Assembly: GCF_028618575.1 (NCBI RefSeq)
Contig: NZ_JAQITA010000010.1
Coordinates: forward strand, 26,682 to 87,582
Source of the DNA: Bartonella sp. ML70XJBT.G
Lineage (GTDB): Bacteria > Pseudomonadota > Alphaproteobacteria > Rhizobiales > Rhizobiaceae
Direction of reading: 5' to 3'
DNA: 60,901 bases
Shown here: piece after piece, positions 1 to 60,901 of the stretch
Layout: each line of letters opens with the position of its first letter
Position numbering within the stretch: position 1 is the first letter of the stretch
Notes under the pieces: generated by a model
The model's database searches: none
Seen by the model: only the letters and a program-made list of their open reading frames with translations
Told to the model about the DNA's origin: nothing
Position numbers and translations under genes: made by a program

Positions 1-2
1 TG

Positions 3-434
3 ATGATGTTAGGTCCACATCAATTTTATGTGGACTGGCTTAATTTCCAATCTTTTGAAGAGGAATTCTCTGCCTCATGGGTTTCTATGGAGCGTTTTGG
101 CAGGTCGCCTAGTTTGCAATTTACTGGCTATGGCAATGATCCCAAAACCATTCATGGCGTTTGGTTTCCAGAAGAATTTGGTGACCGGGTTGCCATTGAT
201 GCCATCACCACAACGATCAAAAGAGCAAAGCCGGTCCAGATGCTTCGTTGGATCAATGATACCACCTATAGTGTCCTTCTCCATGGACCCGTGGTGATCA
301 CCAGTATCACGAAAGACCACGACTTTATCAGTCGCTCCGGTCAATCCCAGCGTATCCGCTATTCCATCAGTCTCTTACCCTTTTTTAATGGCGGAAAACC
401 GCAAGGACAAATCCAAGTGGGGCAAACTCTATGA
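3..434 (+). CDS. P2 gpU-like phage tail protein
   Basis: The 143-residue product resembles the gpU family of P2-like phages, a tail-completion protein found at the end of the contractile tail tube. The resemblance is in overall pattern, such as the N-terminal LGPHQF and the central region with RSPSLQFTG. It is the first gene of a run in P2 late order, gpU-gpX-gpD, which is the strongest support. The window opens with TGATG, so an upstream gene probably ends on this start codon, but that gene lies outside the window. The start at base 3 or base 6 (two Met codons in a row) cannot be separated. The stop overlaps the next ATG by 4 bp, which suggests coupled translation. Confidence 0.8.
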   Translation: MMLGPHQFYVDWLNFQSFEEEFSASWVSMERFGRSPSLQFTGYGNDPKTIHGVWFPEEFGDRVAIDAITTTIKRAKPVQMLRWINDTTYSVLLHGPVVITSITKDHDFISRSGQSQRIRYSISLLPFFNGGKPQGQIQVGQTL

Positions 435-685
435 AGATACCAGAAAAGCGTGTTGTTGTAGAGCTGGAGGATATGAGTCTCGATCTCCTCTGCTTTCAAC
501 ATGCCATGGCTGTGTTAGGGGACCGTTCTCAAGTTGGGTTATTAAACGGCTATTGTGAAGCCACATTGGAAGCCAATCCAGAGATTGCCAAATATGGTCC
601 AATTTTACCACGAGGCTTAACGGTCATTTTGCCTGAATTCGCACTTCACAATCCCCAAAGTATGGTGAAACGGTTATGGGATTAA
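431..685 (+). CDS. P2 gpX-like tail protein (LysM-like)
   Basis: This 84-residue protein has the size and pattern of tail protein X of P2-like phages. That small LysM-like protein is required for tail assembly. The sequence contains the expected pattern of a turn followed by GYCEATLEANPEIAKYGPIL and an ILPRGLTVILPE-like end, typical of gpX. It starts by a 4-bp overlap with the upstream gpU gene and overlaps the following gpD start by 10 bp, a compact late-operon arrangement. No host function is suggested. The call relies on length, motif pattern and order. Confidence 0.8.
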   Translation: MKIPEKRVVVELEDMSLDLLCFQHAMAVLGDRSQVGLLNGYCEATLEANPEIAKYGPILPRGLTVILPEFALHNPQSMVKRLWD

Positions 686-1665
686 TGCGCACACACCCTT
701 TTATTGTGGTTAAGGTGGGAGAAAAACCTGTTCATGAGGTTTTTTACCAGCGTCTTTTAACCGCAACCATCACAGATCATGCCGGTAATGAAGCCGATAC
801 ATTTGAAGCAGAGTTTGATGAGTGTGGCAATGATTTAGAGGTTCCCTCGAGCAACAGTGCACTACAGGTGATCTTTGGCTATGAGAACAGCATCCGTGCC
901 TTTATGGGGTGTTTTGTTGTGGAGTCGGTTGTAAGTTGTGGGGGCAGTGATGGAGAAATCTTGCGCCTTTGCGGCAAAAGCGCTTCCATGCGTGCGGAGA
1001 TCAAAGAACAAGACAGTGAACATTTTGACCACAAAACCATTGCTGAGATTATTGAGACCCTTGCCAAACGGCATGGTTATCAAGCAAAGGTTAGTCCTCA
1101 GTTCACCAAACAAACCTTGCCTTATGTGGTGCGCACCGATCAATCGGCCGTTGATTTTTTAACCCGCCTTGCTGACCGCATGCAGGCACGTTTTTTAATC
1201 AAGGACAATAAGTTTTTATTTTTAAGCGGCGATAACTTACCAACACTCGACATCTATAAACACGATTGTTCCAACTGGGAATTTACCCTCGAGCCACGCA
1301 CCCAATATGGCACCATTGAAGCTGCTTATTTTGATCGCACAAAAGGGCAACAATTGTCTGTCAAGCATCAGACAGGTTTTAGCGGTCCCGTGCGGCGTCT
1401 GCGTGGTTGTTACATTTGTAAAGAAGAAGCACAGGCAGCTTGTGCCTCCGAATCAGACAGGCTTTGCCGTGCTATAGGCAGCGGTTCTTTGACCCTAGAG
1501 GGGCGCCCTGAAATCATGGCGGGTCAACCGCTTCTCCTGCAAGGGTTTCGAGGCGAAATCAATGGCCCATGGAAGGCTGCAACCGTGACCCATCGCTATG
1601 AAAAGCAAAGCGGATACATCACAGAAATCACCTTTGAGGCACCAGAGAAGGGAAAAGAGGTATGA
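676..1665 (+). CDS. phage late control gene D / gpD-like baseplate-tail protein
   Basis: The 329-residue product matches the gpD (late control D) family of P2-like phages, related to T4 gp27/VgrG hub proteins. In a P2-like tail gpD sits at the tube-baseplate junction. Visible features are the N-terminal beta-rich domain with an ITDHAGNEADTFEAEFDE stretch and a central QTLPYVVRTDQSAVDFLTRLA block typical of the family. A C-terminal GQPLLLQGFRGEINGPWKA region follows. It overlaps gpX upstream by 10 bp. Its stop codon overlaps the start of dnaB by 4 bp, so the tail operon reads directly into a replication gene. Confidence 0.88.
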   Translation: MGLMRTHPFIVVKVGEKPVHEVFYQRLLTATITDHAGNEADTFEAEFDECGNDLEVPSSNSALQVIFGYENSIRAFMGCFVVESVVSCGGSDGEILRLCGKSASMRAEIKEQDSEHFDHKTIAEIIETLAKRHGYQAKVSPQFTKQTLPYVVRTDQSAVDFLTRLADRMQARFLIKDNKFLFLSGDNLPTLDIYKHDCSNWEFTLEPRTQYGTIEAAYFDRTKGQQLSVKHQTGFSGPVRRLRGCYICKEEAQAACASESDRLCRAIGSGSLTLEGRPEIMAGQPLLLQGFRGEINGPWKAATVTHRYEKQSGYITEITFEAPEKGKEV

Positions 1666-3152
1666 GAAAATTAAATGTGTTAGAAACAGAAAACCCAAGA
1701 GACAATTTTGCCCCTTCTTTTCGGCAACTTCCCCATAATATTGAAGCAGAACAAGCGTTGCTCGGGGCCATCATGATCAATAATGATGCTCTTGAGAGCG
1801 TTTCTGATTTTCTCAAACCAGAACATTTTTTTGAAGCCTTGCATCAAAGGCTTTTTAATATCATCTTACAAATTGTTCAAAAGGGAAAAGTTGCAGATCC
1901 GATTACCATGAAGCTCTTTATTGCAAATGATGAGAAAATTGGAGATATCACAGTCTTTAATTATGTTGTTCGTTTAGCCAAAGAAGCTGTCACAATCATC
2001 AATACTCAAGATTATGGACAGGTTATTTATGATCTGTTTATTCGGCGTTCTTTAATTAACCTTGGCACTCAAATTGTGAATAGTTCTTTTGATACTCCCC
2101 TAGAACTTGCCCCTTCGCAACAAATTGAAGCGATTGAAAATCAGTTGTTTGAATTGGCAGAGAAAGGCAAATATGGAGCTGGTTTTGAAAACTTTGATAC
2201 AGCCATTGCAAAAGCACTCAACATGGCAAGCGCTGCAAAAAAGCGTTCCTCACAGCTTTCTGGAATGGCAACCCATATTAAAACCCTTGATGAGAAAATG
2301 GGCGGGTTGCAACCATCTGATTTGATTATTCTAGCAGGGCGCCCTGGGATGGGGAAAACCTCTCTGGCGACCAATATTGCTTTTAATATTGCCAATGCTT
2401 GTAAGCGTGATAACAAAACACAAGAAAATGAAGGGGGGATTGTCGGTTTCTTCTCTCTTGAAATGTCAACAGAACAGCTTGCAACCCGTATTATCTCAGA
2501 ACAAACAAAGGTTTCTTCTTCTGATATGCGTCGTGGTAATATCTCAGAAGAGCAATTTACCAACATCATTTACGCAATGCGTTCCTTACAAACAATCCCT
2601 CTTTATATTGATCAAACGGGTGCTGTATCCCTTGCACAATTGTCCGCCCGTGCAAGGCGTCTTAAACGACAACATGGTCTAGATGTTTTGATCATTGATT
2701 ATATCCAACTGATGACAAGCGGTTCAAAGCGTTCTTCTGAAAACCGCGTTCAAGAAATTACAGCCATTACTATGGGTCTTAAAGCACTTGCAAAGGAACT
2801 CAATATTCCCATCATTGCGCTTTCGCAATTATCGCGACAAGTTGAAAACCGAACAGATAAACGTCCACAACTTTCCGATTTACGTGAATCAGGTTCAATC
2901 GAGCAAGATGCCGATATTGTGTTGTTTGTTTATCGTGAAGAATATTATCTCAAAAATGAAGAACAAAAAGAAGGCGCTCCTGAGTATCACAAATGGAAAG
3001 AGGCAATGGAGCAAGCTAAGGGCAAAGCCGAGGTTATCATAGCCAAACAACGCCATGGACCAACAGGAATCGTCCCTTTGGCTTTCCAATCTGACTTTAC
3101 ATGCTTTAGTGACCTAACGGATAACGACAACTTTCCAGAAATATCCGCTTGA
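1662..3152 (+). CDS. dnaB: replicative DNA helicase DnaB
   Basis: At 496 residues this is a full-length DnaB hexameric helicase, which unwinds DNA ahead of the replisome. The N-terminal primase-interaction domain begins at PHNIEAEQALLGAIM (about residues 24-38). The RecA-like domain has Walker A GRPGMGKTS (about 227-235), the H1a-like FFSLEMS (about 265-271) and Walker B VLIIDYIQLM (about 346-355). The C-terminal part carries LSDLRESGSIEQDAD. The start overlaps gpD by 4 bp (ATGA), implying coupling to a phage tail operon. In related Rhizobiales dnaB is usually next to alr; here alr lies alone about 45 kb away. Whether this is the only dnaB of the genome or a phage-borne copy cannot be decided from the window. 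Confidence 0.93.
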   Translation: MRKLNVLETENPRDNFAPSFRQLPHNIEAEQALLGAIMINNDALESVSDFLKPEHFFEALHQRLFNIILQIVQKGKVADPITMKLFIANDEKIGDITVFNYVVRLAKEAVTIINTQDYGQVIYDLFIRRSLINLGTQIVNSSFDTPLELAPSQQIEAIENQLFELAEKGKYGAGFENFDTAIAKALNMASAAKKRSSQLSGMATHIKTLDEKMGGLQPSDLIILAGRPGMGKTSLATNIAFNIANACKRDNKTQENEGGIVGFFSLEMSTEQLATRIISEQTKVSSSDMRRGNISEEQFTNIIYAMRSLQTIPLYIDQTGAVSLAQLSARARRLKRQHGLDVLIIDYIQLMTSGSKRSSENRVQEITAITMGLKALAKELNIPIIALSQLSRQVENRTDKRPQLSDLRESGSIEQDADIVLFVYREEYYLKNEEQKEGAPEYHKWKEAMEQAKGKAEVIIAKQRHGPTGIVPLAFQSDFTCFSDLTDNDNFPEISA

Positions 3153-3326
3153 GCTCAAAATAATGATCCGATGATTGAGAAGCAAAATCCCATAGATTCT
3201 CACAAAAAATGACGAATCTTAAAACAACCTTTGAAAGGTCTTTGAAGACCCTTTGAGAACCACTTAAAAATCATGTGAAACAAAATAAATTGGTACAAAA
3301 CCTAGTGTCAAAATATACAAAACCTG
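3153..3326. other. spacer between dnaB and repeat cluster
   Basis: No gene is visible. Bases 3234-3255 contain AAAGG and CCCTTT arms around TCTTTGAAGA and can form a short hairpin after dnaB. It has no clear T tract, so a terminator is possible but not convincing. Confidence 0.35.
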
Positions 3327-3386
3327 CTGGCAAGCTACACTGGCAAGCTACAACCTGCTGGCAAGCTACACTGCTGGCAAGCTACA
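3327..3386. repeat. four copies of a 13-bp repeat beside tRNA-Gln
   Basis: The 13-mer CTGGCAAGCTACA occurs exactly at 3327, 3340, 3358 and 3374. Copies 1 and 2 are directly abutted; copies 3 and 4 are preceded by short CTG-containing spacers. The cluster ends two bases before the 3' end of the tRNA-Gln gene. It lies in the spacer between the phage-like block and the chromosome-type genes, so it may mark an old integration or recombination border. Confidence 0.9.
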
Positions 3387-3387
3387 G

Positions 3388-3458
3388 CTGGGGAACTTGG
3401 ATTCGAACCAAGATTGACGGAGTCAGAGTCCGCTGTTCTACCATTAAACTATTCCCCA
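3388..3458 (-). tRNA. tRNA-Gln (anticodon CTG)
   Basis: Read on the minus strand, the 7-bp acceptor stem is TGGGGAA paired with TTCCCCA, followed by discriminator G. The anticodon stem GCGGA/TCCGT encloses loop CTCTGAC, giving anticodon CTG (Gln). The T arm is CTTGG-TTCGAAT-CCAAG with the conserved TTCGA. The 3' CCA is not encoded. The gene lies between a phage-like block and a transporter operon; tRNA genes are common integration sites, which fits the break in gene content here. Confidence 0.93.
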
Positions 3459-3546
3459 ATAAGCTAATGCCGCCACTTTTAGCAGATTTTAGTGTGCAGG
3501 CAAGGAGAAAAAACAATCTTTCTAACTATGAATAAGTAAGAGGGAT

Positions 3547-4305
3547 TTATCGATAATAAAAGGCGATAGGAATGTCATTGATTGTTTCAATCTGAATATC
3601 CATATCATAAATTTCTTTAAGGATTTCTGGCTGCATAATTTCTTGTGGTGTTCCGCAATAGGCTGCTTTGCCCTTTTTAAGGGCAACAATCATATCTGAA
3701 TACGACGATGCAAAATTAATGTCATGCATAACAATGAGAATGGTTTTTTTGAGTTCATCGGCTGTACGGCGTAACTGTTTCATCATAGCAACGGCATGTT
3801 TCATATCCAGATTGTTCAAGGGTTCATCTAATAGGAGATAATCGGTGTCTTGACAGATGACCATTGCAATAAAAGCACGTTGACGCTGTCCGCCAGAAAG
3901 TTCATCTAAAAAACAGTCTTTTAGGTCTTGTAAACCAAGATAGCGAAGTGCACTGTCAATAAATTGTTTATCTTCCTTATTATACCAGCCTTTTGAGTAT
4001 GGATAGCGTCCAAAACTGACTAAATCATACACGGTAAGACGAAAGGATAAAGGATTCTCTTGACGCAGGATTGAGAGTTTTTGAGCTAAAATATCGTGAG
4101 GCATTTTATCAATATCACAGCCGTCAATATGAATTGTACCATTCTGGCATGGTAAAAGACGCCTTATCAGCATCAAAAGCGTGGACTTTCCAGAACCATT
4201 GGGACCAATGAGAGAAATAATCCCCCCTTTGGAAAGACGAAGGCACAAATCATCGATAATCAACCTTGCTCCATAAGATTTGGAAAGATGATTGATTTCA
4301 ATCAT
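3547..4305 (-). CDS. iron-siderophore type ABC transporter, ATP-binding protein
   Basis: This is a 252-residue ABC ATPase of the iron-siderophore/vitamin B12 type, expected to drive import through the two permeases encoded upstream. It has Walker A GPNGSGKST, signature LSGGQRQR, Walker B DYLLLDEP and the switch histidine in VMHDINFA. The start at 4305 (MIEINHLSK) is preferred over an in-frame codon at 4353 because it gives an ATGA overlap with the upstream permease stop and the usual ABC N-terminus. It is the last gene of a four-gene minus-strand set. The substrate (a catechol or other ferric siderophore, or possibly haem) is inferred from family resemblance to FatBCDE/CeuABCD-like systems. 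Confidence 0.9.
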   Translation of the reverse strand: MIEINHLSKSYGARLIIDDLCLRLSKGGIISLIGPNGSGKSTLLMLIRRLLPCQNGTIHIDGCDIDKMPHDILAQKLSILRQENPLSFRLTVYDLVSFGRYPYSKGWYNKEDKQFIDSALRYLGLQDLKDCFLDELSGGQRQRAFIAMVICQDTDYLLLDEPLNNLDMKHAVAMMKQLRRTADELKKTILIVMHDINFASSYSDMIVALKKGKAAYCGTPQEIMQPEILKEIYDMDIQIETINDIPIAFYYR

Positions 4306-5252
4306 TTTAGTTTTCCCTTCATCAGTAAGGTTAAGAAGACAACACCACCACAAAATTCAATAATAAAACTTAAACGTCCTGCCATATGAAAAATTTGTTC
4401 TAAAATAAATTGTCCACCAACCAGACAAATAATCGCCAATAATATTGCAGTAGGCATCACAACACCGTGTTTCACCTGAGGGGAAATTTCATAAGCAAGG
4501 TTGGCAACTAACAAGCCAAAAAAAGTTACGGGTCCTACCAGTGTTGTGGAAATGGATACGAGAATAGAAACAAAAATCAGAATAGCTGTAGCGCTTTTGC
4601 GATAATCCACGCCAAGATTGAGCACATTTTCGCGTCCCAAAGCAAGTACATCAAGCAGGTGCCGTGAACGCCAACCAATCAGACTCACAATGAAGACAAT
4701 GACAGTAGCAAAGCCGATTAATGACGTATTGAATTTATTAAAATTTGCAAACATAATATCCGTTAAATTCATCATTTGGTCCGGATTGAGTTGCAATTGC
4801 ATGAACATACGTAAACTGAAAAAAAAGCCACCTAAAATAACACCAATCAAGAGTGTTAGATGAAGTCCTTTTAGACTCCCTGAAAATAACCAGCGGAAAA
4901 GGCTTATGGAAAAGAGAATGAGAATGAAAGTTTCAAAAATCAACTGTCCTTCTTCGTTTAAAAAGGGTAAAGAAAGAGAGCCTACAAAATAAATCGTGGT
5001 GGTTTTAATTAAAATATAAAGCTGATCAAACCCCATAATTGAAGGCGTAAGCAGACGGTTATTGACCACTGTTTGAAATAAAATAGTAGAAACGGTAATC
5101 GTATAGGCAATAAGAAGAAGAGAGATAAGTTTTGTGAGTCGGAATGACCAAGTGTGGATGTTGACATTCCATGTCATGTAAAGACACGTTACGGTGCATG
5201 CCATCAAGATAAGCGTTGACAATACAAACGTTGTTTTTTTCTTTTTATCCAA
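4302..5252 (-). CDS. iron-siderophore type ABC transporter permease (second)
   Basis: A 316-residue FecCD-family inner-membrane permease with about nine hydrophobic segments. The GRENVLNLGVDYRKSA region (after mid-protein) resembles the conserved loop that contacts the ATPase in this family. It overlaps the upstream permease by 8 bp and the downstream ATPase by 4 bp, so the three are translated together. It would form a heterodimeric channel with the 5245-6201 product. The assignment resembles FatC/CeuC-type subunits; the exact substrate is not determined. Confidence 0.9.
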   Translation of the reverse strand: MDKKKKTTFVLSTLILMACTVTCLYMTWNVNIHTWSFRLTKLISLLLIAYTITVSTILFQTVVNNRLLTPSIMGFDQLYILIKTTTIYFVGSLSLPFLNEEGQLIFETFILILFSISLFRWLFSGSLKGLHLTLLIGVILGGFFFSLRMFMQLQLNPDQMMNLTDIMFANFNKFNTSLIGFATVIVFIVSLIGWRSRHLLDVLALGRENVLNLGVDYRKSATAILIFVSILVSISTTLVGPVTFFGLLVANLAYEISPQVKHGVVMPTAILLAIICLVGGQFILEQIFHMAGRLSFIIEFCGGVVFLTLLMKGKLK

Positions 5253-6201
5253 GACGCTTTCTCCAGCGTAACAGCAGTATAATAAAAATAAAACTCCCGA
5301 TAACGCCCATCATAGTACTGATGGGTATCTCTAAGGAAGGGTGAATTATTCGCCCTAAAAGATCACAAATTAAAACCAATCCTGCACCGCTAATTGCTAC
5401 CCAAGGAGCAGTATGGCGCATATTATCGCCCATGAAACTTGAAACAAGATTTGGAATAATCAATCCAACGAAAGGAATTCGACCAACTGTACAGACAATA
5501 ACCGCAGTAATTGATGCAACAATAAAGAGACCCAAAAACATAACAGCACGATAATTGAGTCCAAGATTATTGGTTAAGTCCTCTCCCAAACCAGCAACGG
5601 TAAAGCGATCAGCCGTGAAATAGGCAAAAATGCAGAGGGGAAAAGAGAACCATAAAAGTTCATATTTTCCCTCCAAAATCATTGCAAAACTGCCAAATAA
5701 ATAGCCTTGAAGAGAGGGAAGCAACATTTCATAATCAGCAATGGCGTTGGTGAGGGAGCCAATAACATAACCTAGCATAATTCCGACCAATGGTACCATG
5801 AGAGCAGATTTGAAAGGAATTTGACGCAATAAAAACATAAAAAGCAGTGTACCGGTCATGGCAAAAATTGTCGCGATCATCATTTTCCCTAAAACAGGAA
5901 TATCGGGCAGAAAAATCATGACAAAAAGAATGCCAAGGGACGCGGATTCAACGGTTCCAGCGGTAGATGGTTCAACAAAGCGATTTCGTGCAAGCAGTTG
6001 CATAATCATGCCAGAGAGTGCAAGTGCTGCACCTGTTAGCAGCACTGCAATTGTACGAGGAAGACGGGTTTGCCAGAAAATAAGCCAGGCATGTGGATTG
6101 CTTGATAAGAGGTCAGAAGGTGTCACATCGGAATAACCAACAAAAATGCTGAGAATAGACAGAAGAATAAGAATCGTTATGATGATCCAATAATTTTTCA
6201 C
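5245..6201 (-). CDS. iron-siderophore type ABC transporter permease (first)
   Basis: A 318-residue FecCD-family permease, hydrophobic throughout. It has the family motif PRTIAVLLTGAALALSGMIMQ (about residues 48-68) and the GRIPFVGLIIPNLV loop near the C-terminus that contacts the ATPase. It is FatD/CeuB-like. It starts 88 bp downstream of the binding-protein stop, and the gap holds an intrinsic terminator. It overlaps the next permease by 8 bp. Read-through past the hairpin is needed if the permeases depend on the binding-protein promoter. Confidence 0.9.
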   Translation of the reverse strand: MKNYWIIITILILLSILSIFVGYSDVTPSDLLSSNPHAWLIFWQTRLPRTIAVLLTGAALALSGMIMQLLARNRFVEPSTAGTVESASLGILFVMIFLPDIPVLGKMMIATIFAMTGTLLFMFLLRQIPFKSALMVPLVGIMLGYVIGSLTNAIADYEMLLPSLQGYLFGSFAMILEGKYELLWFSFPLCIFAYFTADRFTVAGLGEDLTNNLGLNYRAVMFLGLFIVASITAVIVCTVGRIPFVGLIIPNLVSSFMGDNMRHTAPWVAISGAGLVLICDLLGRIIHPSLEIPISTMMGVIGSFIFIILLLRWRKRLG

Positions 6202-6221
6202 GTTAAATCATTTTCTAACAA

Positions 6222-6247
6222 AAAAAGGCTGTTATTAAACAGCCTTT
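6222..6247 (-). terminator. intra-operon intrinsic terminator
   Basis: AAAGGCTGTT (6224-6233) and AACAGCCTTT (6238-6247) form a perfect 10-bp stem with an ATTA loop. On the minus strand the stem runs into a T tract. It lies between the binding-protein gene and the permease genes, a place where partial termination would give more binding protein than permease. Confidence 0.85.
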
Positions 6248-6289
6248 GCTCTTAAATTTTATTGCGACAGCACGCAAGTTATTTTACGC

Positions 6290-7225
6290 TTATTTGTTTT
6301 TTGTAAAAGCTTCATTGATTTGTTGTGCTGCCTCATTAAGCCCAGTTAGACCACCAGCTGCGCGATACCAGCTCCAAGAGTCTAAATAAATAATCTGTTT
6401 TTGTTTGCCAGCTGTTGTACGATGAACAAGTTCATTGTCAAGCAATTGTGCTGCAGATTGACCTTCCCGTCCAATTGCTGCATCCCGATCAATAACCAAC
6501 AACCAGTCAGGATTGGTTTCAAGAATAAACTCAGGGGAAATGAGCTGTCCATGTTTTTGTACTGTGAGTTTATCGGTTGCAGGAGCAATTCCAAATGCTG
6601 AATGAATAATATCAAAACGTGACTTTGGACCCAAAGCACTGATTTTACCACCAGAGGTCATAAGGACAAGTCCTGTACCTTTTCCTTGCGTATTTTTACG
6701 AACTTCTGCTAAATTTGCATTGAGCTTGGCAATCTCTTCGTCTGCTTCTTTTTCTTTGCCAAAAATTTTTCCAAGGATAGACACATTCCGTTCAATATCT
6801 CCAAGAGAATTTTCATTTCCTACGGTTAGATCAATGGTTGGAGCGATTTTAGATAAATCTTTATATTTGGCTTGAGTTCTCGAGGAAATAATAATTAAAT
6901 CAGGTTGAAGGGCAGCAATTTTTTCATAATCAGGTTCAAAAAGGGAGCCAATTTTTTCATATTTTGCATCATTAAACTGCTGTAAATAGGAAGGTTTCTT
7001 TCCTTCAGGAATACCGATCACAGCTTTGATACCAAGGCGATTCATATTATCAAGCGAGGCAATATCAAATACAATAACCTTTTGTGGAGAGGTGGGAACA
7101 GAAGTTGTGCCTGAAACATGATCAACTGTTATATTTGCATCAATACTCACCCCCGCCCATGCAAATGTTGCAAAGCTCATTGCAACAACAAAAATGGAAG
7201 CTACCCATTTCAGATATTTTATCAT
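6290..7225 (-). CDS. iron-siderophore type ABC transporter, substrate-binding protein
   Basis: A 311-residue periplasmic binding protein of the FatB/CeuA-like class (helical-backbone metal-receptor type). It opens with a Sec signal peptide MIKYLKWVASIFVVAMSFAT ending near AWA. Family-typical segments are PQKVIVFDIASLDNMNRLG near the mature N-terminus, LQPDLIIISSR, and the C-terminal WYRAAGGLTGLNEAAQQI. No lipobox cysteine is seen, so it should be soluble in the periplasm. It is first in the operon and divergent from the large autotransporter at 7439, with 213 bp between them. Iron control is likely for this family but no box could be assigned. Confidence 0.9.
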   Translation of the reverse strand: MIKYLKWVASIFVVAMSFATFAWAGVSIDANITVDHVSGTTSVPTSPQKVIVFDIASLDNMNRLGIKAVIGIPEGKKPSYLQQFNDAKYEKIGSLFEPDYEKIAALQPDLIIISSRTQAKYKDLSKIAPTIDLTVGNENSLGDIERNVSILGKIFGKEKEADEEIAKLNANLAEVRKNTQGKGTGLVLMTSGGKISALGPKSRFDIIHSAFGIAPATDKLTVQKHGQLISPEFILETNPDWLLVIDRDAAIGREGQSAAQLLDNELVHRTTAGKQKQIIYLDSWSWYRAAGGLTGLNEAAQQINEAFTKNK

Positions 7226-7295
7226 AGTTATTTATCCTTTATTTCACAAAATATTTAAGGGTTTACACACTTAAAAACTTAACTTAGACATTTTT

Positions 7296-7318
7296 ATGTA
7301 CAAAATTATGCACAAAAT
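7296..7318. promoter_or_regulatory. tandem direct repeat in divergent promoter region
   Basis: ATGTACAAAAT (7296-7306) and ATGCACAAAAT (7308-7318) are 11-mers with one difference, spaced by one full helical turn plus about 1.5 bp. They lie in the 213-bp gap between the binding-protein gene (leftward) and the autotransporter (rightward), just before a TACTATAAT sequence that could be a -10 element. A regulator site is possible; the regulator is unknown. Confidence 0.4.
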
Positions 7319-7438
7319 AGTACTATAATAAGATGCGATATGTTGTAAAATAGACTAATGTATGTTACAAAACGTGCACTTATCTTATTTTCACTTAATT
7401 CTAGTGCTTTTGCAAGTTATATTTAGAAAGTTTGACAT

Positions 7439-10400
7439 ATGATCAATGTAGTTAAAAATCGCGCACGTTTGTGCGCACTGACAACGAGTGCTCTCTTCTT
7501 TTTACAAAGTGTGGATATTTCTGTGGGAAACGGAGTTCTGCAAGGAAACGATTTATCATACGATTTCCAATCAAATAGTTTGTCCCCAGGCTATTTGTAC
7601 GGGAGGCAAGGAATACAATATTCTTCTTATCCAAGTCCTGTACGTAGTTCAGTCATGAAGAGCGCTTCTTCTCCGCAAGCTTTGCCGGGTGCGAGGATTG
7701 TGCAGCCTCAGAATAAGAGCTCGCAGGGCAACGAAAGATTATATAACGGAAGATCATATACTTGTAATGCTCAGAATTATAAGGACGATAATTCACCTAT
7801 TATCTGTCAGGATGGAAGAAAGCATCAGGTAAAATTTGGTGGTATTCAAGTGAAGAGCTATGGTGATAATGCTGTGCAAGTGATAGGGAATATAACGAGT
7901 TTCCAGAATTTGAATGATCTTCAGGACTTGTCTATAGCCATACAGAATGGAAAGACAGAAGTTGATTTGTACAATATGTCTATTGAAGGTAAGTATTCAT
8001 CTGCGCAGCGTGCTCATCGTGCTTCAATGGAGAGGGGATTTGGAAGCGCTATATTTACTGGAACGGCTGGAAAGGCTGTATTAAATAACTCAAGGATTAA
8101 AAATTTTGTTGCTGGGCTTGAAGCTCAAGATGGTGGTAAAATTGTCATGAAGGGAGGGAAAATAGAAGGAGCTCATATAGGTGCTTTGGCTGTTTCTGAA
8201 TCTTCTATTTTTTTGGAGAGGACAGTTATCGATGTGAGTAAAGACAGTGGATATAGTAACGGTCTTCATAGTCTTGCTTTATCTGGAATCAAGATGAAAT
8301 CTGGGACTATTACTTTTGCACAAGGGGGAATAGGAGCCATATCGGAGGATTATAGCTCTGTTGTACTCGAGGGGGTTGGTATTAAGGTTAAGTCGTATGA
8401 AAGGGAGGATGGTGAAGAGAAAGAAGGACCAGACGCTATAGGTTTTTTGTCGAAGGGAGGCTTTGTTTCATTCAATCAAGGAAAGTTTAGTGGTTCTAAT
8501 GTTGCTGTCTTATGGTTGACTGATGAATCTTTTTCAGCATTCCGCAGGGATCTTGATAATGTTAAGGGTAGTTTTTCTAAGAATGGGGATTATGCTTTTG
8601 TTCCTCAGATCGATGATAAGGCTCAGGGCTCTTTACCAGATATTGATTCTCTTGGTGATGCTGCCAGTGTGGTGCAAAAACATAACGAGAACGAGATTGG
8701 TTCAGTATCCTTGAAATTGTTTGCTAGTATGAAAGAGTCAAATATTATAGTAAATGGTAAGGACTCTTACGGTATATATTTTGATAAGAAAATGTTGGAA
8801 AAATCAAGTGATATCTTATCTCCTTCCAATCATTTGTCGCCACTATCTAGTTTATCTCCAGCACGTCCTCCAGCACGTCCTCCAGCACGTCCTCCAGCAC
8901 GTAAGGATTCTACACGTAGCGTTTTTTTGAAAGCAACTACTCTTAATGTTCCAGAGGGTATAGCTATTTATGGTAAGGATTCTAAGGGGAAAGTTATTTT
9001 AGGGGAGCAATCGAAACTTTCTGGGAGTTTGTTATTGAAAGCAGCTTCTGGTTTTGATTTGACGGTTTTAGCTCATAAAGCTACACTAAGAGGTGCTGCT
9101 CATGTTGATAAGGATGCACGTGCTGAGCTTAAATTATCGGAATCAGAATGGCATTTAGAAAAAAGTAAAGGTTGGAAATCTTCGGGGATGAATTGTGTAG
9201 ATTCGTGTGTTTCCGCTCTTACTCTTGTGACTGATTCTGCATCTAATTCTAAAGGTAGTTCTATTGGATTTATACCTCCGGAGAATGGGAAAAAAGATTA
9301 TCAAACACTTCGAATCGGAGATGGGAAGGGTAATGTTTATGTATCCTCTGGGAATTCAAACAAGATTTATTTGAATGTAAGTCTAGAACCGTTGTCTAAA
9401 GATTCTCGTAATGAGCAAATATCTGATAGAATTTTGATTCATGGTAATGTTTTGGGAATAACTACGGTGTATATAAACAACCAGCATATGTATAGTGCTG
9501 TAAATAGACAGAAACCTCAAAACGCAGTTGCAAATGGAGAACACAAAGATCAATATCGTAGTATTCCAATTATCCAAGTTTATGGAAATACACAGAAAGG
9601 GGCATTTAAGCTAGAAAGCGAGTATATTACGTTGGATGGTTCTCCTTATCAGTATATTCTTCGTGCTTATGGTCCAGAGGTTGCTCCGGGAATGCAGAAT
9701 TTTGGTGTAGGTCTTTCAGGAGATGTTTGGGATTTCCGTTTAGAAGGAAAAAAACAAAATGCTCAAGGACAATATGTCCCCCCTGCCCATCCTACTGCCT
9801 CACACATAGCGTTAGACAAATATATGGGTTACGATTTTTCTCCGCATGGTGTACCAGATTCTGCATTTGCGGATAAGCTTTTGAGTTTGAAACTGCTTCC
9901 AAATGATGTATATCCTAGTCCTTCTGTGCTTTTTAATGCACAGGGAGACGTGATAGGTTATGATTATAGCTATCTTGAAGGTGTTGAGGATTATGAGGGC
10001 TTGGAATTTGATTTAGAGGAAGAGGAGGATGATTTACAAGTTCTTCAGTCTTCGGGAATGGGACGTTCTTTGCTTTCGATCGATTCTGAGACGGGTAGCC
10101 TAACCGATAGAGATGAGGATGATACTCTAAGTGAAGACTTGGTTCGCCAGTATCTCCAGCGTTATCAAGTAGAGGATTCTCTGTCGTTGGTGTCTGAAAT
10201 AGATGGTCATGATGCGGATTTAGGGTATCCAACGTCTACTTCTGAAGTGCCTGTTCTACCTACTCCGTTATCAGAAACAACGGGAAGGAATGGTACGACT
10301 TTAAGTATGTCTTCTTTTCCTACCTCAAGTGAAAACGTTAATCAGCTGCAAACAACAGATAATAGCGGTGAAAGTTTAAGTATTTCTCTTCTTTCTAGCT

Positions 10401-13400
10401 CAACTGGGGACGCTAATCAGAATGAAGCAGAGTATAATATAGATGATACAGGATATTATATAGTAGATGGTGATCTTACTACAGGCACTGGAGTCTATAC
10501 ATATGGTGTAGGTACAGGTGAATCTATTCTGAACGCAGGCGATGATGTAGGTGTTTCTCTTCTTTCTAGCTCAACTGGGGGAGCTAATCAGAATGAAGTA
10601 GAATATGATATAAACTATGGAGAATATGATGATGGATATGATGGATATGATGATGATGAATATGATGATAATATAGTGGGTGGTGATCTTACTACAAATG
10701 CTTTAGTTTATACATATGATTTAGGTACAGGTGGATTGACTTCGAACACAGGAGATGAGAGCGATGGAACTTTGAGTATTCCTCCTCTTACTGGCTCAGC
10801 AGGAGATGTTAATCAGAATGAAGAAGAGCGTAATGCACTTCCTTCCTCTACAGGGGCTCCTGTATCTGCTTCTATTCCTTCAGAGGAAACTAAAAATGTA
10901 CCTAGGCAGATTGTTCCATCTTCTGCGCGTGCGAGGTCTGACGTAGGTGGTTTGCGTGTGAATTTAGGTTCTGGGTCTGCTGCATCTATTATAAATGTTT
11001 CTGGTAGTTCGGGTCCTGGAAGACGTGGTTCTACTATTTCTGTTTCGTCTAAGAAAACTGAACAGACGTCTACTCAGGCTGTTACACCTTCTGCACCTCA
11101 ATCTACGGGATCAAAGAGTTCTGAGGGGGTAACATCTACTGCTAGTAAGAGTGCTGGCGTGCCTAAGGATGCTACTACGTCTGTTGGTTCTACTGATCTT
11201 AAGAAAAAAGTGGCTGTACCTAAGAAGGAGGATAAACCTGTAGGACGTACTCTACTTTCGACTGGAGATGCTAAAACATCTGATGTTAGTTCGTCTACTG
11301 TTTCTTCTCATTCAGTATCTACCATCCCACAGTCATCTGGTGCTGTATCTACTGATGTACCTGTCAATGGTGTTGGGCAAAACAAAGTGTCTTCTCAGTG
11401 TGATAACTTACAAGGCAATGGAGCGGAAAAACAGCAAGTTGCTTATTCGTGCAGTGATGGCAAATCGTATACAATGACAAGTGTTACATTGAAAGCAAGT
11501 GGTGCGACTCAGCGTTCTATGCATGCAAAACAACAGAATACCGTTATTACATTAGAAGCTGCTACCATTATTGGTTCTGAGGCTGGTAGCGGTAATCCTG
11601 TGAGTGCTGTGCTTGCGGAAGAAAAAGCAGAAATTGTTTTGGATAAGAAATCAACAATTCAATCTTCTTCGATTGGGCTTGAAGCACAAAAGGGTGGAAA
11701 AGTTAAAGTCATTGAAGGAACAGTCAATGCTAATTATGTAGGCGCTTTGGTTGATTCTGGATCATCTATTAATTTAAAGGATACAAAAATTAATGTGATG
11801 GCGGATTCGGCTGTTGCTGGTCTGGCTAGTCAAGGCGGTGAAATAACAATGGATTCTGGTTCTATTAGTGTTACAGGTGGAACGGCAGTGAGATCAGAAT
11901 CAGGAGGTAATGTTAATTTAGACAAGGTTAATATTACTGTGAAGAAACAAGCAGGAACGTCAGATTCTGCAAAGAAGGTTGAGCGTGCTGCTATTCTGTT
12001 GAATAATAATGGCTCTGTTGATTTGAAGAATGGGACTGTTTCTACTGATGCCACTGCTTTGTGGGTTAAAGAAAATGGTGATGCTTTTGAAGTGGGAACT
12101 TCTAGGAGAAGAAGATCTTCTGACGTTCGTCCTTCTTTAAATCGTGCGAATATCGAGTTTTCTACCGTTAAAGTAGAAGGCAATGGTAGCCATGGCATAT
12201 ATTTTGATGGAACAAAACAAAAAGAAGATCAGCAGCAGAATCAAAATAAGGCTTCAGAGAAAGCTGGTGCTATTGAGAAAGTAAGTGTTGTTAAACCCAA
12301 TGCTGTATTCCAACAGGAAGAAACACCTATACATGTAACAGGGGCAATTTCATTGAAAAAAACGAACTTTGAAGTTGCAAATGGTATAGCTGTTTATGCT
12401 AATAACTCTAATGGACAGATTTCATTAGAAAAGGAGACAATTCTTGCTGGTGATGTGCTGTTGAGCGCTGAGAATAATTCTAGTATACAAGCTTCGCTTG
12501 ACAACTCTGTTGTTGTAGGTAGTGCGCGCGTTGGTAAAGGTTCTTATGCAAAATTAGATTTGACCAATAAATCAGCGTGGATTCTTACAAGAAGTGCACA
12601 TAAGATTGATGAACAAAATTCAGAATGTGTGGATTCATGTATCTCATCTTTAAGTCTTGTAAATAGTCGTATGAAGTTTTTAGCTCCGAAATCTGAAGAG
12701 AAATATCAAACACTTCACATTGGAGAGGGTAAAGGTATTGTCTACAGAGCAGGAGGTGATGCTTCAATTCATCTCAACGCACATTTAAGCCCTAACGATC
12801 CAAGTGGTGCACAAGTGACAGATAGGCTTGTCATTCGTGGTGATGTTGCTGGAAAAACGATAGTACATGTGCAGGGACTTTCGGAAAATATAGCCAATAA
12901 GGAGCATGCTAAGATTCCTCATAGTGTTTCAGTCATTCAGGTTTATGGAACAGCAGCAAAGGACTCTTTCCAACTGGGTGGTAATTATGTTGCACTGCAG
13001 AATTCACCTTACAAGTATACTCTTCGTTCTTACAGCCCAAAAGCGACTGCAAAACAGGAGCATGTTGAGCAGAAATTTATTAAGGATGGTGGGGAATTCT
13101 GGAACTTCCGTTTAGAAAATCAGTATGTTAAGTCTACTCTTCCTACACTTGCATCTGGTTTTCCTGAACAATTTGTCAGGTCTGTTGTTCCACAAGTTCC
13201 AACTTATTTGCTCTTGCCAAATAGTGTATTCCATGCCGGCTTGATGGATGTAAATAACCAAAGTAAGCAGTTGGAAGCATTACGAGCTACTTACAATGGA
13301 ATGGTAGAGGTTCGTGAAAATCCTGCTTTATATTTGCGTGGATATGGTGGAAGTTACCGTTACACTTCAGATCTGTCTGCACTTGAGTATGGTTACAAAG

Positions 13401-14143
13401 GTGATCTTAACTATAAGGGTGTAGAGGCGGGTGTTTTGTTGCAAACAATTGAGAATACTGACAGTGCTCTATCCTTTGGAGTTCTGGGATCTTATGGAAA
13501 ACTTTCCCTACAACCTGTAGATGTTGAACAAAGCCAAGAAAGTGCATTTGATAAATGGACAGCTACAGCATATGGTAGTATGCAGCATGATGCGGGCTTC
13601 TATGTAGATGGTCTCTTGTCCTATGGTCTGCTCAAAGGTGATGTTCTTACTCTTGCACGGGGCAAGACAGCAACATTGAAGGGGCATCCTTTAAGTGTTT
13701 CCTTGACAGGTGGTCAGACAATTGCAACGGGATATGAAGGATTTGTCGTTGATCCGCAAGTTCAGGTTGTTTATCAGCATCTCCAGTTTGAGAAAGCCCG
13801 TGATATTGACAGTTTTGACATTGAAATGGGAAAGCTTGATCAGTGGGTAGCACGTGTTGGTGGACGTGTAACAAAGACTCCTAAGGGATCTGAAGGAGTG
13901 GATGCTGTAGCCTTTTATAGTAAGCTTTATCTTGTACATGGTTTTGAAGGAAAGAAATCTGTGCAGTTTAAAGATGCTTTCCAGTTAGGTGCTTTTGGTT
14001 CTTCCTTAGAAGCTGGGTTAGGCTTTAATGCTAAATTGTCTTCAGCGTTTTCTCTTCATGGTGACGTTGCTTATCAACATAAGCTCAATAAAGCTGGTTT
14101 TTCTGGAACAAGTTTTTCCGGAGGAGTACGTTATCAATTTTAA
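7439..14143 (+). CDS. giant autotransporter with duplicated passenger (Iba/CfaA-like)
   Basis: A 2234-residue type Va autotransporter. Residues 1 to about 30 form a signal peptide (MINVVKNRARLCALTTSALF). A first beta-helix-like passenger module spans about 107-790 and starts with a Cys pair (YTCN...IICQDG). A linker of about 520 residues, rich in Ser, Thr and acidic residues, is followed by a second module, about 1318-1890, which also opens with a Cys pair (QCDN...YSCSDG). Both modules share landmarks such as GLEAQ and the SHGIYF/SYGIYF motif. The 12-strand barrel begins near VVPQVPTYLLLPNSVFHAGL (about 1914) and ends in the expected aromatic residue (GGVRYQF). The doubled passenger with one barrel suggests internal duplication or fusion of two family members. 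A role in host-cell contact is inferred from the family. Confidence 0.9.
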   Translation: MINVVKNRARLCALTTSALFFLQSVDISVGNGVLQGNDLSYDFQSNSLSPGYLYGRQGIQYSSYPSPVRSSVMKSASSPQALPGARIVQPQNKSSQGNERLYNGRSYTCNAQNYKDDNSPIICQDGRKHQVKFGGIQVKSYGDNAVQVIGNITSFQNLNDLQDLSIAIQNGKTEVDLYNMSIEGKYSSAQRAHRASMERGFGSAIFTGTAGKAVLNNSRIKNFVAGLEAQDGGKIVMKGGKIEGAHIGALAVSESSIFLERTVIDVSKDSGYSNGLHSLALSGIKMKSGTITFAQGGIGAISEDYSSVVLEGVGIKVKSYEREDGEEKEGPDAIGFLSKGGFVSFNQGKFSGSNVAVLWLTDESFSAFRRDLDNVKGSFSKNGDYAFVPQIDDKAQGSLPDIDSLGDAASVVQKHNENEIGSVSLKLFASMKESNIIVNGKDSYGIYFDKKMLEKSSDILSPSNHLSPLSSLSPARPPARPPARPPARKDSTRSVFLKATTLNVPEGIAIYGKDSKGKVILGEQSKLSGSLLLKAASGFDLTVLAHKATLRGAAHVDKDARAELKLSESEWHLEKSKGWKSSGMNCVDSCVSALTLVTDSASNSKGSSIGFIPPENGKKDYQTLRIGDGKGNVYVSSGNSNKIYLNVSLEPLSKDSRNEQISDRILIHGNVLGITTVYINNQHMYSAVNRQKPQNAVANGEHKDQYRSIPIIQVYGNTQKGAFKLESEYITLDGSPYQYILRAYGPEVAPGMQNFGVGLSGDVWDFRLEGKKQNAQGQYVPPAHPTASHIALDKYMGYDFSPHGVPDSAFADKLLSLKLLPNDVYPSPSVLFNAQGDVIGYDYSYLEGVEDYEGLEFDLEEEEDDLQVLQSSGMGRSLLSIDSETGSLTDRDEDDTLSEDLVRQYLQRYQVEDSLSLVSEIDGHDADLGYPTSTSEVPVLPTPLSETTGRNGTTLSMSSFPTSSENVNQLQTTDNSGESLSISLLSSSTGDANQNEAEYNIDDTGYYIVDGDLTTGTGVYTYGVGTGESILNAGDDVGVSLLSSSTGGANQNEVEYDINYGEYDDGYDGYDDDEYDDNIVGGDLTTNALVYTYDLGTGGLTSNTGDESDGTLSIPPLTGSAGDVNQNEEERNALPSSTGAPVSASIPSEETKNVPRQIVPSSARARSDVGGLRVNLGSGSAASIINVSGSSGPGRRGSTISVSSKKTEQTSTQAVTPSAPQSTGSKSSEGVTSTASKSAGVPKDATTSVGSTDLKKKVAVPKKEDKPVGRTLLSTGDAKTSDVSSSTVSSHSVSTIPQSSGAVSTDVPVNGVGQNKVSSQCDNLQGNGAEKQQVAYSCSDGKSYTMTSVTLKASGATQRSMHAKQQNTVITLEAATIIGSEAGSGNPVSAVLAEEKAEIVLDKKSTIQSSSIGLEAQKGGKVKVIEGTVNANYVGALVDSGSSINLKDTKINVMADSAVAGLASQGGEITMDSGSISVTGGTAVRSESGGNVNLDKVNITVKKQAGTSDSAKKVERAAILLNNNGSVDLKNGTVSTDATALWVKENGDAFEVGTSRRRRSSDVRPSLNRANIEFSTVKVEGNGSHGIYFDGTKQKEDQQQNQNKASEKAGAIEKVSVVKPNAVFQQEETPIHVTGAISLKKTNFEVANGIAVYANNSNGQISLEKETILAGDVLLSAENNSSIQASLDNSVVVGSARVGKGSYAKLDLTNKSAWILTRSAHKIDEQNSECVDSCISSLSLVNSRMKFLAPKSEEKYQTLHIGEGKGIVYRAGGDASIHLNAHLSPNDPSGAQVTDRLVIRGDVAGKTIVHVQGLSENIANKEHAKIPHSVSVIQVYGTAAKDSFQLGGNYVALQNSPYKYTLRSYSPKATAKQEHVEQKFIKDGGEFWNFRLENQYVKSTLPTLASGFPEQFVRSVVPQVPTYLLLPNSVFHAGLMDVNNQSKQLEALRATYNGMVEVRENPALYLRGYGGSYRYTSDLSALEYGYKGDLNYKGVEAGVLLQTIENTDSALSFGVLGSYGKLSLQPVDVEQSQESAFDKWTATAYGSMQHDAGFYVDGLLSYGLLKGDVLTLARGKTATLKGHPLSVSLTGGQTIATGYEGFVVDPQVQVVYQHLQFEKARDIDSFDIEMGKLDQWVARVGGRVTKTPKGSEGVDAVAFYSKLYLVHGFEGKKSVQFKDAFQLGAFGSSLEAGLGFNAKLSSAFSLHGDVAYQHKLNKAGFSGTSFSGGVRYQF
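8858..8902 (+). repeat. 12-bp in-frame tandem repeat (Pro-Ala-Arg-Pro)
   Basis: CCAGCACGTCCT is repeated three times exactly, with a fourth partial copy of nine bases. It encodes a PARP/ARPP repeat inside the first passenger module of the giant autotransporter. The unit is a multiple of three, so slippage would change protein length without a frameshift. Confidence 0.92.
10385..10825 (+). repeat. imperfect acidic repeats in autotransporter linker
   Basis: Three imperfect units are headed by SLLSSSTGDANQNE (10385), SLLSSSTGGANQNE (10556) and PPLTGSAGDVNQNE (10781), each followed by an Asp/Glu/Tyr-rich stretch and a GDLTT...VYTYxxGTG segment in the first two. The first two units are 171 bp (57 codons) apart. 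The second has an expanded Tyr-Asp-rich run (EYDDGYDGYDDDEYDD). The repeats sit in the linker between the two passenger modules. Confidence 0.85.
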
Positions 14144-14170
14144 CATAAGGTACGGTACGTACTTTTTAGA

Positions 14171-14198
14171 AAAGGCAGCACTCTGTGCTGCCTTTTTT
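14171..14198 (+). terminator. intrinsic terminator after the giant autotransporter
   Basis: AAAGGCAGCAC (14171-14181) pairs with GTGCTGCCTTT (14185-14195) around a three-base loop, followed by a T run. It lies 28 bp after the stop codon. Confidence 0.9.
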
Positions 14199-14609
14199 CT
14201 TTGTAACAATATTTGGCGATCAAAAAATTTCTTTTGGGAATATGAGTGCACAATATATTTCGTTTTTTGCATGAAAGCATTTTTATTATGCTTACATGAA
14301 TTTTTATAAATTTTTCTGATAATCATAATCCTGCTACGTATTCTTTAGTCACTTCTTTAATGGTGAATGCTTCCATCACTAGCACAACAATAGATACGGG
14401 TGCTTAGTGTTTATAATACGATATCTTAATTTCGTTTTATGCTGATCTGTTTAGCCACTATCATGTTTGATGTTTGCTAAAACGTGTTTTTTAGAATTCG
14501 TTTTTTACGAATTGGATCAATATTTTTACGCATATATCTTTAATCATTTTTAAATAAACATTTTTTGGTTGTAATTGTCATTAATTTGCACGCACTGATT
14601 TTATTTTTC

Positions 14610-14638
14610 TTTACACGAAATACAGAATGCATTATACA
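14610..14638 (+). promoter_or_regulatory. candidate promoter of the 1072-residue autotransporter
   Basis: TTTACA (14610-14615), a 17-bp spacer and TATACA (14633-14638) form a good sigma-70 type promoter. The spacer carries AAATACAGAATG, which recurs in the equivalent promoter of the next autotransporter and in similar form before the fourth. It implies an untranslated leader of about 210 bases. The rest of 14199-14854 shows no gene apart from the short ORF described separately. Confidence 0.6.
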
Positions 14639-14737
14639 CGTATAAATTGTACTGAATAATCATTCTCTTATTGGTAGTTTTGTGTTACCTATAGAGCTTC
14701 CGCCAAGTTTGTTTTGGTCATTCATTACACGGTTCAA

Positions 14738-14827
14738 ATGAGCGGTCGATGCGTTCCTTTGGTTACACCTTTTTGTATTTTAAGGGGTGCAGAGGGATGT
14801 TTTTACGAATGCTTTTGTTTTCAATGA
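14738..14827 (+). CDS. candidate leader ORF MSGRCVPLVTPF (copy 1)
   Basis: A 29-codon reading frame (MSGRCVPLVTPF..., ending CFCFQ) in the leader of the following autotransporter, ending 28 bp before its start codon. The same first 12 residues are encoded before the next autotransporter at 18672, with synonymous third-base or first-base changes (CGA/AGA for Arg, ACA/ACT for Thr). No strong ribosome-binding site precedes it. It could be a regulatory leader peptide or only conserved leader DNA. Confidence 0.3.
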   Translation: MSGRCVPLVTPFCILRGAEGCFYECFCFQ

Positions 14828-14854
14828 GAGGGGAAAGAAGGTTTCGAGGGAACT

Positions 14855-17800
14855 ATGATTAAAATATTTAGACATCGTGTGTGTTTATATACTGTCACAA
14901 CGGCTATTATTTCTTTGTTACAAAATGGAGTAGTGGCTAGGGCCAATGCAGAGGAATCTGGGAGTGGATATATAATTACTGTTACTCCTAAAAATCCATC
15001 TTATAAGATCAGTGTTAGTTCTGTTCCCCCTAATTCACCTCTTTCTAGTTTATCTAGTATATACACTACTTTTCCTACAAGAGAGATTTCAAGCGGATCT
15101 AGTAATGTTGAGCCTCATAGCAATTTGAGTACAATGATTGGAGGTAATAGTAATCTTAATGGGAGCCGTGGAACTTCTCTCTCTGGAGAAGAAGGTGACC
15201 GTGAATCACCTCATGTTGGTTCTATTTTACTTAATGGAAGCAATAGCTCTAAGCCCCTTAAAGGAATAGGTGGGGATAGGGATAAGGGTAGGTATATTTA
15301 TACATATGACAGATCGGGGAAGGAAAGTAAGCTTACTCTATATGATGGATTTTATTATATATGCAATAGTTGCGGAACGGATACAATTAAGGATAAATCT
15401 TACCAGTTTACGGATGAGAAAATTGATGGGGTTGCATCTAATCGTATTGCTATAACAGTAAAAAAAGCATCTGCAAAAGTAAAAGGGGAAAATATAACTG
15501 TCGGTGGTCAAGTTGCAGAAAAATCTTTTGAACGTGGTGTGTCTGTATCAGAGGGGGGAGAAATTACTTTAGCCAATTTCAAACTAAATAATGCAAAGGT
15601 AGCTCTCCACGCTAGTAATGGGAGCATTGATATAAATGGTGGGACTATTGGTGAGAGTGCAACAGCTATTCAAGCGATAGGTAAACCTACATATGTTACA
15701 TTAAAAGATATGAACATTAAAACGGATGATAAAGGTGAAAAAGCAAGTGTGTATAGTTATGGTGGTTCAGAAGTTCATGTGAGTGGTGGATCGCTTGAGT
15801 TTATGAATGGTCATGGGATTTCTGCCACATTAGAGGCAGCAGTAAGTCTCGATGGTGTTAAGATTATTGGGAAGGGGAAGGAAACAAATCTAAATAATCA
15901 TGCGGTGTTACATACGGATTTCGGTGGTCCTCTTAATTTAAAAGCTGTTACTGTTAATGCTATGAATATCCATGGCATATTATTAGAGAATACTGTCAAG
16001 ACTCCTAATTCGATTCCTTTACCTAAAGATTCTGAGTCTGATTTTACTGTGTCTGAGATTAATGTTGAATCTTCTTCTATTGCAGTAGAAGGTGATGGAG
16101 CTCATGGTATATATTTTAAGGGAGGTAAGCCGTGGGAAAACATCAATGATCAAGAAAGTTTATTGAAGGAAGAAGTTATCTCCAGAATGGATGTTGTTAC
16201 TTTAAGTAGAACAATGTTTTCAGTTTTAGGAGGTACAGCTCTTTATGGTACTGGTGAAACGAATGGTGCTGTCAGTTTATTACAGAGTACTCTTCATTCA
16301 GAGGGCTTATTGTTAAAGGTTGAAAAAGGTGCTTCTATCATGGTTTTAGCAGATGCTTCTGATCTTGAAGGCCGTAGTGAAGTTGATGAGAGCTCTAATG
16401 CTGAACTTTATTTAAGCAACGAGTCTGCGTGGATTTTACAATCCAAAAAACAGAGAAATCAGCAGGAGTCTGAGATTATAAGAGATTCATCTGTTTCACT
16501 TGTAAGCCTTATGAATGATAGTACTATTAAGTTTACAAACTCAAAGCCTGATAGTGATTATATTTATCATACACTCCGCATTGGAAATGGCATTGATGAT
16601 GTTTATAAGGTACAGGATGGTGGGCATATTTATTTTAATACTTTCTTGGATGCAGGAGGTGATATTAATAAGCAACAGACTGACCGTCTTTTAATTCATG
16701 GTGATGTTTCTGGTACAACGACAGTTCATGTGAGCGCTGTTTCAGGAAGTCTAGGAGGATCTACGGGCAGTGGGGGAAATGATCAAGGGATTTCCATCAT
16801 TCAGGTTTCTGGAGAAGCAAATCAAAACTCTTTTAAGTTAGATGGTGATTATGTTACATTGAGCGGTTTACCTTATCAGTATAAGCTTTATAGTTATGGT
16901 CCAACATCTGATTTGGGAAAAGCGAACCCTGCTCAGAGATTAGTGAAAGGTTCAGGGGACTTTTGGGATTATCGCCTTGAAACTGGATATATGAAACCTG
17001 AACCTTCTCCTCCAGCTCCTCCAAGACCAGAGCCTGAACCTGAACCAGGACCTTCTCCAACGCCTCCGGTCCCTCCCAAACCAGAGCCAGAGCCAAAGCC
17101 TCGTCCTAAGGTTGTTGTTCCGCAAGTTTCAACTTATCTGCTCTTGCCAAATACCTTATTCCATACAGGTTTGATGAATGTTACGCATACAAACAAGTGG
17201 TTAGAGTCTTTGCGCATTGTTTCTGGTGGAATGTTAGAAAGGCGTGACAATCCTGCGTTCTTTGTGCGTGGTTATGGTGGTAATCACCGTTATAGGTCAA
17301 ACCTGTCTCGGCTTGAATATGGTTATGGAGGTGAGATCGATTATAATGCCGTTGATGCAGGTGTTTTGCTCCAAACATTTGAAAATGCCTATGGTGCGAC
17401 TTCTTTTGGAGTTATTGGATCTTACCAAAGACTTTCTCTACAGCCTCTTGATGTTGAACAAAGCCGAAAAAGTACATTTGATAGATGGGGAGTTACGGCA
17501 TATGGTGGTATGCAGGGAGATACAGGATTTTATGCGGATGGCCTTTTGTCCTATGGTCTGTTTAAAGGAGATGTTCACACCCTTGCACGGGGTAAGACGG
17601 CAACATTAAAGGGTAAATCGTTAAGCGCTTCATTAACTTCTGGTAAGGCGTTTGTGATAGGGGATGATGATGTTATTTTTGATCCGCAGGTTCAGGTTGT
17701 TTATCAGCGTCTTCAATTTGATAAGGCCCGTGATATTGATCATTTTGATATTGATATGGGCAATCTTGATCAATGGGTCGCGCGTATTGGTGGACGTTTA

Positions 17801-18073
17801 ACCAAGGTGCTTCCTGCTAGCGATGAGGCTCATGTTGTTTCCGTTTACGGTAAGCTTCATGTTTCTCACGATTTTAGCAAGAAACAATTTGTGCACTTTA
17901 CGGATGCTTTCCAGTTAGGTGCTTTTGGCTCCTCACTAGAGACGGGATTAGGTTTTAATGCGCAATTGTCTCCCAAGTTTACGCTTCATGGTGATCTTGT
18001 TTATCAGCATAAGTTAACTAAGGCAGGTTTTTCTGGAACCAGTTTTACGGGCGGATTGCGCTATAATTTCTAA
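14855..18073 (+). CDS. autotransporter (Iba/CfaA-like), 1072 residues
   Basis: A type Va autotransporter. The start ATG follows GAGGGAACT, a good ribosome-binding site, and opens MIKIFRHRVCLYTVTTAIIS, a signal peptide shared in pattern with its neighbours. The passenger (about residues 35-715) begins with low-complexity Ser/Asn sequence, carries a CNSC motif near residue 170, and has repeated beta-helix-like turns. A Pro/Glu-rich linker (about 716-749, PEPEPEPGPSPTPPVP) leads to the barrel, which starts near VVPQVSTYLLLPNTLFHTGL and ends LRYNF. The last 280 or so residues are almost identical to those of the next gene. Outer-membrane display and a host-interaction role are inferred from the family. 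Confidence 0.92.
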   Translation: MIKIFRHRVCLYTVTTAIISLLQNGVVARANAEESGSGYIITVTPKNPSYKISVSSVPPNSPLSSLSSIYTTFPTREISSGSSNVEPHSNLSTMIGGNSNLNGSRGTSLSGEEGDRESPHVGSILLNGSNSSKPLKGIGGDRDKGRYIYTYDRSGKESKLTLYDGFYYICNSCGTDTIKDKSYQFTDEKIDGVASNRIAITVKKASAKVKGENITVGGQVAEKSFERGVSVSEGGEITLANFKLNNAKVALHASNGSIDINGGTIGESATAIQAIGKPTYVTLKDMNIKTDDKGEKASVYSYGGSEVHVSGGSLEFMNGHGISATLEAAVSLDGVKIIGKGKETNLNNHAVLHTDFGGPLNLKAVTVNAMNIHGILLENTVKTPNSIPLPKDSESDFTVSEINVESSSIAVEGDGAHGIYFKGGKPWENINDQESLLKEEVISRMDVVTLSRTMFSVLGGTALYGTGETNGAVSLLQSTLHSEGLLLKVEKGASIMVLADASDLEGRSEVDESSNAELYLSNESAWILQSKKQRNQQESEIIRDSSVSLVSLMNDSTIKFTNSKPDSDYIYHTLRIGNGIDDVYKVQDGGHIYFNTFLDAGGDINKQQTDRLLIHGDVSGTTTVHVSAVSGSLGGSTGSGGNDQGISIIQVSGEANQNSFKLDGDYVTLSGLPYQYKLYSYGPTSDLGKANPAQRLVKGSGDFWDYRLETGYMKPEPSPPAPPRPEPEPEPGPSPTPPVPPKPEPEPKPRPKVVVPQVSTYLLLPNTLFHTGLMNVTHTNKWLESLRIVSGGMLERRDNPAFFVRGYGGNHRYRSNLSRLEYGYGGEIDYNAVDAGVLLQTFENAYGATSFGVIGSYQRLSLQPLDVEQSRKSTFDRWGVTAYGGMQGDTGFYADGLLSYGLFKGDVHTLARGKTATLKGKSLSASLTSGKAFVIGDDDVIFDPQVQVVYQRLQFDKARDIDHFDIDMGNLDQWVARIGGRLTKVLPASDEAHVVSVYGKLHVSHDFSKKQFVHFTDAFQLGAFGSSLETGLGFNAQLSPKFTLHGDLVYQHKLTKAGFSGTSFTGGLRYNF

Positions 18074-18110
18074 GATCAAGGTAGAATACCTAACTTTACT
18101 AACTTCACGT

Positions 18111-18137
18111 AAAGGCAGCATAGTATGCTGCCTTTTT
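18111..18137 (+). terminator. intrinsic terminator after the 1072-residue autotransporter
   Basis: AAAGGCAGCA (18111-18120) and TGCTGCCTTT (18126-18135) form a 10-bp stem with a TAGTA loop, followed by a T-rich run. Almost the same terminator follows the next gene. Between here and the next promoter (18138-18542) no gene is visible. Confidence 0.9.
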
Positions 18138-18542
18138 CTTTATCTAATCGACTGTACTCTCACAAGATCTTTGCCTTTTTAATAGAACTGGAACAATTAT
18201 GATATGTTTGTTTTATGTGTGCAGGAGAATCTGATGATTGTATTGTTTTTTCTATGTTAAAGTGAGTTCCCTTAGATTTTGGGATGGAAATAATCTAATA
18301 GAAAGTTGTTATTATGGGAATGCTTTATAATCATAGAATTCAATGTGAGCATACAGTATCCTGACTTTAATACGGATCTGATTTATCGGCTATGGTATGT
18401 GATATTTTCTGAGGTTGATTGTTAGAATTCCTCTTTTATTGATTTTAGTAATCTTTTTGACTCATGTAATTTGTCAATCTTTAAAATTCGTAATGCTAGA
18501 TTGTGTATTTTTATTAATTACACGCAATAGTTTTATTTTTGC

Positions 18543-18571
18543 TTTACATGAAATACAGAATGCATTATACC
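18543..18571 (+). promoter_or_regulatory. candidate promoter of the 1047-residue autotransporter
   Basis: TTTACA (18543-18548), a 17-bp spacer and TATACC (18566-18571). The spacer TGAAATACAGAATGCAT differs from the copy at 14610 by one base. The following leader is about 210 bases long and shares blocks with the first copy, including TTCAAATGAGCGGT and TGCGTTCCTTTGGTTAC. Confidence 0.6.
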
Positions 18572-18671
18572 CGCATAGGTGGTGTCAAATGATTATTCAT
18601 CCATAAGTAGTTGTTGTGTTGCGTGTAAGCTGTACGCCAAGTTTATGAGAATAATTCATGACACTGTTCAA

Positions 18672-18728
18672 ATGAGCGGTAGATGCGTTCCTTTGGTTAC
18701 TCCTTTTCGTGTTTTGAGGTGCTCATAG
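18672..18728 (+). CDS. candidate leader ORF MSGRCVPLVTPF (copy 2)
   Basis: An 18-codon frame encoding MSGRCVPLVTPFRVLRCS, located 60 bp upstream of the autotransporter start. It shares residues 1-12 with the ORF at 14738 and ends earlier because of frame divergence after LR. Translation is unproven. Confidence 0.3.
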   Translation: MSGRCVPLVTPFRVLRCS

Positions 18729-18787
18729 GGATTTTTTTACGAATACTTTTGTTTTCAATGAGAGGGGCAGAAATTTTTGAGGGAACG

Positions 18788-21700
18788 ATGATTAAAATGT
18801 TTAGAAATCGTGTATGTTTATATACTGTCACAACGGCTATCCTTTCTTTGCTACAGAATGGAATAGCGGTTGGTGAAAATTTAGAGGAAGCTAGGAGGAG
18901 GATTATTGTTGATTTTATACCGCTTTATCCTAACATCTCTGTTGTGGGGGAGACCTATAATGGTTTTCACGGTAGTATGAGTAGGAACATTGGAACTGTT
19001 CTCTCTGGGGAAGAAGGTTCGCGCGAATCTACTTGTATCGGCTCAAATTTGCTTAGTGGAAATAATATTTCTAAGCCTCTGAGTGGAGATAGTGGAGATA
19101 ACAGAGATAAATATCCTCGTGTTAAATATAAAGAAGTTCGTGGTAAGACTGTCGAGCCAAAACGTATAATAGTACATGATGGTTTATATTATAGATGTCA
19201 TCACTGTGGGGAGGATGACATTAGCGAGCGGTCTTATAAGATTACTCGTAAAAACTTTTCACAATATCCCTCTAACACTGCTATAAAGGTAAGAGGAAGG
19301 ACATCAAGAGTTTTCGGGGAAAATGTCATTGTTCGCAGTCAAGTTTCTGATAAACCTTATATGCGTGGTGTGGCTGTATTCAAGGATGGCAAGATTATTT
19401 TGACATCACCAATCATCACGAATGCAAACGTAGCTTTTTATGTGAGTAATGGAATCATTGAGGTACATAAAGGGATTGTTGAGGAGACTCATAAGGCTGT
19501 TGAGGCAATAGGGAATTCATTTATTCTTTTAGAGGATACAGACATTAAGACTGCTGATGGAAAGGCAAGTCTTTCCAGTTATGACCGTTCAGAAATTTGG
19601 ATGGCAGGTGGATCGCTTGAGTTTATGAATAGTCATGGGGTTTCTGCCACATTAGGTGGAAAAGCAAATCTCGAAAATGTTAAGATTACTGGGAAGAGCA
19701 GTGAAAATAAAAATCATGCGGTTTTGCATACGGATTTAGGTGGTCCTCTTCATTTAGAGGGGGCTACTGTTCGTGCTATGAATATCCATGGCATATTACC
19801 AGAAAATACAGTCGATACCTTCAATTCAATACCTTTGTCTGGGAATTTATTGCGTGAGGATGCTGGGTCTGAAGATTCTGAGCCTAAGGTGTCTGTGACT
19901 AAAATTAACGTTAAATCTTCTTCTTTTAATGTGAGAGGTGCGGGATCTTACGGTATATATTTTAAGGGAGAGAAGCCGTTGACAGAATACAATTTTCAAG
20001 AAGAGGCTTCATCAGAGGAGAAGAAGACACCACGATTAGAGGTTGTCAATTTGGATAAAACAACGTTTTTTGTTGAAGATAAGGCTATTTACAGTACCTA
20101 TCTTACTGAAGGAGTTGTTAATTTAACACAAAGCACTTTGAGTTCAGAGGGTTTATTGTTAAAAGCTGAAAATGGTGCTTCTTTAACGGTTTTGGCTAGC
20201 GGCTCTACTCTTGAAGGGGGAGCCCATATCGATGAGACTTCTACAGCTGAGCTTTATTTGGGTGCTAGTTCGAGATGGGTTTTGCAAAACTCGAGAACGA
20301 GCGAACAGAGTAGACCTAGTTCTGTAAAGAGTTCATCTGTTTCGCGTGTTACTCTCATGGAAGATAGTGCTATTGAGTTTACAAACTCAAAGCCTAGTCA
20401 AAACTATATTTATCAAATACTAAACATTGGAAATGGGACAGGTGCTGTTTATAAAGCACAGGATGACGCTCATATTTATATCAATGCATTTTTAGATGGA
20501 GGAGGTGATATTAATAAGCAAAAAACTGACCGTCTTTTAATTCATGGTGATGTTTCTGGTACAACGACAGTTCATGTAAGTGTTGTTTCAGGAAGTCCAG
20601 GGGGAGATACGGGCAATGGTGGCAATGACCAAGGGATCTCAATCATTCAGGTTTCCGGAGAAGCAACTCAAAACTCTTTTCAGTTAGAGGGTGATTATGT
20701 TGCGTTAGATAATTCACCTTATCAGTATAAGCTTTATAGTTATGGTCCACAATCTAATTTGGGAGAAGCGAACCCTTCTCAAAGATTGGTTGCAGGTGAT
20801 GGAAAATTTTGGGATTATCGCCTTGAAAGTAGACATATGAAGCCAGAGCCAGAACCTGAGCCAACACCTCCTCCAGTTCCTCCTCAACCAGAACCAGAGC
20901 CAAAGCCTGTTCCAACGCCTCCTCCAGTCCCTCCCAAACCAGAACCAGAGCCAAAGCCTCTTCCTAAGGCTGTTGTCCCGCAAGTTCCAAGTTATCTGCT
21001 TTTGCCAAATGCTCTTTTCCATACAGGTTTGATGCAACTTACGCATACAAACAAGTGGTTACAATCGTTGCGCATTGTTTCTGGTGGGATGTTAGAAAGG
21101 CGTGACAATCCTGCGTTCTTTGTGCGTGGTTATGGTGGTAATCACCGTTATAGGTCAAACCTGTCTCGGCTTGAATATGGTTATGGAGGTGAGATCGATT
21201 ATAATGCTGTTGATGCAGGTGTTTTGCTCCAAACATTTGAAAATGTCTATGGTGCGACTTCTTTTGGAGTTATTGGATCTTACCAAAGACTTTCTCTACA
21301 GCCTCTTGATGTTGAACAAAGCCGAAAAAGTTCATTTGATAGATGGGGTGTTACGGCATATGGTGGTATGCAGGGAGATACAGGATTTTATGCGGATGGC
21401 CTTTTGTCCTATGGTCTGTTTAAAGGAGATGTTCACACCCTTGCACGGGGTAAGACGGCAACATTAAAGGGTAAATCGTTACGCGCTTCATTAACTTCTG
21501 GTAAGGCGTTTGTGATAGGGGATGATGATGTTATTTTTGATCCGCAGGTTCAGTTTGTTTATCAGCGCCTTCAATTTGATAAGACCCGTGATATTGATAA
21601 CTTTGATATTGATATGGGTACTCTTGATCAATGGGTCGCGCGTATTGGTGGACGTTTAACCAAGGTGCTTCCTGCTAGCGATGAGGCTCATGTTGTTTCC

Positions 21701-21931
21701 GTTTACGGTAAGCTTCATGTTTCTCACGATTTTAGCAAGAAACAATTTGTGCAGTTTAAGGATGCTTTCCAGTTAGGCGCTTTTGGCTCCTCACTAGAGA
21801 CGGGCTTAGGTTTTAATGCGCAATTGTCTCCCAAGTTTACGCTTCATGGTGATCTTGTTTATCAGCATAAGTTAACTAAGGCAGGTTTTTCTGGAACCAG
21901 TTTTACGGGCGGATTGCGCTATAATTTCTAA
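18788..21931 (+). CDS. autotransporter (Iba/CfaA-like), 1047 residues
   Basis: A paralogue of the preceding gene. An in-frame codon exists at 18683, but the start at 18788 is preferred: it follows GAGGGAACG and opens MIKMFRNRVCLYTVTTAILS, matching the neighbour's signal peptide. The passenger has a CHHC motif near residue 138, where the neighbour has CNSC, and the shared MAGGSLEFMNSHGVSATLGG block. A Pro/Glu linker (about 684-727) precedes the barrel, which starts near VVPQVPSYLLLPNALFHTGL and ends LRYNF. The passengers have diverged much more than the barrels, suggesting gene conversion of the 3' part or selection for passenger change. Confidence 0.92.
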   Translation: MIKMFRNRVCLYTVTTAILSLLQNGIAVGENLEEARRRIIVDFIPLYPNISVVGETYNGFHGSMSRNIGTVLSGEEGSRESTCIGSNLLSGNNISKPLSGDSGDNRDKYPRVKYKEVRGKTVEPKRIIVHDGLYYRCHHCGEDDISERSYKITRKNFSQYPSNTAIKVRGRTSRVFGENVIVRSQVSDKPYMRGVAVFKDGKIILTSPIITNANVAFYVSNGIIEVHKGIVEETHKAVEAIGNSFILLEDTDIKTADGKASLSSYDRSEIWMAGGSLEFMNSHGVSATLGGKANLENVKITGKSSENKNHAVLHTDLGGPLHLEGATVRAMNIHGILPENTVDTFNSIPLSGNLLREDAGSEDSEPKVSVTKINVKSSSFNVRGAGSYGIYFKGEKPLTEYNFQEEASSEEKKTPRLEVVNLDKTTFFVEDKAIYSTYLTEGVVNLTQSTLSSEGLLLKAENGASLTVLASGSTLEGGAHIDETSTAELYLGASSRWVLQNSRTSEQSRPSSVKSSSVSRVTLMEDSAIEFTNSKPSQNYIYQILNIGNGTGAVYKAQDDAHIYINAFLDGGGDINKQKTDRLLIHGDVSGTTTVHVSVVSGSPGGDTGNGGNDQGISIIQVSGEATQNSFQLEGDYVALDNSPYQYKLYSYGPQSNLGEANPSQRLVAGDGKFWDYRLESRHMKPEPEPEPTPPPVPPQPEPEPKPVPTPPPVPPKPEPEPKPLPKAVVPQVPSYLLLPNALFHTGLMQLTHTNKWLQSLRIVSGGMLERRDNPAFFVRGYGGNHRYRSNLSRLEYGYGGEIDYNAVDAGVLLQTFENVYGATSFGVIGSYQRLSLQPLDVEQSRKSSFDRWGVTAYGGMQGDTGFYADGLLSYGLFKGDVHTLARGKTATLKGKSLRASLTSGKAFVIGDDDVIFDPQVQFVYQRLQFDKTRDIDNFDIDMGTLDQWVARIGGRLTKVLPASDEAHVVSVYGKLHVSHDFSKKQFVQFKDAFQLGAFGSSLETGLGFNAQLSPKFTLHGDLVYQHKLTKAGFSGTSFTGGLRYNF

Positions 21932-21968
21932 GATCAAGGTAGAATACCTAGCTTTACTAACTTCATGT

Positions 21969-21995
21969 AAAGGCAGCATACTATGCTGCCTTTTT
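21969..21995 (+). terminator. intrinsic terminator after the 1047-residue autotransporter
   Basis: AAAGGCAGCA (21969-21978) pairs with TGCTGCCTTT (21984-21993) around TACTA, followed by a T run. It is the twin of the terminator at 18111. Confidence 0.9.
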
Positions 21996-22525
21996 CTTTA
22001 TCTAATCGGCTGTACTCTCACAAGATTTTTGCCTTTTTGATAGAACTGGAATAGTCATGATATGTTTGTTTTATGTGTATAGGCGATCTGATGAGTTTTT
22101 GTACTCAATAATTGTCAAAATTTACCTTTCATAGCTATTTCCTATGTGAGAAAATTCATTGTTTTGCTCTTTAAATGAAGAGTACTGAGTACAGAAGATT
22201 CCGTTATTTTTATTTCTCTTCTGATGAATTCACAAAGTCATTTACAGGCGTTTCACAAGGTGGAATGATCTGTGGATGTACACCATTTTAGAAAGGATGA
22301 AGGAGACCATTTAGAATCATTTTAATAAAAGGTATTTATGAGTGTTTTGATTTTGAAAATAAAATGGTGGTGCCGCTTGTAAATCAACATCTGAACTTAA
22401 TGCAGCCGCATGTTTGAGAACATGGTGGTCTGCTGTTGCGGCTTTTGTATGCCAAATGGAGCAAGAATATAGCCTATTTGTGTAATTTTTGAAATGGGAA
22501 ACAACTTTATTTGGGGAGAATATAA

Positions 22526-23050
22526 AGTAAAAACCAGTTTCCAACCTTACCATCATCCTTTAATTTAGTTTTACGGCTTTCAAAAGCATTTAGAGAAAAT
22601 CTTTTAAAGAATGGAGATTATTTATTGCCTCACACTTTAGTTTTTTACATTATTTAATGGAAGCATGATTGAATGAAGGCATATCCCTTACGAAGAATAA
22701 AACGCCATTGTGTTGCACATTCACGGGCTTGTTAAAAAAACACTTCTTAAGGCTCCCAAGCACATTTCGTGATGGCACCTGTGAATAGTATGATGATAAA
22801 GCTATTGAGCACTACTATCTTTATGCTTATAAAAAAGGCAGGTTGACATCATTATACTCTTTTTCAGTTCTCAATGTTCCTACAGTTTTTGATATCTGAA
22901 ACAATTCATGAAGGGCATTTTTACTCGTTTTCTGTAGTTTTACCCGCATGTTAGCATCGCTTGTGACGTACAAATGAGTGGTTTTGATTGATTTAATATA
23001 GGAGAGATTTTAAATGGGAAAATCTTACGCTATTTGGGGGTAATTCAATA
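22526..23050 (+). repeat. dispersed degenerate repeat, copy A
   Basis: About 520 bp sharing ordered blocks with copies at 34227-34750 (B), 40440-40830 (C) and, for its right part, 27575-27800 (D). Shared landmarks include TTTACGGCTTTCAAAAGCAT (with an extra A in B), ACCATTGTGTTG (as GCCATTGTGTTG here), GTGAATAGTAT, and a right part with GTTTTGATTGATTTAATATA. All copies have the same orientation. No intact ORF runs through it. Confidence 0.75.
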
Positions 23051-23155
23051 TAAAAACGCTAAACTATCTTTATGAATCAATATAGGGAGTCTTTTACTTC
23101 CTTCAATGTAAAAGTGGTTGTATCCAATAGATCTATGCATCTTTATAGGGAATAT

Positions 23156-23199
23156 TGTGAGATGTAATTTTGGGCAATGTGAGATGTAATTTTGGGCAA
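23156..23199. repeat. perfect 22-bp tandem duplication
   Basis: Two abutting identical copies of a 22-bp unit, 23156-23177 and 23178-23199, beginning TGTGAGATGTAATTTTGGGC. It lies in a gene-free spacer. Confidence 0.9.
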
Positions 23200-23734
23200 T
23201 GAAAGATATTTTTTAAGAAAGTGTGTGAAAGAGTCCGCGTAGTAATGTGCTATTTTTATGTATTTGCGATCCCATTGAAAAATGCGATAAATAAAAACGT
23301 GAAATAATATATCCATTTTTTAAAAGCTTTGCTCTAGATGCTTTTGTAAGCCCTAAAATTGAATTAAAGGATGATGATAAGGCTGGAAACTGGTTTTTAC
23401 CTTTACAACTTTATACTTTTAACTAACTAAGATTATATTTATTTATTAAGAGCCTAAATTAAGACAAATATAGGCTATAGGTTTTCCCTCATTTGCTATA
23501 CAAAAGCTGGTGTTGCTTATAGAGCACTAATGCGCTTCATATTTGTCTAAAAATGTAGTGAAATGAATTTCAAATGCTGTTTTTAAGGCAGTACCTTAAT
23601 TACATCTTTCACGAATACAAGCGTGCTAATTAGTATTTTTTCGTGCATTTCACGTCGTTTTCAGTGGTATTTTCATAAGTTTTTATAAAAATGACAAATT
23701 TAGATTGTAGCTTTTTAATAATTTCTATTTCTCA

Positions 23735-23763
23735 TTTACATAAAATACAAAATAAACTAATAA
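23735..23763 (+). promoter_or_regulatory. candidate promoter of the 905-residue autotransporter
   Basis: TTTACA (23735-23740), a 17-bp spacer and TAATAA (23758-23763). The spacer TAAAATACAAAATAAAC resembles those of the promoters at 14610 and 18543 (AAATACARAAT core). The -10 element is weaker and the leader shorter, with no MSGRCVP ORF. Confidence 0.45.
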
Positions 23764-23857
23764 ACATAAAAAATACAACAAAGTGTATTAATTTTTTTGA
23801 TGCAGTTTGGCAAAATATCAATCTTTTAAACAAGTGGGGGATAAATATGGTGGAATT

Positions 23858-26575
23858 ATGGTAAAGATATTTAAAAATCATCTCTCTTTATGTGCTTTTA
23901 CAACGGCATGCCTTTTTTTTGTACACAAGGTTGATGCCGAGGTTCAAACCGCTGCCGTTAATTCGGTGCAAGCGAATGCTTCCGCTGCTACTGCTGTTGT
24001 AGCGCAAAATGGTAAGAATGAATTTTCATGTAATACGGACGCTCAATTTTTTTGGTGTAATGGGGGGAGTAGGGGATTTATTTCTCATAAAACTTATCAG
24101 AAAACCAAGGATAACACTAAAGAAGCAGCTATAAGGGCATCTGGGAAACTTACAAATTGGAATCGTACAACGATTAAAGGGGATAATATTACCATTAAAG
24201 ATACTGCAACTGTTGGTGAAGGGGGCTTTTGGCTGTATGGTATCATGGCAGATAATTTGGGAGAAGTTAGTATAGAAGGAGGAACGATTGATCTTACAAA
24301 GGGTGTTGGAGTTCAAACAAAAGAAGAAGGACAAGTTAGCTTAAAAAATGTTTCCATTACTAAAAATAGTAGCCAAACAGACAGTGGAGGTCATCATAGG
24401 AGGAATTCAGCTTTTCAGATGTCTCAAAATGCTGGCTATATTCGTTTTGAGAATGGGCAAGTTAAAGTTACGAGTGCCCATGGTGTTTCATTTCAGGGAG
24501 AGGTTGGTTATATTGATATGATGGATTCCACTGTTGTTGTGGAAGGTAATACATCCTATGGCTTCCATTTTTTTGAGGGGGAAGCATCTGAAAGTCAGAA
24601 GAAAAATACCAGACCTTATGAGAAAGATAAACTTTATAGCTTTTTTGGGGAGGGCGCGTTATTTGGAAATTTGCCAGAAACGAATTTACCAAAACGAGGG
24701 AGTGCTCATTTATACAAGACCACTGTTAAAGTTCCAAACAGTGTAGCTCTTTATAGCAGCAAATCTGGTGGTCTTATCAAAATTTTAGAAAAGTCTGAAA
24801 TCTCTGGGGATTTATTGTTAAAGGCTGAAGATCATTCTTTTATAAAGGTTTCGGCTGATGATTCTATGCTTGTAGGGGGGGTCCATCTTGATGGTAGCTC
24901 TTCTGCTGAATTTCGCTTAAGAGATAATTCAAAATGGATTTTATCGCGACCCAAAAATGTCAGTTTGCGAGATTCTCGTTCTATGAGTCTTTCGTCGATT
25001 TCATTGATACATCTTATTGATAGTTCTATCACGTTCGAACAACCAGAAGCTGACATAGCGACTGATTATCAAACGCTTCGTATTGGAAAAGGGTCAGGTC
25101 TGGTTTATAAGGCACAAGGTAATGCGCGTCTCTATTTTAACACTTACCTCAATAGCGGGGGGATTCTCCAAAATCAAAAAACGGATAGGCTTTTAATTCA
25201 TGGTGATGTTGAGGGAAAGACGATAGTACATGTACAAAGTGTTGCTGGAAGTCTAGGGGAAGGCACTGGGAAGCATGGAAATAACAAAGGAATTTCAATT
25301 ATTCAGGTGTCTGGAAGCGCAAGTCAAGATTCTTTTAAGTTAGATGGTGATTATGTTGCGTTGGAGGGGTCACCTTATCAATATAGGCTCCGTGCTTATG
25401 GTCCAGGGTCTGATTTAGGGGAGGCAAGTTTTGCTCAGAGATTAGTTGAAGGTAAAGAGGATTTTTGGGATTTCCGCCTTGAGAATGGGTATATTGATTC
25501 CCATCCTAGCTCTAGTCTAGCTCCTAGTTCTACGTCTGTGTTCGGTTCTTCCCCCGGATTTAGACCCATTGCTGGTCCAGATTTGGAACATCATTCTGAG
25601 TTTATGAGAAAGGCTGTTGTTCCGCAATTGCCAACCTATTTGCTTTTGCCCAATAGTGTATTCCATGCCGGTTTGGTTGATATTAGCAATCAAAATAAGC
25701 AGTTGGAAATACAGCGGAGTATATCCAATGGAATGCTAGATGTTAGTGCAAATTCTGTTTCATTTTTGCGTGGCTATGGTGGGAGTTACCGTTATATTTC
25801 AGATTTATCTCTATTCGAATATGGTTATAAAGGCGATTTTAGTTATCATGCTGTAGAGGCGGGTATTTTATTGCAACAGATTGAAAACTCTAACAGTGTC
25901 ATATCTTTTGGAGTTATGGGATCTTATGGAAAGCTTTCCTTACAACCTGTTGATGTTGAACAAAGCCAAGAAAGCACATTTGATAAATGGACAGCTACAG
26001 CATATGGTAGCATGCAGCATGATGCGGGCTTCTATGTAGATGGTCTTTTATCCTATGGTGTGGTCAAAGGTGATGTTTTCACTCTTACACGGGGTAAGAC
26101 GGCAACATTGAAGGGTAATCCTTTAAGCGTTTCCTTGACGGGTGGTAAGACAATTGCAACAAGGTATGCAGGATTTGTCGTAGATCCGCAGGTTCAGGTT
26201 GTTTATCAACATCTCCAGTTTGAGAAAGCCCGTGATATTGACAATTTTGACATTGAAATGGGTAAAATTGATCAGTGGATAGCACGTGTTGGTGGACGCG
26301 TAACCAAGACGCTTTCTGTATCTAAAAAAGATCTTGATGTTTCTTTATATGGAAAAGTTCATCTTGTTCATGGTTTTGAAGAAAAGAAATCTGTACAGTT
26401 TAAAGATACTTTTCAGTTAGGTTCTTTTGGTTCTTCCTTAGAAGCTGGGGTTGGTTTTAATGCTCAGTTGTCGCAAAAATTTGTCTTGAATGCTGATCTG
26501 ATTTATCAGCATAAGCTCACAAAGGGTGGCTTTTCGGGAATAAGTTTTTCTGGAGGATTGCGTTATCGTTTTTAG
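23858..26575 (+). CDS. autotransporter (Iba/CfaA-like), 905 residues
   Basis: A type Va autotransporter. The start at 23858 (MVKIFKNHLSLCAFTTACLF, signal peptide ending near VDA) is preferred over 23807 because it gives a normal signal peptide and follows GGTGGA. The mature N-terminus has a Cys pair (FSCNTDAQFFWCNGG). The passenger of about 550 residues carries the same LLLKAE, TDRLLIHGDV and GISIIQVSGSASQDSFKLDG blocks as its neighbours. A Ser/Pro linker (about 547-585) replaces the Pro/Glu repeats. The barrel from about VVPQLPTYLLLPNSVFHAGL to LRYRF is closest to that of the giant gene at 7439. Outer-membrane location is inferred. Confidence 0.92.
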   Translation: MVKIFKNHLSLCAFTTACLFFVHKVDAEVQTAAVNSVQANASAATAVVAQNGKNEFSCNTDAQFFWCNGGSRGFISHKTYQKTKDNTKEAAIRASGKLTNWNRTTIKGDNITIKDTATVGEGGFWLYGIMADNLGEVSIEGGTIDLTKGVGVQTKEEGQVSLKNVSITKNSSQTDSGGHHRRNSAFQMSQNAGYIRFENGQVKVTSAHGVSFQGEVGYIDMMDSTVVVEGNTSYGFHFFEGEASESQKKNTRPYEKDKLYSFFGEGALFGNLPETNLPKRGSAHLYKTTVKVPNSVALYSSKSGGLIKILEKSEISGDLLLKAEDHSFIKVSADDSMLVGGVHLDGSSSAEFRLRDNSKWILSRPKNVSLRDSRSMSLSSISLIHLIDSSITFEQPEADIATDYQTLRIGKGSGLVYKAQGNARLYFNTYLNSGGILQNQKTDRLLIHGDVEGKTIVHVQSVAGSLGEGTGKHGNNKGISIIQVSGSASQDSFKLDGDYVALEGSPYQYRLRAYGPGSDLGEASFAQRLVEGKEDFWDFRLENGYIDSHPSSSLAPSSTSVFGSSPGFRPIAGPDLEHHSEFMRKAVVPQLPTYLLLPNSVFHAGLVDISNQNKQLEIQRSISNGMLDVSANSVSFLRGYGGSYRYISDLSLFEYGYKGDFSYHAVEAGILLQQIENSNSVISFGVMGSYGKLSLQPVDVEQSQESTFDKWTATAYGSMQHDAGFYVDGLLSYGVVKGDVFTLTRGKTATLKGNPLSVSLTGGKTIATRYAGFVVDPQVQVVYQHLQFEKARDIDNFDIEMGKIDQWIARVGGRVTKTLSVSKKDLDVSLYGKVHLVHGFEEKKSVQFKDTFQLGSFGSSLEAGVGFNAQLSQKFVLNADLIYQHKLTKGGFSGISFSGGLRYRF

Positions 26576-26602
26576 TTTTATTATAGAGTGATTCATTCTT
26601 TT

Positions 26603-26632
26603 AAAACCACAGGCTGTGCCTGTGGTTTTTTT
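26603..26632 (+). terminator. intrinsic terminator after the 905-residue autotransporter
   Basis: AAAACCACAGGC (26603-26614) pairs perfectly with GCCTGTGGTTTT (26618-26629) around TGT, followed by more T residues. Confidence 0.93.
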
Positions 26633-27034
26633 CTTTCTGCCTATTATTTTTTAGCTTTTAACAACACATTTTTTATTTGAAAAATGTTTACTCTTTTTCT
26701 CTTATCAAGAAACAAAACTCTTTTTTATACTGATGGGTTTCAATTGTTACTTTTTGTTGGGATTTTTCTTAATACATACAAATTGATAAACTTTCTTTAG
26801 AGAATAGTTTTGAAGGATGAAGTTTCCTTTATTTTTAGTTGTTTTTTACGTGTTTTGTTAATATTACAATCTTAAGTGTAATGCTTTTAACTTTATATAA
26901 AACAAAGAATGAATCAAAGAAAATAAAATACAAAATGTTTTATATGCGTCGCATCTAATAAATAAATTGAGAGCAATGAATCAGAACCTTGTTTCTTATT
27001 TCTATGTGAAGGGGAAGAAAGTTTGTAGAAAATT

Positions 27035-27570
27035 ATGATCAAAATATCTAGAAATCATCTTTCTTTATGTGGTTTTATAATGATTATTCTTATTTTTGTA
27101 TAGAATGCTCATGATTAATTTGTTGTGGAGAGGTAATTTTCATGGAGTGAAAATGCCTCATTGATGTAGCCATAGAGGCGTGGGAAAAAGACACTGATTA
27201 AGGTCAATATTGTCATCATTAAGAGTGTTTTGTATGTAATGGTTATACAAGAAAGAACTCTTAGTAACGGGTATGAAAATCTGACAGTGGTGGGTGTTGC
27301 CCTATTCAATTCTGTCTTAAGGGGGACGATAGGTGTCGAATAATGGGGAGGAGCATTTGAGATACGAGAGGAGATGGTTGATGCAATCCGAATAAGGGAC
27401 AGAGTGTTTTCTCAAGTGTGATTTGTTTTTTATATGTAGAAATTAAAACGGATACCGATGTGAGAAGTCTTTAGAGTCATAACGATGCAAAAATAGAGAT
27501 GAATTTTACCAATGGTATTGGACTTTCAACAACAGTGGGAGGAATGATTATTCTAGAGAGTGTTATGATG
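27035..27570 (+). pseudogene. remnant of a fifth autotransporter
   Basis: An ATG at 27035 opens MIKISRNHLSLCGFIMIILI and stops soon after at a TAG; this matches the signal-peptide start of the neighbouring autotransporters (MVKIFKNHLSLCAFTTACLF). About 400 bp further on, around 27430-27560, a frame encodes EIKTDTD...KIEMNFTNGIGLSTTVGG, which parallels the DIKTADG...EFMNSHGVSATLGG passenger block. A stop codon breaks it. Upstream, AAATACAAAATG recalls the family promoter spacer. The gene has lost most of its passenger and all of its barrel. The stretch 26633-27034 has no gene. Confidence 0.75.
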
Positions 27571-27574
27571 TTGT

Positions 27575-27800
27575 GATAGCGCTCTAGCATTGAAATGGTT
27601 CATAACAGGCATTTTTACTTCTTTCGTATACAGTTTCACTTATATGCCAGCCTTGTTGTGGTATGCAAGTAAGTGATTTCAATTAATTCAATGTGATGAG
27701 CGATTATGATGTGAGAAACGTATAGTATGAGAAGTATGACGCAAGTTGAAAAACATTAATTTATTATGATAAATCAATGTATTGTTATAATGGAAAGAAG
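27575..27800 (+). repeat. dispersed degenerate repeat, copy D (partial)
   Basis: Contains the right part of the repeat: GGCATTTTTACTTC, a GCCAGCCTTG block, TTAATTCAATGTGATGAG and ATGATAAATCAATG, in the same order as copies B and C. It begins right where the autotransporter remnant fades. Bases 27801-28049 show no gene. Confidence 0.6.
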
Positions 27801-28049
27801 AACACAGGTGATAGGTCATTCTAGAAAAACACTGCTTTTTCCATGCTTTAAGAATGAGGCGTAATTGATTTTCAGGAGGGGAGTGTTGATGTAATGATGC
27901 ACCATGGAGTTTGATGAGAAGACAATAATAATGCTGCATATTTCAAATATTCCACTGTTGCTGTTTAGAGAGAAAGTGGAATTTTGTATTCAATTATTTC
28001 TGGAGGGGTGAAGGGTGGTTTTTATTTGCAATGATTGTTATTGTTTTTC

Positions 28050-29021
28050 TTAAGCAGAGATGTCAATGATGCCACATTCACCACTTTCACTGCCAAAGGC
28101 GAGATTATGTCCCGTCTGATCCCAGCTTAGCGCTGAGATGGCAGTTTTCCCATAATCTTTGAGAAGGATTGCTTTTCCGTCGCGAAAATGAGCACATAAA
28201 ATCACCCCATCGTTAAAGCCTATTGCGACAATTTCTTCGCTGGGATGGCATGAGACGGTGGTGACAAGTGCGTTTGCTCTTGTACCGAGTTCTAGTGGTG
28301 TTTTACCCATAGGACCCTCTTTTGTATGAAAGGGCCAAATAATTGCCGCTGATGCCCCTGATGTTGCGAGCCACTTGCCTTTTGCATTCCAAGACCAGCT
28401 TTTGACCTTGCTTGGATAGCCACTCATGCGTAAATGCTGATTATCGGCAAGACGCCAGCCATGAAGGGCGTTTTCTTGCATGGTAGAAATGACATAGCGG
28501 TTGTCTGGTGAGAAGGTGACATTAAAATGCGCTCCTTTCCATACCAGTGTGGTTGGAGCGGTTTGCGTTGAGAGCCAATGGAGGGTAACACCATTGTAAT
28601 GGGCAACGGCAAGTCGCAAACCCTTTGGGGAAAAAGCAAGACCTTCTACACTGCGTTCATGAAGGTGCTCTTGTTCTCCTTTCCCAACATTTGCCCATGT
28701 GAAACGTGAGGAGGCAAAAGCAAAAGCTTTTTTTTGTCCAAAAGCAACTTTGTTTATCCATTTGCCTTTTCGTTCTCCTAGCACTTGTGTGTGACCATCT
28801 GCTGTTGTTTGACAGACTTTGCCATCTTCTCCACCAGTGATGATTGCTGTATGATCAGGGGAAAAATCACTGGAAATAATTCCGTGGTGAATTTCCATAA
28901 CTTGAGGGGTTGGGGTTAAAAAAACAATAAAACCTTCCACGGAAACGAAGGTTGCTTTATTGTCTATAAAACCGCAGGAGAGGCAGTAGCCTTTAAGATC
29001 ATACTTGGTTATGCTTGGCAT
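28050..29021 (-). CDS. WD40 repeat protein
   Basis: A 323-residue protein made of repeated beta-propeller blades. Visible blade ends and turns include SSDFSPDHTAIITGGEDGKV, GLAFSPKGLRLAVAHYNGV, NVTFSPDNRYVISTMQ, SWSWNAKGKWLATSGAS and ALSWDQTGHNLAFGSESGE. No signal peptide or membrane segment is seen, so it is probably cytosolic. It lies 10 bp downstream of the COG0523 GTPase gene and is the last member of a three-gene minus-strand operon. WD40 proteins next to COG0523 GTPases are known in Rhizobiales; a role as a scaffold in metal handling is only an inference. Confidence 0.85.
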   Translation of the reverse strand: MPSITKYDLKGYCLSCGFIDNKATFVSVEGFIVFLTPTPQVMEIHHGIISSDFSPDHTAIITGGEDGKVCQTTADGHTQVLGERKGKWINKVAFGQKKAFAFASSRFTWANVGKGEQEHLHERSVEGLAFSPKGLRLAVAHYNGVTLHWLSTQTAPTTLVWKGAHFNVTFSPDNRYVISTMQENALHGWRLADNQHLRMSGYPSKVKSWSWNAKGKWLATSGASAAIIWPFHTKEGPMGKTPLELGTRANALVTTVSCHPSEEIVAIGFNDGVILCAHFRDGKAILLKDYGKTAISALSWDQTGHNLAFGSESGECGIIDISA

Positions 29022-29031
29022 TATTACTCAC

Positions 29032-30054
29032 TTACGCGCAATTTTCAAAACCCGTTCTCAGTTTTTCAGCATCAAGGGTGCGGCCGATAAAAACAAGTCG
29101 GCTTTCACGTTTTTCATCTTCACTCCATGGACGTTGATGCTGTCCTTCAAGAATCATATGTATGCCTTGTATCACATAACGATCATCATCTCCTTGAAAG
29201 GCGATAATCCCCTTTAAACGTAAAATATTAGGACCTTGTTGCTGTGTAATCTGTTGTATCCATGGAAAAAACTTTTCTGGTTTAAGAGCCCCTGTTTTTA
29301 AACTTACAGACGTAACCGTAACATCATGAATGGTAGATATGTGTTGATGATCATGATCACAACCTGGACCACAGACATGATCTGAATGGTGATGATCTAG
29401 AAAATGAGGATCATTTTCTAGAGTGCGCTGAAGATCGAAGGAACCAAGATTGAGAAGTTTATCAAGAGGGATCTTGGCACGCTCTGTGGCGTAAAGCACT
29501 GCGCGCGGATTAATTGCCAGAATAAGCGATTCAACATGGGCACGCTCTTGTGCATTAACGAGATCAATTTTATTTAAAAGAACAATATCTGCGAAGGCAA
29601 TTTGGTCTTCAGCCTCACGGCTTTCTTTAAGTTGAGAAGGTAAATGTTTAGCATCAACGACTGCTATGACACTATCAAGAGCTGTTTTTTGCTGGACAGT
29701 ATCATCCATGAAAAAGGTTTGTGCGACGGGAATAGGATCAGCAAGTCCTGTTGTTTCTATAATGATTGCATCAAATCGGTGAGAGCGCTGCATTAAGCTT
29801 TCTAGAATACGAATAAGATCGCCGCGCACAGTACAGCAAACACAGCCATTATTCATTTCATAAATTTCTTCATCCGATTCAACAATAAGATCATTATCGA
29901 TGCCAATTTCACCAAATTCATTGACGATGACTGCGTAACGTTTGCCATGATTTTCGCTGAGAATGCGATTGAGGAGAGTGGTCTTTCCTGAGCCAAGATA
30001 GCCAGTGAGAACAGTAACGGGAAGTTTCTTTGGTGTATTTTGTGTCTGTTCCAT
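29032..30054 (-). CDS. COG0523/CobW-type GTPase, putative zinc chaperone
   Basis: A 340-residue G3E-family GTPase. It has Walker [13 protein letters not shown] (about residues 18-29), the metal-binding CxCC motif in [13 protein letters not shown] (about 69-81), and the NKID nucleotide motif. A His/Cys/Asp-rich stretch ([18 protein letters not shown], about 221-238) is typical of members that bind zinc. The C-terminal CobW domain ends near [16 protein letters not shown]. The family hands metal to client enzymes or works under zinc limitation. A Fur-family protein, probably Zur, is encoded at the window's right end, but no shared operator was found. It sits between the creatininase-family and WD40 genes. 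Confidence 0.88.
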
Positions 30055-30070
30055 GGAGGGCCTTTGATCA

Positions 30071-30808
30071 TTATGCGTTTATGTTAAATCGATTGATATC
30101 ATCAAGTAAGTCACGCAGCCCACAAAGAACATGAGAAAAAATTGCCTCACCTGCTTTTTGGGTTGCTTGGCTTGCATTGCCTGCTGCTCCTTGGGGATTG
30201 AGATCACGCATCATCCACCCAAAAGCATGGGGACCATAAGCGCGTAAATACCGATAATTGGCAATCATATCAGCTTGCTTGTTATGAAAATTTTGTGCTT
30301 TTTCCATATGCACTTTTTCTGGTGCTAAATAAAGCATTAGGGAGGTTTCGATAAATCCTCCATGGATATCAAGGTGCTGTTGAGACGGTTCCATCAAACC
30401 TTGTGGTAGGCCAAAACGACTCCAGCTTGTTGCCACCGCAAGCATTGAAAAACGTCTTCGTAATTCGGTAATCACAATGCTTATTAAAGGGGAATTGCCC
30501 CCATGCGCGTTGAGAAGAAGAAAACGTTTCATACCTTTATGATAGCAGCTCTCACCAATATTGATCCAGCGTTCAATAGCATCAGAAAAGGTGAGGGTTT
30601 TTGTGCCTGTAATATCCATATGTTCTACAGAATAACCAATTTTTTCAACCGGTAAGAGTGCAATCCGAAATTGCTCTTTTGTTTGTAGGATGAGTGCTTT
30701 TGCAAAAGCTTCAGCTATAATCCAATCGGTTTCAAAGGGAAGATGACTTCCATGATATTCGTGGGCGCCCAAGGGCAAAAGAGCAAGAGAAGGCGTGTTA
30801 GATACCAT
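30071..30808 (-). CDS. creatininase-family amidohydrolase
   Basis: A 245-residue protein of the creatininase/creatinine amidohydrolase superfamily, metal-dependent hydrolases. The N-terminal motif [19 protein letters not shown] (about residues 11-29) contains the expected Glu, His and Asp metal ligands, and NAHGGNSPL (about 99-107) is a second family motif. [11 protein letters not shown] also fits. It is the first gene of the operon with the COG0523 GTPase 16 bp downstream. The true substrate is unknown; family members act on diverse cyclic amides. Pairing with a zinc-chaperone-type GTPase suggests it may be a metal client. Confidence 0.85.
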
Positions 30809-32009
30809 AAATTTATTGCCTAAAAGAAAGTCGATAGAGACAAAGTGATCAAAATGGTAGAGTCGTTCCTCGTATCCTAATCTATCTATGGGAGAAACGC
30901 AAATAGGAGCCTTTTCATCTCAAATATGTGGGCAATGAAGGTGAGAGATTTATGAAAAATGATGAAAATTTTCTTGAGAAAAAGTACGGTAATTTTGAGG
31001 ATAATATAAGGCTCTCAATATGCAAAGAGAATATATAGTTTGTAAGATTTCCTGTTTCTCTCATATTGAAGGACAAGGAGATTAACTTTTGAAAGAGTAA
31101 AAGACATGTCTTTATTTTCAGGATTTTCGGTGTTATAGGTATTATTTCATTGTTTTTTCTTTAATGACAGGAAATATACCGAGCACTGTAGTTTTTATTA
31201 TAGCGTTATTATTTCTCATTTAGAAAAAGTTTCACCGATCTAATCAGAAGATTTTGTTGTTCATTTTATTGATTGAGAGAAATGAATATTTTAAATAGTT
31301 TATTCTGTATCAAATATGAAAGTCACTAAAGACAATATATGATATTTTGCTATTGGCCAAAGTTCAATATTTTTCAATTGATATTTTTTTAGTGAGAGAG
31401 TTTGCGTTCTCTTTGACAGTAGGTTATTTTGTGCTGGCAAGTTTGTACCGTCTTTCCTTTACCATATCCTTATGGTGCTCTCTATTTTTAAGTCTGTTAT
31501 GGACAACACATTTGAACATTTTTTATGCTTTCAAATAGGTATAAAACAAAAAATATTCTTATGTTTGGAATTTTAAGGCAATTAAAAAATGATAAATGAT
31601 CATTTATCAATCAACGCGTTATTTTGAAAAGATCTTTCTTTTTATCTGTAATGCACGTAAGAACGCTTGCTATATAAAGAATAATGCAAAATCTAGTGGG
31701 TATGATTATCTTATTTATGTAGCTACAAATGGGCTCTATCCTTCACTTTGCTCGCGTTCAATGTTGTGATTGCTTTTACATGAAAATGGCTTGATAAGAT
31801 ATTTTCTTCATAAAAAATTTTATCTACGCGTTTGTGTTATTTTTGAGGTTAAATGAATGTTTTTATTCATTTATCAGAAGGGGAATAAGAAGAAGTGAAT
31901 TGTAGCGTATTTAGTCTTTGATCCAAGTTATAGAATGATAAAATTATTTTTGTAATTTAACATAATAAAGATGATAAGGGATTTTTGAGGCCTTCGTGGA
32001 AGGAAGGGG
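30809..32009. other. gene-free 1.2-kb spacer
   Basis: No gene is supported; the only open frame of note (31347-31538) is hydrophobic by composition of AT-rich DNA and has no ribosome-binding site. Around 31735-31765 a short block (CACTTTGCTCGCGTTCAATG) recalls the dispersed repeat. A perfect palindrome is listed separately. Confidence 0.6.
31590..31609. promoter_or_regulatory. 20-bp perfect palindrome, Fur-box-like
   Basis: TGATAAATGATCATTTATCA is a perfect palindrome. It resembles the pattern of a Fur box, but it lies far from any gene start in the right orientation, so it may be an orphan site or chance AT-rich symmetry. Confidence 0.35.
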
Positions 32010-33323
32010 TTAATGAAGCAGAAGGTCTTGTTTGGTGCGAAGGCGTGCAATCCACTGATCTTCACGAATCGCAGTATTATGCACCGTAATGAGTTCATTT
32101 TTTTTGATTTCAGCAGTTACCGTTGCTTTTTCTAGAAGTCCACAAGGAATGGCTTGCTGTGCACGAGCTTCTGCATAATTCATGATCCAAGCACGATAAC
32201 TATAAAGACCAATAAAGTCTAGCTGATCGCCAGGATGTAAATCTTTTTTAGCAACAGCACAGACTTCTGCAACAGGATGGTTCAGTGGTGCCATATCTTT
32301 TTTGCCATAAAGCATAATCCGTGCACAGGTGAGTGGAACTTCCATTGCTGTTAAATGATAAGGACGGTGAAAGGTAAAGTAAGGTCCTTGCCCCATTTTT
32401 AAATCTTCCATACGCTCGCGTAGACGAGGATGCGCTACTTCTGCAATGACAAAAACACCTGGGGAAACACCTTGTCCTGTGGAATAATCCACAACACCAT
32501 AGTGTTTTAAAAGGCCACCATCTTGTTGGGGAATAAGTACTTTGTTTAAATCTTGCAATGCTGCGTGTGGTCCATGCATGCCTGGGCAATCAGGAAGAAG
32601 CCCAGTGGCGTTGGCAATTGCTGCCATTTCAACCATTGTTTTTGAACCATCAATAAATTCAACGAGCATACGCACATTCATATTACGTCGTAATGCTTCT
32701 TCTTCGTAAGCATCGGGTGTCGCATCAAAGAGGAGGGGATTATTTTTTCCCTTTCCAGCGGCAACAATCTTGTGTCCAAGAGCTGAAACAAATTCAATGA
32801 GCTCCATACAAGAAGTTGGTTCATCACCAGCACCAAGTGTATAAATAAGACCTCGTTTTTCTGCTTCATGTTTCAGATAAGTGCCGATCGTAACATCTGC
32901 TTCAACATTCATCATGACAAGATGTTTATTATTTTCCAGTGCTTTGATGCCAATTTCCGCGCCAGCTTCAGGATAGCCTGTGGCATCAACGATAATATCA
33001 ATTTGTTCATGGCTTAAAACAAGGTTGATATCATCTGTTGCGGCAATCAAACCTTTTTCAAGAGTTTTGGTTAGAGCTTGAGCATTTTCAACTGCACGTA
33101 CATATCCATCTTCACCATAGGCTAGTGTTGCGGCATCAAAAACACGCGAAGGCGTTCTGGTGGCAACGGCTGCAACTGTTATACCATCCATATGCGCAAC
33201 ACTTGATAGCAAATCTGTTCCCATTTCACCGCAACCAATGAGCCCAATACGGATGGGTGGGTGGTTTTCTGCGCGCTGCTTCAAATCGTGCGCTAAACCA
33301 GTTAGGTTTACATTACTTGCCAT
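32010..33323 (-). CDS. homoserine dehydrogenase-like oxidoreductase with SAF domain
   Basis: A 437-residue protein with an N-terminal Rossmann fold (IRIGLIGCGEMGTDLL, about residues 25-40) of the NAD-binding type seen in homoserine dehydrogenases. A VDATGYPEAGAEIG motif (about 113-126) follows, then a C-terminal SAF-type domain (KKDLHPGDQLDFIGLYSYRAW, roughly 360-380). Related genes in Rhizobiales are annotated only as oxidoreductases or SAF-domain proteins. The reaction is not known from sequence. It is a single gene, divergent from the MaoC-like gene with 168 bp between them, and no operon partner is visible. Confidence 0.8.
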   Translation of the reverse strand: MASNVNLTGLAHDLKQRAENHPPIRIGLIGCGEMGTDLLSSVAHMDGITVAAVATRTPSRVFDAATLAYGEDGYVRAVENAQALTKTLEKGLIAATDDINLVLSHEQIDIIVDATGYPEAGAEIGIKALENNKHLVMMNVEADVTIGTYLKHEAEKRGLIYTLGAGDEPTSCMELIEFVSALGHKIVAAGKGKNNPLLFDATPDAYEEEALRRNMNVRMLVEFIDGSKTMVEMAAIANATGLLPDCPGMHGPHAALQDLNKVLIPQQDGGLLKHYGVVDYSTGQGVSPGVFVIAEVAHPRLRERMEDLKMGQGPYFTFHRPYHLTAMEVPLTCARIMLYGKKDMAPLNHPVAEVCAVAKKDLHPGDQLDFIGLYSYRAWIMNYAEARAQQAIPCGLLEKATVTAEIKKNELITVHNTAIREDQWIARLRTKQDLLLH

Positions 33324-33491
33324 TATTTTTTCCTATTTACACATTACCTTATTAAAAGAGTATTGTCTTCCTTGATAAGGCGCATTTGCTACTTAAAATA
33401 GTTTGTCTTTTATTCTTGATGCTCTAATCAATGGGTTTTATAAAAGCAAGAGGAATGGGGTACTTTTAGCACATAAAACAGGAATAGCGTT

Positions 33492-33971
33492 ATGCAGCCA
33501 AAAATAGCAGTACAAGATGTGGCCAATTTTATTGGGAAGGAAGTAGGGTTATCGCAATGGCGTCTTGTGACACAGGAGATGATTAATCAGTTTGCATGTG
33601 CAACAGATGATCACCAATGGATACATGTAGATGAGGAAAGGGCAAAAAAAACCCCTTTTGGTGGCACTATCGCTCATGGTTTTTTAACCTTATCACTTTT
33701 GTCTACGCTTGCTTATGAGGCGCTTCCAGAGTTGGAAGGGGCAACAATGGGGATTAATTATGGTTTTGATAAGGTACGCTTTATGAGCCCTGTGAAAACA
33801 GGTGTACGGGTGCGTGCTCGTTTTGTTTTAAATGATGCTGAAGTGCGTCCTTCTGGTCGGGTTGTTTTTCATTATGGTGTTACGGTGGAAATTGAACAGT
33901 TAAAAAAACCAGCCCTTACAGCTCAGTGGCTTATTGTTGCTATGGTTGGGGAGAACCACACAAATTCCTAA
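33492..33971 (+). CDS. MaoC-like dehydratase / (R)-specific enoyl-CoA hydratase type
   Basis: A 159-residue hot-dog fold protein of the MaoC/NodN type. It shows the hydratase signature region ATDDHQWIHVDEERAKKTPFGGTIAHGFLTL (split about residues 36-66), with the Asp and His that act in catalysis (D41 and H46 region) and the conserved AHGFLTL. Members hydrate (R)-3-hydroxyacyl-CoA type substrates or work in fatty acid and polyhydroxyalkanoate metabolism; the substrate here is unknown. AGGAAT upstream is a usable ribosome-binding site. Eight bases after the stop, the metI remnant begins on the opposite strand. Confidence 0.85.
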   Translation: MQPKIAVQDVANFIGKEVGLSQWRLVTQEMINQFACATDDHQWIHVDEERAKKTPFGGTIAHGFLTLSLLSTLAYEALPELEGATMGINYGFDKVRFMSPVKTGVRVRARFVLNDAEVRPSGRVVFHYGVTVEIEQLKKPALTAQWLIVAMVGENHTNS

Positions 33972-33978
33972 ATTATTT

Positions 33979-34945
33979 TTAGTGCTTTGTTTCATCAAGC
34001 TTTTGTACAATTTTATCAGAAGTCCATTGGGTAATGACGTTGAAAATGATTAAAAGAATGATAACACTTGTCATGATGGAAGTCTTATAACGTTGGTAGC
34101 CATAAGCGGATTGCCATGTCGCCTAAACCGTCTCTACCAAGATATCCAGCAAGTGAAGTGGCTCTGATGAAGAGAAATCATCATGTCTGTAAAACCGGTG
34201 AGGAGGCTAGGAATGCTTCTAGATAAAAAACAATTGCCATCTTAACCGCTATTTTGAGTTTGGCTTTACGGCTTTCAAAAAGCATCCACGGCGGTATTTT
34301 GAATAGAGATTACGCATTACTTCATACTTTCGTTTCTCATGTTTTTAGGGGGACAAGACCATCATGCAAAATACCATTGTGTTGTTATTTTATGTGCTTG
34401 TAAAAAACATTTTTTAATGTACCAAAGCTCATGATATGAAAGTACTCGTGAATAGTATAACAATAAAGTCGTTATAGCGCATCACTTTTACGCTTATGAA
34501 GAAACAAGCTGGCATCATTTACTTTGCTCGCTTTCAATGGTGCGGATAGTCTTTGCGTTTGAGAGCATTCATGAGAGGCATTAGGGGCTTATATAGTTTC
34601 TACTGAGATGCCGGTTCTGTTTTTGATGTGCAAAGAATAGTTTTGATTGATTCAATATAAATGAGGTTTGAAATAAGAGTCTCGTACGATATTTCGGTTT
34701 TTCATTTGGCATGTAAACAAGACATTATGATTATAAATCAATGCGTTGATAGGAATAAGAACACGCCTGATCCTTTGTAGACTAACGTTTCATTATAGAG
34801 TGGATAGCTTTGATGTCTTTTTTTCAACTGTTTTAAAGAAACGTTCGGTTATTCATGCATAAAAAGGGATCGCTGAAAGGATAAGGATGAAGATTGCCGA
34901 AAATATCCCTATGCTTTTTTCTATAATTATATGCGTTCTCGAGAG
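33979..34945 (-). pseudogene. decayed second copy of metI, interrupted by a dispersed repeat
   Basis: Bases 33979-34226 are closely similar to the 3' part of the intact metI at 35018-35270, including the stop region, a GTACAATTTTATCAGAAGTC block and a CATTGGGTAATGACGTTG block. The similarity stops abruptly and resumes at about 34751 with GGAATAAGAACACGCCTGAT, parallel to GGAATGAGAACATGCCTGAT in metI, and continues more weakly to about 34945. The intervening stretch of roughly 520 bp is dispersed repeat copy B. Frames are broken by indels and substitutions, so no product is expected. It is a tandem duplicate of the neighbouring importer permease that lost function. Confidence 0.85.
34227..34750 (+). 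repeat. dispersed degenerate repeat, copy B (insertion in metI remnant)
   Basis: It contains GGCTTTACGGCTTTCAAAAA, TACCATTGTGTTG, GTGAATAGTATAACAATAAA, TACGCTTATGAAGAAACAAG, GGCATCATTTACTTTGCTCG and GTTTTGATTGATTCAATATA in the same order as copies A and C. It is flanked on both sides by metI-like sequence, which sets its borders to within a few tens of bases. No transposase frame or clear terminal inverted repeat is seen. Confidence 0.75.
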
Positions 34946-35017
34946 AGGGGCAAAGGGCACTCATCATTAAAAGGCGTTATGGTGTTTGGTAAACAGTGTA
35001 TGAATGCCTTAATTATT

Positions 35018-35677
35018 TTAGTGCTTTGTTTTATCCAGCTTTTGTACAATTTTATCAGAAGTCCATTGGGTAATGACGTTGAGAATGATTAAAAGAATGA
35101 TAACACTTGTCATGATGGAAGTATTATAACGTTGGTAGCCATAGCGGATTGCCATATCACCTAAACCACCTCCACCAAGATATCCAGCAAGTGAAGTGGC
35201 GCCTATAAGAGAAATTATCATGACGGTAAAACCGGTGATGAGACTAGGGAGTGCTTCAGGAATGAGAACATGCCTGATAATTTGCAAACGGCTTGCCCCC
35301 ATGGAGCGGACAGCTTCAATGAGGCCGTTTTCAACGGTTTTGAAAGAAAGTTCGGCCATTCTTGCGTAAAAAGGAATAGCTGAAATGGTGAGGACAAAGA
35401 TGACTGAAGGCATTCCTACACCTCTTCCCACAACCATACGCGTAATCGGAAGAAGATAAAATGCAAGAATAATAAAGGGAATGGCGCGAATACTATCAAT
35501 GATGATGCTCAAAGGGCGATTGATAAGAGAAGAGGAAAAAATTCCTCCACGTGCGGTTGTATAAAGTAGAAGACCAAGGGGAAGCCCTATTATAAGTGCC
35601 ATCAAAGAAGCACTTATTGTCATTAATATTGTATCAAGAACGGCACTTGGGAGTTCATGAGAGAGAACATTAAACAT
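35018..35677 (-). CDS. metI: D/L-methionine ABC transporter permease MetI
   Basis: A 219-residue inner-membrane permease with about five hydrophobic segments. The family pattern is present: ILMTISASLMALIIGLPLGLLL near the N-terminus, and the EAA-type loop GASRLQIIRHVLIPEALPSL (about residues 127-146) that contacts MetN. It is the last gene of metQNI on the minus strand and overlaps metN by 8 bp. A broken second copy lies just downstream. It imports methionine together with MetN and MetQ. Confidence 0.93.
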   Translation of the reverse strand: MFNVLSHELPSAVLDTILMTISASLMALIIGLPLGLLLYTTARGGIFSSSLINRPLSIIIDSIRAIPFIILAFYLLPITRMVVGRGVGMPSVIFVLTISAIPFYARMAELSFKTVENGLIEAVRSMGASRLQIIRHVLIPEALPSLITGFTVMIISLIGATSLAGYLGGGGLGDMAIRYGYQRYNTSIMTSVIILLIILNVITQWTSDKIVQKLDKTKH

Positions 35678-36704
35678 AACCTAAAACCTCGCAATATCGC
35701 CCTTGTTCTGTCAACCACTGAACAGCCTTTTCTAAAGCTCCTTTATCTTTTGCCGGAAAACCTAAGAATAATCGCCCAATAGTTTCACCTTGGACTGTAT
35801 CAATACCACCATGTAAAATACGTGCTCTAAATCCGGTTTCATCTTCCAGAAGGTTGAGAAAAGGTTTTTGGGCAATCTCACCGGCAATATTGATTTCAAT
35901 GACAGCCTCATTGCCTATAGATTTAAGATTTTTGGCAAATTTTTCGGGAAGTTGTGGGGTGACAAGCTTGAGCATGGCAATGGTTGTATCATCTTGCGGT
36001 GAGGTGAAAATATCTTTCACACGTCCTTCTTCTACAATGCGTCCTTGATTGAGAACAACAACACGATGCGCAATGGTGCGCACAACTTCCATTTCGTGGG
36101 TAATAAGCACAATGGTGAGATTAAGGCGATTATTAATATCGGCTAGAAGTTCTAGAATAGACTGTGTTGTTTCAGGATCAAGAGCAGAGGTTGCTTCATC
36201 TGAGAGCAATATTTTAGGATTAGCGGCTAGAGAGCGGGCAATACCAACCCGTTGTTTTTGCCCCCCCGATAGTTCTGCTGGATAACAGTATTCTTTACCA
36301 GATAATCCCACCAATTCAATGAGTTCAAGGGCACGTTCGTGGCGCTGTTTTTTACTTATACCACTTAACTTTAAGGGCAGTGCAATGTTATCGAGAATAT
36401 TTTTCGATGATAAAAGATTGAAATGTTGAAAAATCATGCCAATCCGTTGGCGATAAGGTGCCCATTCTGTCTCTGAGAGATTGGAAACATCCACGCCTTC
36501 AAAAAAAATGGATCCTGAATCAACTTGTTCTAACCCATTTAAACAACGAATAAGTGTCGATTTTCCTGCTCCACTGCGTCCAATAATACCAAGAATCTCA
36601 CCGGCATGGATAGCGAGGGAGAGGTTATTCACTGCTGGAATACCAGCCGTTTTGTTAAAACAACGGCTGATATTTTTTAAGGAAATAAGAGCGGGTTTTT
36701 CCAT
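35670..36704 (-). CDS. metN: methionine ABC transporter ATP-binding protein MetN
   Basis: A 344-residue ABC ATPase, full length for MetN. It has Walker A GRSGAGKST (about residues 42-50), signature LSGGQKQR, Walker B ILLSDEATSALD, and VLITHEMEVV with the switch His. A C-terminal NIL domain (about 265-340, with GRLFLGFPAKDKGALEKAVQ) is where methionine inhibits transport in this family. It is separated from metQ by 6 bp and overlaps metI by 8 bp. Confidence 0.95.
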   Translation of the reverse strand: MEKPALISLKNISRCFNKTAGIPAVNNLSLAIHAGEILGIIGRSGAGKSTLIRCLNGLEQVDSGSIFFEGVDVSNLSETEWAPYRQRIGMIFQHFNLLSSKNILDNIALPLKLSGISKKQRHERALELIELVGLSGKEYCYPAELSGGQKQRVGIARSLAANPKILLSDEATSALDPETTQSILELLADINNRLNLTIVLITHEMEVVRTIAHRVVVLNQGRIVEEGRVKDIFTSPQDDTTIAMLKLVTPQLPEKFAKNLKSIGNEAVIEINIAGEIAQKPFLNLLEDETGFRARILHGGIDTVQGETIGRLFLGFPAKDKGALEKAVQWLTEQGRYCEVLGYV

Positions 36705-36710
36705 TTACAA

Positions 36711-37529
36711 TTACCAAGATGTTTTGGCTGCTGGGCCAAAAATTTCTTTGATTTTTGCACGGACAGGTTCGCTATTGTAAGCAGCGACCAATTTCTTGAC
36801 CCAAGGTTCATCTTTTTCGCTGGTGCGTACAACAATGATATTATTATAAGGATTATTTTCAGCCTTTTCCCACGCGATTGCATCTTGTTGTAAGTCTAAT
36901 CCGGAGACCAAAGCCCAGTTTGTGTTTATAACGGCAATATCAAAATCATCAATTGCTCGCCCTAACATACCAGCATCCAATTCACGAATTTGCAAGTTTT
37001 TAGGATTGTCAATAATATCAAGGGGTGTTGCAAGAATATCGTGAGGATCTTTGAGTTTAATAAGACCTAACGAATGGAGAAGAAGTAAGGCTCTTCCACC
37101 ATTTGTTGGATCGTTAGGAAGACCAACATGTGCCCCATCAGACAATTCTTTTAAGTCTTTGACTTTGTGTGAATAGACACCAATTGGGGCAAGAAATGTA
37201 TATCCTACGGTTGAAAGTTTGTAACCACGCTGTTCCATTTGATTATTCAGATAAGGTGTGTGCTGAAAAGCATTTGCATCAATTTCTCCAGCATTCACAG
37301 CATCATTGGGGAGGGTGTAATCAGAGAAATAAACAAGTTCAATCTCTAAACCGGTTTTTCTAGCTTGTGCAGCTGCGACTTGCCAAATAGTTGCTTCATG
37401 CCCTTCCATAACACCAAGTTTTATTTTTGATTTATCTGCTGCCATGGAAAAGGCACTGGACAAAAAAAGTGCAAAAAGAGAAAGGAGGAATCCGATCGTA
37501 GTACTCCGGAATAATTTTATTAATGTCAT
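36711..37529 (-). CDS. metQ: methionine-binding protein MetQ (NlpA family)
   Basis: A 272-residue NlpA/MetQ-family binding protein. The N-terminal signal sequence MTLIKLFRSTTIGFLLSLFA ends near AFSMA-ADK. No lipobox Cys is seen, so unlike the enterobacterial lipoprotein it appears to be cleaved as a soluble periplasmic protein. Family landmarks include KLGVMEGHEATIWQVAA, ANAFQHTPYLNNQ, HVGLPNDPTNGGRALLLLH and a C-terminal WVKKLVAAYNSEPVRAKIKE. It is the first gene of the operon. The upstream spacer was read for a SAM-type riboswitch; none was recognised. Confidence 0.93.
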   Translation of the reverse strand: MTLIKLFRSTTIGFLLSLFALFLSSAFSMAADKSKIKLGVMEGHEATIWQVAAAQARKTGLEIELVYFSDYTLPNDAVNAGEIDANAFQHTPYLNNQMEQRGYKLSTVGYTFLAPIGVYSHKVKDLKELSDGAHVGLPNDPTNGGRALLLLHSLGLIKLKDPHDILATPLDIIDNPKNLQIRELDAGMLGRAIDDFDIAVINTNWALVSGLDLQQDAIAWEKAENNPYNNIIVVRTSEKDEPWVKKLVAAYNSEPVRAKIKEIFGPAAKTSW

Positions 37530-38037
37530 GCGCTTTTGTCTTTCTTTTGCTTTTCCAAGAGATTTCTTAAGAGGGGACTTAATATACTCTCTATTTTTTT
37601 AGAGAGATTCGAGACTATAAAAGCTTTATAAAATATTCAATTCTTTTTATGCAAAAAAGAGTATTATTTTTCTATACTCGTCAGTATTCTTTATAAACAA
37701 TATTATAGGCAAGCAACATTGCTCTTCAATTTTGGCAATAAATTCTTCTCTTATCATGCTTTGTTTGGGGAACCAAAGGCCCTTTCAAAACTTCTTTAAG
37801 TAACGATTGCTTATAGCACCCCGCGGTCAGACGACGTTTGGTGGTAAATCCATGAGGAGAATAGTGCGCAATCAAGACAATAGGCTGTGTTTACTGGGCG
37901 GTTAGGGATGAACTTTTCTCGAAATGTGGTGAATTTCTTTGAGTAGGCAAAGAATGGATCACCACTTGACTTAAACGCGGTAAATTTTTGCTAAGGTCAA
38001 TATTTTGTCCTACGCATTTTAGAGAGGAAGAAACATA
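37530..38037. other. spacer between metQ and the SH3 gene, with a short broken frame
   Basis: It must hold the leftward metQ promoter and the rightward promoter of the SH3 gene; neither is certain. On the minus strand, roughly 37745-37890, an open frame between two stops encodes PIVLIAHYSPHGFTTKRRL and a further 30 or so residues with protein-like composition. It has no start codon of its own and could be the end of a lost gene. I do not recognise it. Confidence 0.35.
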
Positions 38038-38664
38038 ATGTTTAAAAAGAATTTTCTATCAACAACACTGATTTTATCGGCTTTAGGGGGAGTGGGGCTT
38101 GGAGTAACGACTGCCTATGGAGCGGTTGGAACTGTTGCTCGTGTGGCGTCAGGTCAGGCGGTTTTACGCTCAGGTCCGGCAGCAGCTTATAAAGTTATTG
38201 CAACCATTCCAATGGGAGAAAAAGTACAAATTAATGGCTGTCTCTCCAATAAAACTTGGTGTTCGCTTGGTTATAATGGAAAGGTTGGTTGGGTGTTTGC
38301 ACGTTATTTAAACGTCAATAATGTTCCTACGATCTCTTTTACAGATATGCCTGTGAAGCCAAATTCTACCATAAAAACACAAAAGAAAAAGGTAAAGCAG
38401 ATTGTTTCTGGTTTTAAAAATTTTGCAGTGCCTGAAAAAACACGGAAAAAGGCACAAAAATTCTACAGAACCGATATGATTATTGATTCTACAGGTGTTA
38501 AAAAAAGGGATGAACAAACGATTTTTAATCCATCAGCAAAGGCACAGGGTGTTTCTGTAAAGCACGTAAGCGCTTATAATCCCTTTTTTCCTGAAGATGT
38601 CAATTTCAAAAATTTTGAACGTAATGAAACACGCTATCGTGTTGTAACATATCCTGCTCCATAA
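38038..38664 (+). CDS. exported bacterial SH3-domain protein
   Basis: A 208-residue protein with a signal peptide (MFKKNFLSTTLILSALGGVG to about AYGA) and an SH3b domain at about residues 33-87. Domain landmarks are SGQAVLRSGPAAAYKVIATI, the Cys pair CLSNKTWCSLGYNG and VGWVFARYLNV. The C-terminal half is basic then low-complexity (KTQKKKVKQIVSG, KTRKKAQKFYRTD) and has no known domain. Exported SH3b proteins often bind peptidoglycan or act at the envelope. The start has AGAGAGGAAG upstream, a good ribosome-binding site. It stands alone. Bases 38665-38960 downstream show no gene. Confidence 0.85.
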   Translation: MFKKNFLSTTLILSALGGVGLGVTTAYGAVGTVARVASGQAVLRSGPAAAYKVIATIPMGEKVQINGCLSNKTWCSLGYNGKVGWVFARYLNVNNVPTISFTDMPVKPNSTIKTQKKKVKQIVSGFKNFAVPEKTRKKAQKFYRTDMIIDSTGVKKRDEQTIFNPSAKAQGVSVKHVSAYNPFFPEDVNFKNFERNETRYRVVTYPAP

Positions 38665-38960
38665 GAGAGAAAGAAATCCAATAACCTATCCCATTACGCC
38701 GTAAAAACACTGTCATTTGGGATATAGCGATATAAGGCGTATAAGACTTTACACATTCAAGTATTTTTAGAATATATGGTAGGCCTTCAGGGAAGGATTT
38801 ACAGTCTTCTGTCAGTCAATCATACAAATGCTCAGCAGGTGAAATCTATAAGACAAAAAGCTGGTTATTTACAAACTAGCACGAGGAGGAGGCTTCGTCA
38901 TTTGTGGTGGGGGAAGGAAGTCAGTAGATAACGGTGGTTGGCAGGAGTTACGAAAAATAG

Positions 38961-38998
38961 AGCAGCATCAAGCATTCTTTTGCTTTATGCTGCTTTTT
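38961..38998. terminator. probable bidirectional terminator between the SH3 gene and asd
   Basis: AGCAGCATCAAGCA (38961-38974) pairs with TGCTTTATGCTGCT (38981-38994) with one mismatch around TTCTTT. On the plus strand a run of T follows, and on the minus strand an A/T-rich run with ATTTTTCG follows, so it may end both the plus-strand transcript and asd. Confidence 0.75.
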
Positions 38999-39001
38999 TG
39001 T

Positions 39002-40033
39002 TTAATTTGCTGACTTAGGTTTTATTAAGTTACGGGATGCCAGTAATTCCGCAATTTGAACAGCATTCAATGCGGCTCCCTTTCTTAAATTGTCCGCAAC
39101 AACCCAAAAAGCTAAACCATTTTCAACGGTGATATCTTCACGAATACGGCTAATAAAGGTGTCATCTTCTCCCGTGCTTTCATAGGGCGTTATATAGCCA
39201 CCATCTTCGCGTTTATCAATCACTTGGCAGCCAGGTGCATTGCGTAGAAGGGTTTGTGCTTCAGAGACACTTAGAGGTTTTTCAAATTCAACATGAACGG
39301 CTTCAGCATGACCGATAAAGACAGGAACGCGAACAGCTGTGGCTGTTAACTTGATTTTAGGATCAAGAATTTTCTTTGTTTCAGCCGTCATTTTCCATTC
39401 TTCTTTTGTATAACCATCTTCCATGAAAACATCGATATGGGGAATGACATTAAAAGCAATGCGTTTGCTGAATTTTTTTATTGTGATGGGATCGGCAACA
39501 AAAACAGCTCGGGATTGTTCAAAGAGTTCATCCATTCCTTCTTTACCGGCTCCAGAAACCGATTGATAAGTGGACACAACGACACGTTTGATGGTTGCTG
39601 CATTATGGAGGGGCTTTAACGCTAGAACAAGTTGAATTGTTGAACAATTGGGATTAGCAATAATATTGCGCTTGGAAAATGCGTCAATGGCTTGTGCATT
39701 GACTTCAGGCACAATCAACGGGATATTTGCATCATAGCGCCAAGTGGATGAATTGTCGATGACGACACAGCCCGCAGCAGCGATTTTTGGAGCATATTCT
39801 TTGGAAATACTTCCTCCCGCAGACATGAGACAAAGATCCGTGTCAGAAAAATCGTAACTATCAAGCGCTTTTACTTTTAAAGTTTTATCACCATAAGAAA
39901 CTTCTTGCCCTAATGAACGCCGTGACGCTAAAGGAACAACTTCATGAGTAGGAAAACCACGTTCTTCTAGAATTGTGAGCATTTCACGACCAACATTTCC
40001 TGTTGCGCCAACAACTGCAATTTTAAAACTCAT
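39002..40033 (-). CDS. asd: aspartate-semialdehyde dehydrogenase
   Basis: A 343-residue NADP-dependent enzyme converting aspartyl phosphate to aspartate semialdehyde, for Met, Thr, Ile, Lys and diaminopimelate synthesis. The N-terminal nucleotide motif is VVGATGNVGREML (about residues 7-19). The catalytic Cys is in NPNCSTIQL (about 127-135) and the substrate-binding region includes STYQSVSGAGKEGMDEL. HAEAVHVEF (about 244-252) has the conserved His. Length is standard. It is a single gene with a terminator hairpin just after its stop. Bases 40034-40439 upstream contain no other gene. Confidence 0.95.
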   Translation of the reverse strand: MSFKIAVVGATGNVGREMLTILEERGFPTHEVVPLASRRSLGQEVSYGDKTLKVKALDSYDFSDTDLCLMSAGGSISKEYAPKIAAAGCVVIDNSSTWRYDANIPLIVPEVNAQAIDAFSKRNIIANPNCSTIQLVLALKPLHNAATIKRVVVSTYQSVSGAGKEGMDELFEQSRAVFVADPITIKKFSKRIAFNVIPHIDVFMEDGYTKEEWKMTAETKKILDPKIKLTATAVRVPVFIGHAEAVHVEFEKPLSVSEAQTLLRNAPGCQVIDKREDGGYITPYESTGEDDTFISRIREDITVENGLAFWVVADNLRKGAALNAVQIAELLASRNLIKPKSAN

Positions 40034-40439
40034 TTTTCTATACTCCTGTTCCTCTCTCGATCTTCTCCCCTTGGGCTATACTCAGGAGAAGGCAACTTGG
40101 TCAAGGAATATTTAAATGAATATTATTTTTAGAAAGTTCATTTTTGCCGCAGCTTCAATTTGTTTATGTCAATTCTAAGCAATAGCCAACAGAGCGGTTT
40201 ATTTTAAATCTACTTTTCTTTTGAAATTTTGAGAGTTACAAAATCAAATACTGATACTAAGCTGTATCAGTATTTTTTACAGTCTTCTCATCTCGTGAAT
40301 TCTTCATTTTTATATGCATTGTTTTCTTGAGAAGTTGAATGTTGTGACGATTGCTCCGTGCATTGTATTGGTAGAGTTTTTTATATTTCATTTGGTTTAA
40401 GTATTTATTGTATAGATAGGTTCTCATGGGGGCATGTTT

Positions 40440-40830
40440 GTCGTGAAGAACAGATACCATTGTGTTGCATATTGACGCCCTTGTTTTAAAGAGATCTTTC
40501 TTAAGACACTTATGCTCATTTCACGATGGCTATCATGAATGGTATAAAGCCATTATGTACTCCCATCTGTGCGCTTGTGAAGGAGCAAGCTAGCAGCATT
40601 ATTTCCTTTACCAGTTCTCAATGGGGTGAAAGCTTTTGTATTTAAAAGTGTTTATAAGAGGCACTTTTTATACAGTTCTTACTCACACACAAGCTATGCT
40701 TGTGACGTGCAAGGGGATAGTTTTTGCTGATTTAATGGGGAGGAGTTAAAATAATAGAGTATTTTACGATCTTCGGGAGAGCATTCAATATGCATGATAA
40801 TAAATGATCATGATAAATCAATTTGCTATA
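40440..40830 (+). repeat. dispersed degenerate repeat, copy C
   Basis: It contains ATACCATTGTGTTGCATATT, GCTCATTTCACGATGGC, ATGAATGGTATAAAGCCATT, GAAGGAGCAAGCTAGCAGCA, CCAGTTCTCAATGG, GCTTGTGACGTGCAAG and TTTTGCTGATTTAATGGGGA in the same order as copies A and B. It is close in sequence to copy A at its left end and copies B and D at its right end (ATGATAAATCAAT). It ends about 100 bp before the HTH pseudogene. Confidence 0.75.
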
Positions 40831-40934
40831 CTATGAAGGCACAGGCGTTGTTTGTCGTGATTGTTTTTTTCTTATGGTATTCAAATCAGCTCTCTTGTTA
40901 TAAAGCTTTTTATTTAAGAAAGTTTCAGTGTAAT

Positions 40935-41314
40935 TTATGAAAATAAGCTGCTGTTTTCTTCATGAGAAATTAATTGCAAGATTGCTCTTTGTTTTTTGCG
41001 GGTAAGCATTCTGAAATTTTTTAAAAGCAGAGATTCCGCTTTGCTCGATATTCTGTCATCATGGGGATTTGTAGTTTTTTCTTTTGTTGCGATATCAGCA
41101 TAAAAGAAAGAAACAGGTACTTCCAGTATATCGGCAATTTCTTGCAAGCGTCCTGCACCGACACGATTTATGCTTTTTTCATATTTTTGAATTTGTTGAA
41201 AAGTAACACCTAAGCGACTGCCTAATTTTTGTTGAGAAAGCCCTATGATGCTTCTTCTGAGACGAATTTTTTGCCTACGGAGTTATCGTTAAAATGTGGA
41301 TTTTTTGCGCGCAC
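40935..41314 (-). pseudogene. XRE-type HTH regulator (Trp family of Bartonella), frame-disrupted
   Basis: Read from a GTG at 41314 (after AGGGGA), the frame gives VRAKNPHFNDNSVGKK and then meets a stop soon after. Shifting one base back at the A6 run (plus-strand T6 at 41267-41272) gives IRLRRSIIGLSQQKLGSRLG, then VTFQQIQKYEKSINRVGAGR, then LQEIADILEVPVSFFYAD, a complete XRE helix-turn-helix, and runs on to LISHEENSSLFS at 40935. The junction VGKK-IRLRR is exactly what such regulators have, so only one base is off. A one-base loss in an A7 run, -1 ribosomal slippage on A6, or transcript slippage would each explain it. It lies directly behind the structured RNA at 41329-41528, an arrangement like the known Brt/Trp pairs. 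Confidence 0.75.
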
Positions 41315-41328
41315 TTTCTTCCCCTTTG

Positions 41329-41528
41329 AATGCGAGCGCCCTCGCATTGGTATTCCGGGGGCTGGAAGTGCTGACATCGAATCAGCCTCTTGCTTTTAGT
41401 GCTTGAGAGCACTTGTACATAACAAGAGCCCCCGGAAATTCCGGGATATCCGCAAAGCAGATCTATTCTGTGTTCGATGTTAGGGCTTCCAGGCCCTATT
41501 GATCGCTGCGTATACGACCAATATCACA
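41329..41528 (-). ncRNA. Brt-like regulatory RNA of Bartonella
   Basis: A region richer in G+C than its surroundings, about 200 nt long, with strong pairing potential. TTCCGGGGGCT (41353-41363) can pair with AGCCCCCGGAA (41427-41437), enclosing the hairpin AGTGCT-TGAG-AGCACT (41398-41413). CCCGGAAATTCCGGG (41431-41445) is itself palindromic. At the 3' end AATGCGAG/CTCGCATT (41329-41348) forms a stem just upstream of the ribosome-binding site of the HTH gene. Known knowledge: Bartonella has a genus-specific family of about 190-nt RNAs (Brt), each placed before an HTH regulator gene. Size, position and structure match; sequence identity with a named member was not tested. Confidence 0.7.
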
Positions 41529-41534
41529 GGCTCA

Positions 41535-41563
41535 TTCATAAGATAATTCTCTCAAATCGTCAA
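41535..41563 (-). promoter_or_regulatory. promoter of the Brt-like RNA
   Basis: On the minus strand TTGACG (41563-41558) and TATGAA (41540-41535) are separated by exactly 17 bp. This is among the best sigma-70 matches in the window and fits a highly expressed RNA. It predicts a 5' end near 41528. Confidence 0.65.
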
Positions 41564-41692
41564 TTAGAATTAAAGGGAGATGCTTGTTGATTTTTTTGCA
41601 AAATTTACATGCAATTGTTGCAATGCATTTCTCTGTTTTGATGAGATTTCGATATAACAGGCTTTTACAGAAATAAACTGTGCGAAGATTTG

Positions 41693-41899
41693 TTATTGTT
41701 CGTATGTTGCTTTTTCATTGTCTTGTAGAGGACGCGCTTCAGAGGCAAGCATAATGGGAACGCCGTCGCGAATGGGATAAGCAAGTTTTGCTTTGAGTGA
41801 GATTAATTCTTGCGTGTTTCTGTTCAAGGAGAGAGTTCCTCCTGTGAGAGGACAAACAAGTAATTCAAGCATTTTGGGATCGGTAGTCATTTTTTTCAT
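41693..41899 (-). CDS. UPF0434/Trm112-like small protein
   Basis: A 68-residue protein of the YcaR/UPF0434 family, related to Trm112. It has [13 protein letters not shown] near the N-terminus and [17 protein letters not shown] toward the C-terminus, both hallmark segments. Only one Cys of the zinc-site pattern remains, as is common in proteobacterial members. Its start is 14 bp after the stop of the LON-domain gene, so the two are probably co-transcribed, a pairing common in Rhizobiales. An in-frame Met four codons in ([11 protein letters not shown]) is an alternative start. The function is unknown; Trm112 homologues activate methyltransferases. Confidence 0.88.
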
Positions 41900-41913
41900 A
41901 TTGCAATATTTAT

Positions 41914-42576
41914 TTAGTTTAAATGGTAATCTGCCCCTGTTTGTTTCATGAGTGAACGCTCCGTTAAAGCAAGCAAAGTTTGGGCGCGACTGTCAATATC
42001 TGGAGCCTCTAATAGAGCTTGTTTTTCTGCCGGTGTAAAGGGGATAAGGGCTGAAAAAGCATTGACTAATAAAGGGGTGGGCGCTTGTATAATACTGCTC
42101 CAATTATATTCCATTTCATTTATCGTGAGATATTTTTCAACAATATTGAGCAAATTGTCTCGATTAATGTTTTCTGCAATGTCAGGCTCTTGTAAGTCTT
42201 CGATGTTTGAGCGAATGAGAGCGGTTCGATAAGATTTTGTATTCACGAGTTCCTGTTCTAAGGTAAAGCGGCAAACACCTTGTAAGATAATGAAAAGTTG
42301 ACCATTTCCTGTTTCATTGTAGTTTGTAATGCGCCCTATACAGCCTATTTTGTAAAGTTGTGTGGAAAAGCGGTTTGTATCCGATGATAGTGGTTGGATA
42401 ATTCCAATTAAACGATTCGTTAGCATAACATTTTCAACCATTTCGAGCGCTTCTGGTTCAAAAATATTGAGCGATAAAAAACCACCTGGTAGCAAGAGTG
42501 CACCCTCTAGCGGGAAAAGAGCAATTTGCTTTGGGAGATCATTTTCGCAATTATAATGGATATTGCCTGCTTTCAT
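41914..42576 (-). CDS. LON substrate-binding domain protein (no protease domain)
   Basis: A 220-residue protein that is only the N-terminal substrate-recognition domain of Lon-type proteases. It opens with [20 protein letters not shown], continues [21 protein letters not shown], and has the [11 protein letters not shown] and [11 protein letters not shown] segments typical of the domain. No AAA+ or Ser-Lys protease part follows. The start at 42576 is chosen over 42627 because it gives the normal domain N-terminus. It is followed by the UPF0434 gene 14 bp later. Such stand-alone LON proteins are conserved in Rhizobiales; their role is not established. Confidence 0.88.
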
Positions 42577-42947
42577 GAGTATTTTGTAACCTTTATGTGA
42601 TGAAGTTTGGTACGTAAATAATCGCACTTTATGACGCTATTGAGAGACAAAAATTTACAGAAAAGAAAAATAAATCTCTTGTGCGTTAAATTATTGGATA
42701 AAATATTTGAAATTTTTACCTCTTTAAAAAATACAGAAACTCTGTGGTTTAAGGTTGTACTGTGCAAGAGGGATATTGCTTGGTGTTTCTTTTAAGAGGG
42801 CAAAACCTTGCCTTTTCTCAAGTTGTATTTTTGTTTATGTCCCTTGATTTTTTTCCTTTATTCCTGAAACAGGGACATTTACGGGTTTTAGAATGCTCAA
42901 AAGGCTCACTATTATAATTCTTTTACAACAGTCTATGCAAGTTTAAA

Positions 42948-42963
42948 ATGAGAGCGCTCTCAT
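42948..42963. promoter_or_regulatory. 16-bp perfect palindrome upstream of the glycine riboswitch
   Basis: ATGAGAGCGCTCTCAT is a perfect palindrome about 80 bp before the riboswitch. TGAGAGCGCTCTCA is the pattern of operators bound by LacI-family repressors. No LacI-family gene is in the window. The rest of 42628-43029 shows no gene. Confidence 0.5.
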
Positions 42964-43029
42964 CACTTTATTAATGACAGCATGATAAAGATAGGCTATA
43001 GGTTTAAAAATGTCGGAAAGAGCGTATCG

Positions 43030-43236
43030 TTTCTTTCATTCTTTTGCGGGAGAGTGCAGACTGCAAGCTTTTGCGTATGCCGCCGAAGGGGAAAATAGCC
43101 CATAATCTCTCAGGCTTTAAAGGACCGTAAAAGAAGAAAGACAGATCTGGAAAGTCGGAAAGGTCCGCGCCGAAGGTGTAAGCGAAAGATCTTTTCGCGA
43201 GTCTCTCAGGTTTATGACAGAGGGGTGCAGAGACAG
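43030..43236 (+). promoter_or_regulatory. tandem glycine riboswitch before gcvT
   Basis: Two consecutive aptamers with the family landmarks. The first (about 43030-43140) contains GCGGGAGAG, CCGCCGAAGGGG, TCTCAGG and ACCG, closed by a stem pairing CTTTCATTCTTTT with AAAAGAAGAAAG. The second (about 43141-43236) has GGAAAGTC, CGCGCCGAAGGTG, GTCTCTCAGG and GACAGAGGGG. Glycine riboswitches of this class turn on glycine-cleavage genes when glycine is high. The gcvT start lies about 40 bp after the second aptamer. No terminator hairpin was identified, so control at translation is also possible. Confidence 0.93.
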
Positions 43237-43274
43237 CCATATTGTATGGCGTTAGCGCGACTTTTGGAGATATT

Positions 43275-44393
43275 ATGGGTACATCACAAGAATTTGAAAC
43301 ACTTTCTTTAAAACGACTTCCTTTACATGAATTGCATGAAAAAGCTGGAGCAAAATTTGGCGCTTTTGCAGGCTGGAACATGCCTTTGACTTATCCTCTT
43401 GGTGTTTTGAAAGAGCACCTTCATACGCGTGCACATGCAGGGCTCTTTGATATTTCTCATATGAAATTGATCGCTGTAGAGGGACCACAGGCAGTGGAAT
43501 TTTTATCCTATGCTTTTCCTCTTAATGCTGCACTGTTAAAGATTGGTCACTCACGGTATAATTATTTGCTGAATGAGCAAGCTGGCATTTTGGATGATCT
43601 TATCATTACCCGTTTGGCAGAATGCCGTTTTATGTTGGTTGCGAATGCTGGAAATGCAGAAGGCGACTTTGCTGAATTGCAAAAGCGGGTTGTTGGTTTT
43701 GACTGTCAGGTGACTGCTCTTGAAAGGGTCTTGCTTGCTCTCCAAGGTCCTCAAGCAGCCGCTGTTATGGCTGATGCGGGGATATCTGGTAATGAACTGT
43801 TATTTATGCAGGGGTTTGAACCACAACAAGATTGGTTTATAACCCGTTCTGGTTATACGGGGGAGGATGGTTTTGAAATTGCTCTCCCCATAGCGCATGC
43901 GGCTGCCGTGGCTGAAAAATTTCTCCAAGATTCTCGTGTTGCGTGGGTTGGACTTGCGGCGCGCGACAGTCTTCGGTTGGAAGCAGGGTTGTGTTTGCAT
44001 GGCAATGATATTACGCCTGATACCACACCCATTGATGCCGCGCTGACATGGGCTGTGCCTAAAAGTGTTCGAGAAGGGGCACAATTTTATGGAGCAAAGG
44101 CTTTTCTTGAAGCACTTGAGAGAGGTCCTTCTCGTTGTCGTGTCGGATTAAAACCGCAAACACGTCAACCTATTCGTGCGGGCGCGGTGTTGCTCGATGA
44201 TGAGGGGAATCAGATTGGGGTAGTAACATCAGGTGGTTTTGGTCCTTCTTTTGATGGTCCTGTAGCGATGGGTTACGTTCCTGTTGGTTGGAAAGTGGAA
44301 GGAACAGAGGTCTTTACAGAGCTGCGTGGCAAAAAGATCGCACTATCTGTTCATTCACTTCCTTTTGTTGAACAACGTTATTTTAAAGGATAA
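43275..44393 (+). CDS. gcvT: glycine cleavage system T protein (aminomethyltransferase)
   Basis: A 372-residue folate-dependent aminomethyltransferase that takes the aminomethyl group from lipoyl-GcvH and yields methylene-tetrahydrofolate and ammonia. Landmarks are GWNMPLTYPLGVLKEHLHTR, AGLFDISHMKLIAVEGPQA (about residues 55-73), and the folate-site region TRSGYTGEDGFEIALP (about 192-207). ARDSLRLEAGLCLHGND follows. The start at 43275 (MGTSQEFETL) is preferred over an earlier in-frame codon because TTTTGGAGATATT gives a well-placed ribosome-binding site. gcvH follows after 6 bp. Confidence 0.95.
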   Translation: MGTSQEFETLSLKRLPLHELHEKAGAKFGAFAGWNMPLTYPLGVLKEHLHTRAHAGLFDISHMKLIAVEGPQAVEFLSYAFPLNAALLKIGHSRYNYLLNEQAGILDDLIITRLAECRFMLVANAGNAEGDFAELQKRVVGFDCQVTALERVLLALQGPQAAAVMADAGISGNELLFMQGFEPQQDWFITRSGYTGEDGFEIALPIAHAAAVAEKFLQDSRVAWVGLAARDSLRLEAGLCLHGNDITPDTTPIDAALTWAVPKSVREGAQFYGAKAFLEALERGPSRCRVGLKPQTRQPIRAGAVLLDDEGNQIGVVTSGGFGPSFDGPVAMGYVPVGWKVEGTEVFTELRGKKIALSVHSLPFVEQRYFKG

Positions 44394-44399
44394 TTTTCT

Positions 44400-44768
44400 A
44401 TGTTTAAAACTTATTTTACAGAAGATCACGAATGGCTTTGTGTTGAAGGACAAGTGATTACGGTTGGTATCACACATTATGCCCAAGAACAGTTGGGGGA
44501 TTTGGTTTTTGTTGATTTACCGCAGATAGGCATGCAACTTGTCAAAGGTGATGCTGCTGCTGTTGTGGAATCGGTGAAAGCAGCTTCTGATGTTTATGCA
44601 CCTCTTGATGGTGAGGTGGTCGAAATAAATGAGGCATTGGTAGATAATCCTGAATTGGTAAACCAGAAAGCCGAAAAAGAAGGTTGGTTATGGAAAATGA
44701 CCTTGCAGGATGAAACGCAACTTGAAGGGTTGATGGATGAGGCTGCTTATAAGGCATTCATTGGATGA
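44400..44768 (+). CDS. gcvH: glycine cleavage system H protein
   Basis: A 122-residue lipoyl carrier protein that shuttles the aminomethyl group between GcvP, GcvT and lipoamide dehydrogenase. The lipoylated lysine is in [14 protein letters not shown] (about residues 56-69). [30 protein letters not shown] is the usual N-terminal block. It lies 6 bp after gcvT and overlaps gcvP by 4 bp. Confidence 0.96.
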
Positions 44769-47569
44769 GTGCTATGTTAGAACGTCATTTTTTTTCTCGC
44801 CATATTGGGCTTCGTCCCGATGAAACACAAAAAATGCTTGATGTTTTAGAGCTTGATAGTGTTGAAACACTGGTTTCTCAAGCTGTTCCGCACTCTATCC
44901 ATTTGGGACGACCTCTTAATCTCCCAAAGGCAGCAAGTGAGAACCAAGCCTTAGAAGAACTCTCCAAAATAATGGAGAAAAACCAAGTTCATAAAAGTTT
45001 TATAGGGCAGGGGTATTATGGAACATTTGTCCCGCCCGTTATTTTACGAAATCTCTTTGAAAATCCAGCTTGGTATACTGCTTATACTCCCTATCAGGCA
45101 GAAATTAGCCAAGGACGTTTAGAGCTTTTGTTTTACTTTCAGACATTAGTCAGTGAACTTACTGGTTTACCTGTTGCGGCTGCTTCACTGCTTGATGAAG
45201 CAACTGCTTTAGCAGAAGCAAATGCAATAGCTATACGTTTTGCTCGTGAGAAAAAAACAAAAATTTCTCTTCAAAGTCTTTTGCATCCTCAGACCTTGAG
45301 TGTTGCACAAACGCGTGCACAAACACAAGGCATTCAGATAAGTCAAAATGGCGAAATTTGTTCTGATACGGCTGCCATTGTTCTTTCTTGGCCTGATACA
45401 AAAGGCTTTTTTCATGATTATAGTGAAGTGATTAAAGAAGCAAAAGCAAAAGGCGCGCTGGTCATTGTTGTTGCTGATCCTTTGGCACTCACTCTTATGG
45501 AAGCACCAGCAAAATGGGGGGCGGATATTGTTGTCGGTTCGATGCAGCGTTATGGCGTTCCGATGGGATTTGGAGGCCCTCATGCTGGTTATCTTGCGGT
45601 GAGTCAGGCGCTCACACGTCTTCTTCCAGGGCGTATTGTTGGTCAATCTGTGGATACGAAAGGGCGTATTGCTTTTCGTTTAGCATTGCAAACACGTGAA
45701 CAACATATCCGGCGCGATAAAGCGACGTCGAATATTTGTACAGCACAGGCTTTATTAGCAAATATGGCAACAGCCTATGCTGTTTGGCATGGACCTCAGG
45801 GTTTACAGGATATTGCACGGCGTATTCATCGTTTAACATGCCGTTTTGTTGCCGGTTTAGAGGCAGCAGGTATTTCTTGTGAAGGAAAGTATTTTTTTGA
45901 TTGTGTTAGTGTGGTTGTTAAGGGAAAAGCGCGAGAGATTGCACGCCAAGCAAAAACAGATGGGCGTCTTCTTCGTGTTCTCGATGATGATAGGGTTGCC
46001 ATCAATTTTGATGAATTGTCAACAGACGAGGATGCCCATGCTTTAGCACAGCTTTTTGGCGCAAGGTTAGTTGATGAAGACTCTCCAAGACTTATGGGAG
46101 AGAAGCGTGATGCTGCTTTTCTTTCACAGCCCTTTTTTCATGCGGTTCATTCAGAGACGGATATGATGCGCTTTTTGCGTCGTTTGTCAGATAAAGACTT
46201 GGCATTGGATCGGGCAATGATTCCGCTTGGTTCTTGTACCATGAAGCTTAATGCGGCTGCTGAATTGATGCCTGTCAGTTGGTCTACGATCGCCAATATA
46301 CATCCCTTCGCACCCCAAGAAGATGTTGTGGGTTATTTGGAAATGATTCATCAACTCAATGCGTGGTTGTGTGAAATTACAGGCTTTGCACAAGTTTCTT
46401 TTCAGCCAAATTCTGGCGCTCAAGGGGAATATGCAGGTCTTTTAGCAATCCGCCGCTATCACCAATCGCGGGGAGAACATCAACGCACGCTTTGTCTTAT
46501 TCCGGCATCTGCCCATGGTACCAATCCAGCTTCTGCTCATATGGCGGGCATGGAAGTTATTGTGGTAAAATGCTTGAGTGATGGGGATGTTGATGTTGAT
46601 GATCTCAAAATGAAAGCACAATTGCATAAGGAGCGTTTGGCAGCTCTCATGATCACTTATCCTTCAACTCACGGTGTTTATGAGGAAAGTATTAAGGACA
46701 TTTGCTCCATTATCCATGAAAATGGCGGACAAGTGTATTTTGATGGTGCTAATTTGAATGCACTTGTTGGGCTTGCGCGTCCGGCAGATATTGGTGCAGA
46801 TGTTTGTCATATGAACCTTCATAAAACATTTGCCATTCCCCATGGGGGTGGTGGTCCTGGTGTGGGACCGATTGGAGTGGCAAAGCATCTTACACCATTT
46901 TTGCCAGGACATGAACAAGAAGGAACGTCCTATGCTGTTTCAGCTGCGCCTTATGGAAGTGCATCTATTCTTGTCATTACTTGGATGTATATTCGAATGA
47001 TGGGAGCTGATGGCTTGAAATATGCAACACAAACAGCAATTTTAAATGCCAATTATATTGCTGCGCGTCTTTCTCAGGCTTATTCTATTCTTTATCGAGG
47101 TAAAAATGGACGTGTTGCTCATGAATGTATTGTTGATACACGCGTCTTGAAAGAACAATATGGGGTCAGTGTTGATGATATCGCAAAACGTTTGATTGAT
47201 TACGGATTTCATGCACCGACAATGTCTTTTCCTGTTCCTGGAACTTTGATGATTGAGCCAACGGAATCAGAACCAAAAGTAGAGATTGATCGTTTTTGTG
47301 ATGCTTTGCTCTCTATTGCTGAAGAAGCCCAAAAAGTCGGTAGCGGTGTTTGGCCAAAAGACGATAATCCATTGGTCAATGCACCACACACATTAGTCGA
47401 TACGGTAGATGATGCTTGGGCACGACCTTATTCGCGGCAAGAAGCAGCTTTTCCTAACGCTTATCTTGAACCAGCGAGTAAATATTGGCCTCCTGTTTCT
47501 CGTATTGATAATGTTGCGGGAGATAGAATGCTGATTTGTTCTTGTCCCCCGTTGGCTAATAGCTATTAA
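44765..47569 (+). CDS. gcvP: glycine dehydrogenase (decarboxylating), single-chain P protein
   Basis: A 934-residue PLP enzyme that decarboxylates glycine and loads the aminomethyl group on GcvH. The two homologous halves found as separate subunits in some bacteria are fused here. The N-terminal half begins [17 protein letters not shown], with [17 protein letters not shown]. In the C-terminal half the PLP lysine is in [20 protein letters not shown] (about residues 678-697), and [15 protein letters not shown] precedes it. The start overlaps gcvH by 4 bp. An intrinsic terminator follows 22 bp after the stop, ending the operon. Confidence 0.96.
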
Positions 47570-47590
47570 ATTTATTGGTTTATATTGATA

Positions 47591-47619
47591 AAAGCCCACA
47601 CATTTTGTGTGGGCTTTTT
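47591..47619 (+). terminator. terminator of the gcvTHP operon
   Basis: AAAGCCCACACA (47591-47602) pairs with TGTGTGGGCTTT (47606-47617) around TTT, followed by TT and more downstream. Confidence 0.93.
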
Positions 47620-47863
47620 GTCATCTGTTCTGGACTCTATTATTCTTCTGGAATTTCATTTTTCTTATAATCGTCTGCAAATAAATTGATGATTTCTATT
47701 ATCATTATTCACTTAAATCTTTTGATGGAAATATCGATGAACAGAATTCTGGGGAGGGCGTATTGATGGATAGCCTTATATTTGACTGTTTTATCCGATT
47801 TGAAAGTGCTGAAGGATTTTTTACTGAAAGGAGGCATTTTTTACTTTATTTCTTGAGAGAACT

Positions 47864-48979
47864 TTAAATGTAAATACGTTTATAGCGGTTTCCTAAAGAA
47901 GTAAGAATTTCATTGGGAATGGTATTGGCATCGGTGGACACTTTTTCAAGAGTTTGATGGGGACCAATGAGTTCTACCCAATCACCTCTTTGAGGTTTTT
48001 TTTCAAGATCGGTAGCATCAACTATGATAGAATCCATAGAAACGCGTCCAACAATAGGCAGTTTGTACCCATTGAAATAAACGCTCCCTTTATTGGAAAG
48101 AATGCGTGGCCAACCATCAGCATAGCCGATAGAAATGGTTGTCAGAGTGCTTGGTCTGCGGGTAATAAAGCTTTCTTCATAACCAACAGGCATTCCTATA
48201 TCGGTAAAGCGGCTTTGCAGAACTTGAGCTTCAAGTTTTATAACGGGTTTGAGAGTGGTTTGCTGTTTGCCATGGGGATTAACACCGTAAAGCGCAATGC
48301 CGGGGCGAACAAGATCAAAATAAAAATCTGGACCAAGAAAGATGCCTCCAGAGTTGGCAAATGAGACTTTACAGGCAGGTAGCTTTGCAAGTATGGCATT
48401 AAAAGCGGCTAATTGTGTTTTATTGGATGAACAAGAGGCGTTTTCTCCATTTGAAAGGTGACTGAGAATATATTTTATTTCTGCTTGTTGGAAAATTGTA
48501 GGGTGTTTGATGAGTTGTTGTAATTCTTGTTTATCAAGTCCTAATCGGTTCATTTGGGTATCGATTTGAATGATTGCAGGAAATCTTTTGTGCTTTTTTT
48601 GACAAAGTTTTTGCCAGTCTTCGATAGCATGCCAAGAATTGAGAACAGGAACAATGCCCGATTGTGCAATAAACTCTTCTGCTGTGTGTGGAAGTCCATT
48701 GAGAAGAGCAATCATGGCATTTTCTGGTAAGATCCTTTTTAATTGAAGTGCTTCTTCGATTTTGGCAACAAAAAAAGTGCGGCAACCAGCTTGATAAAGC
48801 GCAGGAGCAATTTTATTTGCACCAAGCCCATAGGCATTGGCTTTTACAACTGCTGAACATTGTGTGGGGGCGACACGTTTGGCTAAAGTTTTATAATTTT
48901 CAACTATAGCACTTACATCAATAATTGCTATAGCTGTAGCAGGAAAGAATCCATTTGCGTCATCAATGTATCTGTTCAT
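47864..48979 (-). CDS. alr: alanine racemase
   Basis: A 371-residue PLP enzyme that makes D-alanine for peptidoglycan. The PLP lysine is in AVVKANAYGLGANKI (about residue 45) and RPGIALYGVNPH holds a conserved segment. The second catalytic Tyr lies in the C-terminal beta domain with VGYEESFITRRP and GRVSMDSIIVD. The start at 48979 (MNRYIDDANG) is the first ATG; a TTG at 49012 would add 11 residues. In relatives alr often follows dnaB, but here it stands alone, with gcvP convergent downstream and 1.2 kb without genes upstream. Confidence 0.92.
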   Translation of the reverse strand: MNRYIDDANGFFPATAIAIIDVSAIVENYKTLAKRVAPTQCSAVVKANAYGLGANKIAPALYQAGCRTFFVAKIEEALQLKRILPENAMIALLNGLPHTAEEFIAQSGIVPVLNSWHAIEDWQKLCQKKHKRFPAIIQIDTQMNRLGLDKQELQQLIKHPTIFQQAEIKYILSHLSNGENASCSSNKTQLAAFNAILAKLPACKVSFANSGGIFLGPDFYFDLVRPGIALYGVNPHGKQQTTLKPVIKLEAQVLQSRFTDIGMPVGYEESFITRRPSTLTTISIGYADGWPRILSNKGSVYFNGYKLPIVGRVSMDSIIVDATDLEKKPQRGDWVELIGPHQTLEKVSTDANTIPNEILTSLGNRYKRIYI

Positions 48980-49825
48980 TTGAAAAATTCTCTTAAAGTC
49001 AGTGAGGTACAAAGTTCCCTTTGATTATTTCATATAGTTTCTACGATATATGAAAAGGATCTCCGTATTATTTGTTCTTGTTAAAATCATCAAGAGTTCA
49101 TACTGGATTATGTCTCATCAGAGCAATCTTTTAAGGTAAAAGATTTATTTTGAATATAATCATGCTATTATTCTTTTCCTTTATATTTTTATGGCGGCGT
49201 AATTTACTGAGGTTTGGTAAGGGATAGACTTTTATATTTTACTGAATTCTCCTTGGTTAAAGCATTACAAAATAAAAACGTACTCATAGTGTTGTGTTGT
49301 TTTTCATAGTGAAATCAGAAAAAACTTTACGAGTAGTAGTGAATTAAAGTTTTTGTAACATGGGTGTTAGAGAGCGTGCTTTTGATAAAATGAGCTTTGT
49401 TTTTCATGAATTAAGGGGGGGGAAGGGGTTATCAATTACAGAATAAAACATTCTTCATTTTTTATTGTTTTGAGTGCGCTTGCTAAGTTGTACCGTTGTT
49501 GCGGGTGGGGTTGTCGCTGTTTTGCATCATGGTCTGCTTGTTTTTGAATTTAATCAATGAATGTTTTTCCAGAAAAAGGGTAATGATGGTGGAGTGCGTT
49601 CTCATTACTGCTGGGCAAACTCATTTTTTAAATGGGGATGGTGGGTATATTGGTTTATAAAAAGTGGGGTGATCATTTCGTTAATGATTTTCTCTGAAAG
49701 GCTGCTAACATTTTTGTTTACCATGAGGAATGTCATACATTTAACAGTGTTCATGTAAGTCATTCTGTGATTGAGAATTTATTTTGAATTATCCTACCTT
49801 ACTTGATCAAGGGGTGAATAACAGC

Positions 49826-49869
49826 AAATCTTATGGTTGTGTTAAATAAATCTTATGGTTGTGTTAAAT
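49826..49869. repeat. perfect 22-bp tandem duplication
   Basis: Two abutting identical units, 49826-49847 and 49848-49869, beginning AAATCTTATGGTTGTGTTAA. The unit length equals that of the unrelated tandem duplication at 23156. Confidence 0.9.
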
Positions 49870-49984
49870 GTTGCCACGTTGCTGTTTTATTTTCATGAAG
49901 GTGATCGCATTGGAGCAGATTTGCATGAATGTTATATTCACTGTTTAATGATTTTTTAAAAATGCTTGCGTTACATTTTCTTTT

Positions 49985-50003
49985 TTATCACTGATAGTGA
50001 TAA
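49985..50003. promoter_or_regulatory. palindrome upstream of fpr, TetR-operator-like
   Basis: TTATCACTGATAGTGATAA is a perfect 8-bp inverted repeat around GAT. Its centre resembles tet-type operators. It is 178 bp before the fpr start, so it could control that gene; no regulator gene is adjacent. Confidence 0.45.
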
Positions 50004-50180
50004 TGTATTTTCGGATCATGCAAGTTGCATGTTTTGTACATTTTTTTCTTTGCAACTAATTTTGATATAAAAGTGTTAATCTTATGGTCTGTATTTTAAG
50101 AAAAATATTGGCAGATGAGGATGCAGGTATTATATCACTTTGAAGATTGTTGGTTGAATGAAGATTAAGGGAAGAGTTTT

Positions 50181-51011
50181 ATGAAAATGTCTGCTACTCA
50201 TGTTCAGTCAAACATTAGCGGCGTTACGTCAAACTTTCCTATTCCTGAAAATGTGTTTGCGCTTACTGTTCAGGAAGTTTATCATTATACGGACAGTTTG
50301 TTTAAATTTCGCTTGAATCGTCCAGAAAGTTTTCGTTTTCGTTCTGGTGAATTTGTTATGATTGGTTTACCAAACGCAGAGAAACCGGTTTATCGTGCGT
50401 ATTCGATTGCAAGTCCTTTTTGGGATGAGCAGCTTGAGTTCTTTTCAATCAAAGTTCCAGGGGGGGCATTAACGGAACATCTGCAAAAAATTAAAATTGG
50501 TGATACAGTGCTGATGCGTAAGAAAGCGACTGGAACATTGGTTCTTGATGCTCTTATTCCTGGAAAGCGTCTTTATCTTCTCTCAACGGGGACGGGTGTG
50601 GCCCCCTTTGCAAGTCTCATCCGTGATCCTGATACTTATGAAAAATTTTCAGAAGTGGTGCTTATTCAAACAACCCGTCAGCGAGATGAACTGGCTTATG
50701 CAAAGGATCTTGTCGCCTCTTTACAACAAGATCCACTGATTGGCGAATACGCAAAACAGTTGAAATTTTATCCTATGACCACCCGCGAACCTTCTGAGCA
50801 TATGGGGCGCATTACAACTGTTATGGAAAGCGGTGATTTTTTTGAAACGACTAGTTTACCCAAAATTTCTTCTGATGAAGATCGTGTGATGATTTGTGGC
50901 TCTATGGCAATGTTGAAGGATTGTGCAAGGATGTGTGAATCCTTTGGTCTTGTTGAAGGTGCTAATAATGCACCTGCTACCTATGTTGTGGAGCGGGCTT
51001 TTGTAGGGTGA
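50181..51011 (+). CDS. fpr: ferredoxin/flavodoxin-NADP+ reductase
   Basis: A 276-residue FAD enzyme that exchanges electrons between NADPH and ferredoxin or flavodoxin, often in oxidative-stress defence and iron-sulphur metabolism. FAD-binding RAYSIASPFWDEQLEFFSIK (about residues 75-94) and the NADP domain STGTGVAPFASLIRD (about 135-149) are clear, with MICGSMAMLKDC near the end and the typical C-terminal VERAFVG. It is longer than the usual 257 or so by an N-terminal extension (MKMSATHVQSNISGVTSN). AAGGGAAGAG upstream is a good ribosome-binding site. A decayed duplicate follows immediately. Confidence 0.93.
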   Translation: MKMSATHVQSNISGVTSNFPIPENVFALTVQEVYHYTDSLFKFRLNRPESFRFRSGEFVMIGLPNAEKPVYRAYSIASPFWDEQLEFFSIKVPGGALTEHLQKIKIGDTVLMRKKATGTLVLDALIPGKRLYLLSTGTGVAPFASLIRDPDTYEKFSEVVLIQTTRQRDELAYAKDLVASLQQDPLIGEYAKQLKFYPMTTREPSEHMGRITTVMESGDFFETTSLPKISSDEDRVMICGSMAMLKDCARMCESFGLVEGANNAPATYVVERAFVG

Positions 51012-51029
51012 AAACAGAGCTCTCTGCAT

Positions 51030-51736
51030 TTTATGTATGAAGCTCTACAGATCTAAGGATCTTTGCTGCTTTTATTTGTAAAAAGCCTTTTTATCTGCTT
51101 TTAAGGGTAGTGGGTGTTGCTTCCTTTACATGTTTTGTTCGTGATGCTGATACTTATGAAACATTTTCAGAAATGATGCTTATTCAAACAACACATTGGT
51201 GAGATGAATTTATTTGTGTGAGAGATCTTGTCGTCTTTTTCCCAGAAGATTTCTTGATTGGGGTATATGCACAACAGTTGAAATTTTATCCTGTGACCAC
51301 TCGTGAATCTCTCGAGCAGGGGGGCATTACAACTGTTTTGTCGAGGGATCATTTTCTATAATGCATTGATTTATAATGGTAATAGAGAGCTGTTTATGGT
51401 GAATGAGAACCCTGAATATCGTGAGATTCTCTTATCTCTTCTATGTTGATCAATCAGAATCATTTGCTTGCAGGTTACAAGCGGGATCAGCGTAGCAATA
51501 AAAACTATAAAAGAAAGGCGTAAAATGTCTCTTATGAATCGTTTCAGGTGCCAAGGGTTCTCGCAACATTGGAAACGACAGATTTCTGCCAAATTTCTTT
51601 TGATGAAGGTGTTGTGATATTTTGTCTTTCTATGGTGGTGATATGGAAGAATGAGGGCGAGGGTGTATGAGGGGGAAATCTTTGTTAAGAGTGATCATAT
51701 AGATCTGCGTCTTATATTGTGGAACGTGCTTTTGTT
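51030..51736 (+). pseudogene. decayed partial duplicate of fpr
   Basis: Starting shortly after the intact stop, bases from about 51060 match the second half of fpr. GATACTTATGAAACATTTTC corresponds to GATACTTATGAAAAATTTTC, then TGCTTATTCAAACAACAC and CAGTTGAAATTTTATCCTGT follow in order. The match stops near 51360, resumes near 51570 with CCAAATTTCTTTTGATGAAG (compare CCAAAATTTCTTCTGATGAAG), and ends with TATTGTGGAACGTGCTTTTG near 51736, the C-terminal VERAF codons. About 200 bp of unrelated sequence is inserted between. Stops and indels in every frame rule out a product. Its end overlaps the 3' end of eda on the other strand. Confidence 0.85.
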
Positions 51737-52377
51737 TGGGGAGAGGAGAGCTGTGTTGCTACATGTGCTAATGCGCTTATTGCATTCCAATCCCTTGCTG
51801 CTATAAGCTGTTTTGGGGCTATCCAAGAACCGCCAACGCAGAAGACGTTAGAAAGTTGGAGCCATTGTCTTGTATTTTCTTGTGTTATGCCGCCTGTTGG
51901 ACAAAAGCGGATGTCAGAAAAGGGGGATGCTAAGGCTTGAAGAAAGGTGATGCCTCCTGCTGCTTTGGCAGGAAAAAATTTAAGATATGAATAGCCTTTA
52001 TCTCGCGCTTGTATGAGCTCACTTGGTGTCATCACACCAGGGAGAAAGGGGATTTCACTGTTATTTGCACAATCGATTAATTGATTTGAAAAGCCAGGGC
52101 TTATAATAAATTTTGCTCCTGTCCGTTCGGCTTGTTCATAATGCTGAGGGCTCAGAATGGTTCCTGCGCCAACAATTGCTTGTGGCACTTCCTGTATAAT
52201 TGCTTTTATTGCATCGCATGCGTTGGGAGTTCGCAATGTGACTTCAATTGTTTTGAGCCCACCTTTAATAAGGGCACGTGCTAAGGGTATGGCACTGTGC
52301 AGATCATCAATCTGCAAAATAGGTATAACAGTTTGTTGTTGGAGAAGTGATAAAAGAGCGTTTGTTTTTTGGCACAT
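51712..52377 (-). CDS. eda: 2-dehydro-3-deoxy-phosphogluconate aldolase
   Basis: A 221-residue class I aldolase of the KDPG/KHG type, cleaving 2-keto-3-deoxy-6-phosphogluconate to pyruvate and glyceraldehyde 3-phosphate. The Schiff-base Lys is in YLKFFPAKAAGG (about residue 132). The acid/base Glu is in LKTIEVTLRTPNA, and GAGTILSPQHYEQA and CPTGGITQENTRQWL are family motifs. Its last residues (about TKARSTI) are encoded on the complement of the fpr-duplicate end, so the C-terminal tail may have been rewritten by that event. No edd gene is nearby, so its pathway role is uncertain. Confidence 0.93.
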   Translation of the reverse strand: MCQKTNALLSLLQQQTVIPILQIDDLHSAIPLARALIKGGLKTIEVTLRTPNACDAIKAIIQEVPQAIVGAGTILSPQHYEQAERTGAKFIISPGFSNQLIDCANNSEIPFLPGVMTPSELIQARDKGYSYLKFFPAKAAGGITFLQALASPFSDIRFCPTGGITQENTRQWLQLSNVFCVGGSWIAPKQLIAARDWNAISALAHVATQLSSPQTKARSTI

Positions 52378-52480
52378 GATGTTTTCTGTTAAAGAGATGG
52401 TATTGTTTCATATAGTTTGATTTAGCACAATATGTTAAAGGATGAATGAATAAATCTTGAAATTGAATGAAACGCGCGTT

Positions 52481-53410
52481 ATGGCAAAGAACATGGAAAA
52501 AAAATTTAGAGTTGCTGCACTTTATTGTTTTGCAGAATTAAAGCATTATCGTCAATTACAAAAACCTTTGCAGGATTTATGTCAAGCAAATGATATCAAA
52601 GGAACCCTGCTTTTGGCACAAGAGGGCATTAATGGAACTGTTGCGGGATCTTGTGCTGCAATTGAAACATTAGTGGGTTTTATTACAGCTGAACCAGCGT
52701 TTCAAACGCCGGAGATTAAATATTCATGGGCATCAAAAATGCCTTTTCATCGCATGAAAGTGCGGTTGAAGAAAGAGATTGTTACAATGGGGGTTGAAGG
52801 TGTTGATCCGTTAAAGGTTGTTGGAACTTATGTCGACCCTCAAGATTGGAATGCTCTTATTCAAGATGAAGAGACAATTCTCATTGATACGCGTAATGAT
52901 TATGAGTATGCGATTGGGAGTTTTCAAGGAGCAATTGATCCACGTATTAAAACATTTCGTGAATTTCCTGAATGGGTACGCAAGCATGAAGCTGATTTAA
53001 AGAAGAAAAAGAAAATTGCCATGTTTTGTACAGGTGGGATTCGCTGTGAAAAATCAACGGCTTACGTGCGTGAACTTGGCTATGAACAGGTTTATCATTT
53101 AAAAGGCGGAATTCTGAAATATTTGGAAACAATTCCAAAAGAGGAAAGTTTGTGGTGGGGTGAGTGCTTTGTTTTTGATGAGCGTGTTTCTGTTCAACAT
53201 GGTCTTGAAGAATGTGGGCGTGAACTGTGTCGTGCATGTCGTTCCCCTCTTAATGCTGAAAGCAAATTGTCACCTCATTATGAAGAAGGTGTTTCGTGTG
53301 ATGCTTGTTATGATACGCGCAGCGAAGCTGATAGGCAGCGTTTTCGTGAACGTCATCGGCAATTTCGATTAGCAAAATTGCGTGCTCTTGATTCTCATCA
53401 AGAGTCCTAA
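52481..53410 (+). CDS. trhO: tRNA uridine-34 hydroxylase TrhO (rhodanese domain)
   Basis: A 309-residue YceA/TrhO-family protein, which hydroxylates U34 of tRNAs as the first step to 5-oxyacetyl-type modifications. The N-terminal ferredoxin-like domain contains [14 protein letters not shown] (about residues 44-57). The rhodanese domain has the catalytic Cys in [18 protein letters not shown] (about 180-197), followed by [13 protein letters not shown] Cys-rich C-terminal part ([19 protein letters not shown]) follows. The ATG at 52481 is chosen over an in-frame TTG at 52457. It is divergent from eda with about 100 bp between them. Confidence 0.93.
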
Positions 53411-53470
53411 AGGTATTGTCGTTTAAAGCTTAAATTTTTTACTTTTTTTGTTAAGAAAGAAAAGGGTTAG

Positions 53471-53500
53471 AAGACTGGGCGTTGTCCGGTCTTTTGTTTG
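53471..53500 (+). terminator. terminator after trhO
   Basis: AAGACTGG (53471-53478) pairs with CCGGTCTT (53486-53493), with one T-G pair, and is followed by TTGTTTG. Between here and the structured leader at 54095 no gene is seen. Confidence 0.6.
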
Positions 53501-54094
53501 TAGTGAAAGTTTCAGTTATTGATGAATCATTGTTTATTTTTACAATCAGCTTCCTTTCATTTCTTGTATTTGGTTGATTTCAAATGTTCCTCATTTATCT
53601 ATGGCTGTTTGAAATATAAAAATGCTTTATTGATGGTGTCTGAGAGAAGAGAGTTTAAAAGGGGATGAGCTGGATGCGTTTCCCGATAAAATATGCAATG
53701 AAAGCGCTCTTTTGTATGGAGGTGTTAAGTGTATGGGGGGATGGTAAAGATATGATGATGGGCTTATGATATTCATCAATATTACAGATGATGAAGTTGA
53801 GAAATGCATTATTATAAGCATTCTTATGATGGAATGTTTAGAGATAAGAGAGTCATCATTATGGATTGCATAGCGCAAATTCTCCACAAAGGAATTCCAA
53901 GCAAACAGATTTTTTAACAAAAGTTGCAAATAAGTGACACAATGATGCGGCTTTTTATAAGGCTTACAAGTGATTAAAAGAAATAGAGTGACTTATTTTT
54001 TGCCAGAATCTGTTGTTTTTTTACATCATATTTTCTTTAAAAATTAAAAAATGTTTAAATAAAAAAAAATCATTGAAATAAAGAGCGATTCATC

Positions 54095-54340
54095 TTATAT
54101 CGAGCCTTGCCCAAAGTCGCACGTGCCTGTGGGTGTCCGCTGGTTCTCAAATGGTGAGATTAACCGGTACGGTACCTGGAACTAACCGCTCCAGTCATTC
54201 TTACGGCCAACCGAAAGAGTGAGGACATCTTGAAGCAACGACGGTGCGGGCCTTTCTGGTGTCTTCCAGCTGTCCAAATGCTGGGATAACTATAGAGGCA
54301 CACCTCATTGCCTTCAGTGCGGAAGTGGTTTTCTCAACTC
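54095..54340 (+). promoter_or_regulatory. speF-type structured leader RNA
   Basis: About 250 bases upstream of ornithine decarboxylase are much richer in G+C than the flanks and full of pairing segments. Examples are GGTTCTC with GAGATTAACC, ACCGGTACGGTACC, and CTGGAACTAACCGCTCCAG. Known knowledge: alphaproteobacteria carry a conserved speF motif before their ornithine decarboxylase gene, thought to be a regulatory leader. Position, length and structure support that call; I could not run a covariance search. A hairpin CGCAG-TTT-CTGCG (54370-54382) with a T-rich run and a second stem CTCTATGCT/AGCATAGAG (54483-54505) before the ribosome-binding site could mediate the switch. Confidence 0.65.
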
Positions 54341-54537
54341 CAATCAAAAAGGCAGATAAAATAGGATAACGCAGTTTCTGCGCTGTTCTTTCATTGTATG
54401 CAATATTGGTTTCTTTCTGATTATGAAAGTAATCAGAGTGCTGATATTAGCTGTATGTGTTTTGTCTTTTAGCTATTGGCGGCTCTATGCTGTCCAAGCA
54501 TAGAGGAGGGGTTTTATTCCCTTAGGAGAATTGATAG

Positions 54538-55671
54538 ATGGCGACGCAACGTATTCGCGATTTTCTTGCAACACATCGTTCTGAAGGTCCATGCTTAATT
54601 GTTGACCTAGATGTTGTCCGTGAAAATTATTTAAATTTTGAAAAAGCTCTTCCGCAGTCTCGTATTTTCTACGCGATAAAGGCAAATCCAGCGCCTGAGA
54701 TTTTGCGTTTGCTTACTTCTTTAGGCTCATCTTTTGATGCGGCTTCTGTGGCAGAAATTGAAATGGCTTTAAAAGCGGGGGCAACCTGTGATCGTATTTC
54801 TTTTGGAAATACCATCAAAAAAGAGCGTGATATTGTTCGTGCATATGCACTTGGTATTTCCCTTTACGCCGTTGATTGTGTTGAAGAAGTGGAAAAAATT
54901 GCGCGCGCTGCTCCAGGAGTTCGCGTGTTTTGCCGTGTTCTTACCGATGGAAAAGGCGCTGAGTGGCCCTTGTCACGTAAGTTTGGTTGTGTTCCTGCTA
55001 TGGCGGTTGATGTATTGCGTCGAGCACATCAATTGGGTTTGCAAGCGTATGGTGTTTCTTTTCATGTGGGGTCTCAGCAAACTGATCTTAGGGCGTGGGA
55101 TCGTGCTCTATCGGATGCAGCTACGGTTTTTAAGCGTTTGGAGCAAGAAGGAATTTCCTTGAAATTGGTTAATATGGGCGGTGGTTTTCCAACGCGTTAT
55201 TTAAAAGATGTTCCTAGCGAACAAACTTATGGAACAGCTGTTTTTGATTCGTTAAAAAAATATTTTGGTAATCGTATTCCTGAAACGATCATTGAACCAG
55301 GACGTGGGATGGTTGGTAATGCGGGTGTTATTCGCACAGAAGTTGTTCTGATATCCAAAAAAGCAGACGATGATAATATCCGATGGGTTTATCTTGATGT
55401 GGGAAAATTTAATGGTTTGACTGAGACTATGGATGAAGCAATTCGCTATCCTATTGAAACGCCTCATGATGATAAGGCTATGGAGCCTTGCATCTTAGCA
55501 GGGCCAACATGCGATTCGGCAGATGTCCTTTATGAAAAAACGCCTTATCTCCTCCCTTTATCTCTGACAGTGGGCGATGAGTTGTTGATTCATGGAACGG
55601 GTGCTTATACGGCAACTTATGCATCGGTTGCTTTTAATGGTTTTGAGCCTTTGCGATCCTATGTGATTTAA
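54538..55671 (+). CDS. speF: ornithine (lysine/ornithine) decarboxylase, fold-III PLP type
   Basis: A 377-residue PLP decarboxylase of the eukaryotic-like fold III group that makes putrescine from ornithine. PLP Lys is in FYAIKANPAPEIL (about residue 44), HVGSQ (about 175-179) is a family motif, and the active-site Cys is in GPTCDSADVLYE (about 320-331). Length fits the alphaproteobacterial enzymes. TTAGGAG lies about 10 bp before the ATG. It sits behind a speF-type leader and ahead of a GNAT gene, a pairing common in Rhizobiales. Lysine as an additional substrate cannot be excluded. The symbol follows the alphaproteobacterial usage. Confidence 0.9.
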   Translation: MATQRIRDFLATHRSEGPCLIVDLDVVRENYLNFEKALPQSRIFYAIKANPAPEILRLLTSLGSSFDAASVAEIEMALKAGATCDRISFGNTIKKERDIVRAYALGISLYAVDCVEEVEKIARAAPGVRVFCRVLTDGKGAEWPLSRKFGCVPAMAVDVLRRAHQLGLQAYGVSFHVGSQQTDLRAWDRALSDAATVFKRLEQEGISLKLVNMGGGFPTRYLKDVPSEQTYGTAVFDSLKKYFGNRIPETIIEPGRGMVGNAGVIRTEVVLISKKADDDNIRWVYLDVGKFNGLTETMDEAIRYPIETPHDDKAMEPCILAGPTCDSADVLYEKTPYLLPLSLTVGDELLIHGTGAYTATYASVAFNGFEPLRSYVI

Positions 55672-55721
55672 GTCTTTTTTTATTGATGACAAGATGTATA
55701 GTGGGGAGGCGTGTGACAAAT

Positions 55722-56306
55722 ATGGATATGATACATTTTCAAACAAAAGATGGTGCGCTTTTTAGCCTTGCATGTGAGCAAGAGGCTGATGCGCCCTATC
55801 GGGAACAGTTACTTGATTTAGCTTTGGGAAAGGGGCGTAAGCGTAAGTCGTCAGAGGTTTTGCGTCGTGGGCGGTTGGCTGCCTGTGGGCTTTCCTTTGT
55901 CGTTAAAAATGCACTTGGAGAGCTTGTGGGCAGTGTACGTCTTTGGCATGTTCGGTTTAACAAAGAGCAAAATGCTATACAATATGCTTTGCTTTTAGGA
56001 CCTTTGGCTGTTTCAGCAGAATATTCTGGTATGGGAATAGGATCTGTTCTGATGCAACATGCAATTAAAACAGCAAGAGAACTCGGTCATGGTGCCATTT
56101 TATTAGTGGGTGATAGTGCATTTTATCAGCGTTTTGGTTTTTCAAACAGGCTCACAAAAAATTTGGCAATGCCTGGTCCTTATGAAAAACACCGTTTTCA
56201 AGCATTGGAATTAATACCAGACTATCTTGCCGCATCTCATGGCACTCTGATTCCTAGTGGAGAACGAGAAGTTTTGAGTCGTTTGCAGCGTCATAAAGTG
56301 GCTTAA
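55722..56306 (+). CDS. GNAT family N-acetyltransferase
   Basis: A 194-residue acetyltransferase of the GNAT superfamily. The central part LVGSVRLWHV and LLLGPLAVSAEYSGMGIGSVLM (about residues 96-117) includes the acetyl-CoA binding V/I-x-x-x-x-R/Q-x-x-G/A-like stretch in degenerate form (SAEYSGMGIGS). DSAFYQRFGFSNRL is a further family motif. It begins about 50 bp after the speF stop. The start is uncertain: TTG 55683, ATG 55686, GTG 55713 and ATG 55722 are possible, and 55722 gives the usual N-terminus with GGGGAGG upstream. Substrate unknown; the context suggests polyamine-linked acetylation, which is only an inference. Confidence 0.85.
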   Translation: MDMIHFQTKDGALFSLACEQEADAPYREQLLDLALGKGRKRKSSEVLRRGRLAACGLSFVVKNALGELVGSVRLWHVRFNKEQNAIQYALLLGPLAVSAEYSGMGIGSVLMQHAIKTARELGHGAILLVGDSAFYQRFGFSNRLTKNLAMPGPYEKHRFQALELIPDYLAASHGTLIPSGEREVLSRLQRHKVA

Positions 56307-57466
56307 AAGACGGATTTATTTTCTAACCGTAAAATCTAGGGAAACTCTCCATATTTGTGCATGGCAGGTTTTGTCTTTAAATACAAAGTGTTAGGATAGT
56401 TTTGTTGCTCAGCAGGTTTTTGCCTGCATGTGCATTTTGCTCTGTTTGATCATTGCAGTGTGTTCATTGAGGGTGTTTTGTATTTATATTGTTTTTAAGG
56501 GGCGTTTGATGAAAAGGTTGATGTGATTTTATTGCTCTTTTTATAGAATTTTTTCGTTGCTTCATGTCCCCAAAGTTTTTCATTGCAGGTTAAAAGAGAG
56601 GCTTAAGAACAGGAGAAATGGTTTTAAAATCTTGTTTTGAAAGGGGTGTATGTTTCGTAAATTGTCGTGTTCAAGAGACCAGTTTCTTTTGAAATTATAG
56701 ATGTCATTATAACTAAAATAGTTAGTTTGATTGTGAGGGGTTGTGAGTTCAAAATGATAATTCTCAAGAGGAGAGGTTAGTTTTCAGAAGGTCCTTTGCG
56801 AAGGTCGATTCGACTATATTATACCGTGCAAATATGCGCTTTTCATGGATTGAATCAAATCTATGGGTGTGTGTGTTCTGATAAGACAACAATATTGCTC
56901 TGTTGTGTTTAACAGTTTTGCTTATCATTGTGATAGGAAAGGGGAGGAAGTGTTGCACGATGATATTCGTCAATTTTACCGTTATGTTTAAAGAAAACAA
57001 GTTTAAGAGTTTGTGTACAAGGCGATCTCTTATTGAAGCAGAATGAAGAGCGTGAGAGAAGTTCTTGGGAGGGCAATTATAAGGAAAGTTTCTTTAGAGT
57101 TGAGTAAAACAATCAATTTATGCATTTAAGAACAGTATTTTTTAAAGATTAAGGATAGTATTACAACATCCTCTATCATAAAGAGGCAAATATTTTTTAT
57201 CTCCTTTATCTATACGCAAGAGAAATTATAAGCGTTTTAGATAAGGTAAAGGCTTTGTTTTTTAAATCTCAAACTGTACCATCCTTTCTAAAAAGTTCAT
57301 TCTTAAAAGTATGCACATATTCTCGCATTTAATAAGAGTTTGATGAGGAATAAGCATTCAGTATCTAATACTATATCATCTCTTTAGAGGAGATAACGTT
57401 ATAGGAAAGTGAGAGAAGCAATTGATGAGGGGTACAAAAACACTCCATAATTTTCATGGATAAAAC
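56307..57466. other. gene-free 1.16-kb spacer
   Basis: Convergent spacer between the GNAT gene and emrB. No open frame with a ribosome-binding site, no known RNA and no copy of the dispersed repeat is seen. A clear terminator was not found for either flanking gene. Confidence 0.6.
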
Positions 57467-59038
57467 TCAGTGACCTGAGGGGGTATCGGTGAGTGGTGGT
57501 GTTTTTTTGAGAAAAAACGTCATGAATGTTAAGACGATAAAGATGATAGCCATGATCAAGAAAATGTCGCTAAAAGCCATAACCGTTGCTTGTATGCGCG
57601 CCATATTAAAAAGTTGAAAGAGGGCAAGTGTATGGGAATCAAAAGTTGCCGTTTTGAAGTACGCAGTGAGGCTTGAAAGTATTTCCGTTGCCTGTCTATT
57701 TCCTTGTTGGAGAGTTTCGGCTATGCGTTCATAGTGGAGGTCTGTGCGTTTTGTCATAAGAGTGCTGATAATAGCAAGCCCTACGGCACCGCCAAGATTA
57801 CGTGTGAGATTAAAAAGTCCAGAGGCATTTTGCATACGTTCTGGTGGGAGTGTTCCAAGGGCAATATTGTTCACAGGGACCATACATAACATAATGGAAG
57901 CACCACGGAGAACTTGAGGCCAAAACAGCTCCCAAAAATCCCAGTTGTCTGTGATGGAGCTTGCCAACCAAGTTCCTAAGGCAAAGCCAAAAAGTCCTAT
58001 TGCCATCATCAAACGTTCATCAATGTGTGCTGAAAGGAATCCAGCAACAGGCGCGGTTAATAACATGACAAATCCTGAAAGGAATAATGTTTCTCCGATC
58101 ATAAGCGCATCGTAATGGCGAATTTGGCTCAAATAGACGGGATAAAGATATGTGAGTCCATAAAGACCTATGCCAAGCATAAAAGAAAAAATGGCTGCGG
58201 TTGAAAAATTAAAATTGGCAAAAGCCGTAAGATCAACGATCGGTTCTTTCGCAGTCAAAGCACGCCAGAAGAAGAAAACTGCAGACAAGATCATGATAAT
58301 GAATAAGTTTAGAATCAGTTTATCGCTAAACCAATCATGGCGAGCGCCTTCTTCTAGAATATATTCTAATGCTCCGAGAAAAACAGCCATCGATATGAGG
58401 CCTAACCAGTCAAATTTAGCCATTAAAGAGGGGGTTGCTTTATCAAAATCAATCAATTTCCAAGCAAGAATTGAGATAATAATGCCGCAGGGTACATTGA
58501 TGAGAAAAAGCCAGTGCCATGAGGAGATATGACAGAGATAGCCTCCTACTGTTGGACCAATGGTTGGCGCTAGTGTTGCTACTAGTCCAACAATAGGTGT
58601 GACAATTGGGCGTTTGGAAGGAGGAAAAAGGATATAAGATGCAACAAAAACGCTAGGAATAATCCCTCCACCAATAAAACCTTGGAGTGCACGGTAGACA
58701 ATCATCTCTTCAATAGATGTTGCTGTTGCACAAAGAATAGAGGTAATCGTAAATCCAACAGCCGATATGGTAAAGAAAACGCGTGTTGAAAGCAATCTTC
58801 CTAAGAATCCAGAAAGGGGCAACATGATGACTTCAGCGATGAGATAAGAGGTTTGAATCCATGAAATCTCTTCAGAACTTGCTGCAAGACCCGCTTGAAT
58901 TTCAGCTAAAGAGGAGGAAACGATTTGAATATCCAAGATAGCCATAAACATACCAAAGGCCATCGCAATAAAAACCACGATTGTGCGGATTTCGGTGCGC
59001 TCTTGAGAATGTTTTGCCTCTGATGGGGGAGATGTCAT
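57467..59038 (-). CDS. DHA2-family MFS multidrug exporter (EmrB type)
   Basis: A 523-residue major-facilitator protein with about 14 hydrophobic segments, as in the DHA2 family. Landmarks are AFGMFMAILDIQIVSSSLAEI (TM1), the motif A-like GFLGRLLSTRVFF after TM2, and the motif C-like LVATLAPTIGPTVGGYL in TM5. Paired with the upstream membrane-fusion gene, 18 bp away, it would form an EmrAB-type pump that exports drugs or toxic compounds through an outer-membrane channel not encoded here. Confidence 0.92.
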   Translation of the reverse strand: MTSPPSEAKHSQERTEIRTIVVFIAMAFGMFMAILDIQIVSSSLAEIQAGLAASSEEISWIQTSYLIAEVIMLPLSGFLGRLLSTRVFFTISAVGFTITSILCATATSIEEMIVYRALQGFIGGGIIPSVFVASYILFPPSKRPIVTPIVGLVATLAPTIGPTVGGYLCHISSWHWLFLINVPCGIIISILAWKLIDFDKATPSLMAKFDWLGLISMAVFLGALEYILEEGARHDWFSDKLILNLFIIMILSAVFFFWRALTAKEPIVDLTAFANFNFSTAAIFSFMLGIGLYGLTYLYPVYLSQIRHYDALMIGETLFLSGFVMLLTAPVAGFLSAHIDERLMMAIGLFGFALGTWLASSITDNWDFWELFWPQVLRGASIMLCMVPVNNIALGTLPPERMQNASGLFNLTRNLGGAVGLAIISTLMTKRTDLHYERIAETLQQGNRQATEILSSLTAYFKTATFDSHTLALFQLFNMARIQATVMAFSDIFLIMAIIFIVLTFMTFFLKKTPPLTDTPSGH

Positions 59039-59056
59039 AGTAAGATCATTTGCTTT

Positions 59057-60148
59057 TTATAAGAGATTTTCATCTTGTGGTTTTGTCCGTGTATCAATTT
59101 CCACAGAGACACTCATGCCCGCTCTAATATGTCCAGTTTTTAAAACTTCTTCTGGAATAGAGATCCGTATAGGAATACGTTGAACGATTTTGGTGAAGTT
59201 GCCTGTGGCATTTTGTGGAGGGAGAAGGGAAAAAACAGCTCCTGTTGCCGGTGCAATAGAGAGAACAGTTCCTGTAAAAGCATCTTTTTTGAAAGCATCA
59301 ACAGTAATATAAGCTGTTTGTCCAACATGAATATTTTGCAACTGTGTTTCTTTATAGTTTGCGTCAATATAAAGCTGTTGTGTTGGGACTAATGCTGCAA
59401 GACGTTGGCCATTTGCAACAAAATCTCCCGTTTTCGCGGACAAATTGCCAATAATCCCATCAAATGGAGCCCGTATAATGGTTGAATCAAGATCACGTTG
59501 TGCTTTTTCACGCGTGAGTTCTAAACTTTTTGTTTGGCTTTCTGTTTCAATTCGTTGTGCTTCTAACACTTGAATATTTGCGCGCGCTGCAGCTATTTGT
59601 GCATTCGCACGATTAACATTCGCAATGGCTTGTTCATAAGCTGATTTGGCATCATCAACGTCTGCTTGAGGAGCATAACGACTGGCTTTAAGCTCCGTCA
59701 TGCGTTTTAAGGTGAGTTGTGCATTGGTTGCTATAGCGGAAGCGGCAGCTTTTTGTGCTTGTGCATCATCTAGCGCACTGTGAGCAGCTGTAATTTGTGC
59801 ATCAATACGCAGAAGTGTTTTTTGTTGCGTGTTAAGGCGGGCTTCTGTCTGTTCTAAGGCGATTTTGTAATCACCATTGTCTAAGCGGAATAAGATATCA
59901 TCTTTTTTTACAGTTTGGTTGGCTTTAATAGCAATTTTTTCTATATATCCATTTAATTTAGGTGCGATAGCTGCTATGTCTCCTTGTACATAAGCATCAT
60001 CAGTGGTGAGCATATAACGCCATTGTGTTATCCATTTATAGCTAAACCACAGCAAACAAAGAGCAAGGACGATAAGAAGAATACGGATTATTTTCGTCTT
60101 TGTTTTTTTTAAATATCTGGTTGAAGCAATCGTCTCAGATATGGACAT
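59057..60148 (-). CDS. HlyD/EmrA-type membrane fusion protein
   Basis: A 363-residue periplasmic adaptor with one N-terminal membrane segment (IIRILLIVLALCLLWFSYKW, about residues 19-38). The biotinyl-lipoyl-like hairpin starts DAYVQGDIAAIAPKLNGYIE. A long Ala/Gln-rich coiled coil follows (about 85-215), and the second lipoyl half TIIRAPFDGIIGNLSAKTGDFV lies after it. It is the partner of the EmrB-type exporter downstream. It stands 155 bp after the zur-like stop on the same strand, so read-through from the regulator gene is possible. Confidence 0.9.
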   Translation of the reverse strand: MSISETIASTRYLKKTKTKIIRILLIVLALCLLWFSYKWITQWRYMLTTDDAYVQGDIAAIAPKLNGYIEKIAIKANQTVKKDDILFRLDNGDYKIALEQTEARLNTQQKTLLRIDAQITAAHSALDDAQAQKAAASAIATNAQLTLKRMTELKASRYAPQADVDDAKSAYEQAIANVNRANAQIAAARANIQVLEAQRIETESQTKSLELTREKAQRDLDSTIIRAPFDGIIGNLSAKTGDFVANGQRLAALVPTQQLYIDANYKETQLQNIHVGQTAYITVDAFKKDAFTGTVLSIAPATGAVFSLLPPQNATGNFTKIVQRIPIRISIPEEVLKTGHIRAGMSVSVEIDTRTKPQDENLL

Positions 60149-60303
60149 AATTCTACACTTTCAATTTTATGTTTCAATGAGTGAAACAAGCATATCACTG
60201 TCAAGGGAGGTGATGTATCTGCAAGGATGATAAAAGCTTTTCAAGCAATGGAATAATTTCAGAAGCATAATGCTAAATATAGAAAGTTGCAAGTATCCAG
60301 AGA

Positions 60304-60696
60304 TTATTTTATCGCGCATTTTTTACAAATGCCTCGTATTTCTAAAGTACTCTTCCGTGCTTGAAAATCAACCGCTTGAACCATTTGTTTCAAGTCAGAG
60401 ACAATCGTTTGGTTTTGTATTTCATTCACCTTACCACAGTTTTCGCAAATGATGAAGGTGGTGAGTTCGTGCTGGCAATTTTCAGGATGTAAACAGGCTA
60501 CAAAAGCATTTACACTTTCAAGACGATGAATACATTTTAATTGCACAAGTTTTTCTAATGCGCGGTAAACTTGGAGTGGTGCACGAAATCCTTCATCGCG
60601 TAAATGATTAAGAATCGCATAAGCACTTAAAGGCCCTTTTGCATTCTTTAAAGTGTTTAGAACCAATGTTTGGTTACGCGTAAGTTTAGATGACAT
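60304..60696 (-). CDS. Fur-family regulator, probably Zur
   Basis: A 130-residue Fur-family metal-dependent repressor. The winged-helix N-terminus (MSSKLTRNQTLVLNTLKNAK) includes the recognition region APLQVYRALEKL. The dimer domain carries HPENCQHELTTFIICENCGK with the C-x2-C structural zinc site, and a second pair CKKC near the C-terminus. The sequence resembles Zur more than Fur: it lacks the HHDH-type segment of Fur. The start at 60696 is preferred over 60768 because the latter adds a non-homologous 24 residues. A COG0523 zinc-chaperone-type operon lies elsewhere in the window, a possible target. Confidence 0.85.
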   Translation of the reverse strand: MSSKLTRNQTLVLNTLKNAKGPLSAYAILNHLRDEGFRAPLQVYRALEKLVQLKCIHRLESVNAFVACLHPENCQHELTTFIICENCGKVNEIQNQTIVSDLKQMVQAVDFQARKSTLEIRGICKKCAIK

Positions 60697-60836
60697 TAAT
60701 ACCTTCCTATTGCTCTGATGAAAAGCATAGAGTGTGTGAGATCTTTGTGCAATGGTGTATCGTAGCAATGTGCACTCAGTTTGTGTGTATTTTATTTTGT
60801 ATCGAGTTTTGAGTGTGTTGTTATTTCAGGTTAGTA

Positions 60837-60853
60837 TTATAATGGGATTATAA
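60837..60853. promoter_or_regulatory. 17-bp palindrome upstream of the zur-like gene
   Basis: TTATAATGGGATTATAA is a perfect 7-bp inverted repeat around GGG, about 140 bp before the gene start. Fur-family proteins often bind AT-rich palindromes in their own promoters, so this may be an autoregulatory site. No second copy was found before the COG0523 operon. Confidence 0.35.
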
Positions 60854-60901
60854 AAAGCATTCTTTTCGCATTTTTTTAAAAAAATGATATTGACTCTTTA
60901 G

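What the first reader, a model, noticed from the sequence alone, without database searches (positions are those of the whole stretch)
40935..41563. Brt-like RNA with a tuned promoter sits before a regulator whose frame breaks at an A6 run
A TTGACG-17-TATGAA promoter drives a predicted 200-nt structured RNA ending in an 8-bp stem just before the ribosome-binding site of an XRE-type regulator. The regulator is intact except for one base at an A6 run. Reading -1 there gives exactly the expected VGKK-IRLRR joint. So either this copy was switched off by loss of one A, or expression uses slippage, which could tie regulator output to the upstream RNA.
Basis: partly seen in the sequence, partly recalled or inferred. 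Interest (0 to 1): 0.78.

Follow-up and report, generated by a model that had tools for sequence, protein, structure and literature searches.

The report
Phage-style antisense leader of a regulator
The structured RNA in front of this broken Bartonella regulator is built like the antisense RNA that phage P1 uses to silence its antirepressor gene, which points to a concrete way this puzzling RNA family may control its neighbouring genes.

Summary
On the minus strand a TTGACG-17-TATGAA promoter (41563-41535) precedes a predicted 200-nt RNA (41528-41329) ending in an 8-bp stem, then the GTG (41314) of an XRE regulator whose frame breaks at an A6 run. It is the brt1/trp1 copy of the published Brt/Trp family.

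The break looks like ordinary loss. In 30 best-match loci the regulator is intact in 20, broken in 8 (this one included) and not found in 2, so slippage is not supported.

The new result is the RNA's architecture. Two hypervariable segment pairs, 100-120 nt apart, covary within copies (z -17, -19; 100 copies). Their order is that of the phage P1 C4 antisense RNA: a1-b1 upstream, then a closed core with b' in a hairpin loop and a' behind it. A Brt-only model finds relatives outside Bartonella (two before TraM genes) and, in 4 of 39 loci at full length, reaches the sRNA-Xcc1 family, which lies before phage antirepressors and pairs a'/b' upstream and downstream. Brt has no supported a2-b2 target and matches neither Rfam model. 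My paper searches found no such link. Pairing is weaker where trp is broken or absent, which suggests action in cis. How trp output is lowered remains inferred.

The parts
41558..41563 (-). -35 TTGACG
   Evidence: TTGACG in 24 of 28 brt1-type copies
41535..41540 (-). -10 TATGAA
41329..41528 (-). Brt1-type leader RNA, predicted 200 nt
   Evidence: z -5.6; covariation
41499..41521 (-). hairpin H1 (TTGGTCG/CGATCAA)
   Evidence: 95.9% of cells paired, one-sided changes only
41483..41496 (-). hairpin P2 whose loop holds a1
   Evidence: 92.6% of cells paired
41486..41492 (-). a1, pairs with a' (helix K1)
   Evidence: K1 z -17.1 in 100 copies
41474..41479 (-). b1, pairs with b' (helix K2)
   Evidence: K2 z -19.2 in 100 copies
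41448..41462 (-). hairpin H2
   Evidence: z -9.8
41353..41437 (-). C4-like core closed by helix B (41437-41429 with 41361-41353)
   Evidence: helix B in RNAalifold consensus; 96.6% of cells paired
41387..41428 (-). arm H4 with conserved internal loop
   Evidence: z -9.2
41371..41385 (-). hairpin CTGA/TCAG carrying b' (41380-41375) in its loop
41362..41368 (-). a'
41329..41348 (-). terminal stem H5, nearly invariant, no long T-run after it
   Evidence: longest T-run in the 15 nt after H5 is 4 nt, in 2 of 175 copies
41243..41314 (-). trp1 first part, GTG start to the out-of-frame stop
41267..41272 (-). A6 run where the frame breaks
40935..41282 (-). trp1 remainder (stop to stop), XRE HTH
   Evidence: HTH_3 E 6.6e-9

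Best explanation
Brt is a C4-type antisense RNA fused into the leader of its own regulator gene. Shown by sequence comparison: promoter, hairpin, hairpin with a1 in its loop, b1, hairpin, then a core closed by helix B that holds an arm, a hairpin with b' in its loop, and a'. a1 pairs with a' and b1 with b'; the pairs differ between copies but match within a copy. The same order is annotated around c4 in phage P1. Shown too: the pairing is weaker where trp is broken or missing, and the exact a..b target of this brt1 occurs nowhere else in three genomes. Inferred: a' and b' switch between a1/b1 (fold K) and a fold in which helix B forms and the trp start is covered, perhaps by the 5' part of a'; untranslated trp mRNA is then lost by polarity or decay, leaving the stable leader ending at H5. 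In this genome trp1 is broken while brt1 still pairs well, so the loss is probably recent.
For: K1 cognate -6.3 vs permuted -2.9 kcal/mol, z -17.1; K2 -7.9 vs -3.1, z -19.2; 0 of 2000 permutations each, 100 non-redundant copies. 59 named pairs: covariation score 0.213 vs 0.142 shuffled (0/500) and at most 0.096 when slid. P1 record: promoter, a1, b1, c4, a2, b2, icd in this order (a1 and b1 marked putative); Rfam C4 and c4-a1b1 structures there. Brt-only model R1, which contains no K1 or K2, finds L172-L174 (30-35 bits) and L177, L178 (29-31 bits), but nothing at E 10 or less in 216 kb of other DNA (66 loci outside Bartonella plus P1). In the five relatives b' fits its own b1 best (rank 1 of 120 assignments) and a' its own a1 second best. 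RF02221 (sRNA-Xcc1) overlaps R1 on L174, L177 and L178 (26-34 bits, below its cut-off); R1 finds 4 of 39 RF02221 loci at full length. 30 RF02221 loci pair a'/b' upstream (z -7.4, -6.5) and downstream (z -4.2, -5.3); six ORFs behind them are AntA, Rha, BRO-N (two), KilA-N, SymE. K1+K2 weaker without intact trp: p 1.1e-4 and 4.1e-6. Only brt1 itself carries its a..b target, 3 genomes, exact match. Published: deleting the brt1 3' stem-loop raises trp1 transcription (review passages).
Against: A downstream a2-b2 target, central to C4 action, is not supported in Brt: b' z -0.3 and -0.8, a' z -1.7 and -2.5 (64 intact copies). The a' complement of the trp start region occurs in 81 of 118 intact copies (shuffled downstream 35.9; partners permuted 73.6), but also in 19 of 30 broken copies and 11 of 23 followed by another Brt, so it is no proof of function. 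RF01695 finds nothing in 3 Bartonella genomes; R1 has no sensible match on P1 c4 (4 bits, wrong strand); the window matches no Rfam family at E 10 or less. RF02221 on the relatives is weak (E 0.015, 0.7, 1.4; none on L172, L173), and of the 4 R1 matches two (L204, L213) score alike in sister genomes and are not independent. The relatives' segments were picked by eye; an automatic cut gave mixed results (for the five relatives, shuffles as good as the real sequence, of 200: a' upstream 3, 7, 55, 59, 188; b' upstream 0, 4, 11, 30, 83), and a'-a1 in L174 is weak. In brt1-type copies K1 is too uniform to test (z -0.3) and K2 alone does not differ by trp state (p 0.19). Permutations and rank tests do not remove shared ancestry. 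A heme effect and hints of trans targets are published.
Confidence: 0.7

Rival explanations
1. Brt is a ligand-sensing riboswitch or attenuator (heme proposed) controlling trp transcription through its 3' stem.
For: Published 3' deletion and heme-dependent gfp behind brt1 (review passages); H4 has a strongly conserved internal loop; helix B and H3 compete for one strand.
Against: No long T-run behind H5 (4 nt at most, in 2 of 175 copies); the strongest covariation lies in hypervariable long-range pairs, not in an aptamer; relatives precede TraM and, in the RF02221 family, antirepressors. It could coexist with the C4 design.
Confidence: 0.25
2. Brt works mainly as a trans-acting sRNA on other genes such as badA.
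For: Antisense knockdown raises badA; unpublished pull-down cited in a review.
Against: The exact a..b target of brt1 occurs only in brt1 itself in 3 of 3 genomes; copies without an intact trp have weaker K1+K2.
Confidence: 0.15
3. trp1 here is expressed by ribosomal or polymerase slippage at the A run.
For: The two frames overlap at A6.
Against: 20 of 30 best-match loci have one open frame; the nearest relative is intact.
Confidence: 0.03
4. The break is a sequencing or assembly error and trp1 is intact in the living strain.
For: Homopolymer site, 84-contig draft flagged 9.29% contaminated; brt1 here is still well paired.
Against: Length differences in the same stretch in three other genomes, one genome per species.
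Confidence: 0.25

Closest known systems
Brt1/Trp1 of Bartonella henselae (PMC5387305)
   Same: Sequence, length, 14-nt gap to an XRE gene. G023 has nine copies in 277 kb and only this one lies before the virB9-like gene at 1518 kb, as tag BH12870 requires; the paper places virB inside that region
   Different: trp1 is broken here; the paper, as far as read, gives no covariation model and calls the RNA genus-specific
C4 antisense RNA of phages P1/P7 (Rfam RF01695, c4-a1b1 RF03163)
   Same: Element order, a1 in a hairpin loop, b' in a hairpin loop, a' just before the closing strand, gene downstream
   Different: No supported a2-b2; extra stem H5; downstream gene is an XRE regulator; no Rfam match
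sRNA-Xcc1 (RF02221)
   Same: Core with closing stem, arm, b' hairpin and a'; linked through intermediates and by R1 in 4 of 39 loci
   Different: Has downstream a2/b2 pairing; in Bartonella copies a promoter-like TTGACT..TATAAT lies between b1 and core (by eye); shown without clan in Rfam
C4-like Group 1 sRNAs of Acinetobacter baumannii (PMC5320573, passages)
   Same: Multicopy, phage-derived, variable a'
   Different: Recognised by the Rfam C4 motif; processed from longer transcripts

Membership tests
Brt/Trp | 194-203 nt RNA homologous to Brt1-9 | tested here: met
   200 nt predicted; best match in G023 is its brt1 copy, 88% identical; 46 of 71 genus genomes, own included, have matches
Brt/Trp | XRE gene 10-18 nt downstream | tested here: met
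   14 nt from stem end 41329 to GTG 41314; HTH_3; frame broken
Brt/Trp | High expression, poorly transcribed trp | not testable with these tools
   no RNA-seq available here
C4 antisense RNA | a1-b1 upstream of a closed core carrying b' then a', complementary | tested here: met
C4 antisense RNA | a2-b2 target at the downstream ribosome-binding site | tested here: not met
   only a start-region complement that is not limited to intact copies
C4 antisense RNA | Match to Rfam RF01695 | tested here: not met
C4 antisense RNA | RNase P processing at the core 5' end | not testable with these tools
   published for P1/P7 (passage)
sRNA-Xcc1 RF02221 | Direct match of the window's Brt to the family model | tested here: not met
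   no match at E 10 or less
sRNA-Xcc1 RF02221 | Homology through intermediate sequences | tested here: inconclusive
   R1 and RF02221 overlap on L174, L177, L178, RF02221 below cut-off; R1 full length on 4 of 39 RF02221 loci, 0 in 216 kb control
Riboswitch | Specific ligand changes the fold | not testable with these tools
   heme effect only from review passages
Programmed frameshift gene | Break conserved among orthologues | tested here: not met
   20 of 30 have one open frame

The most novel reading that the evidence does not exclude
Brt, sRNA-Xcc1, the TraM leaders and phage C4 form one superfamily of self-addressed antisense leaders. Bartonella domesticated a phage immunity module, multiplied it to many copies and diversified the a/b addresses, so that each copy silences only its own regulator, like phage immunity groups.
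Probability: 0.5. Interest if true: 0.85.

Novelty: new variant of a known kind. Interest (0 to 1): 0.68.

Why it matters
[quoted passage not shown] henselae and precedes a regulator reported to act on its main adhesin, yet how Brt works has been an open guess (riboswitch, sRNA). A C4-type design gives named segments (a1, b1, a', b', H5) whose role can be tested one by one. It offers a reason why many copies can coexist without cross-talk, and it joins two RNAs filed apart (Brt; sRNA-Xcc1, without clan in Rfam) to a phage immunity system. The -35 difference also offers a simple reason why Brt1 is far more abundant than Brt2-9.

Tried and rejected
C-tract pairing with the trp Shine-Dalgarno: cognate no better than permuted (z +0.8). 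Conserved mini-ORF ATGTCC inside H4: ATG in 161 of 175, but length and frame are not kept (mostly 7 or 12 aa), so structure explains it better. H5 palindrome as a regulon operator: exact sites in the own genome 11 of 11 inside Brt copies; outside Brt only two sites with one mismatch. Intrinsic terminator: no long T-run. Column covariation alone mixes a split between brt1-type and other copies, so I tested within classes. Fold K versus fold B energies: K lower on average, B lower in 36 of 104, so energies do not say which dominates. Phages collection: no Brt match. Pattern hits L175 (coding) and L176 (doubtful) were dropped as members. My first intact/broken threshold was too strict and was replaced.

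Rows dropped: 220 model hits gave 200 distinct stretches and 175 near-full distinct copies. L030 and L040, without H5 and trp, are outside the 175 and were judged. The 30 loci are the window plus the best match of 29 genomes; some genomes hold a second brt1-type copy (L026: the first is broken, the second intact). Two copies cut by a sequence end were left out of the trp comparison. Genome searches scored a limited number of first-look candidates per genome and can miss copies. G000 is flagged 9.29% contaminated, but RF02221 also occurs in 9 of 12 other genomes of the genus (E 0.01, 8 over cut-off).

Odds: best-explanation confidence was lowered from 0.72 to 0.70 on re-check, because the start-region complement is also common in broken copies; the clean background control kept the novel case at 0.5.

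Full report
What is there. The leader folds far better than shuffles (z -5.6). The literature describes this arrangement as Brt/Trp in Bartonella henselae (PMC5387305: outline, parts 3 and 4 of the text and the Discussion read). The own genome has 13 matches; 46 of 71 genus genomes, own included, have at least one.

Which copy. Genome G023 (one contig of 1,931,047 bases) has nine copies spanning 277 kb, as the paper reports for Houston-1. Of its two CagX genes, at 1518 and 1815 kb, the first lies inside the copy region, where the paper places virB; only one copy precedes it. trp1 is BH12870 and virB9 BH13330 in the paper, so that copy is brt1/trp1 if tags follow coordinates. It is the best match of the window's copy in that genome (88%). 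Flanks of the window match on at least one side in 28 of 29 best-match loci (for the G023 locus only a 54-base stretch). TTGACG stands at -35 in 24 of 28 brt1-type copies and 5 of 147 others; seven other G023 copies in the set read TTGCCA, TTGTAA or TTGCTA. This is a plausible reason for the more than ten-fold higher Brt1 level reported.

The frame break. Searching the two pieces separately, 20 of 30 loci have one open frame, 8 including the window are broken and in 2 no trp was found. In four of the eight (L001, L016, L022, L038) the length differs in the same A-rich stretch (by eye). The nearest relative (97% over the queried Brt region) is intact. Recurrent loss at a hot spot fits; slippage does not. 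Intact copies exist in relatives; no mend was made or tested.

The RNA's structure. From 220 hits, 175 near-full distinct copies were aligned. In 100 non-redundant copies without the TTGACG promoter, the loop of hairpin P2 pairs with a strand about 120 nt downstream (K1, z -17.1) and the next segment with the loop of the CTGA/TCAG hairpin about 100 nt away (K2, z -19.2); H4, H2, helix B, H1 and H3 also score (z -9.2, -9.8, -6.0, -4.9, -4.4). In 17 TTGACG copies K2 and H4 score (z -6.5, -3.2) and the other helices do not. On a tool alignment of 95 copies, 59 named pairs are 91.5% paired, 28 change on both sides, all five measures exceed all 500 shuffles, and the covariation score exceeds all slid versions. 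H1 changes on one side only and H5 is nearly invariant, so covariation says little for these two. RNAalifold picks helix B, H4 and parts of H2 and H5. K1/K2 cross helix B, so either they alternate or they form a pseudoknot; energies do not decide.

RNA and regulator. K1+K2 is weaker when trp is broken: 20 intact versus 8 broken brt1-type copies, p 1.1e-4 (K1 alone 5.4e-4, K2 alone 0.19); 98 intact versus 47 broken or lacking among the others, p 4.1e-6. Wide windows that depend less on column alignment agree (p 0.0017; 0.044 for broken; 5.6e-6 for copies lacking a full trp), as does total folding energy (p 3.0e-4 and 1.2e-7). The window's copy still pairs well (K1 -10.6, K2 -9.3), so its break looks recent. 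Shared ancestry is not removed in these tests.

Relatives elsewhere. A model of 95 Brts without K1 or K2 (R1) was run on 297 genomes of the order: besides the own genome, 3 matched. A motif pattern in 385 class genomes gave 4 more candidates (reversed-pattern control: 1 genome), of which R1 confirms two. R1 finds nothing at E 10 or less in 216 kb of other DNA. With segments chosen by eye, b'-b1 fits best in its own RNA (rank 1 of 120 assignments) and a'-a1 second best, though L174's a'-a1 is weak and an automatic cut gave mixed results. Two lie before TraM, the quorum-sensing antiactivator (PF09228), with a LuxR-type gene nearby; one lies before an HTH protein; L172's short ORF has no Pfam match and L178's was not tested. 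So the class seems not limited to Bartonella, contrary to the published BLAST-based statement.

sRNA-Xcc1 and C4. Rfam RF02221 covers the core of three of these relatives below its cut-off (34.4, 27.4, 26.1 bits; E 0.015, 0.7, 1.4; E 0.006 for L174 in a short stretch). RF02221 occurs in 51 of 299 phylum genomes, own included, and in 9 of 12 selected genomes of the genus. R1 finds 4 of 39 RF02221-bearing loci over its full length (L216 20.5, L204 and L213 20.3, L208 17.1 bits; E 4.5e-4 to 4.1e-3; L204 and L213 are alike) and a few more in part. In 30 RF02221 loci (20 best-scoring of the phylum search and the 10 of the own genome), a' and b' pair with upstream and with downstream sequence. Six ORFs behind them, chosen by eye, are AntA, Rha, two BRO-N (one just under its cut-off), KilA-N and SymE. 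A paper reports sRNA-Xcc1 upstream of symE in Xanthomonas integrons (PMC12444791, passages). This is the logic of P1 C4: the P1 record annotates promoter, a1, b1, c4, a2, b2, icd, ant in order, and Rfam's C4 and c4-a1b1 models put a1 in a hairpin loop and b' in a hairpin loop before a'. Brt shares this order but lacks a supported a2-b2, and no C4 model finds it. I therefore say it works like C4 and has C4-type architecture, not that it is a tested C4 member.

Mechanism. The published 3' deletion that raises trp1 transcription (PMC8070961, passages) fits a leader that represses in cis. No intrinsic terminator is evident. In 81 of 118 intact copies the 5' part of a' can pair within 45 nt downstream of H5, in 78 overlapping an ATG, GTG or TTG (shuffled downstream 35.9; partners permuted 73.6); broken copies do so nearly as often (19 of 30). 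I infer occlusion of the trp start followed by loss of untranslated mRNA, as recalled for P1 icd-ant; this step is not shown. The exact a..b target of this brt1 occurs nowhere else in 3 genomes.

Prior art. Searches joining Bartonella or Brt1 with C4, antirepressor or sRNA-Xcc1, and sRNA-Xcc1 with C4, listed no paper that makes the link (listings; open-access library only). PMC12189769 lists sRNA-Xcc1 and C4 as separate families (passages). Acinetobacter C4-like RNAs: PMC5320573 (passages); c4 in P1/P7: PMC12197685 (passages); C4 and c4-a1b1 as motifs: PMC2864571 (passages).

Noticed in passing
L204-L212 (own genome); G023 372-411 kb: Bartonella carries many RF02221 RNAs, some before AntA/Rha-type phage genes, with a promoter-like TTGACT..TATAAT just before the core; 10 matches in the own genome, 11 in G023.
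   Followed up: partly
L043, L060, L028 and other arrays: Tandem Brt copies occur without a full trp between them (23 of 147 non-brt1-type copies).
   Followed up: partly
L030, L040: Two brt1-type loci keep most of Brt, but H5 and trp are replaced by other sequence.
   Followed up: no
NC_012847.1 and four more Bartonella plasmids: Brt-like sequences on 5 plasmid records.
   Followed up: no
L173, L174: Brt-like RNA before traM with a LuxR-type gene nearby in other families of the order.
   Followed up: partly
window 43037-43137, 54109-54415: Glycine riboswitch; ar45 sRNA followed by speF leader.
   Followed up: no
L191 2890-2958: Weak c4-2 (RF02944) match, below cut-off, in the same locus as an RF02221 RNA.
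   Followed up: no
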